A DNA stretch of 64,000 nucleotides, from contig QCXZ01000075.1 of assembly GCA_025024175.1 (NCBI GenBank), positions 3,844,001 through 3,908,000 on the forward strand, in the 5' to 3' direction. Positions 1-64,000 of the stretch are shown here, one piece after another; the first letter of the stretch is position 1; each line of letters opens with the position of its first letter. Under the pieces are notes generated by a model, which searched no databases, was not told where the DNA came from, and worked only from the letters and a program-made list of their open reading frames with translations. A program made the position numbers and the translations under genes. Source of the stretch: Rhyzopertha dominica (Eukaryota > Arthropoda > Insecta > Coleoptera > Bostrichidae).

Positions 1-47
1 TTTTGGTGTTTCTTTTTATTTCTCGTTTATATATTCGCTCTTTTATA

Positions 48-2295
48 CCAGGTGATTTTTTGAAAACTTTACACCTTCAATAACTTTAAATAGAGGAAAA
101 ATTTAAAATTTTGCGAAAACAGGTAAGCTTTTGTTTGCAGGGGCACAACTTTTGAGATAAGTTTTTAATGGATAGCGCTTACCCTCTTAGCGGGGTAGAT
201 ACCCCTTCAAAAATTTTAAATGAAACTACCCATCTTACGATACATCATTTAAAAGCTTATTACACAAGGAGTCTTGCCATGTAATTAGTTTTACTATTTT
301 TTACCCATTGACGGGGTAGTGGGTCAAAAAGTGCATTGTAGCAAGTGGCTTATAAAATGAAATATTTTGGACTTTTTTTAAAAAAATTTATTGTCTTGCA
401 GTTACAATAAAAATTGTCCTTACTTAAGCCTAAAAAAACTTGTTAAAAAATAATTGTTACACCTGAGCAAAATGCCAAAAATACTTCAAATTTTCTTTCG
501 ACATTACTTGATATTGCAACTCGACAGTTTATACTGAATTGGCTAAATAATTATCTACTTTGTGTTTCCAATTTTTTGTTTCAACTTTTTGGCTACTTCT
601 TTGGCACGACCATCTTTTTGTTCACATTCCTTTTTATAAGTCGCGTGAAATTTTAAAGTGAGAGTCCAAGTAATAATGGTTTATTCAACTGCCGAAAGGG
701 TAGAAATAATTTTTATTTACGGTGCTGAGCATAGCTGTGCTCGTGCGTCACCAAGGGTGTTTAACGAACGGCACCCCGATAAAAATGTTGACGCTAGGTA
801 CTTCCTCGATCTCGTGCAGAAATTTCAAGACACTGGATCTGTAATAAACAAAAAAAGGGCAGGGAATAGAGTCGTTGATGAAATGGCCCAACTTGAAGTA
901 TTTGGTCATTTTGCAATGGATCCAACTAGCTCTTTGCGTAACATTTCTACAGCCACTGGACTTTCTTATTCATCTGTAAGGAAAGTTACAAAACTGCACA
1001 AATTCCATCCCTATAAGATGAAAACTTTCCAGGAACTCGGCGAAGATGAATTCGATAGAAGACTGCAATTTTGCGAAATTATGACAGAAAAGATTAAAGT
1101 AAATCCAATTCTAATAAAAAATATCTGCTTCAGTGATGAATGCAAATTTTTTTGAACGGCTCTGTAAATAAACATAACGTCAGGTACTGGAGTGACGAAA
1201 ATCCTTATATTTTTCGAGGTCATACACAAGTTCCTTAGAAGCTGAACGTCTGGGCTGGAATACTTGGCAACGCAATTGTAGGTCCAATTTTCATTGATGG
1301 GACGCTAAATGGGGGAATGCATTTAGAATTACTTGATAACGTTATTGATCCTTTAATCACAGAGCAATTAGAAAACCAACGTGACCCTGAAGGAAATCCA
1401 ATGTTGGATGAATACGAATTATTTTACCAACATGATGGAGCCCCACCCGCATTACGCCATTAATGTACGAAATTGGTTAAATCATAGATTTCCTCTTCAC
1501 TGGATTGGTAGGCGTGGAACAATTGAATGCCCGCCACGATCACCCGATTTGACTGCTTTAGATTTTTTTCTATGGGGTCATTTAAAATCTGTGGTTTACA
1601 AAACACAACCTACTAGCCTGGACGAACTGCGAGAAAGAATTATTAACGAGTGCAGGAAGATTCCACCTGAAACTTTCCGAAAAGTGCAGCAGGAGTTCGA
1701 GAACCGTCTGTATTATTGTATGGAAAGAGGTGGTGCACATTTTGAGAATCTATTGTAAGGTTTGAATTTCTATGGTTTTGTTCACACTGTTTTTGGAGTT
1801 ACAAATAAATAATTTTTCTTTTTCGTGGACATGGACTTTCTAAAAAATTACATGATAAATACTTTAATGTTAATAATAATGTTAAAAGAAAATTTTCAGT
1901 ATTCTGGGAGTTTTTTTAAGTGTCATATTTTTTACAAGTTGTTTGTTTAAATTTTGGGTTCTCGTAAGGACAAATTTTATTTCCGCTCTAAAATAAAATA
2001 CATTTTGTTGAAAAGAGTCTAAAATATTCAATTTAATAAGCAACCTGTTTCGTAGGCACTATTAATCTATTACCCCGTCAATAAATTAAACGTGATAAAA
2101 CTAATTACATGGCCAGACTCTTTATGAAATAAGCTTTCAAATGATGTATCACAAGATGGATAGTAAGCGCTATCCATTAAAAACTTATCTCAAAAGTTGT
2201 CCCCCTGTAAACAAAAGTTTACCTGTGTGCAAATTTTTAAATTTTTGCTGTATTTAAAGTTATTTAAGGTGTGAAGTTTTCAAAAAATCACCCTG
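48..2295 (+). mobile_element. Mariner-superfamily DD41D element, copy A (complete, decayed)
   Basis: A 2.25-kb DNA transposon bounded by TA dinucleotides (46-47 and 2296-2297). Its ends are inverted: CCAGGTGATTTTTTGAAAAC at the left, and the complement of CAGGGTGATTTTTTGAAAAC at the right. The inverted terminal repeats extend roughly 240-300 bp. The right repeat lacks ~48 bp that copy B (17267-19552) retains. It carries one transposase gene on the + strand, broken by several lesions. Copies B and C (61829 onward) share nearly the whole sequence, so the family was active fairly recently in this lineage. Confidence 0.9.
676..1758 (+). pseudogene. DD41D mariner-like transposase, copy A, broken
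   Basis: The natural start is the ATG at 676 (MVYSTAERVEII). Residues ~1-55 form a helix-turn-helix of the type found in insect mariner-like proteins, followed by a second HTH with SSLRNISTATGLSYSSVRKV. The catalytic triad is the Asp of FSDEC, the Asp of YQHDGAP and the Asp of SPDLTALDF. In the intact copy B frame, 41 residues separate the last two. Lesions here: a run of seven T at 1147-1153 shifts the frame (eight are needed) and ends the first ORF at 1155; TAG replaces CAG near 1236; an extra C near 1445 shifts the frame just after the second catalytic Asp. The C-terminal half is open to the stop at 1758. It cannot make an active transposase as it stands. Confidence 0.88.
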
Positions 2296-2409
2296 TAGGT
2301 ATATTAAGCTAGCTATTGCCCACGACTTGTTTGTGGTGGAAGGAGATCGTGTAGACCAAATATCAAATACAGAAATAAAATTTTTTTAAAACAAATGCTA
2401 GATATTAAT

Positions 2410-2960
2410 TAGGGGTGCAATTTCTAAACAAATGTTGTTTATATCTCAACTTCCAACTATTTTACTTAAACACTGATGTGCCCATACTCATCCTCTTTTC
2501 CCTCCTCAAGGAAGGTATTTCTAAAAACAGCGAAACAGTACGTTTATATCTCACCATATGAATATAAAGCTTCATGTTTACTTATTATATGAATTTTCAA
2601 AACAGTTAAATAGATGTGAATTAATTCCTAAACAATAGCCTTAGTATATTTACTTCTCAAAAAAATCAACTAAAAAGATATTCTTCATCTGACCCCATCA
2701 AAAGTGGAATCTTTAAGAACGCTGAATCGCGTATGTACTTTTTAATTAAAAGCCCAAATAATGACATTATTTTTAATCCCCCATTTTACTCCCTTTAAGG
2801 GTGTAATTGTCAAAACTCTGCACCACGTGTTTATTGTTTTCCAACCCAAAGCCTAAATAATAAAATGTCATTTTTTTAACTTCAAAAATTCTGGAACATG
2901 TTTGTGTTTATTTCTAATTAAAAGACTGAAGCTACAGTTTCACGGTTATGGCTTAAAAAA
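2410..2960. repeat. Diverged tandem repeat, ~96-bp period
   Basis: Successive segments starting near 2411, 2510, 2592, 2705, 2800 and 2884 share a motif order. First comes GGTGTAATT-like sequence, then TCTAAAAACGCTGAA-like sequence, then an ACGTGTTTATT-like segment, then AAAGCCTAAATAATGACATT-like sequence. Spacing is about 82-113 bp. The units are strongly diverged, so boundaries are approximate. No reading frame runs through them. Confidence 0.5.
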
Positions 2961-4433
2961 TCAGTCGGTCAGTCAGGACATTTTATTTTGTAAGTATAGA
3001 TTAGTTATTATTTATAGAGGTAGGATGGAAGACTCACACTATCTCGCCTAATTATTACCCATTTTGCATAGACAATGTAGACTTCCACATTTAAATTTGT
3101 TCAGTTTAGCTGCTATTTTCTTATAATAATTGTAGGAAGAACACACTTCCTACTTACTACTATTTATTAAAAAAAACAATTGCCGATATTTAAATATGCA
3201 TGTACAGTCGTAGTTAATCGCAGAATTTGTGCAATGTCTGTTATTTGAACAACGGGCTGAAACACTACTATAGGTTTAACAAATACAGTTTAATTTTTGT
3301 ATATATTATACACTAGACAGTATTTATATACAATATTATTTCCACACTTACATATTTTCGTCATAAATAATCAGTAACTAGCATCTGATAGTTTCATTAA
3401 TTTTACAGCTGACTGTACATCTGCCCCACATCCTTTGTCGTTTCGGATAACCCGCTAACATTTTAAGTTATTTGCAAATGTATTCTATTTGATTACGCAA
3501 TCTTGCCCGATGTCTCAAGGTCCACGAATTTTAAACATCTCTTAAGAAGTAGCCGCAGTCTTGCAAAATCATGTCGTGTACTGTCATGGCATTCATTGGT
3601 ACTGAAAATAATTATTACGGTCTACATAGTAATATTTTCCATTGTTCACGGTTAACAAATTAGCTATAGGTACACTAAGTAGACATATGCACCGAGTTAA
3701 TAGTTAATTCATACACAAGCCTTTTGTGGTTAGAATCAGTATCACGGATGAAATACTGGATAACATTTCTATATTTCTTCTCAGTAAAAAGGATGTCTTG
3801 TGTTAAAGTTTCTTTGAACGAAAATTCTAGTAGTAATGTAAAATTAAGAATGTGGTCAAGACTATTTGACAATTATATATTTCCTTGAAGACCTTCTTTC
3901 TTTGAAATTCACGTATGATAAGCAAAAATGTAAATACAAGGGAAATGATGCAATTGTAAATATAATTAGCAGTGCTTAAATTAATCCAACTCTCTCCTAG
4001 TTTGATATAAAGTACTGCAAAAGCAGCAGTCAGATTGTAAAGTGAATCTCAAAAACACCACGAAATCTCAAAAGGATTCTGCAAATACAGTTCCAGACTT
4101 AAACTAATAACTAAACAAATAGATGTCAGGCATGCAGATGCTACTTCAAACTATGCTGTCATGCGAGACATAGATACAAATATTAAAAAAACGCTACAAC
4201 GCAGCTGTTGGCTATACTTTATAATCCAACTTAAATTAAACTTAAAACAAGCCCTTGCAAGAAATACTTAAATTAATCTTACATGGCATATCCAATCTAT
4301 TAATTTTGTTTTATTGAGCTGGAGTAAATACATTTTTTTTATCCGGGAATATTCAATTGCAAACTCACAGATACTTTCTACTTTGCAAAGAAAGATTACA
4401 AAAAAACCTCTCATAAAGTGTGGAGAGCATATA
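2961..4433. other. Intergenic, nothing recognised
   Basis: AT-rich sequence with only short chance ORFs on either strand. I see no transposon ends, RNA gene or conserved coding signal. Confidence 0.5.
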
Positions 4434-4441
4434 CCCATACC

Positions 4442-5386
4442 CAGGGTTGGCATGATTAAAGCAAAATGTTTAAAACAGAATGTTTTAAACTTGTTTAAAA
4501 CAACGCTTCTGTTTAAAACAAAGTTTTAAACAAATGTTTAAATCATTTGCTTTAAACAGTGTTTTTTACTAATGTTTTAAACAGTTTTTTTAACTACTAT
4601 TGTATGTGATTAACTAATTATTACTATTAGGCTAGTTTATCCTCCACAAATAGCTAGACAAGATTATTAGCAATTACATATCTACATGTCACCTTACATT
4701 TGCATAAAAATTTGAATTTCTGGTCCAATACAACAAAACAATAGGTAAGACGTTCATTCAACACTTACTAGATAATTATATACTTAGCATAACAGAACTT
4801 GGGAATATAAAACAATAAACAAGAAATTNTTGCACTTCTTGCATCGAGCTCGCATTGTACTATTTTGCACCTTAATTTTGTCTAAGTAATTCCACACTGC
4901 ATTATTCCTCCTATTGATGATTGTAATTGTTGAACTTTAAACATACAAGGTCGGTNCCTATTNTCTTTGTTAAAGTTGATATTAGCTAAAATCAATCCAG
5001 TAACCAGTATGTGATTGGTCTGNATTTTTAGAAAGAGTTGAGTTTCGCTTAAAATAGAAAAGAAAAACCGGGTCATAATAACTAAAATTGTCGCGTAAAC
5101 GCCGTACACATCGAATACAAATGACAATGACAAACAGGCAATCGTAGTCACCTAGGGATTTTTAGACAACTGCTACGCTTTGGGTCATCTACTCGTATTT
5201 ATTTTCATTAATACACATAGTAATTTGCATGAGAGTGCAAGTTTAAAACAGTGTTTAAAACGTTTTAAACATGTTTTTAACTAAGCAAGAAAAAAGCATG
5301 TTTAAAACAATTTAAACATTATTAAATTAAAAAAAACTGTTTGTTTTGTTTAATTTAAAAAAAAAACATGGTTTTTGCCAACTCTG
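4442..5386. mobile_element. Non-autonomous hAT element with 8-bp target duplication
   Basis: A 945-bp element flanked by the identical 8-bp sequence CCCATACC at 4434-4441 and 5387-5394, the duplication length typical of hAT transposons. The terminal inverted repeats are CAGGGTTGGC at the left and GCCAACTCTG at the right. Both subterminal regions are packed with GTTTAAAAC / TTTAAAC motifs in both orientations (about 4465-4590 and 5245-5330), as expected for transposase binding sites. It has no transposase ORF, so it would need a partner in trans. The middle (~4955-5105) resembles a repeat at 47015-47155. It contains four undetermined bases. Confidence 0.88.
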
Positions 5387-5394
5387 CCCATACC

Positions 5395-8095
5395 ACATCC
5401 AGTCCTTCCAATGTATTCAGGCTGAAGATTACCCAGCATGTTGTATTCTATAGCTAGTTGGTCGCACATGAACAGCTTTGTGGACAAAGTTTATTGACGG
5501 ATAAAGCCACCTTTGTGAGTAAGATATTTTGGAAGTGGTTAAAAAAACTCATTAGACTAATGAGTCTATATGTTTGTGAAGCCAAGGCACACCCTGATGC
5601 CGATCGATTCTTTCATACTGACATTATCTGACCATAGCAAAAAAGCGGCAATCATACTTTCTGATTCTGATTTTACTCGAAAATGATGTATTCCAACGAA
5701 ATCTGAAGTTGTCTGAAGTTGACCGAAGCTTCCTTAGGAAGCAATTTTTTTGGTCCAATTGACTTACAATTGTCTCTAAAATATATGCTTTCAGTTTGGC
5801 CTTTAAGTCATGGGACACCCTATATATGTATGGGAGCAATCATTCGCATTTCGATTAGAAAAGATGCTGGTACAACTGTTTGAGGATGAGCATACCAAAC
5901 CTAGCAATTTCTGTTTTCATTCAAATAAAAAGCGAAGAATTCCACAGCAGTAGCTTCAAAGCATTGGTTGCCATAATATGTATAATAACATATCAAGTAA
6001 TTATTTTATATTAGAGAGCCTGAGTATGATACGATTTGTCACAGTCATTTAGTCATATAAATTGTATCCAACTATATATCTCAGACAAGAACAAAATAAG
6101 TACTTGAACAGAAAATTATTTTAGAAAGATTTGTTCCTTTGGATGTAATTACAGACACATTGACACCAGTCAAATTTTGAGTTATTATACTATTCTTAGC
6201 ATACCTGAATATAAAAAAACTTATTGTATTGTAAAGAGTGTTTTGGCTGCATAAAAATTGTAACAAATGCATATAATTATGTAGCATTTACATATACAGG
6301 TAGCAGCTCAAAAAGGGATTTCTATAAAAATGTTACTGTTATCTAATTATCAGTTTAGGATAAGAACTTATCCTTCTACTTTTGCAACGGTGGTAATTTC
6401 GCATTGAAATAAGTATGACAACACCATTATCTTGTACTTGCTTGTTAGCATGATACTGCGCAATCTGCAATGTGGGTAAGTTACACCCAGAAGGACCTGT
6501 TGATATACAAGAATATAGACCTACTTTTTTAAGATATGGGTGCAGTACCTATCTGTTACAACAAGGTGTTCCAGAATATAATAAAATAAAGACAGAAATG
6601 TTTAACTATATAAGTTGATTATAATGATTAATTAAAATTAAAATAGCAGAGTTATGCTTTCAAAACAAAAAGGTTAATGCAACCGTGATCTAAAAATATG
6701 TCTAACTCACTACACATCGACAAAAGAAAAATTACTAGTACATAGTTCGTCACTTCACCTAAAAAGGGGTATTACTTGTTTCGCCTTTTGCTAAATGCGA
6801 TAAAAGTTGTAATTTGATGGAGCTCACTCTACAACATTGCATTAAAGTCAGTTTCCTAGCGATTGCGCCGTTCCTAAAAAGTTTTTTATCCTTCTACTTA
6901 CTCAGAAGCTGTAACTGCTTGGATAACTGAATTATGTTTTGTAAGTATAAGTACAGATGACGTCTATGATTATCGATGTATTGGTGTTCGTCTATATTAG
7001 TATAGTAAATTTTAGTTTTATTCACTAAAATCTTCAGGCTTTTCGATGAAAGTCAGACCTATTATTACGGGATGTAAGTAATATGTTTGACGGGTTCTGT
7101 AATTATTACAATAAACATTTAAACTAAACATTGCGTGCGAACTTCTAGGAAGTATACAATTTGATATATTAACCTCGAATCAAAATAGTAGTAAGAATTC
7201 CCAATACCAAAATCAAGACACCACGTTCTTAACTGTGCTGGGAGACAATCATTTAAGATTATATCGAAAATACGTTGCTTTACGGCCACACGGATTGGTA
7301 GAATTATTGTCGATTATTTCTCAGATACGTAGCGGAAAGTGTCATCGAATGGTGATCGATATTCTCAAAATCAGTGCCGTTTCGCAAGAAATACCAAAAT
7401 TTTTGAAGCTGGACAACTGGAAAGAGTACAGTGGATAGGCGACGAACGACGAACATCTACCACAGTTTTAGTTGATGGAGGTGGTGACATCAGTTATCTT
7501 AAAAGACATGAAAAATGGACATTGAACGCTGTTGCGGTAGGATACATAGAAGACTCATTTTTAGTAAAGAAAATATTGCAAAAAGAATACTGAGAGTTGA
7601 TAGCGATAATGATAAATCAAGCACCGTTGTCATTTTCTATTTCACATCTGAAATATTGATAAAAACTTGTTGGGCTGCTCTAAGGATAGCTCTAAGAATG
7701 AGAGTATCAGCAGTTCCAGTGCTTTATTTTTATTTAATTATTTATTAGTTAGTATTAGTGGATATTAATTAATATATATTAAATACAATTAATTTATTAA
7801 ATTTAATTTATTTCATCCTAGGTTTCAAGGTGACAACTTTAACTCCTAAGATTAAAAGTTAATACCTTTGTCCCTAAGGGCGATTTTTTAAATTGTAGGA
7901 AAATGTTAGAGAGTTAGAGACCCCTGACAATAAAAGAATTTCATACTTTTGCACCGCTTGGAGAAAAAATTATTTACCATTGAAGCATCTTCAAAACTAA
8001 TGAACACTTCTTCCAATACTCACTTCAGTATTTTTACCTTATCACCTTTCATCTAAAAAGTTCTTGAAAAAAAAAGAAAGTAGAGGGGGCAGCTC
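5395..8095. other. Intergenic with a possible transposon end
   Basis: No recognisable gene. At 5809-5827 the sequence GGGACACCCTATATATGTA, read as its complement, is like a mariner-type terminus (TATAGGGTGTCCC), but no partner end was found. An unrecognised open stretch at 7235-7593 is listed separately. Confidence 0.4.
7235..7593 (+). other. Unrecognised overlapping ORFs, possible decayed coding remnant
   Basis: Two overlapping frames (7235-7438 and 7339-7593) have mixed, protein-like composition (for example QLERVQWIGDERR, then VLVDGGGDISY) and slightly higher GC than the surroundings. A frame switch between them would give one longer product, which suggests an old coding remnant, perhaps of a transposon. 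I do not recognise the family, and chance is quite possible. Confidence 0.15.
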
Positions 8096-8102
8096 GGTGT
8101 TC

Positions 8103-8313
8103 TATAAAAACGACCAAGTACAAGGATAAAGTGCAACAGCTACACTGAGAGGGGAGTGTCCGTTTCAGTAAATTCGCGGCGTGCTGAAAATATGCCAATG
8201 TTAAACTGACAACGCGTAAAGTCAGCCGAACTGGGAAGATTAACGGGGAGTGTGTCAGTGACCTCTTTCGGGCATAGTACAGTGATTGGAAGAAACTTTT
8301 TTTTATCAAAAAC
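8103..8313 (+). promoter_or_regulatory. TATA box and likely untranslated first exon of an unknown gene
   Basis: TATAAAAA at 8103-8110 sits at the head of a ~200-bp block clearly richer in GC than its flanks. The block contains a TCAGT initiator-like motif near 8164 and ends in a strong splice donor (AAAAAC|GTAAGT, exon end 8313). It holds no long ORF, only a tiny ATG-TGA upstream ORF. This is the arrangement of a TATA-driven leader exon. The gene it serves is not identified. The next + strand host coding exon in the window is the GMC oxidoreductase at 29494, which has an acceptor-like AG seven bases before its ATG, but a 21-kb link is speculation. Confidence 0.35.
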
Positions 8314-11300
8314 GTAAGTGTTTAAAAGCTTTTCGACTTAACGTTTAAAAATAGAAAGAAACACAGGTACCTTGCGTTACACGTGGATTGCTTGGAAGCG
8401 TTACATTCATATAGTAATTAGTGTTTCTTAATGGTAAATATTTTTGATTATATGAAATACTTATTGACTATATTTTATATATTATCATATTGTAATATTA
8501 TTGGTTAAAAATTTTACCACAGCGATGTCAAAGGTTTAACACATCATTTTTTATCATTTTCCTGAAATAACCCAAAAAAATACCTCAATTTGTTTACTAA
8601 TCAGATTTTTTCCTAAATTTTTGATACATGCATTGGACCAAAAATTTGTATGTTACATAACGTATTATCACAAGCGGCCAACATTGCACAAGTAGATAAG
8701 AGTTACCTACAGCAAATGTTGAAATAATTATCAATGCTTCTAAATTCTAGTCAAGATTTTGTGCTATTCGAGCTCCTACTTATTTTACAAATTTCTGATA
8801 TACATATAATAGCACAGCGCTTATTAATTCAGATACACGAATTAAAAAAATAGTCGTAACCCTTCATTGTCCGTTATTATGCTAAACCATTTAAAATCTC
8901 TAAAAATACAGATCAATAAGAAGAATTTGTTTAGCTATCCAATAACTCAAACCTAAAACTTAAGGTTACACAAAACAGAACGTGACGAAATTCTGAATTG
9001 TAGTTCAAAAATTTTTCAAAATTTTCACTACACATTAGGAAAATTTATTTGTTAATATCCAACTAAACAGAATGTATTTAAGTAACTTCAAAGTTGACTG
9101 TTGGATTCTTCAAGTATTAGTTATTGATATTAACCTTATTAAGAAAGATTGTAATGAGAACATGCCTTCCGGATAACATGTATTTTTAATGTACATCTTT
9201 CTGAAAGATTTTACATCAAATTATATAATGTTATGTTATGGTAACGTTTCGTAAACTTTGACAGACTGTAACTGTAGTTACAGGGCAAATTAAGGGGTCA
9301 TTCCTCCTCAAAATTAAAAAATATATATATATTTCTGATGTTCTAAATTTTAACTGAAAATATAAATACGTTCGCAATTACTTACGAATACGGAATTAAA
9401 CTTTAGTAAAATATTCGTATTATAGTAATTGTAACTTTCTTGCAAACAGTTTCACTTCTAAGGTAGGTAGCTCTTTCTGGTTAATCGGTTAATAAACAAA
9501 TAACCCAGCGGTACACTTTTGAACCGACTACTGTACACTATTAGATAGAAGACCAGATAAGTGACGCATATTTTTTTTTGTAGCGAGTGTCCAGTGTACT
9601 TCCGTTATAAGCAGAAGTCAGAAATCTTGAAAATAACTTAAGATTGTAATATTCAAAAATCCACAAGACTTTTTTGTAGACATTTCCGTATTTTCAGAGA
9701 ATATATAGTTATGGAAGAAATACCTCCACTTAGCCCACCCTGTAAAGTAATAAATTGAACATGCCCTTGGGACTAGAATCAAATTCAAAAGAGCTAGTTT
9801 TATTTTATAGCAGAAATTAACAAGATTGCGGTATTTAAAACCAGAATTCGTTTTGTAACTTTACGCAATACAATTTCCAATTTAGAGTACAACGATTTGA
9901 AAAAAAAACAGTGTACTAATGAACATCATCTCCTTCTTGCATTATTTTTACTTTTTATGTCCGCGCCATTTTGGTATAGGTAAAAAAGTAAAGAATAATA
10001 AAATACTACGAAATGTAAAAGATAAACTAAGCTAAACTAAAAGATATAAAATTAACTAAGTGGAAAAAAATATATATTAACCCAAATTACCAATATACTG
10101 AACTTGGTGTTAATGTAAACGTGGATTTCAAAGAGGTCATATCTTCAAAACCAAATTGGTTCTCAACATATTGAAAGAATTCCATTTCTATATTATACAG
10201 GGTGATTCTCTTTCAGTTCTTTACATGGTGATCTCTTAAACGGTAAGAAATCCAAAGAAAGTTAAATAGTGGCAAAGTTGTGCATTTTAAAGCTTTTTTA
10301 GAGTCTGAAAAGAAGTCCCATCTTTATGCTGCCCTTTTTGAGATTCCAAAAATTTTTGATTGTTGTTTTTAGTGGAATACTATTCGACGCAAAAAAACAT
10401 GCATTCACGAATAAATGCAAAATCTAATTAAAACTGTAAGTATAACATACCAAGTAATACAAATTATATTCAAACAATATTTTTATAGGTTACGTACCGG
10501 GTAATATGATTACCATTGATTATGTAATACACCTTCACCATATCTCAATAACCTGTATCGGCACACATCTTTCCATTTTCAGACGTCACTTGATTTGTTG
10601 CATTTTTACAGTTTTAATTAATTTTTTGTACTTATTTGTAAATAGAGAATTAAGTGCAATACATCGTTTTAATCAATTTTTTGCATCGAACAGTGTTTTT
10701 TACCAATATGACGCTCATAAGGAGAAACAATGTTGATGATCACTTACTGCCAAAACATTCTACTAAATTATTGCTAACACCAAAACATAGCTCATTAAAA
10801 AAAATAGGAGCACTGCACTCGAGAAAAATTGAGTCAATGTAAATATTCGCTAATTTATCAAGATCAAGTTGTATTTGTTAGGATTATTTCCTGAATCAAA
10901 TTTTAGAATAGAAAATCAAGAAAACATACACCGAATCGACTGGATCTTTTTGTCTCTCTGACATTTTTATGTATTTGGTATAATAAAAAGGACATAATAG
11001 TGTACTTGTTATGAGGTACCTGTTAATATAGTCGATTCTGATATTCGATTTGTACAGGTAATAGTCACTGCTATCAGCGTCTAATTGTTATTTTTCAATC
11101 GTAAGTACGAATGTGATTTGCCCAAAATTTAGATTTACCAGTTGAAAAAAATACTCATGAATATAAGCAGACCAAATTCATCTTGAGAGGACTACCTCCT
11201 TAGTAATTTAAATGCGGAGAAAGTGAAGTTATCTGACTTTACATGTAAAAATTTTTGTCAAAATTTTCGACACTTCATTAATTTTGCGGACTTCTATAAT

Positions 11301-13300
11301 GACGTACCTATGACACTTTCATAAGCCAATCATAAGGGTCTGTCACTTTTTTCTATGTAATAAACCAACAAATTTATTTAATATCAAATATTTGCTCAAG
11401 CTGTGCTAATATTAGAACTAAGATCAGCAGAATATCGCTAGTGGTCTACCTGCGCATATATGCAGTGCCTGGCATGTCTAAACAGCTGTTAATTCCTATT
11501 AGACAATAAACAACGAAATGAAAAAAAAAACATGAAAACTAAAGTTCTATAAATCTATAAAAAGCTGGTTTAACACAATTAAGGAATTATGGCCGGTATA
11601 AACTTTATGGCGTGGCGGAAAAACAAAACTTCTCGCGATCTTACTTTATTTCAATTACGCTTAGCAATTCGTTGAGCAGCTATTTAGAGTGTAAACCACT
11701 ACATTTTGTACAAAAGTCTTAACGCAACATCCTAAAATTTGTATTACTCCAACTGCTGTAACTTATTACATATTGCGTTTGGCGCACCCAATTATATTAT
11801 TTGGGAAAGTTTCCGTCTTCAAATATCATCATTGTTTAAGTACGCTTTAAGCTAGACGTTACGCCTTGACCTTGTTATACGCTTTGTTTAGCTGGTAAAA
11901 AAATGTGGTTGTTCTAATAATAATAGGTTTCGCTCTATTTGAAGGATCTGTAATTTAACACGGATACGTTGACATTTCGTTTATGTGATTTTGAATTATG
12001 TGAACACCAGTTAAATGTATTTTTAATTAGTGAATAAGGAAACCACCAACCTTGAATTGGCCTTCCTGTGATTCGGATATCTTCAGGTATCTTAGCAAGG
12101 ATACTAAACAGATATTATCTTAATTAAATGAGTTCTATATTCAATCACACGAAAATATTTGAAGATCACAAGGCAAACTTTGTGCTTTCTATGACGAACA
12201 ATACGTTTTTTATGGGAGCGCATGTTACATATTTTTCTTGTACTTTTAACCGTTATCGTAATATGTACAGGCCAATGGTTTTAAAGTGTCAAACTGATTA
12301 GTAAACAACATTGCACTGCATAAAAGTAAACAGGTCTCACTTTTAAACTTCATTGATTATTACAGATCAATGAAACACTATCACTGATACTTATTTGGAG
12401 AATCGACCAATATTATCCTGTTTAAAAAAATACATGATATTTTGATCTTTCAGGTATCTTAGCAAAATTCTAGTTCTAGTAGACATGATCTATGTAAATA
12501 TATTCAGCTAAATTACAAAAACCTAAAAAAATACAACGCAACCATTATACACGAGTAGTGTACATTTTCGTACATAGAAGTAAACTCTTAAATTTATATG
12601 AAGTGGGCTTATTTGAATAAAAGTCACTTATTTTTGAAGGTTAGCGGTTGTTTCAATGCTGTAGATTGTCTGGTATTTGCTTTACGTACCATATGTTTTC
12701 TTTTTTTTGCCAACAGTCGGTAATAAAATGCACCACTGATATCACATTTTTTTTGCTGTTTTCCAAGATATATCACACACGAAATCTATTCATTTGGCCA
12801 AACGAGATATTAATTTTTGTTTAATATTGAAAATTTCACGGGTGTGTATGTCGACGTATAAACATCATTATCTAAGTTTATTCACATTTTGTGTATTTAG
12901 CATATAATACAATGGAAAAGAATTACTCAAACCACAAAAAGTTCATATGATGCTTGTTTACACACAATGTGGCAGAAATTCTTTATTAGTTACTTATCAC
13001 AATTGAATCCACATTCGAAAATTGAAAGTGCATTTAAGAACGGCAGGCAAAATAGAAAAAATGCAAGATAATATTTTGTCGGAAAGATCGCTGTCTCTTG
13101 AAAACACTGACAAAAAGTTATTAGTCTGACGTAAAAGGCGAATTTGCCTGACACAAGTTCAAACAAAATTTTGAAAGTAAATAAACAAATCACCAAGGAA
13201 GCGAGACGTCATAGAAACAACGTGCCAACCTGATAAAAAAGAACCTAACGACGAAAAAGGAACTACCTACCTACTAGATATACACGAACTACTTCATAAA
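8314..13300. other. Long AT-rich stretch, no gene recognised
   Basis: Only short chance ORFs. TACAGGGTGATTCTC at 10197-10211 and the complement of TACAGGGTGGGCTAAG near 9734-9752 look like isolated ends of two different mariner-type elements, with no transposase between or beside them. A short AT dinucleotide run lies near 9321-9332. Nothing else stands out. Confidence 0.4.
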
Positions 13301-13306
13301 AGATAA

Positions 13307-13549
13307 CTACAAAATACCCTTCCAAATGTCACCTAACTCATAATGTCCACAATCACTATTAAAATTATTAGTATTCCTACAAATTTCTAAAGCTTCTTTT
13401 ATTTGACGTTTGTGATAATATTTTTCTCTGCGCAAAATTTTTGTTTTATCAAAGTCGGTCATGTGTTTAGTCAAATATGAGTGTTCAGCTACCCAAGATT
13501 TATATATCTGTTGCAGCCTAGTAGCAAGTATGTGTTCTTTTCCGCACAT
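13307..13549 (-). pseudogene. Penelope-like element, C-terminal fragment
   Basis: An 80-residue minus-strand frame contains LATRLQQIYKSWVAEHSYLT followed by FDKTKIL and a histidine/lysine-rich stretch, ending ELGDIWKGIL. As I recognise it, this is the tail of a Penelope-like retroelement GIY-YIG endonuclease region and the residues after it (AEHSY.. then FD.TKIL.. then IKEALEI). The same pattern recurs at ~54945-55065 on the minus strand. The rest of the element is missing or unrecognisable here. Confidence 0.65.
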
Positions 13550-15390
13550 GTACCAGCGAGACGTTCAGATTTGAGTCCGTTGGACTTTTTCGACTAATTT
13601 AATTTAAACAGACAAACCTGTTAATTACGCTTAGCTATCGTTCTGTTTTGTGATAATCCATAAACATTAACTGAACGATTGCATTTTAAACATGTATATT
13701 AGAGTGATTGATGATGTTTTATTTCAATAAAAGCTAATATTACACTCTCACTCAAAGTTAATACCGCGTGTGTGACATACATTTGAAACGAGAACACAAT
13801 AAGGATTCTGATGATGTGCATAACACCTAATGTTAAAAAAAAACAACAGTTCATGGTATGTATAGGAAATGCTAGACCATCAACAGTATTAAAACAACCT
13901 TTCGTTATAGGGCTTGAAAATGTGTAACGCTGTGATATAGGTATTAACATTTTCTTTAGCAGCAACAAATGTTTTTCTCTTCTTTCTTTTCAAATCAAAA
14001 TGGCCAAAAAATAATACAGCACGCAGTCACAGCAAATATGAGCTTCTTGTTCCTCGTTGTTTATCTGATGGGAGACTAATACATGTTAAAGGAAAAAATC
14101 AATGCAACTGACTGTCATCCATAACAACTAACAAATACATCTATTATGTTTGCCAAATACAAAAAGCGGGTAGGTATTAAAAAACTACCTGTCAAGTTGT
14201 TTAAAACAGTGAATGATGATCATCCAAAAGTATATAATGCAGCCTTCATGTACATTTGCAAAAAAATGCAAATCAAGTGTCTTTATATTTAATGGTGTTG
14301 TATACAACTTCGTGTTTCTGTTAGCAAAAGATACGTGATATGTTTAAAATGCACAATTAAAAATTCAAATCCAGTCACATTGCGTATTCGAATGGGAATA
14401 TCGTTTTACCTTCATGTATTGCCACACCTGTAAAGTTTGGAATACAAAGACTCTACTTTAATTTAAATTGCAACTTTGAAATTAAAATCAAACAACATAT
14501 ATCACTAACAAAGTATGTCTTATCAAGTAATAAATAATGAAGAAGGCTTTTAAATATCGGTCTAGACCTCTAAAATTACGTAGAAATAAGGACTTCAAGT
14601 CAAATACACACACGCAGTTTTTTCAATACGCGTTTTACTGTCGAACCAAAATAACCACACAAGTCACATCATCGTGCATTGACTCACGTCGATCGAGGAA
14701 GCTTAATCAAACACCTGGAAGGTTGGATTTCGAAACCAAATGACAGACTGACCTTACCCGAAGCACATAACTTTTCTCCGCACGTTCTTTGTGTGAAATG
14801 CAACTGTTGCAACTGATTCTGTTGCTAAGCATGCTTCAGTTGCTCCTGTATTTTTTACACCCAGTTCTGGTAAAATATAGTCGGAATTTTGGTGCAAAAA
14901 GAAAACTCAAACATATGAAGGACGACTGCTTTCTCGTTAAACAACGGTTATGCAAAGGTCGCCATAGTTTACTCTTATGGTACTTAATTAGAATAAACGC
15001 TTACAAAAACGTAATAATTGTCCGCAAACTGTCAATAAGTATCACACAAAAAGTTTAACGTTGAAGCAATTCACACTTCTAAAAAGCAAATATGATATTA
15101 TCGCAAGTTTCTGGAAGCTTTGTACATTTAGCAATTAAAATTATTCTCTTATTTTCTGTTTGGTATTTAGTTTAGTGCGTATTCAATTTGACTAGCACTT
15201 ATGTTAAGGCAATCCTCTTCTATTTAAACATATTCGGCATCATTTTTGACAAAGTATGGATTTTCTAAGTTCCCAAAATGATAAATTGTTAACTTTTTGC
15301 ATTAACCTTTCAAATAGCAAAAGTAGTAGCTTCCTCTGTGAGATCTGTTAGCAAGTTTCATTTCTAAACATAAGAAAATTATGTTGAATG
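13550..15390. other. Intergenic, nothing recognised
   Basis: Short ORFs at 14537-14743 and 14789-15058 have no recognisable motif. This could be decayed Penelope-like sequence linked to the fragments on either side, but I cannot show that. Confidence 0.35.
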
Positions 15391-15392
15391 GA

Positions 15393-16050
15393 TTCAAAGG
15401 TGCATTCATTGTGAAATTAGGTAGCTTGGAAACAAGCTGATTGAATATACCACTTAGAAAACAAAGTTTCGAAAAAGAATTGACAACAATTAATCAAATA
15501 GCCTTTAACAATGGATATGATACAAAAATTGTGGACCAAATACTTAAAAAGCAATATAAAGTTAGAATACAAAGAATGCTGTACAATGCTAACATCAATA
15601 AAAAAGAACATATTTTCGCCGCAGTAAATTATATCAAAGGAGTTAGTGTTTGTGTTAAAAACAGGGTGAATAGACTCGGAATAAAAGCAATAGAGGTTAA
15701 TAAGTGCAATTTGAGAGGTCTTCTAGTTAATAATAAGCCCCAAAATCTAATAAATTGAATAAAAACGGCATCTACCAAATAAAATACATGTAATGTTACA
15801 TGATATACATAGGACAAGGTTTTGCTGAACATTGCATAAAAAATAAGCATTACTTAGATAAAAGCAACGTTAAAGTTTTACATTGCGAAAGGAAAGGTAA
15901 AAAACTGAACCTTTAGAACTTTTGGAAATTAAGAACATTTGGCAAATACACGAATAGAAATTCCCACGTCCAGTACGCCTTTGATATTGCCGAAATTATA
16001 AAGACGGCCTTCAAAACCCAGGCGAGAGAATTTTACAACTGTACTTTACA
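15393..16050 (+). pseudogene. Penelope-like element, RT end plus GIY-YIG endonuclease, decayed
   Basis: The open part (15441-15758) reads LNIPLRKQSFEKELTTINQI and continues with AFNNGYD, the linker that follows the reverse transcriptase core in Penelope-like proteins. Downstream, the same strand shows NKNGIYQIKY, then a stop, then CYMIYIGQ, the GIY and YIG halves of a GIY-YIG nuclease. Further on come LDKSNVKVLHCE and AFDIAEIIKTAF. At least three stops or frame changes interrupt it (one at 15756-15758, one at 15790, one near 15914). It is a fragment in the opposite orientation to the one at 13307-13549, so the two are separate insertions or a rearranged element. Confidence 0.65.
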
Positions 16051-16559
16051 ACCGTTGTAAAAAAGGAGACGTAAACAAAATTCTGCACATCTGAGTTTAG
16101 TATAACGCTGGTATCTCTTTGACAATGACCGTATGGTTGAAACGATCGTCAGAGTTATCTGATAAATCAAGTGAGACAAAACACATACGTTCAATCAGCT
16201 TGTTTCCTAGCTACCGAATTGATAAGAAAATTCTTATCGTGGTCACTGAAAGTATACTACTTGTTAATGGTACATATCCATCAGATTTAGCTGGATTCGG
16301 ACAAAGAAGCTTATTTAAATCATTTTATTTTCTGATAATTTTATGGTGACCAAAGTTATAAGTTGTAATGCTTTTTGATAACACAAGTAAGAGGTAATAT
16401 GAGATCCAACTCAGTCAAGTTCAGTTGATCATTTCGTTATTACAGAAAGATATTTCCTAGAAAGACTGATAACATATATCCCATAAGTTTTGGCAATTTC
16501 GAGTGTGCTTTGGAAACAAAAGTTCCTTAGTGATCCTTCAACAATTGCATATTGAAAGC

Positions 16560-16850
16560 GTCGATATGTCATGCAAATTAGAGGTCCGCGAGTCGCCCAA
16601 AGTCGAAATTGTTCGACTGTTCCAACATCAAAATATATCCCGTAGAAAGATTTATCGTACAATCGCTGAATGTGAGCAAGGTATCCCATGTCTGAACTTG
16701 CCAAAAAGCGGTCGGTCAAAAGTTCTTACTCCACGCAGGGAGCAGCAACTGGTAGCAAGAGCGAAGATTCCAAAATATAGGGCAAACCTACTGGCATTTA
16801 AGACAAGTTGTCAAAGATATTTTTGTTTCCATAGCATCTTGCAATTTTCT
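16560..16850 (+). pseudogene. DD37E-type mariner-superfamily transposase, N-terminal fragment
   Basis: The frame reads KVEIVRLFQHQNISRRKIYR then ECEQGIPCLNLPKSGRSK. This is the paired HTH region that aligns closely with the minus-strand remnant at 28580-28942 (ADIVNIFQGRNISRATIYRI, then ECEEGKPCANLPKRGRP). Both HTHs and the GRP-like linker are visible. The catalytic domain is absent: similarity stops near 16790 and the ORF ends at 16859. Confidence 0.7.
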
Positions 16851-16859
16851 TTTTATTAA

Positions 16860-17264
16860 TCATTTTAGCGCCTCGGAAATTTGTACCAAAATTAATGAGA
16901 CGTTATTTTATTAACATATAAAGATTTAGTGTCCTTCATTGGTTAATTAAATTAAAACCATTAATACAAACTATAAAAAATTACTTTCTGGCTCCCAACA
17001 TATACTAAAAGAAGTCGCAAAGTAACACTTGCGTATGTCCATCTATTTGACACAAGCTCATGAAAAACAAAGAATTATATTTCCGGTTTATGTTTCTTTT
17101 AAAGCGAATACATTACTGAACATAATGTTGAACGAACTATTCTTAGAAATTCTTTCAATTTCACTTCTTGCAAGCAAACAAAGTCTTTAATTTCTGTTAT
17201 TGGAAAGGATAATTGTTTCAGAAAAAATTAGGATTTAAATCAAACACAACCATGAAAATAAACA
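16860..17264. other. Intergenic, nothing recognised
   Basis: AT-rich sequence between the HTH fragment and copy B of the DD41D element. No coding or repeat signal seen. Confidence 0.4.
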
Positions 17265-17266
17265 TA

Positions 17267-19552
17267 CCGGGTGATTTTTTGAAAACTTCACACCTTAAAT
17301 AACTTTAAATAGAGGAAAAATTTAAAATTTTGCAAAAACAGGTAAACTTTTGTTTGCAGGGGGACAACTTTTGAGATAAGTTTTTAATGGATAGCGCTTA
17401 CCCTCTTAGCGGGGTAGATACCCCTTCAAAAATTTTAAATGAAACTACCCATTTTACGATACATCATTTAAAAGCTTATTACACAAGGAGTCTTGCCATG
17501 TAATTAGTTTTACTATTTTTTACCCATTGACGGGGTAGTGGGTCAAAAAGTGCATTGTAGCAAGTGGCTTATAAAATGGAATATTTTGGACTTTTCTTTA
17601 ACAAAATTTATTGTCTTGTTACAATAAAAATTGTCCTTACTTAAGCCTATAAAAACTTGTTAAAAATAATTGTTACACCTAAGCAAAATGCCAAAAATAC
17701 TTAAAATTTTCTTTCGACATTACTTGATATTGCAACTCGACAGTTTATACTGAATTGGCTAAATAATTATCTACTTTGTGTTTCCAATTTGTTGTTTCAA
17801 CTTTTTGGCTACTTCTTTGGCACGACCATCTTTTTGTTCACATTCCTTTTTATAAATCGCGTGAAATTTTAAAGTGAGAGTCCAATTGATAATGGTTTAT
17901 TCAACTGCCGAAAGGGTAGAAATAATTTTTATTTACGGTGCTGAGCATAGCTGTGCTCGTGCGTCAGCAAGGGTGTTTAACGAACGGCACCCCGATAAAA
18001 ATGTTGACGCTAGGTACATTCTCGACCTCGTGCAGAAATTTCAAGACACTGGATCTATAGTAAACTAAAAAAGGGCAGGGAATAGAGTCTTTGATGAAAT
18101 GGCCCAACTTGAAGTACTTGGTTTTTTCAATGCATCCAACTAGCTCTTTGCGTAACATTTCTACAGCCACTGGACTTTCTTATTCATCCGAAAGGAAAGT
18201 TACAAAACTGCACAAATTCCATCCCTATAAGATGAAAACTCTCCAGGAACTCGGCGAAGATGACTTCGATAGAAGACTGCAATTTTGCGAAATTATGACA
18301 GAAAAGATTATAGTAAATCCAAATCTAATAAAAAATATCTGCTTCAGTGATGAATGCACATTTTTTTTTGAACGGCTCTGTACATAACGTCAGGTACTGG
18401 AGTGCCGAAAATCCTTATATTTTTCAAGAAGGTCATACACAAGTTCCTCAGAAGCTGAACGTCTGGGCTGGAATACTTGGCAACGCAATTGTAGGTCCAA
18501 TTTTCATTGATGGGACGCTAAATGGGGGAATGTATTTAGAATTACTTGATAACGTTNTTGATCCTTTAATCACAGAGCAATTAGAAAACCAACGTGACCC
18601 TGAAGGAAATCCAATGTTGGATGAATACGAATTGTTTTACCAACATGATGGAGCCCCACCGCATTACGCCATTAACGTGCGAAATTGGTTAAATCATAGA
18701 TTTCCTCTTCACTGGATTGGTAGGCGTGGAACAATTGAATGGCCGCCACGATCACCCGATTTGACTGCTTTAGATTTCTTTCTATGGGGTCATTTAAAAT
18801 CTGTGGTTTACAAAACACAACCTACTAGCCTGGACGATCTGCGAGTAAGAATTATTAACGAGTGCAGGAGGATNCCACCTGAAACTTTCCGGAAAGTGCA
18901 GCAGGAGTTCGAGAACCGTCTGTATTATTGTATGGAAAGAGGTGGTGCACATTTTGAGAATCTATTGTAAGGTTTGAATTTCTATGGTTTTGTTCACACT
19001 GTTTTTGGNGTTACAAATAAATAATTTTTCTTTTTCGTGGACATGGACTTTCTAAAAAATTATATGATAAATACTTTAATGTTAATAATAATGTTAAAAG
19101 AAAATTTTCAGTATTCTGGGAGTTTTTTTTAAGTGTCATATTTTTTACAAGTTGTTTGTTTAAATTTTGGGTTCTCGTAAGGTCAAATTTTATTTCCGCT
19201 CTAAAATAAAATACATTTGGTTGAAAAGAGTCCAAAATATTCAATTTAATAAGCAACCTGTTTCGTAGGCACTATTAATCTATTACCCCGTCAATAAGTT
19301 AAACGTGGTAAAACTAATTACATGGCCAGACTCTTTGTGAAATAAGCTTTCAAATGATGTATCACAAGATGGATAGTTCCATTTAAAATTTTTAAAGGGG
19401 TGTCTACCCTGCTCAGAGAGTAAGCGCTATCCATTAAAAACTTATCTCAAAAGTTGTCCCCCTGCAAACAAAAGTTTACCTGTTTGCAAATTTTTAAATT
19501 TTTGCTATATTTAAAGTTGTTTAAGGTGTGAAATTTTCAAAAAATCTCCCTG
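17267..19552 (+). mobile_element. Mariner-superfamily DD41D element, copy B (complete)
   Basis: A 2.29-kb copy flanked by TA (17265-17266 and 19553-19554). Ends are CCGGGTGATTTTTTGAAAAC and the inverse complement of CAGGGAGATTTTTTGAAAAT. The long terminal inverted repeats include the paired blocks with GATAGCGCTTACCCTCTTAG at the left and its counterpart near 19418-19436. This copy keeps the right-arm segment that copy A has lost. It contains three undetermined bases. Confidence 0.92.
17892..18970 (+). pseudogene. DD41D mariner-like transposase, copy B, broken
   Basis: Starts at the ATG 17892. A nonsense codon follows GSIVN (TAA at 18066-18068). A small deletion near 18121 removes part of the GHFAMDP segment seen in copies A and C. 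A run of nine T at 18361-18369 shifts the frame where eight are needed. After that the catalytic half is open to 18970: NVWAGILGNAIVGPIF, then YQHDGAPPHYAINV, then WPPRSPDLTALDFFLWG. The spacing from the Asp of HDGAP to the Asp of TALD is 41 residues. Mos1, aligned in the same way, gives 34, so this is a DD41D type. It has the best preserved catalytic region of the three copies. Confidence 0.88.
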
Positions 19553-19554
19553 TA

Positions 19555-20358
19555 TATAAAATATAGAAGTTATTTTTCCAATATAATAGGTAGTATTAAA
19601 ATAAAGGTATTAAAAAAGTTTCTCAAAAATTTTACGGTTGCTGGTAACTAATTATAATTAAATTGTGAATGCAGACGTGTCGGACAACTTATATGAATGA
19701 ATGTTAAAAAAACAATGCCCGCCGAAATTAGTAATTTAAAACAAAGGTCAACGTTATAATTTATTCATAGAAATCTTAACGATTTAATTAAGTAACCAGC
19801 CACTATGCATTTTTATCTGGCTGCTACTTAATTATTTTTATACTGTATTATGGAAAGGCGAGATCAATTCATAAATATGTATCATTTAACTCTCAGCTGT
19901 TTCTAATGACTAAGCATTTATGGTTTTTGATTGTATTCCACTTCAACCTGTACATTCGATGGCATTGAACCGCGATAATTATGCATGTTAGATTAAAACC
20001 GGTAGTGGTGCAAAAAATTGACGATAAATCCCAATCCATTGACGTTCGCCATCTCGACAAAGGAAAAACACAATACCAAAACTTTCCTCTACCGGTATAT
20101 GATTTAAAATACTTAATTACCTGCGGGAAACACCCAGAAAGGAGAATAGTCAATAATCACCAGCTTCCGGAACGTCTTGCAGGTAATAGGAACCACACTA
20201 TACTCTACGAAGTCATGGCTAAATATGGTACGATTTTTTTAAGTGCAATTATTGTTGGACATTTAAAAATTAACAGTTCTTCAAGTATTTGTAGGTCATT
20301 ACAGTTCAAAATAGGTTTAGAAATTATATACTTGTAAGTACGGATGTCTATATACGTA
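19555..20358. other. Intergenic with one unrecognised ORF (19981-20337)
   Basis: A 118-codon + strand ORF at 19981-20337 begins MHVRLKPVVVQKIDDKSQSI and has a protein-like first 80 residues (including ITCGKHPERRIVNNHQLPER). I recognise no family, see no splice structure around it, and cannot tell a decayed transposon piece from chance. Confidence 0.25.
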
Positions 20359-21361
20359 TACAGGATGTTTCACGAATGATAATGACCCTGACGAAATTAA
20401 AAATGCAACCCAAAACACATTTGCAGAGGTAACATTGATCATTGTTCATCATCTTAAAAAGTATAAAACGTAGAGAGCTGTATAAATTCGTAAATTTTGA
20501 CATAAACTTCAGTCACTTGCTTTAAGTAAATTGGGTAATGTAAAACAAAGTTTATTTTTGAAAAATGTTTATTCAATAACATTAATGTAATACATGCTCA
20601 AAATGTCGCCCTCCGCTGTTTTCCAAGCTTGAATTCGTGCCCAAAACGATCTTTCAACATGCATTAACATTTCTGGAGTGATGGATTTATATGCATCACG
20701 TATTTTATTTTCTAAATGTTCTACACATTCAATTGGTGTTTGGCATACTTGCTCTTTTACCATTCCACACAGAAAAAAATCCAAAGGAGTAAGGTCCGGG
20801 CTTCTCAGTGGGCAATGATTAATTGAACCTCTTCCTATCCACCAAATCAAGATGATTTCGCACTATTCTATGATAATGCGCAGGTGCCCCATCTTGTTGG
20901 AACCATAGATCTTGTCTTACTTGTAAATTTACATTTTGGAGAAGTACAGGTAAAATGTTTCTTAAAAAATCTAGATAACTATTGCCGTTTAAACTATCGC
21001 GAAAAAAATAAGGCCCAACAATTTGATTCCCCAATATTCCGCACCAGACATTCGTCGAGTAGATAGTTTGAAAATGTCCTCGAATCCAACGTGGATTTTC
21101 TTTGCGCATAATAATGCATATTATATTTGTTAGCTCCACCATTATTAGAAAATCTTGCTTCATCTGAGAAACAAATGTTGTCATAAAATCTCACATTCAA
21201 ATTAGGGTGTTCCCGAAAAAAGTTACAAAAAGCCAGTCTTTCAGGATAATCTGTCTCCTTTAAGGCCTGAACCAATTGAAGTGATATGGATGAAATTGAT
21301 TGGCTTTAATTATTCGGTGTACTGAAGACAGACTAATACCGGTTGCTCTTGAGACTACCCT

Positions 21362-23855
21362 TTGACTAATTTATTTATTTATTTATATACAGAAGCACAA
21401 ACAGGACGAACCTAAAACAGTGCTTACAACTTTTTCAAAAATGAAATTAACATATTATAGAATAAACCACACCGCAAAACAGAAATTATTAAAATGAAAA
21501 ATTAATACCTAATTAACACCTAATTTACGATTATAACATTATATAAGAAGTAAACTACCAAAATACGAAAGGAAACGGAAGAATTTATTGGTGGAGCACT
21601 TTAAAAAATTTTCTCCGAAATGAGTATACAGAATCACTAAATATATCAACTTCAAGTGGTGGATTAGTTGGCCTGCTTAATGAATTGTAGGACTTCATAC
21701 ATCTAAGAAGTGGAGAGTTTGCATATGCACTGGTACGTAAAACAAATTATGAGACCTAGTGTTATACACAGAAGGCACCGAAATATTCAACATACTCAAA
21801 ATAACTGTCGAGTCCACTGCACCACTGCAAATGCTGTGCAGATAACGAAGATCTGCAAAACTTCGTCGCTGCTCCTGAGGCAGCATGCGAAAGTGTTCAC
21901 GTATAAGATCAGTACTCTGCAGATATATACGAAGTTTATAAGCAACATATCTAACAAATTTGTTCTCAATCCTTTCAAGACTATTAATGTACACAATATA
22001 TTGGGGATTCCAAATAACCGAAGCATAGTTCAGAATACTATTAACATAAGCCATGAACAAAGAATTAAAAGATTTCCATTTTCTAAATTCAGAACAAACT
22101 CTAAAAATAAATCCTAGACTATTATTTGCCTTCCTTACGATATCGGAAATATGTTCACTAAATAACACCTTTGAATCAAATACAACACCCAAGTCTCTAA
22201 GTGAATTTACCCTATTCAACAAGTTACTGTTTATACTATAATCAAATTTTATAATGCTCTTATTCCTGGTAAAAGATATCGTGCAACATTTATCAATGTT
22301 AAAAAAAAGGCAGTACGATTTCAGCCTTTCAATATCCTCCTGGAGAAGCTTGCAATTGTCTATAGATGAAATACAACGATAGATTTTTAAATCATCGGCA
22401 TACATTAAAAAATTTGAATGTTTGAAACAATTGGAAATGTCATTTATATAGATATTAAACAACAAAGGACCTAGATGTGATCCTTAAGGAACACCCGAAG
22501 TTAATTCCACTTGATCACACTTAACCCTACCAATCTTCACAAACTGACTCCTATCAAACAAATATGATTCAAACCACGCAAGAAGAGAATCACACACTCC
22601 AATGTCTTCCAATTTATTAAGCATTATAAAATGATCAATTTTGTCAAACGCTTTGCTGAAGTCAGTGTAAATGCTATCAACCTGTTGTTGATTGTCCATT
22701 TGTTGTAATAAAAATTCTGTGGACACAAACAAATTAGAAACCACTGAGCGTCCACTCATGAATCCGTGTTGAGAAGGACAAATCAGAAATTTTACGTGGA
22801 AGAGGACATTATCGTATATGATTCAAAAATTTTAGCAAAAATACACAGCTTTGACACTGGGCGGTAACTAGCAACAAAACTCCGATTGCCTGATTTAAAG
22901 ATAGGTGAAACCGCAGCAGTTTTCCAGATTCTAGGAAAGACACCTTCTCCTAATGATTTATTGAAAATTATCTGAAGAGGAGTCAAGAGATCCATGCATT
23001 CCTTTATGAAAATGACTGGTATCATATCAAGGCCTATTCCCTGTTTTGAAAGAGCTTGTACTTTTTTCTTAATATCGTCCGCAGTTATTGAGGGAACACA
23101 TACATAATTATTTGTAGCCAATCGAGATGAACTCTTGCGATAAACGGGATTCGAGTCAACAAATACGGATGAAAAGTACCTCGAAAAACACTGACTTATA
23201 TCAAAATAACTAAATGCTGCACCATTACAATCATTCATAACAGTAGGAATGCCGATACATGCTTTTCGTTTATTATATGCAAACGACCAGAATTGTTTTG
23301 GCTCCACGCCAATTTTTCTTTCAACAGTTTCAATATAATTTCTATAGTCATTGTTAATGAGATACTTGCCCCGTCCTCTAAGTATTTTAAAAGTTAAGTA
23401 GTCCATCTTATTACCATATCTTTTCCAAAGACTGTGGTATTTCTTCTTTTCTTTAAGTGTTCTAATGATCATTTTTGAGAACCAGCTCTGATAACAGCAG
23501 GATTTTCTAACGCTCCGCGGTACATATTTATCAAATAAACTATACAGTACAGAATAAAGTTTTTGAAGTGACTTATTTGTGTCCAATGATTGGAACTCAC
23601 TATGCCAATCTATTTCGTTCATGTTATTATTAATGGCATTATAATCAGCAAACTTAAAGTTAAATGATGGGCTATAGGTTTTACGCATAAAAATCGTTGT
23701 ATTAACATGTAATTCAAATTCAAGAGCACCATGAAGTTCATCCACAGGGCACAACGGAAAATCAGATTTAAATAAATTGCGAACAATAAAGAAATTACTT
23801 AAAACTAAGTCCAGAGAGTTATTTGACAAATTTACAAAGCTATTATATTGCAGCA
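21362..23855 (-). mobile_element. 5'-truncated non-LTR retrotransposon (jockey/I-like LINE)
   Basis: A ~2.5-kb LINE on the minus strand. Its 3' end is a short TAAA-type tail (complement of the ATTTATTTATTTATTTATAT run at 21369-21388). The host transposon sequence is duplicated as AGGGT on the minus strand (ACCCT at 21357-21361 and 23856-23860 on the plus strand). It is truncated inside ORF2, so ORF1 and most of the endonuclease domain are missing. The duplication is short for a LINE, so the exact ends are provisional. Confidence 0.8.
21695..23840 (-). pseudogene. LINE ORF2: endonuclease tail and reverse transcriptase, broken
   Basis: Three minus-strand frames cover one ORF2. The first (23886-22792) carries the end of the endonuclease (NNSLDLVLSN, a His-rich segment) and the start of the reverse transcriptase (WKTAAVSPIFKSGNRSFVAS). 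The second (22759-22484) carries DFSKAFDKIDH and ends at SGVP, where a TAA stop replaces the expected Gln codon before GSHLGPL. The third (22465-21695) carries LLFNIYINDIS, then the catalytic MYADDLKIY and the thumb and connector region to LHFLDV. A frameshift near 22790 and the in-frame stop near 22483 inactivate it. The family is close to jockey/I-type LINEs by motif order; clade assignment needs a tree. Confidence 0.82.
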
Positions 23856-24272
23856 ACCCTGCAATATATATGAGGATTTTCGCCAATCATTTCCAATACT
23901 CTAATTTCATTGTCAGCGCCTGTTACTGTTCTTTCCCTTGACTTTTTCAGTGGTGGCCTGTTCGTCCTTGAAGTTAATTCCAGTCTCTTGAAAATTGTAT
24001 CGGCAGGAGCTCTTCTATTTGGAAAACGTTGTCTGTATAAATAGGCAACCATTCACCATAAATCAAAATCATATCTGGTTTTTCATCATTTGAATACATT
24101 TTGATTTTTAATAAATACAGTGACAGGAATCGTAGCGCATAGCCGTCATGGATTCCCAATTTATTTTTAAAATAATACCATTATGTAAAATTACCACATT
24201 GGCTATTAGAATGTATTATGGGTTGCATTTTTAATATCGTCAGGGTCATTATCATTCGCGAAACATCCTGTA

Positions 24273-25583
24273 TTTATTTGCACTGGAGAAATAATTCCTT
24301 CTTTATCCCATTCTTACCACGTGCAGAGAACAAACAACTATAGGCAAAAGTATAAGCTTTTGTGAACTCTTCTTTGAACTTTTTCGTATTAAATAGAAAA
24401 AAAACTAATCATAAAACACACAGTTCGTAAAGTCATCACTAGATGATTCATTACCGATTTTCACAAAGTCATCTCCATACGCATACGACGTGCTTTCAAT
24501 CGTTTTACGTGGTCAACATTAATTTGAATTATATAGCCGAAGCATGTGGCAAATTCTTCTGGGAAAATATTAACCAAATGGTATCGCCTGTGGTTACCCA
24601 AAAATGCGTATCATTTACCATTAAAAAGGTAGGAATCACCTCAGACACAATTGCTTCTTGGGAACAGCCTCGTTATTAAGACAATTAGCGGCCTCAGGAT
24701 ATAAACAAGGCTATCCGGACGGATTTAAGCTGTATTTAAAGAGATTCTTACCGCGTCAGAAATTTGATAAATGTTTAGCGCACATAAAAATCTTTCATAC
24801 CGATAATAATAACGCAAGATTATTACACGAAGATTGCTGAAACCAGGAAATTAAATAAGAAGAATTATTATTACAAGGAAGTTGCAGTTCAATGACGACT
24901 TAAATGCTTACCGCATGCGACAAGGTTGAGAAAGGTATTTTTACAGAACATTGCAATGGTTAAACGTTAAATGCAGCCAAACGCCTTTCGCATTATATAG
25001 GTAGTCCAATTGCAGCCTTAGGTTTAAAAGTATAAGACTAAATGACCAATGCTAGATTAGACAAAATTATAGTTTTGCGATTTCAACAGCAAAATAATTT
25101 TCTATTAAAATACAAATTCAAAGAAATACAGTATTAGGGGTACCCCCCTATTTTTGATAAAATACTAAATATTCTTATAAGTATGAGTACCTAGTACCTA
25201 ACAACCTAACATAAAATCTCTGTAGTGTAAACATTTTGGGGAGTCTACTTCTGTATTTTAAAGAGTAAAATAATAAATGTCCCTCAATAAATTAAGTAAA
25301 CAATGCAAAATAAATACATTAAAAATTAAGCAGTAGAAGGACGATGTTGCTAAATATACCGTAGTACATACAGTGAATAGTTCACTATTAGGTGTAATGG
25401 TATCCCTCAATAGAAATCCATCAAATTGACGTCAAACATGTATTTCTTACATGACTGTAAAAAAAGACTAGTATAGTCAGGCGACATTTACCGATTTTAA
25501 CATTACCGGTCATCAATACGGTTGAATACGTTTTAAATCAAACAACGCAGCTAATATACCTAGTATATGTAAATATAATTATT
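24273..25583. other. Intergenic, short unrecognised ORFs
   Basis: ORFs at 24443-24679 and 24658-24840 overlap in different frames. The second (RQLAASGYKQGYPDGFKLYL) is protein-like but matches nothing I know. Otherwise AT-rich with no clear signals. Confidence 0.3.
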
Positions 25584-25585
25584 TT

Positions 25586-27120
25586 CTGCTCAAAATGGTC
25601 TAAGAAACATACACATTATTATCTTTTTCTCAAATAAGTTTTTGATCAACTGGATCACTATAAATCAAAATCCACCGATTTCGGACCAGAAATTCTGACT
25701 TTAACTTCAGTATTTATGCCTCGTCGTCAAATCGTAGGTTCCTGCGCCAGGCTTGTTTTGCTCTCATTTGTTTTAAACTGAGGTTTGACACATATGATAA
25801 GGTGTATTCAGTGCAATAATAACGTGTTCATTGATAAAACTGGAATATGGAGCGTCGACATTTGACTAGGGATGAAATGTTACGTGCTGTTGGAATGTTA
25901 GAGGATGGCTGTGCTCAAACTCAAGTTGCGACTGCATTTGCCCCTTCAAAGAGCGTAACCTTTAGACTTTGGCGAAGGTACCAAGAAACAGGCGATGTGG
26001 CCGAAAGGCACACAGGTCCTAGACGCGCTACAACACCAGCCCAGGACCGGAACATTTTTATTGAGGCCAGGCGTCATCCACAAACTACGGCAAGGGAGAT
26101 TGTTTCTCATCTCCAGAACTTAGATGGGGTCATAGTTTCAGACCAAACTATCAGAAACCGTCTACGTGAAGCAGGTCTATACAGTCGTCGTCCAATTACA
26201 GTTCCTGCATTACGCAGGGGCAATCGCGACCTTCGCTTACAATGGACCCAAGAACATGTTAATTGGATTGAACCACAATGGGGTAATATTCTCTTCACGT
26301 ATGAGTCTAGGTTTGCGTTTCGGACAGATAGCAGAAGAGTTAGGGTTTGGCGTGGAAAGGGTGAATTAGAGAGAATCAGGCACTTTCAGGAGGCCCATAT
26401 GTACAGAGGAGGATCTGCCATGGTTTGGGGCGGTATAATTCTCCACCATAAAACAGACCTCGTTTGAATCGACAGAACAATGACTCAGCAAGTTCTAGAA
26501 CCTCTTGTTCAACCATTCGCATATGCTGCCGGGACAGATTTACTGTATATGCATGACAATGCACGACCACATATTGGTCAGAGAGTAACCAGCTGGTTGG
26601 CCGATGAACAGATTCGTTTCTTCCATGCCCTCCTCAATCGCCAGACATGAATCCTATTGAGCATGTGTGGGACATGCTTCAAATAAGGGTACCACGATTT
26701 ATGCCGAATATCCATAACTGTCCTGATTTTGAAAATCTCTTGGGGAAGCAATGGAATTTGATTCCACAAGAAGCCATTGATCGATGCACTTTGAGCATGC
26801 TTAGGAGATGTCAGGCCATTATTAATTCTCGAGGTGGTAACACAGCGCACTAGGCTCACTAAGAATTGAAGAAAACTGCATATTTTTTAATTATGTGGTG
26901 CTTGTGTGCTGTAATTGATTATTATAAAATGTATCTTTCGTAAAATTTTAGTTAATTTGTATTTAATTACCAATAAAATTTCTAAGTCTTGTCTAATTTT
27001 TTATACAATCTTTCGGCTGTTATTGCAAGTTGCAGTTGCAATTATTGTTAACATTAGAATAGGTCCAAATTTAATGAAAACCCAGGAAAACTTAAGTTCC
27101 TTAGACCATTTTGAGCAGTG
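25586..27120 (+). mobile_element. Tc1-like DNA transposon, decayed
   Basis: Inverted ends: CTGCTCAAAATGGTCTAAG at 25586-25604 and CTTAGACCATTTTGAGCAG at 27100-27118 (plus G and TA at the right, 27121-27122). The left TA and outermost bases are degraded. Between them lies one Tc1-type transposase gene. Length is ~1.54 kb, typical of Tc1. Confidence 0.85.
25847..26850 (+). pseudogene. Tc1-like (DD34E) transposase, inactivated
   Basis: Starts MERRHLTRDEMLRAVGMLED. The first HTH spans residues ~8-50. It is followed by a GPRR motif resembling the linker of Tc1 proteins and a second HTH (VSDQTIRNRLREAGL, residues ~97-111). The catalytic domain has FTYESRF, where Tc1 relatives have an Asp in place of the Tyr, then YMHDNARPH (second Asp) and SPD-MNPIEHVW (Glu, in a shifted frame). 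Restoring the frame puts 34 residues between Asp and Glu, the DD34E class. Defects: Asp to Tyr at the first catalytic site, a TGA at 26465-26467, and a missing base near 26627-26632 that shifts the frame before the last catalytic residue. The C-terminus ends NSRGGNTAH at 26850. Confidence 0.88.
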
Positions 27121-27122
27121 TA

Positions 27123-27870
27123 TTTTTAGTTTTTAAAATACACCTATAAACATAATAGTCAATTAAACAAAATTAAATATCAATAAACATAAAACGATTA
27201 ATTATTTCATTAGGGAATTGCTCGTTTATAGAAAGGCTACCAAATCTTAACCAAGTGAAATATAGAACATTAAATGCGTACATGTTATAAGTAAAATTCC
27301 AACTTGCCAGTTCAATGAAACATTAAGACCTATATTTTAGATTGCCAGAAATGAAATTAAACAAAGATTAATTAACTCTTATCTGGTCTTGTTCCTTATT
27401 TATTGGTTAACGACAAGCCAACTCTGTATCCCTTTATAAATTTGCACATGTCTCTTGATTTATTAATTTACGACAAATAAGTAAATAACATTTGTTTATC
27501 AAAAATGATGAATGCTTTTAGCTTTCATATAAGTATGAAATTCCTGTTAAAATTATCACTATTTCTTGGAATGACTATAGCTTTTATGATTAGATATTTA
27601 CATAATATTTTCCTGTACCTAAAATTTTTGTTTTGTTACAACCAATCATATATTTCGTTNAATATGAACCTTCGACTTCTTAATATGCTATACCTTTGAT
27701 AGAACACAAAATTTTATCTAAATTATAATGCAGCGCAATCCAAGTAAATATATCACTATAGAACATCCAGTATATTATTGCATGTTCGTATTCCTTGTTG
27801 AATTTTAAGGTCACATTGTTTAATATACGAGTACCATACCCCTAAAACGTACAATTTTCGAGATAATTTT
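27123..27870. other. Intergenic, nothing recognised
   Basis: AT-rich with no coding signal. The stretch 27876-28058 just beyond may be the degraded 3' end of the neighbouring DD37E element, but no inverted ends were found. Confidence 0.35.
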
Positions 27871-28059
27871 AAAGATTATCGAAACGAAAATACCTGGAAG
27901 ACCTCAAAACGTCGATTTTCATCGTCTGTATCGTGAGAAGGTTTCGGCATTGTACTAAACTCCTCCGTCTGCTGATGAATTTTCTGGAATATTCTATGGA
28001 TTTCTCGAAACGTCAATTTTCGATTTTCCCATCGCGAGACGTTGCGACAATATGGCACA

Positions 28060-28942
28060 CTCTAATGCAAGTTCGCAACCACATAACTCCCTAATGCTCA
28101 CATTTATTCCAACCAAACTGCTTCATTGTCAATGGGAAATTCTCCTTCTTAATTGTTCTTCATTTTCTGCCTGGGGAACATTAGGTGGATTATCTATTTT
28201 GGGTACAAATGGGATGTTATTGGCTTCCAGCCAATCTCTAGTTTTCCTGGCATAGTGACAAGATGCCAGATCGTGTATAAATCTTAACAATTTAGGCAAA
28301 TAAATTTGTATATAGAGACCTGCAGTGATGGCTTCTCCTCCAACATGTGCTACATATGACTGTGAAGCACCTGCCGAAGAAATGGTGCACCACAGCAGAA
28401 ATTTGGCTAGCATGGAAATCGTTGATATAGAATCTATCGTTCCCTTTTATCTGAGAGTTTGACAATGTAAAATATTTTTCATCGTCCAAAATAATGATTC
28501 TGTCATTTGCAAAATGTTGACGCCTTAATGCTCGATAGCACCGTGGAATTAGTTGCAACTGCACAGGTGTATATTTTGGTCATTTTCTTCCTTTCCTGAA
28601 TAACATTCCACTTCTCTTAATTTCCCGATGTACAATCATGTGTGAAACTCCACAGCGCCTTCCTAGTCTTCGTGTAGATGCACCAACTTTTTCTTTTGCA
28701 CTTTCTGTCAATCTGTATACTCTCATATCAGACAAAAACCGAGGCCTTCCGCGTTTTGGCAGGTTTGCACAAGGTTTTCCTTCCTCACACTCCTTAATTA
28801 TTCGGTAAATAGTTGCACGGGAAATATTTCGTCCTTGAAATATGTTTACAATATCCGCGTTCGGCAATTGGCCAACTAAATTATACATACTTTTTTGGAT
28901 TTCGATTTTATACGCTATGTCACAAGAATTTTTCGATGACAT
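28060..28942 (-). pseudogene. DD37E-type mariner-superfamily transposase, deleted
   Basis: The minus strand begins MSSKNSCDIAYKIEIQKSMY and carries two HTHs (NISRATIYRIIKECEEG and LGRRCGVSHMIVHREI) with a GRPRF linker. A TGA then interrupts (near 28580). The same frame continues with IILDDEKYFTLSN (first catalytic Asp). After a frame change come KFLLWCTISSAGASQSYV and IHDLASCHYARKTRDWLEAN (second Asp). It then runs FVPKIDNPPNVPQA directly into ENEEQLRRRI. In relatives a segment with the catalytic Glu (IEDFW) lies at that point, so an in-frame internal deletion has removed it. A small deletion also precedes the second Asp. Dead element; no terminal repeats identified. Confidence 0.8.
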
Positions 28943-29415
28943 CTGTCAATATTTATTATTTCAAGGCTTACTCGAACAAATGCCAGCCAATGGTAACTAG
29001 ACTGAGTGTTTTGGAAATGATGAAAATTAGCTAAGAAATTTGTCTCAAAATTTAGGTTACATGCGAGAGGAGATTTGAAAATGAAACCAAAATGATGATT
29101 TAGTCAACAAGCGTTTAAGGATCTTCCCCAGCGATTTTTTATTATTGGTGATAACGCTCTCTTTTCACGATTAATAATGACGCAACAAGGCAGAGCACTG
29201 GGTTTTCCATGAAAATAATGAAATAATTAATATTTCCCTGGCAATCCAGCTGAACAGTACGAAATTAATATTATTATTGACCGATGACAACGTAGAGGCC
29301 TTCCTTCCAAGAACACCATCCAGAACGCTGAAAACCGGCCCATATTAATTAAAACATACCCACTCACGTCACCGTGACGATGCCAGTTCCCAAATTTAAA
29401 ACGATCAACAAACCC
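28943..29415. other. Upstream region of the GMC oxidoreductase gene
   Basis: No transposon recognised. This stretch probably includes the proximal regulatory region of the gene that starts at ~29450. I cannot name individual sites beyond the TATA box. Confidence 0.3.
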
Positions 29416-29419
29416 AAAC

Positions 29420-29427
29420 TATATAAG
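29420..29427 (+). promoter_or_regulatory. TATA box of the GMC oxidoreductase gene
   Basis: TATATAAG, about 67 bp before the ATG at 29494, which puts the start of transcription near 29450 and gives a ~45-nt leader. An AG (CTTGCAG at 29482-29488) lies just before the ATG, so a spliced leader from further upstream is an alternative. Confidence 0.55.
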
Positions 29428-29493
29428 CAACTTTTTCATACCATTATTTTAACATTAGACGCGTAACAATTGGGTGTTCGACTTGCAGGGAAC

Positions 29494-32400
29494 ATGACGA
29501 AACTATTCGGATGTCTTCTGTTCTTCCTGGGCCTGGTTCACTTGGGAAGACAGCAGAACATCGTGGATGGATTACTTCAATTGCTGAGGGAAGGGGAGGA
29601 CCAGATGCAAATGGAACCACCGGATGTGACGGTGCTGCTACCGGAATACGATTTCATAGTGGTGGGTGCTGGGACTGCGNGGTGTGTAGTGGCAAATCGG
29701 TTGTCCGAAAATCCAGGGTGGAAAGTGCTACTAATTGAAGCAGGTAGGGATATAAAAATTTACGCGGATGATTAGTGCAATGGTTAAGTGCTGTTGACAT
29801 CGATGAATTGCAATTAGATACAAAACATGACGCCATTTATTTTATTCGTAAAATTCTCTGCAATTATAGAGGGTAGTAACTTTGTTATTAGTGGAGATAG
29901 AAAGGGAAGTCGTGCAGAATTTAATGCATAATTACGTGTCATTTATAAAACAAATGAATTCCAACTCGTTCAGAAGTTATTTTGAAAAAACTAAAAATTG
30001 TCATATTCAGAATTTTGCTTTAACTTTTTTATTTTTAAATTTAACGAAAACAAACTCATAATAAAATATTTCAAGCCTCGAATGCTTTTTTCGTTCAGAT
30101 ATTTTAAGATATTTGCATAAAAAATCAGTATTTCTTATGGACGCCGTATTTGGATTCATATTCAGATTGAGCTATTTTTTTCTGATTAATTTGATGTACC
30201 AGATGGCATAGCTTAGAATTAATTTTCATGAATAAAACGCATTTATTGTTTTAAACATTCATCTAAGTATAGTGCGTTTTGGAAAACCAGTTGCCTGTGT
30301 AATTAATTTTATGGTTTAGACAAACAAAATTTTACTTACAATTACATTAAGTTGTAGTAACAAGTAACTGAATAATCTTCACAAAACGAACAAGAAATAG
30401 AAACAATAAATTTCAAATAGGAGCAAATTTAAAACAATTAAAATCAATTACATTAATACTTAATGCAAGATGAATATGTTCAAACGGTTACAAATAATGC
30501 TCAAATAATCCGCCATTTGTTTCAATACAGTTTTGACATCTCTGTTTTACGCTTTACGTTTAATGTCTCTCTATCAATTTAGTTGATTACATTTGTAATT
30601 CTTCCTCATTGTGGTAGCTTGTTTTGCCGTATAGCTTATCCCCAGAGAAAGACGTGTAAAGGAGTTACATCGGGTGATCTAGGAGGGCAACAAATATTTC
30701 CGCGCGTTATTAGAATTCTACCATTAAAATACTGATTTAAGTAATTTTGTACAGTCTGAGAATTATGCATAGGTACGCCATCTTGCTGGAACCACATCCT
30801 TGCATTTACAATTAAAGCTAGCTCATCTAAAACATCTTCCATTAATTTCATTTCTGGCTGGTTAAATTTCCATGGTATAAAATGGGTCCAATGATTTAAA
30901 TCCAAAGAGGTGTTGGTTTCGCTTTCTAATGAAAAAATTTGGATGATCTTGGGACCAGAAATGGGTGTTTATGCGATTAAAAAGCCCAACATTTGAAAAA
31001 CTAACTTCGTCTGACCATAAAATATTTATATTTATTTATAAAAGCTGTGATCAACTTCCAATTGTCGCACACACCCGCTAAATTCCAATCGGCGTTATTG
31101 ATCATTAAAAAAAAAAGTATTTGAGTGATATTGTAAATGTACGGACGATATAGATGTTTCTTCAAAACGCGCGATGCGCTAGACTTGGAAACCCTTGTTT
31201 CAGTTTCAATCCGCCTTACGGAGGTATTAAGGTTCACAGCAATGCTTGCTAAAACTAATTCTTATCTTTGATCGTCAATGTTCTGTATATTAACAGCCTG
31301 TTTAAGATCTTTTTTTGAAAATGCAGCGTAGCTTCTTAAATTCCTGTCTAAACGTCGGTTGTTTTCTTTTGGGAAACTGGTATAAGTATTCAGCTTAAAC
31401 CAGTGTAGCATTTTTGTTACAACGAATGTAAGTACAAAAAATATCGTACTTTTCACCGATGGAAAACTGTTCAACCATTTCGAATGATTGCAAATTTAAG
31501 ATAGTATTTCTTGTTTTCCAAAGCACACTATACTCAGATAACTGTTTAAAACAATAAATGCGTTTAAGTAATACAAATTAATTCTAAACTATATCATGTG
31601 GAACATTAAATTAATCAGAAGAAATAGCTGAATCTGAATATGAAAAAATTCATTACGGCGNCCATAAGGAAAACAATGAAAATAACAGCATTTGAAAGCC
31701 AATAAAAATAAAAAGTTTGTTAAAACAATTATTCGCTAAATTTAAAAATAAAAAATTTAGAAACGAGTTGGAATTCATTTGTTTTCTAAATGACACGTAG
31801 TTGTGCATTAAAACCTACAATTTCTACCAGACCGCTTCAATAACTCTTTACTCTTGCTTCAAACTTTCAGTCTCGTGAAAAATATTTTATTAGTATTAAG
31901 AAAAACGATTATACCACTAAAACAAACTATAGCCCAAAATCGCTAAAACAAATTACGGAAAAAATGAAAGTATAGTAAAAGATAAAAGAGTTACAACTTG
32001 TGAGGACACTAGTATTACTTGTAGTAGAAGTCACTCAACTATTTTGAAAAGAAGTTATACTTATGTTTACTGTCAACTAGAGAATTTGAATCTTCTCGAA
32101 ATACAATTTTGTGTTCCACAAGACTCGGCGCGTGGACCCATTTTATTACTACTAGTAAATAATTATTAACTAATTAATGGCTTGTCTCTCTTTTATCTAA
32201 TGACGACACAATACTATAGGGGATGTCCAACGCAATGTGACCTAACATGGGTAGTTTCTGTTATTATTAGAGATAGGGGTTAAATGAACAGATTTGTAAG
32301 AATTTATGTGCCCAGTACCAATTCGTCGAGAAAATAAATGAACTGAAGCCGTCAGTGGCATAAACTTTATTATTTTATCAACCTTCGAGTATAGCAAATT

Positions 32401-35400
32401 TTGAAATCTAGAAGGGCACAGCACAACTGACTGTATTGCTATCTATTTTGAAATTGGTGTTCTAAATAACGAATGACAGTTGCAGAATTAAGGGCTGGTG
32501 CACCATCTTGCTGAAACAACATAGTGCGAGTCACTAGTAAAGAGAATCATCCCGTTTATTTTCCGGGCTTCAGGACTTATTTGATTATTTAATGTTCCAC
32601 ATCATTTGCTGACGCGAAAACGCGTTTGGTTTAACCTTTCCGTGTCCTTTCTATAAGTGTGCAAAATTAGATTCATCGGTCCATAATATTTTACCGCAAA
32701 TGTTTTCCTCTTAACCACAAAAATTAATGTACAACCAATAATGTTTGGCTAATGCAATACCTGCATGAGAAGTATTTATTTTTCTTAGAATTCATGAAGA
32801 AACTGTAGATTTTGTAATTTTATGTCTATCTGGTATATGTCTTGTTGACCTTTTACCATTAGCATTTATAGTTACCGAAACTGCAGCCTCCTTGCGTACT
32901 TGTATTTCTTGTTGATATAAAACGATCCCTATTTTTTTTTAATTTTCATCCAAGTATTTGATTGTTTTTACTTAGGTTGACGTCCTTCTCTATAATAATT
33001 CTGATACTATGTTTGACTTAAAGTAACATTCTTTCGGCGTCAAATATACATACAAAAAATGTCAGTCATACTGAATTCCGTCTGACTCTAATAAAGCGAA
33101 GCTGACTTGTTATTTCTTATTTATAATTACTTGGCGTTTGATTGCTTAAAAGCACACTACGTTATTCATATAAATGTGTTTATATTTAGTATAATTGTCT
33201 AATTTTTAATATAATGCGTTTTCTCAAAATAACAAATATAGATCGCATTTATTGTTTAATACTAAATGGAAATTATTAATATCAAAATTGAATAAAAGGC
33301 AATTCAGCGACAAACTGATATAACACGGTATCTTCTAAGAAATAAGCATAAACTTGATCGTCATTTGTTTTCAATAAGTCTTTGAATATGGCATGTTTAT
33401 AGCGAAAGCTAATAAAAATATAATATAGGTAAAATGAATATGGCCTGTGAGATATCAAATTAATGATACAAATACAAATACATACGTCCAATATGTACAA
33501 ATCCAATACGACAAAAATACATAGTTTGAGTTAATATTTCAAGAACAACATAAATTGCATTACACGTCATTTTGTTACGCATAAAAACTTGCCTTAATAA
33601 TGTTGGAACACTTCCTTGATATAATTGACATTTAAACAATTTTGACGATTTTAATGCAAATTTTAAAGCAAATCGAATCGGCCTGGAATATTATTGCAGA
33701 CAATTTGATTGGTATTTATCATATTAGTGGTTGAATATGTATCAATATAATAATGAGTTGCAAAATATTTGCAGCTATTGAGTATTACTACATATTTTTA
33801 TATTGCCAGATAACGAACAACAATAATTTATTCGATAAAATAGTTTACCATACTTAGTTTTTTAACGCACCCTAACAGTTAGTATGTAGCTAAGAATCGA
33901 TAGAAGATGAAATTTACAAATGAATTAAACAGAAAAAACGAAAATGAAGGTTCCGAAAACCGACATGTTCACGATAGTAATAACCTTAAACTTGTTGTTT
34001 ACACGTGTAAATATGTAGATGTTTATATATTGTTTTCACTTGAGGCAATAGCATCCAAGAAATCTGGCGATAATTATACAACGAAGTCCACTTCCATTAA
34101 CCTGTAAGTGACAAAAGATATGGGTATTTAGGTCAAAACTACATTTTTAAATGCTTCTTAACAATGTTGTAACAGCTGTGCTAATGATGCACGACCACGT
34201 TCACGAGAAGTTACTATTAGTAGTACCTACTTAGTAATCTACAGGAAGATCAGAAAACGATATAAGATGACAGAAAAAATCGCTATAATTCAGAAGCATT
34301 TCCATTTGTTTCACAGAAGTATCTTAATTTGAGATATTTAGGGGCAGCAAATAATTACCTCCACATCCAACGAATGGGATGTATTGTATCGCGAAAAAAA
34401 TTTTCAATTTTCAATCAATTTGCTCGTACGATTTATTTTAAATTTTGGTTTATATAGAAAATCAAATTTCTGACCAGAAAGCACTCTTGTATATTATTTT
34501 GTTAAGTTACTAATTTTCGAGTTATTTAAAAAAATGATTTTAAAAATTTATATACTTTTGCTAATATCACGAGGACTGTCTGTCTTAGAAAAAATGTGTG
34601 GAGAGAAAAAATGCTCAAAACCTGATTACTAACCGTATAGTATAAAAAATAAAAACGCAAATATCATTTTGACAATTGGATTCAATTTGCAGCGGTTTTA
34701 TATATAGTTTCGCCATTGATAGAGCATCAAAATGTACATTTTTTCAGTTCCGATTTCTTTGCACGTTGATTTTTAAATTTCGGAAAAATGGATCACGTAT
34801 AACTTGATTTTCTTAAAATAAAAAATTTTAATTTTTTTTACATATATTCTTTCGATTTCAGTAATACACGTATAGGTCTATCTTTAGCAATTTTTAATGA
34901 ATTAGCGATCTTCTGTTTTGCCATGAAGCAGAAAAATAATATGAAGTACGGTTTACTAACTTAACATGAAGTAAATAAACAAAAACCAAACTATTTTTGG
35001 CAGTCGAACGAAATACTTAACAGAAACTGACTTAGTTGCCACTGGCTCTGAATCAAAATGAACTGTACAGAAAATGAATTTGTGGACAAGATGTTTATTT
35101 GGGCGAATGCACAGTAGTCAGAAAAACAAAAAAGCTAGCCAAAATATGAAGGTGCTGTTAAAATTCTAGAATTGTTGTACTTTATTGAGGTTATTGATTA
35201 CGATACTGAATTCAGATTTTTAAGTTCAAAATGGCAGAGTTCGGTGCATGAAATATTAAAACAGCAACAACTGTAGGTACCATTATCATTACCAAAAAGT
35301 GCTATATCTTCTGAAGACTACATGGCTCTTGATAATTTTGTAATGCTATTATTATTATCTCCACAACGATGACAGAAATATCATATAAAGAAATATCATT

Positions 35401-37124
35401 TATTTTTAAATGGACTTTACTGACCTAGATCTAGATGGAATGTAAATATAACGTTCATTTGTTTGACACCTGATATCACCTGATATTGTTTCATCAACAT
35501 TATACGACCTACCATTTGCCTTTTGATTGCAGGTCGCCCTGAAAACTACTTAATGGACATGCCAATCATAGCCAACTACCTCCAATTCACCGAAACCAAT
35601 TGGAAATACAAAACAGAACCCAGCGGGCGATTCTGCATGGGCATGGACAACGGCCAATGCAATTTTCCGCGTGGTAAGGTCATCGGCGGCTCAAGCGTCC
35701 TAAACTACATGATCTACACTCGAGGAAACCGAAGGGACTACGATAACTGGGCCAGAATGGGCAACACCGGGTGGTCCTACAAAGAAGTGATGCCGTACTT
35801 CAAGAAGATCGAAAACTTCTCGATTCCGGAGTTGTTTGATCCGCATTATCACAGTAGAGATGGGTATTTGAATGTAGAGTATGCTCCGTTCCGTACCAAG
35901 ATTGGAGAAGCCATAGTGGATGCGGGTATTCAAAATGGATTGAAGTATGTTGATTATAATGGTGCCGTCCAGACTGGGATCTCGTTTCTGCAAGTTAGTA
36001 TGAAAGATGGCGTTAGGGAGAGCTCCAGCAGGGCGTATTTGCATCCAATTAAGGACAGACCTAATCTTCATGTGAAGAAGTTGTCGATGGTTAAGAAGAT
36101 TTTGATAGATCCGATTACGAAGGCAGCGTACGGAGTTGAATTTGTACGAGGGGGGGTTACAACTAGTATTAGAGCGAGAAAAGAAGTGATCATATCAGCT
36201 GGTGCCATCAATTCCCCACAGCTGCTCATGCTTTCCGGTATTGGCCCTAAAAAGCACCTCCAGCAGCTTGGTATTCCTCTCTTGAAGAACGCAAAGGTTG
36301 GATATAACTTAATGGACCATATCGCTTTGGGAGGGCTTACATTTATAATTGATAAACCATACTCTCTCAGAACTGACAGTATCATCAACACCAAAAACTT
36401 GATAGACTACTTTAGCCATCACAGAGGACCATTATCTATACCGGGGGGCTGCGAGGTTTTGTCGTTCCACGATTTAGAACACCCAAACGATCCTGATGGT
36501 TATCCAGACATGGAACTGCTATTCCAGGGAGGCTCGATTGTATCAGATCCCCTCCTCTACAAAGATTTTGGAATAACTGACTCCTTATTCGATGCAGTAT
36601 ACAAACCTATCAATAACGCCGAGACATTCATGGTATTCCCAATGCTCATGCGACCAAAGAGCAAAGGTCGGATAATGCTCAAAGGCAGCGACTACCGCTC
36701 AAAACCATCCATCTTCCCCAATTATTTCGCCGACTCAAGTGACATGAAAACCATCCTGGGTGGAGTCAAGCTCATTTTAAACATCACGAGTCAACCAGCC
36801 CTGAAGAAGTTGGGGACTAGGCTACACGACATCCCCATTCCTCAATGCAGAGACTTCCCCTTCGCCAGTGACGATTATTTCAATTGCATGGCAAGGCATT
36901 TCACTTTCACCATCTACCACCAGAGTGGTACCTGCAAGATGGGGCCAGCTGGTGACAAAACAGCTGTCGTGGACCCACGATTACGTGTTCACGGAATTAG
37001 GAACTTGAGGGTCATAGATGCTTCTGTTATTCCCGAGATCCCGGCAGCTCACACTAACGCCCCTACGTTTATGATTGCAGAAAAGGGCGCGGATATGATC
37101 AAGGAAGACTGGGGATGGTATTGA
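29494..37124 (+). CDS. GMC oxidoreductase, glucose dehydrogenase (FAD, quinone)-like
   Basis: Two coding exons, 29494-29743 and 35533-37124. The donor is GCAG|GTAGGG, the acceptor TTGATTGCAG|GT, and one Gly codon is split in phase 1. The product is 613 aa, normal for insect glucose dehydrogenases. ATG 29494 was chosen because MTKLFGCLLFFLGLVHLG is a signal peptide, pointing to secretion. FAD-binding VVGAGTA(X)C is at residues ~56-64 (one base, 29680, is undetermined; Gly expected at 63), with the ribose-binding Glu at 82. GMC signature 1 (GKVIGGSSVLNYMIYTRGN) starts at ~131. Signature 2 (SAGAINSPQLLMLSG) is at ~305-319. The catalytic pair is His546 (YHQSGTCKMG) and His590 (AAHTNAPTF). The family oxidises sugars or alcohols and passes electrons from FAD to a quinone or other acceptor. 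In insects members act in cuticle modification, immunity or reproduction. The exact substrate cannot be read from sequence. The intron contains transposons; the coding exons are undamaged. Confidence 0.93.
29875..31855 (-). mobile_element. Mariner-like element with ~400-bp inverted repeats, in the GMC intron
   Basis: Left arm ~29875-30290 and right arm ~31511-31855 are inverted copies. Matching blocks are CAAATGAATTCCAACTCGTT (29950) with AACGAGTTGGAATTCATTTG (31762-31781), and AACGCATTTATTGTTTTAAA (30237) with TTTAAACAATAAATGCGTTT-like sequence (31543-31565). The outer limits are eroded and no target duplication was fixed. A minus-strand transposase remnant lies between the arms. It sits in an intron, antisense to the host gene. 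Confidence 0.75.
30540..31474 (-). pseudogene. Mariner-like transposase remnant in the long-TIR element
   Basis: Minus-strand frames 31474-31262, 31237-31001 and 30905-30636 carry pieces of one transposase. They are an N-terminal HTH piece (SVRRIETETRVSKSSASRVL), then the catalytic segment MWFQQDGVPMHNSQTVQNYL (second Asp), then CCPPRSPDVTPLHVFLWG. The last catalytic Asp (LDF in relatives) is His here. The spacing, 41 residues, is the same as in the DD41D copies, but the sequence is far more diverged. Several frameshifts and stops separate the pieces, so it is long dead. Confidence 0.75.
32240..33080 (-). pseudogene. Ancient mariner-like transposase remnant
   Basis: On the minus strand, WTDESNFAHL (first Asp region, near 32665-32695) is followed by MLFQQDGAPALNSATVIRYL (second Asp, 32465-32525). 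Then comes RRIGTGHINSYKSVHLTPIS (near 32270-32330), a heavily mutated match to the ..GPINWPPRSPDLTPLD.. segment of mariner relatives. Stops and frame changes are frequent. No terminal repeats found. It lies in the GMC intron. Confidence 0.6.
33081..35532 (+). other. Remainder of the GMC intron, nothing recognised
   Basis: AT-rich intronic sequence ending in the acceptor at 35531-35532. No further transposase, repeat or RNA gene was recognised. Confidence 0.45.
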
Positions 37125-37556
37125 GAAGAAGAAGGAAAAGACGTTAAGTGCTGTGATAAAAAGTGATACCCTGAATGAGTGATCGGTCGCAGTGTTTTTT
37201 ATTGTGTCACGATTCTTAGAATAGAGATGTCTGGTAAGTTATTAAGAAACTCCTCCTCATTTATATTTCAAATACTTTTGATATCTTGAAACAGCATTTT
37301 TATATGCTTCATGTGCAATGTTTAATGTATCAACAATATTGCAATATTTTCTCAAAAAACGATAGATACTACTGTTGTAATCAGATCATTAGTAGCAAAA
37401 CTACTCTTTACGTTTAGTTTTCAAAGTTCAATGCGTTGAAAATAACTTACCAGACACAGCAAAACTGTGAACAATACTTGTAATAGCTTACAACAACATT
37501 TTTACAAGAATAGTGGCTAGACTAGTATTTTTAAATCCAGATAGATCTGGATTTTC

Positions 37557-37562
37557 AATAAA
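37557..37562 (+). terminator. Possible polyadenylation signal of the GMC gene
   Basis: AATAAA about 430 bp after the stop codon at 37124. It is the first canonical hexamer seen downstream on the + strand, but no cDNA evidence is available. Confidence 0.4.
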
Positions 37563-40500
37563 TTATAGGTTTACAACCATAACTCCACAATTTTATGCGA
37601 TCGTAACAACTGAATTTATTATTTAAATGTCTAGAAGTTAGGTTTTCTTATTAAATTTGAAACAAACTATCGGTTTTAGTTATTAAACTCTAAATAATCC
37701 TAGCACCAGCAATGATCTGAAGTTAGAAAAAAAAATCGACCCTACTGTAAAGACTTCAAGTAAGCATTTCAAAATGAGAAGTTGCATTATAGGTAAGTAG
37801 AATTTTCCAATATTATCCCCATTACAAAAGTTAGAAGACGTGTTTTTGAGCGCTGTGAGTGAAGTGTTTGTTGTAAATGTTGGGCTAGCTAGCAAGAGAG
37901 CCAAAATGAGTGACACAATATTAGCCTGTATATTGATAAGCAGCTAAGTCTTAGGATAAGTGTATATAACGGGCAATAACAACTTTCATTTAGAATGAAT
38001 ATAGCAGCATCCTAGAAAATTTTGTCTCTTGCATTATTGGGTGGCGAATAGCACACCTTTAACAAGTATAAAGTCAACAAAACGACTCTGCTTCTAGGAA
38101 ACCTTTTTTGAGTAATAGCTTGGACCGAAGATAGCAAGTTGTTTAATGTTCTCAAAACAAACTCTCTTTTTCAATGCAGACGATATAACAAACTTTGGCT
38201 TCCTACCTTTTTACAATTTTGAAGTGCCCTCAGTTCCTCTTCCACATTTAAATTAATTGTTCACAATGTCAAATCACGTCTACGTTCAGTCTAAAAATGT
38301 CAAAATACACAAAACAAAACGAAAACACTAGAATTCACATCTTAATACACGCACCGAGAAGCGAACTAAATTGAGTTAAAAACGTGCAAATCGGCACATT
38401 AACGAAGTCTTTGCAAGTCGTATCCATGGCGACAGAGCAACAAAAAGATCGTTTCCATGACAACGAATCAACAAGTCGTACCGCTTCGATAAAGTATTGA
38501 CCGCGTTAATGGAATAGCTGTACTAGTTCGACGAAGTAGTGGCCACGTTTTGTAATATGTAATTTTAATTTGCGATATCTTCTGTAATAACAGCTTGATT
38601 TGATTGGAAATTTTACAGAATGTAATCAAAACCAAAAACAATTTTAGAAGGTTCTAGGGGGTATCACGGAATAGATATGCAGACTATCGATAAAATAACG
38701 TATAAAATTTACTATACGGATTATTTGAAAAAATTCGAAAAAAACCTTATTATCTAAAAAAAAACAATCAAAATGGGCACAATTAGGAAAATGGATATTT
38801 TACATATTATGCATAAAATAACGCTCAAAAAATTACGTAGAAGAGTAAGCAAGATAATAGTAACTCAGCATCTGTAGATTCAATCACAACTGAAATTATT
38901 CAGAATCTATAGATGATAACTTTTTTGTATATTTTGGAACTGCTAATGTTCAACGCGAGTCCAGTCTGGAGTAGGTAATGCTAAATTTAGCAAAAATTCA
39001 AGATTTTCTACCTACTTAAATGTATTCAGTAATTTTCATACACTCACGTCCACATGAATAAATGTCAATTAATTTAATTTTAAGGTTAGCCACCAGCAAG
39101 CATAACAAATGTTATAAGAAATATATGTGACTATTTCTTAGGAAAAAAAAGATAAAAGGTGCAGATGCTACAAAATTACCTTACTCAATAGTGGCTAAAA
39201 TTATATGCCTGGTAGAAATGAAGTATCAACTCTACAATCCATCAGGGCTCAATTTAATTAACAGAAGCTGGAATTTAAGTAGGCACAGTATCACTACTTT
39301 GGCGAAAGTTTAAAAAAATGGGATCAAACACAAAAAAAATTACCAAGAGATTGTCACCAATAGAAAGTGAATGACGATTTCGTCGTTAGTGAAATGTAGA
39401 TGTTTACTTGCACCAGGGAATGGAATAACGGGTCACAAATATTTCAATTAAAAAGCACCTCCCTGTATAAAAAACTAATTATTTTAAAGCCTGTGGGTTC
39501 CGAATACTTCCTTAGTTTTCGCAAAAAATGATTACCACCCAGACATGGACCACATGGTATCCAAATAGAAGTTCGAAAAACAGCTTATAACAAATCAATT
39601 AGTATTATGGATAAGGCAGCTTATCATTCTCGTCGAGATAATAGAATATCGAAAAGACATAGATAAATTAATTAAGGCGTTTTTTATAAATTGTTTTAAA
39701 AATATTAAATCAATTGAAAATAGTTTTGTAAAGTACATTCCTAGCAATAATTATCAATGTTAGTGACGATTATGCAAGGTTCAGTATCCTGCAAGAAACT
39801 GTTCAACATCTACGACCCAAATACAATTCAATGGAAAGGTCCAATAGAATCCCAGCACTCCCGAAGGTCGTCGAACAAGATGTAAGAGTAAAAAACTACT
39901 ATGACAGCGCGATAGTATTACGTAGAAATCAAGGGGACAATGCAGATCAATCAATTACTCATCATCAATAAAAAAAAACAAACACAGAAACAGCTAAGGA
40001 AAGCATTTACTGATTGGTTGGATTCCCATTTCAATTTTGAGGCTTCCCGTTACATGCACTGGCAACAAGCATGTCACCTCTCCAATCCAGCACAGATAGA
40101 TTGGGCCTGCGGTATACCCGGGATCAAAATTAACGTTACAAAAAGGCGGTACAAAGAATTCCGAAATCAACGCCGCCCGCGATGCATGAATCATTTATAG
40201 AAACCTTGTACATAACAACCAACTTGATGAAGAATAGAACAACTAAGTATATTCGATTTTTTCTAACAATGAAAATCTATCTCTAACTTGGTCCCAGCAC
40301 ACAACACAAATTTTTCACTGCAATTTTCTTTTAAAAGAAGCACAATATTTCAGTTACTGCCCCTTCTACAGTCAATACTTTACTATATGTATTGAACCTA
40401 CGTCATATCTCATTGAACTTCAGACTATAATCCATTTTTTTTCAAGTTGTAAATCATATCTCACTCTTATGGGTTGCAATATTTGATGGGATTTAAATCT

Positions 40501-43140
40501 TTAGAATGTGGTAAAAAATAATTATTAATGCAACGATGACTTCTTAAGGCCCTGACATTAAGAGACATTAATTAATATCGTTTTTTAGAAGCCATTTTTA
40601 AAACACGCTTAAATCCGCAAGATAAGATAACACAAAAACTATTCCTAAACTATTGACTCTAGTTCAAATATGGAGTACAACCCAATAATTTAATAATGAT
40701 TAAATCAGATAATAAGGTTGGAGATTAAAATTCTCATGATTGCACCATCGAAACCTGATCTCAAATTGTGTTGCTTCCATAACCTTGTACGATGTTGAAA
40801 AACCTTGTCTGTGGCACGCAAGTACGAGTATAATGTCAGCAAAAGTCAATAACCGAATCAATCAAGGACGATGCCATATTTTGGGACAATACTTAGAGAT
40901 TTAAATACCTAATTACGTTGTCGGAATCCTGAAGGTTTATTTTTAAATACTGGTAGGTCAAGACTGAAAACTAACCTTTAGTAAATGCGTAGAAATTATT
41001 AATAACATCTGTTAAGTCAACTAATAATAAGAACCTTTAATACGACAAATACTGCCTAGAATTTAAAAAAAAATCTTAAAATACATCACTATTATTGTTA
41101 ATAACAAGCTAGAAAACACTTAATGATATTTCAATTTTAATAAATACTACTAGCAAATATTTTAGATTATTATTATCGTTATTAACATTACACATTGCAC
41201 ATTACTATTTGTTAGCCACAAAATTTGAAGTTTTGCTTCTAATATTATTCAACACAAATGTTTAAAAGAGGAAAGGTACTGGTACTGTGATGGCTTGTTT
41301 TTGTAAATTCTAATTTAGGATAACCGACCACAAGATGACATGAAACATAGTATGAAAAACCGCGATGCTGATTTTTTACATGGGATTTCCTCGTATAATT
41401 CGCGAATGCCGTAAGCAAGATCAGATTTGGGCAACCCCAAGGACGGTAAATACATCCATTAGTCTTCCGCTTGTTCTTTTAGATGTGTCCGGAATAGTAA
41501 ATATTTAACTTATAATGCACAGTTTGTATCTATTTATTTAATTAACACCTGCTAACTACTATCTTAATGATAGTAAGCTATTAGAACCATTCACAACATA
41601 GTGGAAATTCAGAATGGTGTTTACCTATTGATTGCAAAGATGTAACTTGGTAAACATGTTAAAATTCAGCGATGGTTACTGCAACACCTCATATCTAAAA
41701 ATATTGTTATTATTTTAAAAACCCTCAGAAAACTACGACAAACATATTTATTTGTACTTTACGTGACGACAAAACTACAGAGGCAAGAAAACTAATTAAG
41801 TACAACAATAATATACAATTTTGTACCAACCAACGATAGGTTCGGTGTCTTTTTAATAATACCAATTATTGTACAACAATTGATAATGTTTCAAATTAAT
41901 GTTTTATTTAACATTGTCAAATCAGTCAGTTGAAATTACTTTCGACATTTATTAGTAAAAATTTTGTTGGTGGTGCCTCCTTTTAGCAAAAAACTGAAAT
42001 GCTGACAAAGCCACTTATCTGCATTATCTAGATCTACTTTCTAAAGTCACCAGTAAAGACGTTTATTCTGCTGGTAGATAGCGTCGTCGTTTAATTTTCA
42101 CCAACATGTAAAGGTTCAAAACTGTACTCTATGTCATCATGACTGTATAAAATTCAGGATATACCAATAGCAAATATTTACAAGATATTCATTTTTTTAT
42201 TTCATTATCAACGGTTAAATCGTGGCCAAATTATCAAAGGACATGCAACACAATCGGATATCACTGAAGAAATTTTGCAATTAAGAATATCTTGTTTTAT
42301 CGGACAATGCCCCATTTCACATGGTTCACAACATGCTGGACAAAATCGAACAATTTGGTTTTCTAATGCTTATTTTGAAGAGTTAGACATATCGTCCTAT
42401 ACGGATGTCCCAAAGACGTTGAAGGAAAAATATGATACCCTTGAATACGATTCAGAATTTCCCGACGTATTTCGATATGTATGCAAAATTATGTAAATAT
42501 TATACACGTTCTGTTTTTAACAGGTTATACTTCTCATTCAATAATATAGGTTTAATATATCAAATGAATGAATCAGTAAAGTACGTTCTTAACAATGTGT
42601 GATATTCCTCTTTTATAGGTCTACAAAAAAGTCAGAGATAGCATATATCTTCTTTTAAGGGTAGCTTACTATATCCATTCTATGTTCTAAAAAATGGTCA
42701 CTTATAATGCGGTAATTGCATAAAGCTATTTAAAAGGATACAGCATTAATCCTTATCAACTTATATCGATGAAAAACGTTTTCTTGGATAAAAAATTAAT
42801 TTACCAGGATTTTAAAACAGACTAAAAATTATAAAGTAATTTGTCTCGGGTGGCTGTATTTTTAATGTTACGTATACCCGTACGTTTATATTAAATATGA
42901 CGTATTCATGAATACGTCAATCAAAGCTATTACTGACCCATCAGCTGTTCTGTACTTATCGACCGTATCAACGTACGTCGTCGTAGTCTGTAAAACCACC
43001 GTTAGATGACTTATTAGCGATTTTCAAAAAATAATCCCCAAGGTGCGGTGTAAGACGTGTCTACGTCAAAACTTGGGGGAAGCAATAGAGTATAGAAGGT
43101 AGCTATCGATAAGAAAACTAACACAGCAATTCACATCATT
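37563..43140. other. Intergenic region, mostly unrecognised
   Basis: No host gene is evident. It includes the decayed coding stretch at 39600-40200 and a weak + strand match to a DDE motif at 42290-42330 (LSDNAPFHMVHNMLDKIE, between stops), which hints at another old transposase. Elsewhere only chance ORFs. Confidence 0.35.
39600..40200 (+). pseudogene. Decayed coding remnant of unknown identity
   Basis: Three + strand segments have strongly protein-like composition: DKAAYHSRRDNRISKRHR (39609-39662), TIMQGSVSCKKLFNIYDPNT (from ~39767) through PIESQHSRRSSNKM, and the ORF 39940-40200 with FTDWLDSHFNFEASRYMHWQ and IDWACGIPGI. Trp, Cys and His are frequent, unlike chance AT-rich ORFs. Stops and frame changes separate the segments. 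I do not recognise the family. A transposon protein or an old viral insertion are both possible, and neither is shown. Confidence 0.3.
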
Positions 43141-43154
43141 TGCAGTACAATAAA

Positions 43155-43190
<36 letters not shown>
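43155..43190. repeat. (ATT)n microsatellite, about 12 copies
   Basis: Perfect trinucleotide run, 36 bp. Confidence 0.95.
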
Positions 43191-43619
43191 AATCCGCAAG
43201 GGGCTAAAAAATCATTTTATACCTTTTAATCAGTATGAAAAACGTATATTAAAAAACATATTTAAATATTACCCTAATCCCAAACTTCCGTCCGAAGGGA
43301 CTACAATAATTTATTAATTTGAATAATTTGCTCTTAGATTAAACAAATATATACTTAAAAAAAAACAACGAAAAACATTCAGACTACAATTACCTTAAGT
43401 ACCTCCACCAGCAGTCGTTTAAAAATCCATATACCACATACCTGAAACAAAACGACGGCATTAAACATGTTATTAGCAAAAAAGACAGCCAGCCTAAACC
43501 GGCCAAGGTTCGAATGTTATGTTGTTGCTCCCGAAGAATTCCCTTTTCTGGCCGGAGGCCAGACTGCATTCACGATTTTATCGCAAGCGGGTGGTCAAAA
43601 AGAAAACGACCTGTCCAGG

Positions 43620-43627
43620 TATATATA
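43620..43627 (+). promoter_or_regulatory. TATA box of cuticle gene 1
   Basis: TATATATA, 62 bp before the ATG at 43682; transcription would begin near 43650. It supports the short first coding exon. Confidence 0.6.
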
Positions 43628-43681
43628 CAAAACTGGTCGAAAAAATACCACAATCGGCGTTGGTTCTTGAGCGGGTTAAAA

Positions 43682-46600
43682 ATGCAGAAATCGGTAAGTA
43701 TAGCGCATGAAAAGATTTTCTTACTGTTTTTCGTTAAAAAAAGCATGAGGGATGTTTTGGTTATTTTAATTACAATTTCCCTTTTTTTATTTGCTACTTT
43801 CTTAGGTGGTCGGCATTAGCACTAGAAATCTTGCACGATGTTAACTGAAATATTTTTCTTTATCCACAAATTTGTTATGAGAACGTTACTATGGGACTCA
43901 TTTGTGTTGAAGCATGAACCCCATTAGACCACTAGTGGTTAGTTAGTTAAGTTCTTTATTAACATACATTATTTTACACATAAAAGTACTACAATGAGTC
44001 TATATTAAAAAAAAATTTTTTTCTAAACGCAACTACACTGTATGACATCTTAATCTCTTCGGGTAAGTTACTAAACATTCTAATGCCATCAACAAAAAGT
44101 GATTTCTGCTTGACAGATGTTTACACCTAACTATTTCTTAAGTTATATTCAAACAATTGTCCTTTCCTAACTATAAATCCATCTAAGTACGCAGCTGAGC
44201 ACTAACAATTTCTCTATCTAACATTTTACTAATCTTTTTATTTTCACTACAATTTTGTTTATCGTATTTTCAACGTTATAAATAAAGACCCTGTAAAACT
44301 CATCAACATCAATCACAGTATTATTCCACTTGCTCGATAACAATTCTTTTCTAACTTCACCCAACCTGGTGTAATGTTCAATCTTTGTCAAATTTTATTA
44401 AAACAAAAAAATGCGCATTAATAGGTACTTTTTAATCAAATAATGATATGAATTATGATAAATATGGAATATACTTTTTTACAGTTTATAAAATTAATGG
44501 CAGGTGAAGTCTCAATTATGGGTAATGAGATTTAAAATCTAAAATCNTGGTAAAAAAATGCTGAAAGCAGTTGTATCTTATTGTTTCCAAATGAAGTATC
44601 AATGTAACCCTTACATACAACATTCATTAACATTTTGTTATTAATAGCTTTGCTCCAGTATCTGAGTATTCTTGAGCAAGTTGACAATCTTCTTTGGCAT
44701 TGTACTAGGTGTTTTTATACCAGCGAGAAGCTTTACACAATTATAACCTTTGTAACCGACGAAAATCTATTAAACATCCTCTTTATTGATACTCTGGAAT
44801 TCCTTGCCCTGCTTTCCCCTAAGTGTTTTTTCAAAAAAGCAATTATACGATTATGTTTACTAATACCAAAATTTTCCCAATACAAATATGAATCGCTTAT
44901 GAAAATTTTCATACTTAGCTTGTGGCGTGTTTGGCATACGTGAAGATTACAATGTCTAAAGCAGCTCCTTCAGTTTCCAAATCAAGTATTATCACTTATG
45001 CACGATTAGTACCAAAAAAGGTTGACATCTAAAAATTGTTTAAAACAACTTTGGGTGGCTGCCATAAGCCCTTCCAGCCCTTTTATTTTATTATTTTGCC
45101 TTTTTCATACAGTCATTATGAAACGTAAATTGAATTTTTTAATCTCAAATCTGAGGAAACATCGCTTGGATTTTTTAGAGCTTTTTGGATTACGTACATG
45201 TAACTAAAGCTTCCTAAAAGGTTTAAGAAGTAGAGTTGCTTACGAAAGAGTATGTGCCTTGCAAATTTTTAGAGATTCAAACATTGTAACATGCTGCTAA
45301 CATTGAAATGGAACCATAAAATAATTAAGTTGTAAAACGACTGAGGAATATTGCTTAATAATTTAGCAATTTTATATTATGGTCAAGCTAATCAAGAAAT
45401 TTATACCCGCTACAATTTGGAACATTTTATACGTAGGAAATTTTATTAATTTGTTCAGCAAACAACGCATATCAAAAACATCGGAGCAGTAAATAATTTT
45501 CTCTCAAATAATTACAACGAATACCGTCTTCTAGCATCACAATTTACTCTTGTTTTAATACCCTGGTTCCTGTCTCAATACAATTGTATATTCATTTAAT
45601 CAGTATTTTCTCACTTTTATTAAATACAGCATTTCGTTGCAGATAATCGTCTTGGCTTTAGTCCTGCTGGCTGCGCATGCAGCTCCTCCAGTGTTTCCAA
45701 ATCTTCATATACTAAAAACCACACTACCGATCTCTGCCACGACAACTCTAGAACCAGATGAAGATATTCAAGCAATCACCCAGACAAGGACACAAGCTCC
45801 CTTGGATGTGACCGCTGCTAAGAAGTTGTTAAATGAAGCAGAACTTCTCCAAAACAAGAATGCAAAGTGAGTAAAATTCAGCAGGAAGCACAATTTACCA
45901 TAACCATGACCCAGGGTCATTAAATACATTTAGCTCGGATGTAAAGACCAAAATTCTGCATTCGGTGTCTCAGTATGCTTTTTGACGAAGATTACATTTG
46001 TTAAATGATACATTATTATTCAAATCACACATTCCAAAGACAAAATTGCCATTTACACATCAAGATTTGTGAACGAAGCTATTCTTTTAATGTTACGAAG
46101 TTTCTACGACCAATTATTTCTCACCAGCATCAGTAAAGAATCTCATCCATTTTACGTTAACGACGTATCAAACAGAAAGTAAATTTATTCGAGTTTAGAC
46201 ACAATACATTTTTCAGTGACTCGTAAATAAGTCGATAACCTTGAATTTTTATTACTTAATGGGACTTCTTTAATGATTCTATTTTTATACAGACAGGTTG
46301 GGTTGGGCATTCACGTTGAGCCGTAAGAGGTTTCATATTCAACTTGAGGGCCAACAATCTTTATGGCAACTATGAATACCAGCTACAATAGTATTAAAAT
46401 TAATCAATCTATTTTCTGCTTCAGCAATCATAATTTTTTCGAGTGGACAGATACCACGATTTCAGCTTATTTCCATAATCTACGAAAAATATTCAATTGA
46501 AATAAATCATCTGCTCTGGGCAATCTACTCCCATCCTACGACCGGTTTCGCCCTGTTGGGGCTCATCAGAGTTCTTTTGTTTTACACAGTCACATTTCTT

Positions 46601-49600
46601 CTATTTTATTACTAACAGTTTCCACTTAATTTCGTCTAGTGCGTGTTAATATTTTACCTTCCAGTCAATTTGTCAAATATGGATGTGGACTTTGAATGAT
46701 ACCAACCATTTCTTTTCCTAATTTTACGACACTCAACTGCAGACTGCTGTAAAACTTTTAGCCTGCCAGGTGGTTGTACGCATTACAGGACCGTACTTGC
46801 AATCTTTCAACCATTACATTTAATTTTAAGGAATAAATAAACTCAAAATAAAATAATAAATAAAAAAGCATGTACTATTTATTTTTTAAAGTATCATTTT
46901 TGAAAATTAGATTTTAGTCACTTAAAAAAGTCACTGTCATCATATGTTCCATCACTGTCGCCAAGTCGATTTATTAACTAGAACAACCCAAGATATTATG
47001 GGCTAGTTTCTCTTGTCTTTATTAAAGTTGATGTTAGCTAAAATCAACCCCGTAAATTGGGGTATGTGATTGGTTTAGATTTTAAATACAGAATTGATTT
47101 TATCTTAAAATAGAGAAGAGGAACCGGCCCAATGTGTCTTTTTAGTACTCGCCGTGTTAATATAGAGGGTGTTGCAAATTAATGGGTCATCCCGTTAACC
47201 CTAAATTCTTGAGGAGATTATATGACGATTTTGTTATTGGTGAGTTTCTGAAAAACGCTTCATTTAAAAAATACAAGCTGCCATAGATGATTTTTGAAAA
47301 TCGTTTTTTTACGATATAATCCAGTTTTGGGGGCATCGAGTTGAAATTCGTTACAAGTCTGTAGTATTTATATCTAACTGCACCCCTAAATTATTGTTAA
47401 CATTACTATAAAAACAAATGAATACCTGGAGAGTTTGTAACTTTCTAACCCCCCCCCCGCAACTTTTTGTGACGTACGCCCATGAGACCAGCGAATTTTT
47501 TTTCTAGTACAAATCTTCATTGTCAGTTTTTTTGGTCTCTTGTAATTTTTAGACAAAATGGTTAGATTCAGAGATAAACGCCGTTTTGTGAAACTTTCCA
47601 CCTTGCCTATTAGTAATAAATGTTTAAATCCAAATTATTGCCCAAATTATGTATTTTTTTAAACATTTATTACTAATAGGCAAGGTGGAAAGTTTCACAA
47701 AACGGCGTTTATCTCTGAATCTAACCATTTTGTCTAAAAATTACAAGAGACCAAAAAACTGACAATGAAGATTTGTACTAGAAAAAAAATTCGCTGGTCT
47801 CATGGGCGTACGTCAAAAAAAAATTGTGGGCGATAGAAAGTTACAAACCTCCCGATATTCATTTGTCTTTAAAGTAATGTTAACAATAATTTAGGAGTAT
47901 ACTTAGATGTAAATACTACAAACTCGTACCAAATTTCTCCATACCTCCAAAACTGGATTATATCCTAAAAACGATTTAAAGTTTCAACTTTGACACCATG
48001 TATTTTTTAAATGAAACGTATTTCAGAAGTTTACTAATAACAATCTCGTCATATTTTGGCCTCAAGAATCTAATGCTAACGGGATGACTTACACCCTATA
48101 TATGTAAGAAATTTATTTTTACATTCAACGGTTTACTTCTTTATTACATACAGGCATTATAAACGTTCTTTCAGATATCAGTTTGCTACTGACGTTGAAG
48201 ATCACATTAGCGACCTCACACAACAAAGGGAAGAAGTGCGAGATGGTTTAGCTGTTAAAGGAATGTATTCCTACAGTGATGGATACGTCAAGAGAACAGT
48301 TCATTATGTTGCTGACGATAAGGGATACCGTGTAGTAAGGTAATATATTATTATATTATATATAATAATGTATATTATTATTTCAAAAAATTGTTACAAT
48401 GACTGTCAAGACTGCAGACTTATATTATGTGTCTTTATATACGAGGCATGTTTTTTAAGTAAGTACCGTTTTGCGATTCCGCCGCCGCAGCGCTACGGTC
48501 GGCGTTCCGCGTATGCGCGCTGGTTACCTACATCTATTGTCTACGCACTGACGCCATTACAGTTTGATTCTTCATTGTATACGTTGTTTACTCAGTGTTT
48601 AAGATGCCTCCGACAATCGTGAGTCCCGCCGATTGTGAAGTACGGGCTGTTATACGATTTCTTAGTGCTAAAGGCGTAAAACCGATCGATATTCATCGTG
48701 AGATCTGTGAAGTTTACGGACAAAACATTATGATTGATGGAATGGTAAGGAAATGGGTGAGAGCATTTAAAGATGGCCGCACATATATGCATGATGAAGA
48801 ACGGAGTGGGCGTCCTTCGGTCGTTAATGAAGATTTGGTGCAGAAAGTGAACGAAACGGTGAGAGAAAACAGACGCTTTACAATTTCATCATTGTGCGAC
48901 TGCTTTCCTCAATATTCTCGTAGTGTTTTGTATCGCATTGTGACCGAGAACTTGAATTACCGGAAATTGTGTTCACGTTGGGTTCCAAAAATGTTGACGG
49001 ATTTGCACAAAACCCAACGTTTAGGGAGTGCATTGACCTTCCTTGAGCGGTACCACAATAAAGGTGAAGATTTTTTAGACCAAATTGTTACTGGTGACGA
49101 AACGTGGGTGGCCTACGTCACACCAGAATCGAAACAACAATCCATGGAATGGCGACATTCATCATCACCCAAAAAAAGTGAAGTTTAAGCAAACAATTTC
49201 TGCCCGGAAAATCATGTGCACAGTTTTTTGGGACAGAAAAGGAGTATTGCTAGTGGAGTTTCCGCCTCGTAATGAGATAATCAATGCAGCGTCTTATTGT
49301 AAGACATTGAACAATCTGCGTCGTGCAATCCAGAACAAAAGACGTGGCAAGTTGAGTAAGGGTATCGTTTTGCTGCATGACAATGCCCGTCCACATGTGG
49401 CTAATCGGACCACAGATCTCATCAAATCTTTTAAATGGGAAACTCTAGATCATCCTCCATACAGCCCTGATCTGGCGCCCAGCGACTACCATTTGTTCCT
49501 GCACTTGAAGAAACACCTGGGTGGTCAGCGTCTTCAAGACGATAACGAAGTCGAAACATTTATGATACAGTGGTTAACAAGTCAGGCGGCAGAATTTTAT

Positions 49601-50059
49601 GAGGAGGGTATTCAAAAACTGGTGCCACGTTATGACAAGTGCCTCAATATTCACGGAAATTATGTAGAAAAGTAGATTAAGGTACAGGCTTTCATGTAAG
49701 ATAAAATTATTGCGATATCTTTGCACGTCTTTTTTTTAATTCCAAAACGGTACTTACTTAAAAACCATGCCTCGTATTAACGTGAATTTAAACTATTCAA
49801 ATATGCAAACGATGCCTGATTCTTGTTAGTACATCAATATCTCACTTAAATGATCAAGAACTGTATTCGGAACTTTGTTTTTTATAGGATGGAGGCGACG
49901 CCACTGGATGGACCACATGTAGATCTGACAGGTACAGCTTCAGTCAACACCAACGCACATGGCAGACAAATTAACTACAGAGTACAGAGCGTTCCTATTC
50001 CCGGTCCTGTTGCCAAAGTTGTCGATTCTGACACCCGTTTACGCGAAATTAGTCAATAA
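43682..50059 (+). CDS. Cuticular protein with RR chitin-binding domain, gene 1
   Basis: Rebuilt from four coding exons: 43682-43693, 45643-45866, 48175-48339, 49888-50059, giving 190 aa. Donors are TCG|GTAAGT, GCAAA|GTGAGT and GTAAG|GTAATA. Acceptors are CGTTGCAG, CTTTCAG and TTTATAG. Exon 1 encodes only MQKS, and joined to exon 2 it gives a textbook signal peptide (MQKSIIVLALVLLAAHA, cut near residue 17). The mature protein has a Thr/Pro linker, then the chitin_bind_4 (RR) domain at ~79-135: KYQFATDVED, then VKGMYSYSDGYVKRTVHYVA and DDKGYRVV. These are the aromatic and Gly residues expected of an extended RR motif. The C-terminal tail (MEATPLDGPHVDLTG...) is family-like. It should be secreted to the procuticle and bind chitin. 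Introns 1-3 hold a LINE remnant, a hammerhead-like motif, a foldback element and a mariner. Gene 2 (53084) is a paralogue in the same orientation. Confidence 0.88.
43937..44400 (-). pseudogene. LINE 3'-end remnant
   Basis: The minus strand reads SLFVDGIRMFSNLPEEIKMS, then SVVAFRK. This is the conserved C-terminal segment of jockey/I-type LINE ORF2 proteins (a TRQKSLFVDGI-like stretch, then LPEEIK). Stops precede and follow. It lies in intron 1 of cuticle gene 1, antisense to it. Confidence 0.55.
46501..46580 (-). ncRNA. Hammerhead-like ribozyme motif, stem I not convincing
   Basis: On the minus strand, CTGATGA (46563-46569) is followed by stem II GCCC/GGGC with loop CAACA (46550-46562), then GAA, then ACC/GGT as a very short palindromic stem III (46541-46546) and C at the cleavage position. 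All core bases of the hammerhead fold are present in order. The bases on either side do not pair into a clear stem I (AAGAACT against GTAGGAT), so cleavage activity is doubtful. It lies in intron 2 of cuticle gene 1. Such minimal hammerheads occur in Penelope-like elements, but no such protein was recognised next to it. Confidence 0.4.
47163..48099. mobile_element. Foldback (long inverted repeat) element in cuticle gene 1 intron 2
   Basis: Two arms of ~450-470 bp, 47163-~47629 and ~47662-48099, are inverted copies separated by only ~30 bp. The inner ends are AACATTTATTACTAATAGGC and its complement, followed by matching GTGAAACTTTCCACC segments. The outer ends are GAGGGTGTTGCAAATTAATG and the complement of TATAGGGTGTAAGTCATCCC. 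TA/TATA flanks both sides. No transposase, so non-autonomous. A run of nine C (47450-47458) disrupts the left arm; the matching right-arm site reads differently. Confidence 0.85.
48442..49774 (+). mobile_element. Mariner element, nearly intact, in cuticle gene 1 intron 3
   Basis: 1,333 bp with near-perfect inverted ends CGAGGCATGTTTTTTAAGTA (48442) and the complement of CGAGGCATGGTTTTTAAGTA (ending 49774). It is flanked by the TA target duplication at 48440-48441 and 49775-49776. Base composition is distinctly higher in GC than the host intron, and damage is slight, so this is one of the youngest insertions in the window. Confidence 0.95.
48604..49675 (+). pseudogene. Mariner (DD34D) transposase, one frameshift
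   Basis: ATG 48604 (MPPTIVSPADCEVRAVIRFL). N-terminal HTH pair through residue ~110 (GRPSVVNEDLVQKV linker, then FTISSLCDCFPQYSRSVLYR). Catalytic residues are the Asp in VTGDETWVAY, the Asp in LLHDNARPHVA and the Asp in SPDLAPSDYHLF, with 34 residues between the last two. WVPKML matches the WVPH-type mariner motif. A run of seven A at 49171-49177, one more than the frame allows, ends the first ORF at 49188. Beyond it the second frame is open to 49675. Removing one base would give 356 aa, close to the usual ~345 of mariners. Apart from that shift the protein looks complete. A homopolymer sequencing error is a live alternative to true inactivation. Confidence 0.92.
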
Positions 50060-50203
50060 GCTATCGTTGTTAATTAGTTTATTTAAAAAAATACAAACTG
50101 CGACAGTAAAATGAAATTGTGTTTTTGTATATACAAAATATTTGGTACCAAATGGCATCAATCCATATAATTATAACTGGATAATACTAAACACAAAGCT
50201 ACT

Positions 50204-50209
50204 AATAAA
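50204..50209 (+). terminator. Possible polyadenylation signal of cuticle gene 1
   Basis: AATAAA, 145 bp past the stop codon at 50059. Confidence 0.5.
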
Positions 50210-50799
50210 ATTTTACAATATTTTCCTAATCATGATTTTAACATATTTTGGTAGGAGGACATTAATAAGTCACAACATTTATTTATTTACTCTACACTGT
50301 TCTACAGATGAATATCCAATTAGAGAACACGAAAATTACATGAAGAATCTGTGCAAAACGCTACAAAACTTCTGGAAAATTATTTATCGTTTCAGGCACA
50401 GGTACTTTCGTCAGGTCAAAACTAACTAAAACATCAGCTTCTGAAATACTTAAAACGTTAATAAAATCTGAAGAATTCTTGATGAAACTACTGGTTTTTG
50501 CTACAAAAGGTTTTAAACAGTTAGCACAAAATTTTACCAATCGTAATAAGTATAGGTCTTAACGGGAATTTATGGAATTTAGAAAAATCCTACAATTTAA
50601 CAATTAAAAAAGGCTTCTCCTTATTCGAAAGATTTGAAGTTTTGATAAGATCATTGGTAATTTTGGAAATTTTTGAGATAGGATCTTTGGATAATTTTTG
50701 GTATGTTTCCTCATCTAATAACTTTAGTCTCATAATCTGCTCTATCTAAAAGTACTGTGGCTGAACCGAGGGGTTAATCACCGTGGATCTGTTTGTACA

Positions 50800-50875
50800 G
50801 CTGCTCGGATGTGGCCTGGATGTGTTTGGATTTGTTGAGTGGATGTGTCTGGATGTGGATGGATGTAATTTGTAA
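50800..50875. repeat. Imperfect GGATGT / TGGATGTG repeat
   Basis: GGATGTG-like units recur seven or eight times in ~75 bp (CGGATGTG, TGGATGTG, GTGGATGTG and others) with irregular spacing. It resembles a small decayed minisatellite. Confidence 0.5.
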
Positions 50876-51999
50876 ATTTGGGCATGCGCGCATGTGCATA
50901 GCCCACAAAAAAAACTGTCAACTGCTAAAACCTGACCTAAAACCACGCGTTTCACTTCGCATTTTACGTTTGCTGGCTTTTTAATGAAAATTGAAGCAGT
51001 GACAGACTGAACCGTGTAAAAGTTACTCAAATTTCTAATGACCATGTATGGGTGTATTTTTGGTATAAGTTACAGGGCGCCAAATAAAAATAGTACCTTA
51101 ATGGAGAGCGTATGTACATTATTTCAAATACATTAAAGAAAAAAGCAAACATTGACAATATTCACTTAATACAGCAACAGTTACAATAAAGGTCTGGAAT
51201 GCTTGGGCAAATTTATGAACTTATTGTTTTTTTGCTCTCCCTAAAGACAAAAATGTTGACATAAAAAGATACGTGCGTATTCTTCCTTAAAAAAAAACCA
51301 AATGATTCTCAGATCGTTGTACCTAGAAACTTGTGCAATGAAATAATCTTAATTCATTCAAACAACTTGGAAGGGTCAGTAAAACTGTTGTGACAGAAAA
51401 TACTCTTGAATTTGTAACTAGTTTGGAAACAAGTGAAGATGAAGAAGGAATTGTCTTATGCAGAAGAGAAAGATACCGAAAATTTGTCACTGGATGAAGA
51501 TAAAAATAATAGTGATAGTATTATGCTTGAAAACTATTACAGTCTAGTCTGATGACCGCTGGTATCTGGTTGGAAATTTAAATCGAAGAAGTGTAGTTCG
51601 GAAAATTACAGCAAATAAATAAATAAAAAATTCATTTTTTATGTTCCAGTAATTTCACAAAGCTCGCAACCTTTTTGTCTGAAAAGGGTAGATAAGCAAA
51701 ATATAAATCTTCTGAGAACCGAAATAGAGTATTTTTTGGATATACATTCTTCGAAGACAAAGTTCTTTTGAACTATTGAAACATTCTTTTTCTTTACATT
51801 TTTTTATAATATTATGTACGTTTAGGATTTCTTTTTTTGGCATACTTAGACATATATTTTGTAAAAATGTTTGTGTATTTCCTTTGTCTATGATTTATTA
51901 TTATTTTACATGTGCAAAAAGTAATAAAGAGGGAGTCTGTAAAGTTTATTAAACTCAGGATGTGTAAAAAGTAATTATTGGGGTTCTCTGTCTAAATAA

Positions 52000-52165
52000 G
52001 TATGGGAAGCTAGAATTGTAGAAAAAAGAGGAAGAGGGAAGCCATCACAAACTTGGGACCAAAATATTAAAAAAATATATATCGAAGAAAAGGAGAAATA
52101 CTGTAAAAGAGGCGAAGAAAAAGGCACTAGACAAGAAAATATAGACATAGTTTGTGCACAAAATA
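52000..52165 (+). pseudogene. Probable LINE C-terminal tail fragment
   Basis: The + strand frame reads KRGRGKPSQTWDQNIKKIYI, then a Lys/Glu-rich segment. This resembles the GRGRPP..W...I..I...G...EAK..A.DR..W tail of many insect reverse transcriptases. Short and decayed; assignment is by pattern only. Confidence 0.4.
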
Positions 52166-53040
52166 TAACGTTTTCTACGTGGGTCATTTCTAATAATAAT
52201 CTATTTTGTTTGTGTTACTCTAAGTGATTATTTTGGTGATGACAAAGTCGAAGTGGTGTTATCCTTGTTCTCCATGTTTTTAAGCTGTCTTATTGTTGTT
52301 TATTTGCTGTTGTCGCATTCCGACTCTGAGGTAGGTAACGCGTTGTTTGTCCTGCGCATTTCATTTACAATTTTTGCAGTTTGCAGTTTTTGTAAACTGT
52401 GTAGATATGTATGTAAGCGTAATATATGATTTTTGCGCTGTATGGTCTTGTATAGTTTACCAGTTTCCAGTTTGTGGGGCAATCATTTTCTTTGAGTTTT
52501 TGTCAAAGGTTTATATTTTAAATTTTAAATTAAAGATTTGTGGGTTATATGGTCCCTATGACAATATAGAAATATTTTTTTGGGTTTTTCTTTTTCTGCC
52601 GCGTAAATTAGTTCGTATGATTTGATGCACATTTAAAGTTTGGCCTGTGACGTGCTCGTTAGTTTCAAAATTATAAATACTATACAGCCTTAAGGGATAC
52701 TTATATCCACTAAAATAAATACAAAGCCATTCTAATGCGCTTTCCTAATCTTTGCTTTTCATATTCAGCTTGAGAATTTATTGATACACCATGACAAAAC
52801 GTATCTTTCAATTTAAAAGATTTTACTTCGGGTAATCTTGTAATTCATGGTTTGAAATAGCTTTTATTCCCATTTTATCCAACAACGAAGCAACATTAAT
52901 GAACAGGACAACGAATCATTAGGGAAAGGTGACATTAGTCACCACCAACATGAAATTCCTCTTGTATAATGATGAAAACATGCACCTTCCGGCGATTTAC
53001 CGACAAAACACGACAACTAGGCCGCTGGGCACAAAACGCC

Positions 53041-53048
53041 TATAAAAG
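53041..53048 (+). promoter_or_regulatory. TATA box of cuticle gene 2
   Basis: TATAAAAG, 43 bp before the ATG at 53084, so the leader would be only ~12-15 nt. Confidence 0.7.
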
Positions 53049-53083
53049 AAAACAACATACTTAAGTTCCCTCAAATTTCCAAA

Positions 53084-56000
53084 ATGTTTCGATTGCTACT
53101 TAGAGTTCTTTTAGTCGCAGCGCTTTCCACCGCGCAAGAAATACAGATAGGTAGTACACCCGCGGATAATTTGTATCTGTCACTTTTGCAAGGTAATTTT
53201 CTAAAACAACTGCAGTCGGGTTTTAAGTTATATTTTTTATACTTCTACAGAATATCCTGAATTGATTGACGAGGCGATTCCAGAACTACCACGGCCAAGA
53301 AAATTATTTAAAGCAATCAAGTTGGAAGACTTAATAAGTGATCCGGTTATATTGAAACGTATAGAAGAAAAGTATGGACCAGTGTCAAGACAACGATCTC
53401 AATATGGAATTAACCCTGTCGAGGTGGTAAGTTTCATTTTATTATGATGTTTCTACTTCAACTACTGCAGAGAAACGAACCAATATTAATCTAACAAGAA
53501 ATTCACACATGTATGTTGTACAAGCTTCTAAATTTATAAATACCATTACCATTATAAGAATAGGAACAATAACATACAGTAGTTGTACATTGTAATGGAA
53601 CAGTCTTTCGAACAATCCATATATACGAGCTACATAGCTTATACTGAACTTATTTATATCACATAACAATAACAAACTAACCTAGTCATATAAAATAATG
53701 CGAAAGTAACAAAATTTTCCTCAACTGCTTTCGGAATTGGCGTAACGAAAGCATTTTCAGGCAGACTGTTGTATATAATTACACAGTTATACGAAAATGA
53801 CCTGCGAAACAAGGTGGTACGATATCTAGGAACTGATAGTGAAGATAGATTCCTCACATTAACGTTTATGTCATCAGATCTAAAGTGAAACCTGCCTCGA
53901 AGGTATGAAGGTGAGAAGGTTACCAACGTATTAAAGAAAAACACTGACAAACTATACCTATAATTATCATATACTCTAAGCCAACCCAGTGCCACTATTC
54001 TTTGGGACACTCTTTCATCACGGGGTATGCGATAAACTAATCTACAACAGCTGTTCTGGATTTTCTGTAATCTTAACTTAGTTATTTTATCCAGACATGA
54101 GTAAAACACAATTAAACCGTAAATAAGGATGAACATCACTAACGATTCACAGTTTTTTTCGCTTTCTGAAATTTATTAAATATCTGTTGCAATTCGGCAG
54201 TTTCAAAGCTAGATAAGTCTTCCTTACTACCTAAATTTCTTAAGCTGTTAAGAAGAGGCAATGGTTGAGTATTAATATTAATTTTAAAATCTGTCAATAT
54301 GCTTTCTCGCAAACGATTTGGGCAGAACAACACTGCTGTACACTTCCCTGGATTTAACTTTAAATTATTGTTTCGAGACCTCGCAGGAAATCGCAGTACT
54401 TTTAGGGTTCAAAGAAAATTGTAACTGCGAGTCATCTGCATAATACTGAATACTACAATTTTTAACCCAGTTTGGGAGGTCTGCAGTGTATATCAAAAAA
54501 AGTAATGGACCCAGTACTGAGCCTTGCGGCACACCCGAAGTAATGGAACGGCTTTCAGATATATTATCACCGAAAACTACAATTTGGGATCGACTACGAA
54601 GATATGAGTTAAAAAACCCACAGCCACATCATCGAATCCATAATAGCGTAATTTAGCACACAGCAAGCAATGATCTATGGTATCAAATGCCTTGAAGAAG
54701 TCGAGCAGTACTAGAGACCTGAAGCATTTGAGTTATCTAGTGCTCTAAAGACATTATCCGTGACATCAGATAAAACAGATGTTGTACTATGTCCCTTACG
54801 AAATCATGGCTAGGTAGAAGATATACTGTTGTTTGATATGGCATAGTCATAAATCTACCTTTGAGCTATTTGTTCTAAAAATTTTGACAGCACAGGAATT
54901 TTAGTAAGATATAACATTTCTTGAAAGCTGTGTAAATTTTTGTTTTATCAAAACCTACCTAGTGTTTAGATATATATACAAACGAATATTCAGCTACTGA
55001 ATATTTACATATTTGTTGCAACTTAGCACGTATTTTTTCAAACGGGTGGATCCATTTCTTTTGGTTTGAACAATGTAACATCTGCCGCAAGAAAACATAA
55101 CTTATACATTTTCAAGACAAAACATGGTTTTATCTAAATTATCATATATACTACAATCGTGCTTTTTTAATATCATGCTTAATTTTTCCCGAACATCTTG
55201 TATATAAAATATAAATTGGACTAACATTTTCATTAAAAATCGACCACTTATTCCTGCTTACTATACCCATTTTTTACTAGCGCTAATATAATAATTTTTC
55301 TTTCAAATAACGTCATTTTTCTTTTGTGTGAGAGGGTGGCACGTAAATAATAGTCTGTCTGTATACTTTGTGTCCTAACTTTTTATTGTAAGAGTTTGAT
55401 CCTAATTAAACTATAAATTAAAAAACCCGTCACTTTCACTATTTTTTTCGTCCTTGTTCTTTCTTGACGCCTGCATCTCTAAAACTTTTTCTTTTTCAAC
55501 TCTGAATTTAATGCTCGTGAAACGGAAAAATAAGTTTTCCAGGCAGTTATCAATTTTAGGTACATTTTTTTGTGATAAAAATCATCGACGCCATATGCAA
55601 GGAAAATACTGAGTTTCTTCTTTTTAAATTTGTTTTAAATCAGCCCATAAATAAATCTGCCAAAAAAGGAGAAATACTTTATCATATGGCAATTCGAAAA
55701 ACTCATTGCTGATATCGAAACAGTTTTGGAGTATGCATAAAGAGGTCAATTAAATATATTGTTCAATTTTGATTTTATCAATGTCCTTAATGGCTGGTAG
55801 ATCCTCAAGATATTTCAACAGTAGATCTAGGTATGTAGTACACTAGGAAATTACGATGTTATATCATATGAGATACAACACACCCTCTTCAAGTTTATTA
55901 TACTTAAATTTGGCAATAAACTGTAGCGAATATTAAACCGAATAATCTACTGGAGGTATAGATAAGCTGTTTTCAACGACTTTTTGGCATCAGTAAACAT

Positions 56001-59000
56001 TCTTTGCCCAATTAATTTTAGCAATAGGTTTCAATATAGTTTGTTATATGGACTGTTCTCAAGGTCAGTGATTCTTTCGAGTTTATGCAGTATCACAATT
56101 TTATTTCCCTTTACAACTTTCAGATAAAAGTATTTTTTATGCTCGATACTTATAATGATGTCATGATTTTCTGTTTTCCAAAGTTTTACTCCCTATTATA
56201 ATATTGCATGCGCTTCTAATAGTGTGACGGAATATTTAATGACAGCTACGATCTTGGATACTGTTAGATTTCTAAAATGTAAATTAAAGTTCTTTTTAAA
56301 TATCTCTGAAGCTTTTCAATGACTATAGCAGCCACTCTGGTTCGCCACCTTCTTTAATTCGTAACTGCAGGAAGAAGGAACGCTTTTAATTTTTTATCAC
56401 TTGAAGGTTACAGAAAAGAAATTCGGAATTTTATGAAAATATGACCTTACGCATGTTATGGTTAAAAGACAACCATTCCGAATATTCAACATCACTTAAA
56501 CCCTTGACAATGTTTAAATGAAATAGATACTTCTCTAAAATGCATGTCTATGCTGTGCTGTCTACACCTCAACCAACTGCAGATAGTACTATTTCGCTGT
56601 CATTACAGCTCATCAGTGCAGTTTAGGTCTAGTGTAGACAACACGGCAGTTGCATGCCAATTTTTCAGGCTACAGGTCACTTCCTTTAGGAAGTAGTTCC
56701 GGTTAAGGCAGCTAGGCGGCTTTGTCATCATGTCAGTGTAATGCTGACAGATGGCATTGCCATCCTAAATTCTTACTTTACATACTTCTCTACTTCATAT
56801 TAGCTACGCGATAATATAGTACAGTGAGTAGAATAACATCCATAACACAATCAAACTTGTTTAAATAAACTATAAACTGCACATTTATAACTGATTATAG
56901 TTTTAATTTGAGGTTTGTTTACCAGGTAACAGTTTTTACCACAATTTTCAGGCTCAAAAAGTCTGTTTTACTCATATTAACATATTAAGGGTTACACGAA
57001 AATGCAAGATAACCATCAAGCACTACAAATTCTAATTTCGATCTAGGTTTCTACCACGGCTACTACAACTACAGTCGCACCACCGCTGGATCTTTCTCCA
57101 CTTACTCAAGCTCCAAGTTACGGTCAGTATTATCAGTACTTGCCTCCAAAAACTATATTCATTCGTATCCCCAACGAATATACGACAGAACCCAATACTA
57201 GGTCATCACTGATAAACTTCAATGAACAACCAATCCAGGCATCAGATGCAGGCCTTTTCGTCAAGCTGCACGACAATAATGGGTCAGGTGAGACTTGATA
57301 TTTATTTTATACTATTTACTACTTGAATTTAAAGCACTGGTCGCTGAAGTCACGAGTAGTTAAATTATTACAGGCCAAATTTAAGTTCGCTGGTCCACAT
57401 CAAATGCCTTGCGTATTCCCACAAAAAAAACAATCCAGAGAAATCAACTGATGACTCACTGATAGGGATTCATCAAGTCAAGCAGATTGATATTTCTCTA
57501 AACTGCTTGAAAAAAACGTATAGTTGAAAAATTAAAGTTTGACTTGACTTGATTTTGCCACTACTACATTTTCAAGCAGCATGATGCTTGATGGCAGCGC
57601 AAGTAAATACCGCGAGTTGTAACATACCGATATTGACAGAATTTTGCCGAGTTATTACAGCAGTCAATAACGTTTATATACCCTTTATCTACCTACCTAG
57701 TTAATTAGTCATTAAATAAATGCTAGTGACTATATGGCTCACTACATTCACTTATTAATAAGCATACACGCAGAAAGCTCTCAAACTATTCTTTAAACAA
57801 TGTAATTCAAAAATATCATTAACCGTCGATGGTTGGTCGTCTTTTAACATGAAATGGTTTTACGGAATAATTACACATTTCATAGATAAGAAGTGGAAAC
57901 TGCACTCGCTTCTTTTAGATTTTGTTCTGGCGCATGGCCAGTACAGTGGTGTCTCCATAGCAAAGTTATTTTCAGATGTAGTTAATTTATATGTTGTGGC
58001 AGATTCTGTACAAGGAGTTAACACAACACAAATAGTAATTTGACGTTCATAAATGAACTTAAGAATTTTATTCATATGTACTATCGATCCCAAAAGCTGT
58101 CATTTTGGGGGTTTTGCATATATAATTAATTTGGAGACGAGAGACTTCATGGAGGTTCTTCATTCTGGATTTGATTGTTCTGAAAATATTTTGATTTAAG
58201 AAAGCGAGGATGAAAATACAATTAAAGTAACTAATTCGTCAGTTAAAAAAATTCATGGTATCTCAACTAAGCTAAAAAATTCTGAACACTTACGCAAAGA
58301 TTTTGAACCATATTGCAAGACTATGAATTTAAAAATGATGATACCAAAAACTGATGTCATAACACGGTGGAACTCAACGTTTGAAATGCTTGAGTGAAGC
58401 CTAAAATGAAATGCGCACTGAATGTATTATGTGATAATACACAATATGAAAACTTTAAAGTTATTGGACGCTAAATGGTCTCTGCTAGAGTGAGTGTGCC
58501 AGAATCTTAAAGAGTTTCAAAACCATTTCTACTAATTTAGAGGGTGAAACCTATTGCACAATTCCGATGGTAATTATTGCTATAAATATGTTTTTGGACA
58601 AATTAGAGATTTACGATAAGAAGCCCGAAAGAAATAAAATCGACGAAAAATTAATAAATAGTATTCAGTCGGCAAGATTCAATATTATAAGACACTATAA
58701 AAAGGCAAATTGGATGTATTGTTTTGTGTTAATGTTAGACCCACGGCATAAGATAGATACATTTTCGTATACACAATTAGGGAAAGCTTTAGAAACAGAA
58801 GCAGTTTCCCATTTTGAAATTATATTTACAAATAAATATTTTCAGCATGAAAAGAGATTCAAGCAATAGAGGAGTTTAATATAGATATTTCCAGTTTGTT
58901 TAGAAAATCTCTTATTAATGAAGACAATGAATTGTCTTGGCGTTACGAAATAGATAAATATATGGTACAAATATCCCATGAGCTGATTTTTCTGAAAATA

Positions 59001-61551
59001 TTCTATAGTGGTATAAAAACCACGACGACATATTTCCTAACCTTGCCTTAATCACAAAAGACTTTTTGTCAATACCTGCCACGTCTACGCCTGTAGAAAA
59101 AGAATTTTCTAAGGCTCCATTAAATATTATAGTAAAGACACTTTCGTTGTCACCTAATAAAATTTTATGGCAAGTCATAGTCAAAGTTATAGATAGCTGG
59201 AGTAAACGAGCAAATTTCTTGGAAATATATTAAGAAGAAAGTCTTATTCAGTGGTCGGTAGGTATTATCAGTTTAGTTTCGTTCAGTTAAGTTTGTGATC
59301 TCAAGCAGAAGTGTTACCAGTGAATCAAAATGGCTTTTTTGGCGCCCAGTAGATTTTGACAAAATGTCCGTAGTTGTAGAACAATCTGCATCTACTAGTG
59401 ATAGAAGTGGTGGTGACGATGTAGTTTGTGTCAATTAAACGAAGGACTAGAACAATCAACCATTACTCGTGGATCCAGCAACGACGTAATTGATGTAAGT
59501 TCCGAATCAGAGTGTGATGAAAATACGGTGCACAATAAACGAGGAAAAATTTAAAACACTCCACTTCGAGGGACTGCAGAATTATTAAAAATAAAGTACT
59601 CCACTGTAAAGAAAGTCGTCGTTAAAAGGCAATACAAAAAAATGAATTTTGCACCCGAAAATTTAAAAAGATAACATATGCAATGAAAGAGGCTATAGTT
59701 TCAAAAATATATGAAGCATACTCCAAAAATATGGTTCCAACTGTAAAGTCAGTATTGGAAGAGTTATTGGACGCGGAATCGAAATCCCCTACAGACTGAC
59801 CCATTTTCGGAATCTAAGTTTAATTATTAATTATTAAGTTTCATTAATTTTATTTTTATTACTTGTAGCAACTACTTCGAACCATTAGATTTTCACTTCA
59901 AAAATTAAATCGAAGACGTTACATAACGGAATCGGACAACAAAAGTATCTTTACTATACATAATCTCGGAGTAGATTAAGCGACAAGTTATAATACTGGT
60001 TGTAAGTTTAAGCATATCACAAAAGGATTTTTTAAGAACGTTGTTTATTTTATTGTTTCGCCGTTGTGCTGATTATGATTCAATAAATCAAGTAGTATCA
60101 AGCCGGTTTTTTCAAGTACTTGGCGTATTAACTGCTTGACTTGAGCTTGACTTAACGTTCAAATTACTTGACTTGATTTCAAGTCAATGCAGGTCAAGCA
60201 CTGAGCCCATATAGCATACCACACCGTGCATTTTTATGATTGCAGTAGCTTGTGAAGTATTATTTTTAGGTTATCTTGGCTCTAAATGCAACAGTTTTGT
60301 TTGTCGGCGTAACCATGTGTAGTGAAGTGTAAACTTGCATTCGACTTACATCTCTCTCATCATACAGATGAAACTATAACTATCCACGGCCACTAAATTT
60401 CAATTTTTATACCAGCTGATTCTCATGAGGCCTTAAACGAATTTGCGAAAAGTCTTGACCAAAAGTTTTGGTGATGATTGTTGCTTTGTTCTTTGTTATG
60501 CATGACCCACTTTTGGCATAAATAAAACTGTCCATTGCGATAAAACGTTATGGTAATATCGGCATTTTGTTTACAGATAGTGCTACAACTTCACTACCAC
60601 TACCATCTTCTAATGAATACCACCACACAGACGTCGACCGACCTGCACATATAGGTTTAAAATTACCACAAATTCCTGCACCAAAATATCCTGTAAACAA
60701 GGAGGAAAACCCCGAAACAGCTGAAAAATACGCTGAATATCCTTACATAGGTACAAAGTCGGTTATATTGCCAACGACATTCAGACCGAAACCATTACAA
60801 AAGATTGTCGACTCAACAAACGTTTCGCCAACAGCCAAAGACTATGAAAGTAACCCTTACATAAACAACAAGATCAGAATTCGAATTCCTACAACAGATA
60901 GACCTACAAATCTCGACAACTTAGACATCCTTAAAACAAATCCTTACTTGTTGGTCAAAGCTGCTGATGGAAGTTCCACCAAACATATTCCAAACAGGGA
61001 AGTTTTGGCGGCACCAGAACTTGAGGAACAATCACTTTTAGCATCCAACAGAACCGGGAGGAGATTGGAAGATCAGATTTTTAAAGAGCAAGCCGCCAAT
61101 GCTAAATATGAGTTCGCCAGTGANATAGTTGACAATATTAATGGACAAGAACATCAAAGACAAGAAGTACGGAATGGTGTGGATGTAAAGGGGAAATATT
61201 CGTATAGCGATGGATATGTGAGAAGGACGGTACATTATGAAGCGGATGACAAAGGATACAGAATTGTCAAGTAAGTCAAAACCCTATTGTTTCAAAAAAA
61301 TCTGCTGGAAACCACTTTACTAAGTTCGATCCAGTAATAAATACAAACAATCATTCACTCTTCTTTTCAGGGAGCAAGCTGAAGTTCTTGATGGTCCGGT
61401 CTACAACCCTAACGGTGAGGCCAAAGTATCTACGATAGTAGCAGGAAACAAAGTAGACTATTCGGTGACCCAACATGATTTTATTGGAAGAAAACTCACT
61501 GAAGAATTCGACAAGATACAGAAAGAAAAAGAGCAAGAAAGATTTATTTGA
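53084..61551 (+). CDS. Cuticular protein with RR chitin-binding domain, gene 2
   Basis: Five coding exons rebuilt by splice sites and phase: 53084-53192, 53251-53426, 57047-57287, 60577-61270, 61371-61551; 466 aa. Exon 3 has no ATG of its own and is supported by an open frame of 80 codons with correct phase at both ends. MFRLLLRVLLVAALSTAQ is a signal peptide. Residues 37-95 hold an acidic/basic stretch (LIDEAIPELPRPRKLFK). Exon 3 opens with a Thr-rich run (VSTTATTTTVAPP). Residues ~176-350 are Pro/Thr-rich with imperfect repeats (YPYIGTK..PTTFRPKP, NPYINNK..PTTDRP, NPYLLVK). The RR domain is at ~353-406: KYEFAS, then VKGKYSYSDGYVRRTVHYEA, then DDKGYRIV. The tail KEQAEVLDGPVYNPNGEAKV follows. 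Base 61124 is undetermined. It is expected to be secreted and chitin-binding in cuticle. The phase-2 intron right after the RR core matches gene 1. Introns 2 and 3 are full of transposons. Confidence 0.88.
53650..54925 (-). pseudogene. LINE ORF2 fragment (reverse transcriptase to C-terminus) in cuticle gene 2 intron 2
   Basis: Going down the minus strand: LDFFKAFDTIDHCLL, then SGVPQGSVLGPLLFLIY, then QYYADDSQLQFSLN (catalytic YADD), then the thumb and C-terminal region ending LPENAFVTPIPKAVEENF. Frame changes occur near 54360 and 54140. It is 5'-truncated within the reverse transcriptase. Motif order is like that of the LINE at 21362-23855, but the sequence is clearly different, so it is another family. 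Confidence 0.75.
54945..56560 (-). pseudogene. Penelope-like element, decayed reverse transcriptase and GIY-YIG
   Basis: Downstream of the hammerhead on the minus strand, weak but ordered matches appear. The segment near 55450-55660 reads ETQYFPCIWRR, then FLSQK, then SIKFRVEKEK. This fits the Penelope-like RT pattern (W.RYVDD.., then IKFT.E.E). Near 55065-55095 the strand reads CGRCYIVQTKRNGSTRLKK, like the YIG..T.R....R...H part of GIY-YIG. At ~54945-55065 it reads KLQQICKYSVAEYSFV, then FDKTKIY, parallel to LQQIYKSWVAEHSYL..FDKTKIL at 13307-13549. Many stops interrupt it. The identification rests on the combination of these segments with the ribozyme. Confidence 0.55.
56560..56639 (-). ncRNA. 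Hammerhead self-cleaving ribozyme (type I, palindromic stem III)
   Basis: Reading the minus strand 5' to 3': outer stem I GTCTACAC (56639-56632), an internal loop, inner stem I AACTGCA (56623-56617), core CTGATGA (56616-56610), stem II GCTGT-AATG-ACAGC (56609-56596), core GAA (56595-56593), stem III ATAGTACTAT (56592-56583, self-complementary), C17 at 56582. The 3' side of stem I then follows: TGCAGTT (56581-56575) and, after a loop, GTGTAGAC (56567-56560). All seven inner and eight outer stem I pairs are Watson-Crick, as are the five of stem II and the A15.1-U16.1 pair. Every invariant core base is present. Predicted cleavage is between 56582 and 56581. A palindromic stem III suggests activity as a dimer, as known for some Penelope-like and satellite hammerheads. 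It lies at the 5' side of a decayed Penelope-like element, antisense within intron 2 of cuticle gene 2. Confidence 0.9.
57817..59235 (+). pseudogene. hAT transposase, decayed
   Basis: SLTVDGWSSFNMKWFYGIIT (57817 on) is the hAT catalytic start (the Asp of VDGW), followed by KWKLHSLLLDFV. It continues with IPKTDVITRWNSTFEML (near 58335-58395, the RWNSTF motif), then NKIDEKLINSIQSARFNIIR and LMLDPRHKIDTFSYTQL (58730-58785). The dimerisation domain comes last: YFPNLALITKDFLSIPATST, then PVEKEF (59030-59110). Stops and frame changes occur near 58040, 58200, 58395 and 58867. Family by motif is hAT; it is inactive. Confidence 0.85.
59525..59800 (+). pseudogene. HTH fragment, probably from another mariner-like transposase
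   Basis: The + strand reads TPLRGTAELLKIKYSTVKKV, then KITYAMKEAIVSKIYEAYSK and VPTVKSVLEELLDAESKSPT. The order (HTH with S-TV-K-V, then an I..IY..Y......PT...L...L segment) is like the N-terminal part of some insect mariner-superfamily transposases. It ends at a TGA near 59799. It lies within the hAT element area, so it is nested or an adjoining older insertion. Confidence 0.4.
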
Positions 61552-61556
61552 GTTGC

Positions 61557-61562
61557 AATAAA
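61557..61562 (+). terminator. Polyadenylation signal of cuticle gene 2
   Basis: AATAAA six bases after the stop codon ends at 61551; a second AATAAA lies near 61581. The 3' UTR is very short. Confidence 0.6.
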
Positions 61563-61828
61563 AAAAGCTAATATGTGAAGTAATAAATCTCTTAGAAATG
61601 TTTTTTCTTTCTTATATAAAAAGGCCACTTTTTGTTATATTGTGTGAACCCTTCATTAGGAATCTGATAAAGAAAAAGCTACCCCAAAGGACCAAATAAA
61701 TAAATCGTCCTTTTTCATTTGAATTAAATTTTATTGGTTTAATTTTATTTGTTCATCATATCCTTTGTAACCAACAGGTTTCTACTATGATAAACAGAAT
61801 TACAAACATTCTATTACCATACTTTACA

Positions 61829-64000
61829 CAGGGTGATTTTTTGAAAACTTCACACCTTAAATAACTTTAAATATAGCAAAAATTTAAAAATTTGCAAAAA
61901 CAGGTAAACTTTTGTTTGCAGGGGGACAACTTTTGAGATAAGTTTTTAATGGATAGCGCTTACTCTCTGAGCAGGGTAGACACCCCTTTAAAAATTTTAA
62001 ATGGAACTGCCAATCTTGTGATACATCATTTGAAAGCTTATTTCACAGAGTCTGGCCATGTAATTAGTTTTACCACGTTTAACTTATTGACGGGGTAATT
62101 AGATTAATAGTGCCTACGAAACAGGTTGCTTATTAAATTGAATATTTTGGACTCTTTTCAACAAAATGTATTTTATTTTAGAGCGGAAATAAAATTTGTC
62201 CTCACGAGAACCCAAAATTTAAACAAACAACTTGTAAAAAATATGACACTTAAAAAAATAATTATTATTAACATTAAAGTATTTATCATGTAATTTTTTA
62301 GAAAGTCCATGTCCACGAAAAAGAAAAATTATATATTTGTAACTCCAAAAACAGTGTGAACAAAACCATAGAAATTCAAACCTTACAATAGATTCTCAAA
62401 ATGTGCACCACCTCTTTCCATACAATAATACAGACGGTTCTCGAACTCCTGCTGCACTTTTCGGAAAGTTTCAGGTGGAATCCTCCTGCACTCGTTAATA
62501 ATTCTTTCTCGCAGATCGTCCAGGCTAGTAGATTGTGTTTTGTAAACCACAGATTTTAAATGACCCCATAGAAAGAAATCTAAAGCAGTCAAATCGGGTG
62601 ATCGTGGCGGCCATTCAATTGTTCCACGCCTACCAATCCAGTGAAGAGGAAATCTATGATTTAACCAATTTCGCACATTAATGGCGTAATGCGGTGAGGC
62701 TCCATCATGTTGGTAAAACAATTCGTATTCATCCAACATTGGATTTCCTTCAGGGTCACGTTGGTTTTCTAATTGCTCTGTGATTAAAGGATCAATAACG
62801 TTATCAAGTAATTCTAAATACATTCCCCCATTTAGCGTCCATTCAATGAAAATTGAACCTACAATTGCGTTGCCAAGTATTCCAGCCCAGACGTTCAGCT
62901 TCTGAGGAACTTGTGTATGACCTTATCGAAAAATATAAGGATCTTCGTCACTCCAGTACCTGACGTTATGTTTATTTACAGAGCCGTTCAAAAAAATGAG
63001 CATTCATCATTGAAGCAGATATTTTTTATTAGATTTGGATTTACTATAATCTTTTCTGTCATAATTTCGCAAAATTGCAGTCTTCTATCGAAGTCATCTT
63101 CGCCGAGTTCCTGGAAAGTTTTCATCTTATAGGGATGGAATTTGTGCAGTTTTGTAACTTTCCTTACAGATGAATAAGAAAGTCCAGTGGCTGTAGAAAT
63201 GTTACGCAAAGAGCTGGTTGGATCCATTGCAAAATGACCAAGTACTTCAAGTTGGGCCATTTCATCAACGACTCTATTCCCTGCCCTTTTTTTGTTTACT
63301 ACAGATCCAGTATCTTGAAATTTCTGCACGAGATCGAGAATGTACCTAGCGTCAACATTTTTATCGGGGTGCCGTTCGTTAAACACCCTTGCTGACGCAC
63401 GGGCACAGCTATGCTCAGCACCGTAAATAAAAATTATTTCTACCCTTTCGGCAGTTGAATAAACCATTATCACTTGGACTCTCACTTTAAAATTTCACGC
63501 GATTTATAAAAAGGAATGTGAACAAAAAGATGGTCGTGCCAAAGAAGTAGTCAAAAAGTTGAAACAAAAAATTGGAAACACAAAGTAGATAATTATTTAG
63601 CCAATTCAGTATAAACTGTCGAGTTGCAATATCAAGTAATGTCGAAATAAAATTTTAAGTATTTTTGGCATTTTGCTTAGGTGTAACAATTATTTTTTAA
63701 CAAGTTTTTTTAGGCTTAAGTAAGGACAATTTTTATTGTAACTGCAAGACAATAAATTTTGTTAAAAAAAGTCCAAAATATTCCATTTTATAAGCCACTT
63801 GCTACAATGCACTTTTTGACCCACTACCCCGTCAATGGGTAAAAATAGTAAAACTAATTACATGGCAAGACTCCTTGTGTAATAAGCTTTTAAATGATGT
63901 ATCGTAAGATGGGTAGTTTCATTTAAAATTTTTGAAGGGGTATCTACCCCGCTAAGAGGGTAAGCGCTATCCATTAAAAACTTATCTCAAAAGTTGTCCC
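61829..64000 (-). mobile_element. Mariner-superfamily DD41D element, copy C (cut by the window end)
   Basis: Begins CAGGGTGATTTTTTGAAAAC at 61829 and matches copies A and B in reverse through the window end, where the second inverted repeat has been entered (AACTTATCTCAAAAGTTGTC) but its last ~80 bases are missing. The two bases before it are CA, with TA at 61825-61826, so the target TA is damaged or the end has shifted. It starts 267 bp after the polyadenylation signal of cuticle gene 2. Confidence 0.9.
62383..63467 (-). pseudogene. DD41D mariner-like transposase, copy C, broken
   Basis: The natural ATG is at 63467. The N-terminal 159 residues are intact (both HTHs, GLSYSSVRKVTKLHKFHP, first catalytic Asp in FNDEC, where FSDEC is seen in the others). 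A run of seven T (on the minus strand, at 62990-62996) shifts the frame and ends the ORF at 62988. A one-base loss near 62922-62930 (YIF..GHTQ region) adds another shift. The catalytic half (62823-62383) is open: MYLELLDNVIDPLITEQLEN, then YQHDGASPHY, then WPPRSPDLTALDFFLWG. The spacing Asp to Asp is 41. Confidence 0.88.

Follow-up and report, generated by a model that had tools for sequence, protein, structure and literature searches.

The closest described systems are the metazoan non-LTR retrozymes, which in the main text of Cervera and de la Pena (2020, PMC7229834) carry a type I hammerhead ribozyme (HHR) in short units of low GC content, occur in many copies and in tandem, and have target-site duplications (TSDs) of more than 4 bp; RNA circles and cleavage have been demonstrated for them, whereas the family described here is known from its sequence. 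Insects are named in the same text as holding retrozyme-type repeats, and its section 17 names Penelope-like elements (PLEs), and also LINEs, as possible helpers. The PLEs (Penelope/Poseidon) are the second system of interest. For the PLE PAc, cutting and extension of both strands are described; it starts from a pair of internal RNA sites, which set the limits of the genomic tail, and RNA that has not been cleaved is inserted in vitro (PMC11167929). Penelope copies of Adineta, in the part of the account that deals with them, show TSDs, pLTRs placed head-to-head and, on one of the inverted pLTRs, a tail, self-priming on an antisense template being the favoured origin of such copies (PMC3846280). 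The movement of animal retrozymes and the insertion of PLEs are not settled. Here we describe a retrozyme and PLEs of one genome that carry the same unusual signature. In both, the arms stand head-to-head, each of two fixed start sites holds one outer end, and the TSDs resemble each other.

The retrozyme was found through a hammerhead motif in the window, by which we mean the whole 64-kb stretch of Rhyzopertha dominica DNA that was analysed. Reading the minus strand directly, we found the core, the 7 pairs of inner stem I and the 5 pairs of stem II as an earlier note on this DNA had claimed them, and the strand and the predicted cut site agree as well (Table 1). Outer stem I, for which the note had given 8 pairs, is also present, but it has 13 pairs, one of them a G.U (pairs are from the L010 copy, to which the window letters are identical). 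The features of a type I hammerhead are all there, that is, a CUGANGA...GAAA core, three stems of which stem I is the open one, and an NUH cut site; both an internal loop in stem I and the loop AATG are present in addition. Stem III had rightly been called palindromic, since ATAGTACTAT is self-complementary; it would form 3 pairs with a GUAC loop in the monomer and 10 pairs in a dimer, so that a dimer could form. In its short self-complementary stem III this ribozyme resembles the minimal PLE hammerheads that cleave as dimers, for which Lunse et al. (2017) and Cervera (2014) are cited in reviews, but differs from that minimal type in that its stem III allows the 3-pair hairpin and its long stem I contains an internal loop.

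Table 1. Positions of the hammerhead, of the insertion that holds it and of the neighbouring cuticle-protein segment, numbered along the window
Feature	Position	Strand	Basis
Whole hammerhead: inner stem I, core, stem II, stem III	56575..56623	-	read directly; descriptor match
Stretch named in the earlier note, includes the hammerhead	56560..56639	-	read directly
Hammerhead extent including outer stem I (56644-56632 pairs with 56567-56555)	56555..56644	-	pairs on H module; RNA fold
Inner stem I, 5' strand, AACTGCA	56623-56617	-	read directly
Core, CTGATGA	56616-56610	-	read directly
Stem II, GCTGT and ACAGC, loop AATG	56609-56605 and 56600-56596	-	read directly
GAA	56595-56593	-	read directly
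Stem III, ATAGTACTAT	56592-56583	-	read directly
C17; predicted cut between 56582 and 56581	56582	-	
Inner stem I, 3' strand, TGCAGTT	56581-56575	-	read directly
TSD on the side of the ribozyme arm, 14 bp, 1 mismatch	56524..56537	.	direct-repeat search
TSD, other copy, 14 bp	56779..56792	.	direct-repeat search
Whole retrozyme insertion, 241 bp, two arms head-to-head	56538..56778	.	TSD bounds; L009 module map
Minus arm, ending outward at alpha: module H plus the final bases of module C	56538..56648	-	L009 1937-2049, H109..C44
Arm junction, 3-nt microhomology common to both arms	56646..56648	.	L009 segments overlap 2047-2049
Plus arm: module A; outer end at beta	56646..56778	+	L009 2047-2180, A1..C2
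Chitin_bind_4 open segment (insect cuticle protein), context only	60522..61274	+	Pfam

That the motif would hardly arise by chance, as had been stated, is borne out by a descriptor requiring at least 4 pairs in stem II, at least 3 in stem III and at least 4 in stem I, which gave a single match in the window, at this hammerhead, and 1 match in 136.8 Mb of simulated first-order sequence (both strands), corresponding to 0.0005 per 64 kb. The fold of the 101-nt RNA has a z of -6.35 against 200 shuffles, and the single minimum free energy structure retains stems I and II with the core pairs shifted. On the other hand, the covariance-model hit expected in the note was not obtained: an Rfam scan of the hammerhead returned nothing reaching gathering level, the best match being Hammerhead_HH9 at 28 bits versus a gathering score of 52 (span 56562-56632; E = 5.1e-5 when 401 bp were scanned and 0.0081 when the whole window was). 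The stem pairs are conserved in other genomic copies, as had been anticipated, with 97.0% of 497 cells paired across 18 distinct copies of the ribozyme module; changes in the stems are few because the copies are young, and the two double compensatory changes both come from the divergent copy L021. In that copy the centre of stem III reads GATC in place of GTAC, so the palindrome is retained, as a dimeric helix would require, and it is broken in L020 and in one copy of L011 (all by eye). Taken together, the motif is confirmed, as far as its letters can tell, as a complete type I hammerhead that looks real; from it we infer self-cleavage and a circular template.

The earlier note placed the ribozyme inside a cuticle-gene intron, antisense to the gene. 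The orientation is correct, and the intron is likely, given the plus-strand Chitin_bind_4 segment on one side and a signal-peptide-like open segment (45559-45870, +), in which Pfam found no match and which we took by eye as an earlier exon, on the other; this location is incidental, however, as the hammerhead belongs to a transposable element. The amniote HH9 hammerhead is conserved and has a host role. A domesticated intronic ribozyme of that kind, acting on the cuticle gene, would fit the intact appearance of the HHR, its place between presumed exons and its best Rfam match, and yet we regard it as extremely unlikely, for the HHR is antisense to the gene and sits in an insertion that is bounded by a TSD and has near-identical copies elsewhere. 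The resemblance to HH9 (Rfam RF02275) consists in the type I fold and the best covariance match, while the element here scores only 28 of the required 52 bits and is mobile, multicopy and antisense. Any action of the window hammerhead would be confined to transcripts of the opposite strand to that of the cuticle gene; since it is antisense to that gene and within a repeat, we propose no host-gene role for it.

The informative part, which the earlier note missed, is the insertion structure of the family. The hammerhead is one arm of a TSD-flanked retroelement insertion and does not belong to the cuticle gene. At this locus (L009, C75:3898600-3902600), the two arms meet head-to-head, and the last two bases of the minus arm as mapped overlap the TSD. 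Using the unit of another copy, L010, which consists of modules C (47), H (110), B (63) and A (132), 352 bp in total with a GC content of 0.43, we searched the genome (479 Mb, 138 contigs) and obtained 1431 first-look candidates, 40 of which were scored and yielded 138 matches; the full-length matches among these 40 were, L010 itself apart, 96-99% identical to the L010 unit. A TATA-like box, TATATAAG, was noticed by eye in module C and is a putative promoter element. Direct tandems occur: of 82 segments, 52 are longer than one unit and 17 longer than two, the longest being the 1747 nt of L065, all in a single orientation. We left segments shorter than 60 nt out of these counts and the selection counts below, those shorter than 100 nt out of the comparison of outer with inner turns, and those shorter than 150 nt out of the permutation. 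With a type I HHR, repeat units within about 170-400 bp, low GC content, multiple copies and TSDs of more than 4 bp (36/49 copies at a score of at least 9), the family is, judged on these features, a young 352-bp non-LTR retrozyme, and an abundant one if the 1431 first-look candidates are the guide. A unit of 352 bp is too short to encode a reverse transcriptase and a GIY-YIG endonuclease, and the element must therefore be non-autonomous and not itself a PLE member.

In contrast to the metazoan non-LTR retrozymes as described in the main text of PMC7229834, where the word "inverted" does not occur, most mapped copies here are head-to-head, with two arms and two fixed outer ends. We mapped 49 loci: 13 from a search with a 121-bp query, which were picked by junction words and are biased to one junction type, and 36 further places from the L010-unit search, which are the best-scoring of the 1431 candidates and are biased to long, well-matching copies. 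Repeated loci were counted once (for example, L022 is L010; L023, L024, L026 and L027 are L065). Both orientations are present in 42 of the 49 insertions and a single one in 7. A plain minus-then-plus order, in the sense of the HHR, is found in 37/42, so that the RNA 3' sides face outward; the other five (L031, L049, L056, L068 and L070) either have a more complex structure or were divided by the aligner. Counted separately from this order, 37/42 have one outer end at alpha (H107-B14, mostly H110/B1, the end of module H) and the other at beta (A128-C9, mostly A130-C2, the end of module A). The remaining five comprise two alpha-alpha copies (L012 and L049), no beta-beta copy, and three with an end elsewhere (L029, L061 and L068). 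With equal odds, at least 37 alpha-beta copies among 39 have a probability of 1.4e-9, a value that assumes independence, which is not wholly true because some copies share one junction (L015/L016/L018/L019; L030/L037; L012/L020; and L009/L010/L021 at A1). In our literature search, mostly outside subscription journals, we found no earlier description of a head-to-head retrozyme or of the alpha/beta rule, and we do not claim priority.

TSDs of 12-15 bp surround most copies. At a score of at least 9 they were found around 35 of the 37 alpha-beta copies, versus 5 of 513 random placements, and were lacking at this threshold around 13 of all 49; the two alpha-beta copies below it are L014 and L047, and L014 has a 13-bp repeat with 1 mismatch when its ends are set by hand. 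Since the TSDs lie around both arms jointly, the arms arrived together. This bears on another account of the inverted structure, in which it arises by self-priming on antisense RNA or DNA or by a later rearrangement, with gene conversion making the arms alike. Self-priming is the published explanation for head-to-head Penelope copies, at least in the part of PMC3846280 concerned with them, and module H is itself a long hairpin; moreover, conversion would also give the arms common variants. Against it stand the TSDs around both arms in 35/37, a second arm that starts at the fixed beta rather than at a palindrome, and junctions that are varied and of short microhomology. We therefore regard this account as quite unlikely.

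The inner junctions of the 36-locus set are indeed varied, with an overlap of 1-6 nt in 22 of 25. Inner ends lie within 3 nt of the HHR cut in 4 of 50 cases, against about 1 expected from position alone. We rejected run-off at an HHR-cleaved 5' end as their cause, given that two of the four ends are one shared junction and TG/CTG microhomology occurs at the sites. The inner ends show no accumulation at the cut, which makes circles or unprocessed multimers more probable as templates than linear monomers that had been cut. Two further candidates were discarded. A fixed RNA 5' end at the C/H boundary (C44-C47/H1; H6-H8 in L021 and L014) was put down to query bias, because the 121-bp query gave 13 candidates with common words skipped, so that junction words probably chose the copies, and because junctions are diverse in the 36-locus set. 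A match start that recurs at query position 303 falls exactly 50 bases beyond the full unit and appears to be a flank artefact. As a separate observation, L015, L016, L018 and L019, and likewise L030 and L037, are independent insertions, as their flanking repeats differ, yet their arm junction is exactly identical; such copies may be chimeras that were re-mobilised, or the junctions may be microhomology hot spots.

The same architecture is found in the PLEs of this genome. A profile search for GIY-YIG (PF01541) gave 144 matches from 150 of 2080 candidates scored; among these matches there are 21 neighbouring pairs within 6 kb, 20 of them minus-plus, 1 minus-minus and 0 plus-minus. One locus, L072, has an 864-codon open frame overlapping two 648-bp direct repeats (pLTRs) and a 146-bp inverted part. 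Although Pfam assigned no family to this frame at 1e-3 (only ZapA, E = 0.24), its locus scored 33.5 bits for GIY-YIG in the genome profile search, and many of its 95 protein relatives (27-48% identical) have RVT_1 and some GIY-YIG among their precomputed domains. We compared ten PLE insertions, namely, L072 as a tandem locus and nine picked as minus-plus pairs, for which the inversion itself was thus selected but the one-of-each rule was not. In all ten, alpha' (638-655) holds one end and beta' (680-688) the other. Their flanking direct repeats are 13-18 bp with 0-2 mismatches as aligned, with exact repeats of 13 bp in L072 and 12 bp in L073. Head-to-head copies, TSDs and two start sites bounding a tail are also what is described for PAc (PMC11167929) and, in the relevant part of its account, for Adineta Penelope (PMC3846280). 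The spacing of the two sites differs, at 195 nt for alpha-beta in the retrozyme (module B plus module A) versus about 37-39 nt in the PLEs. The retrozyme unit has no sequence match to the PLE loci L072 and L073, so the link between the two rests on architecture. Rfam detected no hammerhead in L072 (E up to 5) or in L073-L081 (E up to 1); by eye, the L072 pLTR retains a stem and, after it, GAAACGTC, which resembles the 3' half of a minimal hammerhead, but it lacks the CUGANGA half.

On the strength of this architecture, we consider it probable, at roughly 0.78, that the family is a non-autonomous retrozyme moved by PLE-type machinery, with reverse transcription primed on both strands of the target. 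The unit RNA would be transcribed, and the HHR would cut it to monomers that could be closed into circles, or the RNA would stay multimeric; Penelope-like machinery, with its reverse transcriptase and GIY-YIG endonuclease, would then use this RNA. Both strands of a staggered target cut would serve as primers, one starting reverse transcription at alpha and the other at beta, each giving a cDNA of variable length, often longer than one unit, and the inner cDNA ends would be joined via a few nucleotides of microhomology. The window copy would then be a short product, with one A arm, one H arm and one intact-looking HHR. PLEs have already been proposed in print as retrozyme helpers, in the section of PMC7229834 mentioned above; the present copies add a genomic footprint. 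If correct, two-site priming would also be a simple account of the inverted pLTRs and tail of Penelope copies, and a 352-bp element with two defined start sites would be a convenient in vitro substrate.

Mobilisation by a LINE has to be weighed against PLE-type priming at this point. In the twin priming of L1, priming by the second target strand takes place within the RNA, and the second cDNA starts at variable internal places. Were a LINE to mobilise the retrozyme in this way, inverted arms joined by microhomology would result, and inverted arms, microhomology junctions and long TSDs are all seen in the copies; in addition, the window holds a LINE-type RVT_1 remnant, and LINEs stand beside PLEs in the list of possible helpers in that section. 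Yet in 37/42 inverted copies both outer ends are at fixed RNA positions, one of each, and 10/10 PLEs of the same genome follow the one-of-each rule, in a comparison of ends that covered retrozyme and PLE copies. We therefore think a LINE unlikely as the mobiliser.

Whether the two arms of an insertion come from one source can be judged from private variants, that is, bases departing from the family majority. The two arms of an insertion have 159 of 353 variants in common (0.45 of the union); for successive turns the figure is 166 of 468 (0.35), and between insertions it is 2356 of 63392 (0.04). When segment labels were permuted 200 times with fragments of at least 150 nt, the observed 132/267 exceeded the permuted ratios (mean 0.045, maximum 0.145). 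In L064 the same four variants recur in six full or near-full turns across both arms, and L066 and L062 are similar. Such sharing fits one circle copied from two primers, and it fits equally well two reads of one multimeric transcript or one source locus; gene conversion between arms could imitate it too. The outermost C-H stretch at alpha behaves differently, with 127/9340 differences from the inner turns, against 35/8039 among inner turns and 20827/925872 between insertions. In L028 it shows 5 differences in each of three comparisons while the inner turns agree, and in L034 it differs from the inner turns at 28/145 positions. These differences, notably in L028 and L034, count against a single template; it is as if the first stretch had come from another template. 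A more specific version of PLE-type priming, a two-ended rolling-circle target-primed reverse transcription in which the HHR would make the circle, a PLE dimer would copy this one circular RNA from alpha and beta for a variable number of turns, and microhomology would join the inner ends, is put forward here as a tentative proposal with rather less than even odds.

The variants also suggest that the HHR is under selection, its core and stems having 2 template-level variants in 1343 element-positions versus 86 in 10665 elsewhere (Fisher p = 0.0035); on a stricter count, 3 of 49 distinct variants fall there (p = 0.15), and a second region (starts 206-223) is no more variable.

Several other features of the window deserve mention. 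In the same presumed intron as the hammerhead, a second hammerhead-like core at 46546-46569 (-) consists of CTGATGA, a stem, GAAA, the palindrome ACCGGT and C; by eye it has no pairing stem I, and it resembles a relic of a minimal PLE-type hammerhead. The segment 41954-42046 (+) is 73% identical over 94 bp to retrozyme module A, with no H module behind it by eye, and is perhaps a relic of an older related family. A long near-perfect hairpin at 47574-47712 (-) matches Rfam MIR9471 at 61 bits, far under the gathering score of 150, and is more likely a palindromic transposon than a microRNA. There are also a Mos1-type transposase domain, HTH_48, at 48568-49188 (+), the remnant of a LINE-type reverse transcriptase (RVT_1) at 21695-22483 (-), and, by eye, transposase-like open segments elsewhere. 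Finally, a GMC oxidoreductase segment at 35520-37124 has its best named matches in the beetles Tenebrio molitor (77%) and Cryptolaemus montrouzieri (74%), together with an unnamed match at 100%.
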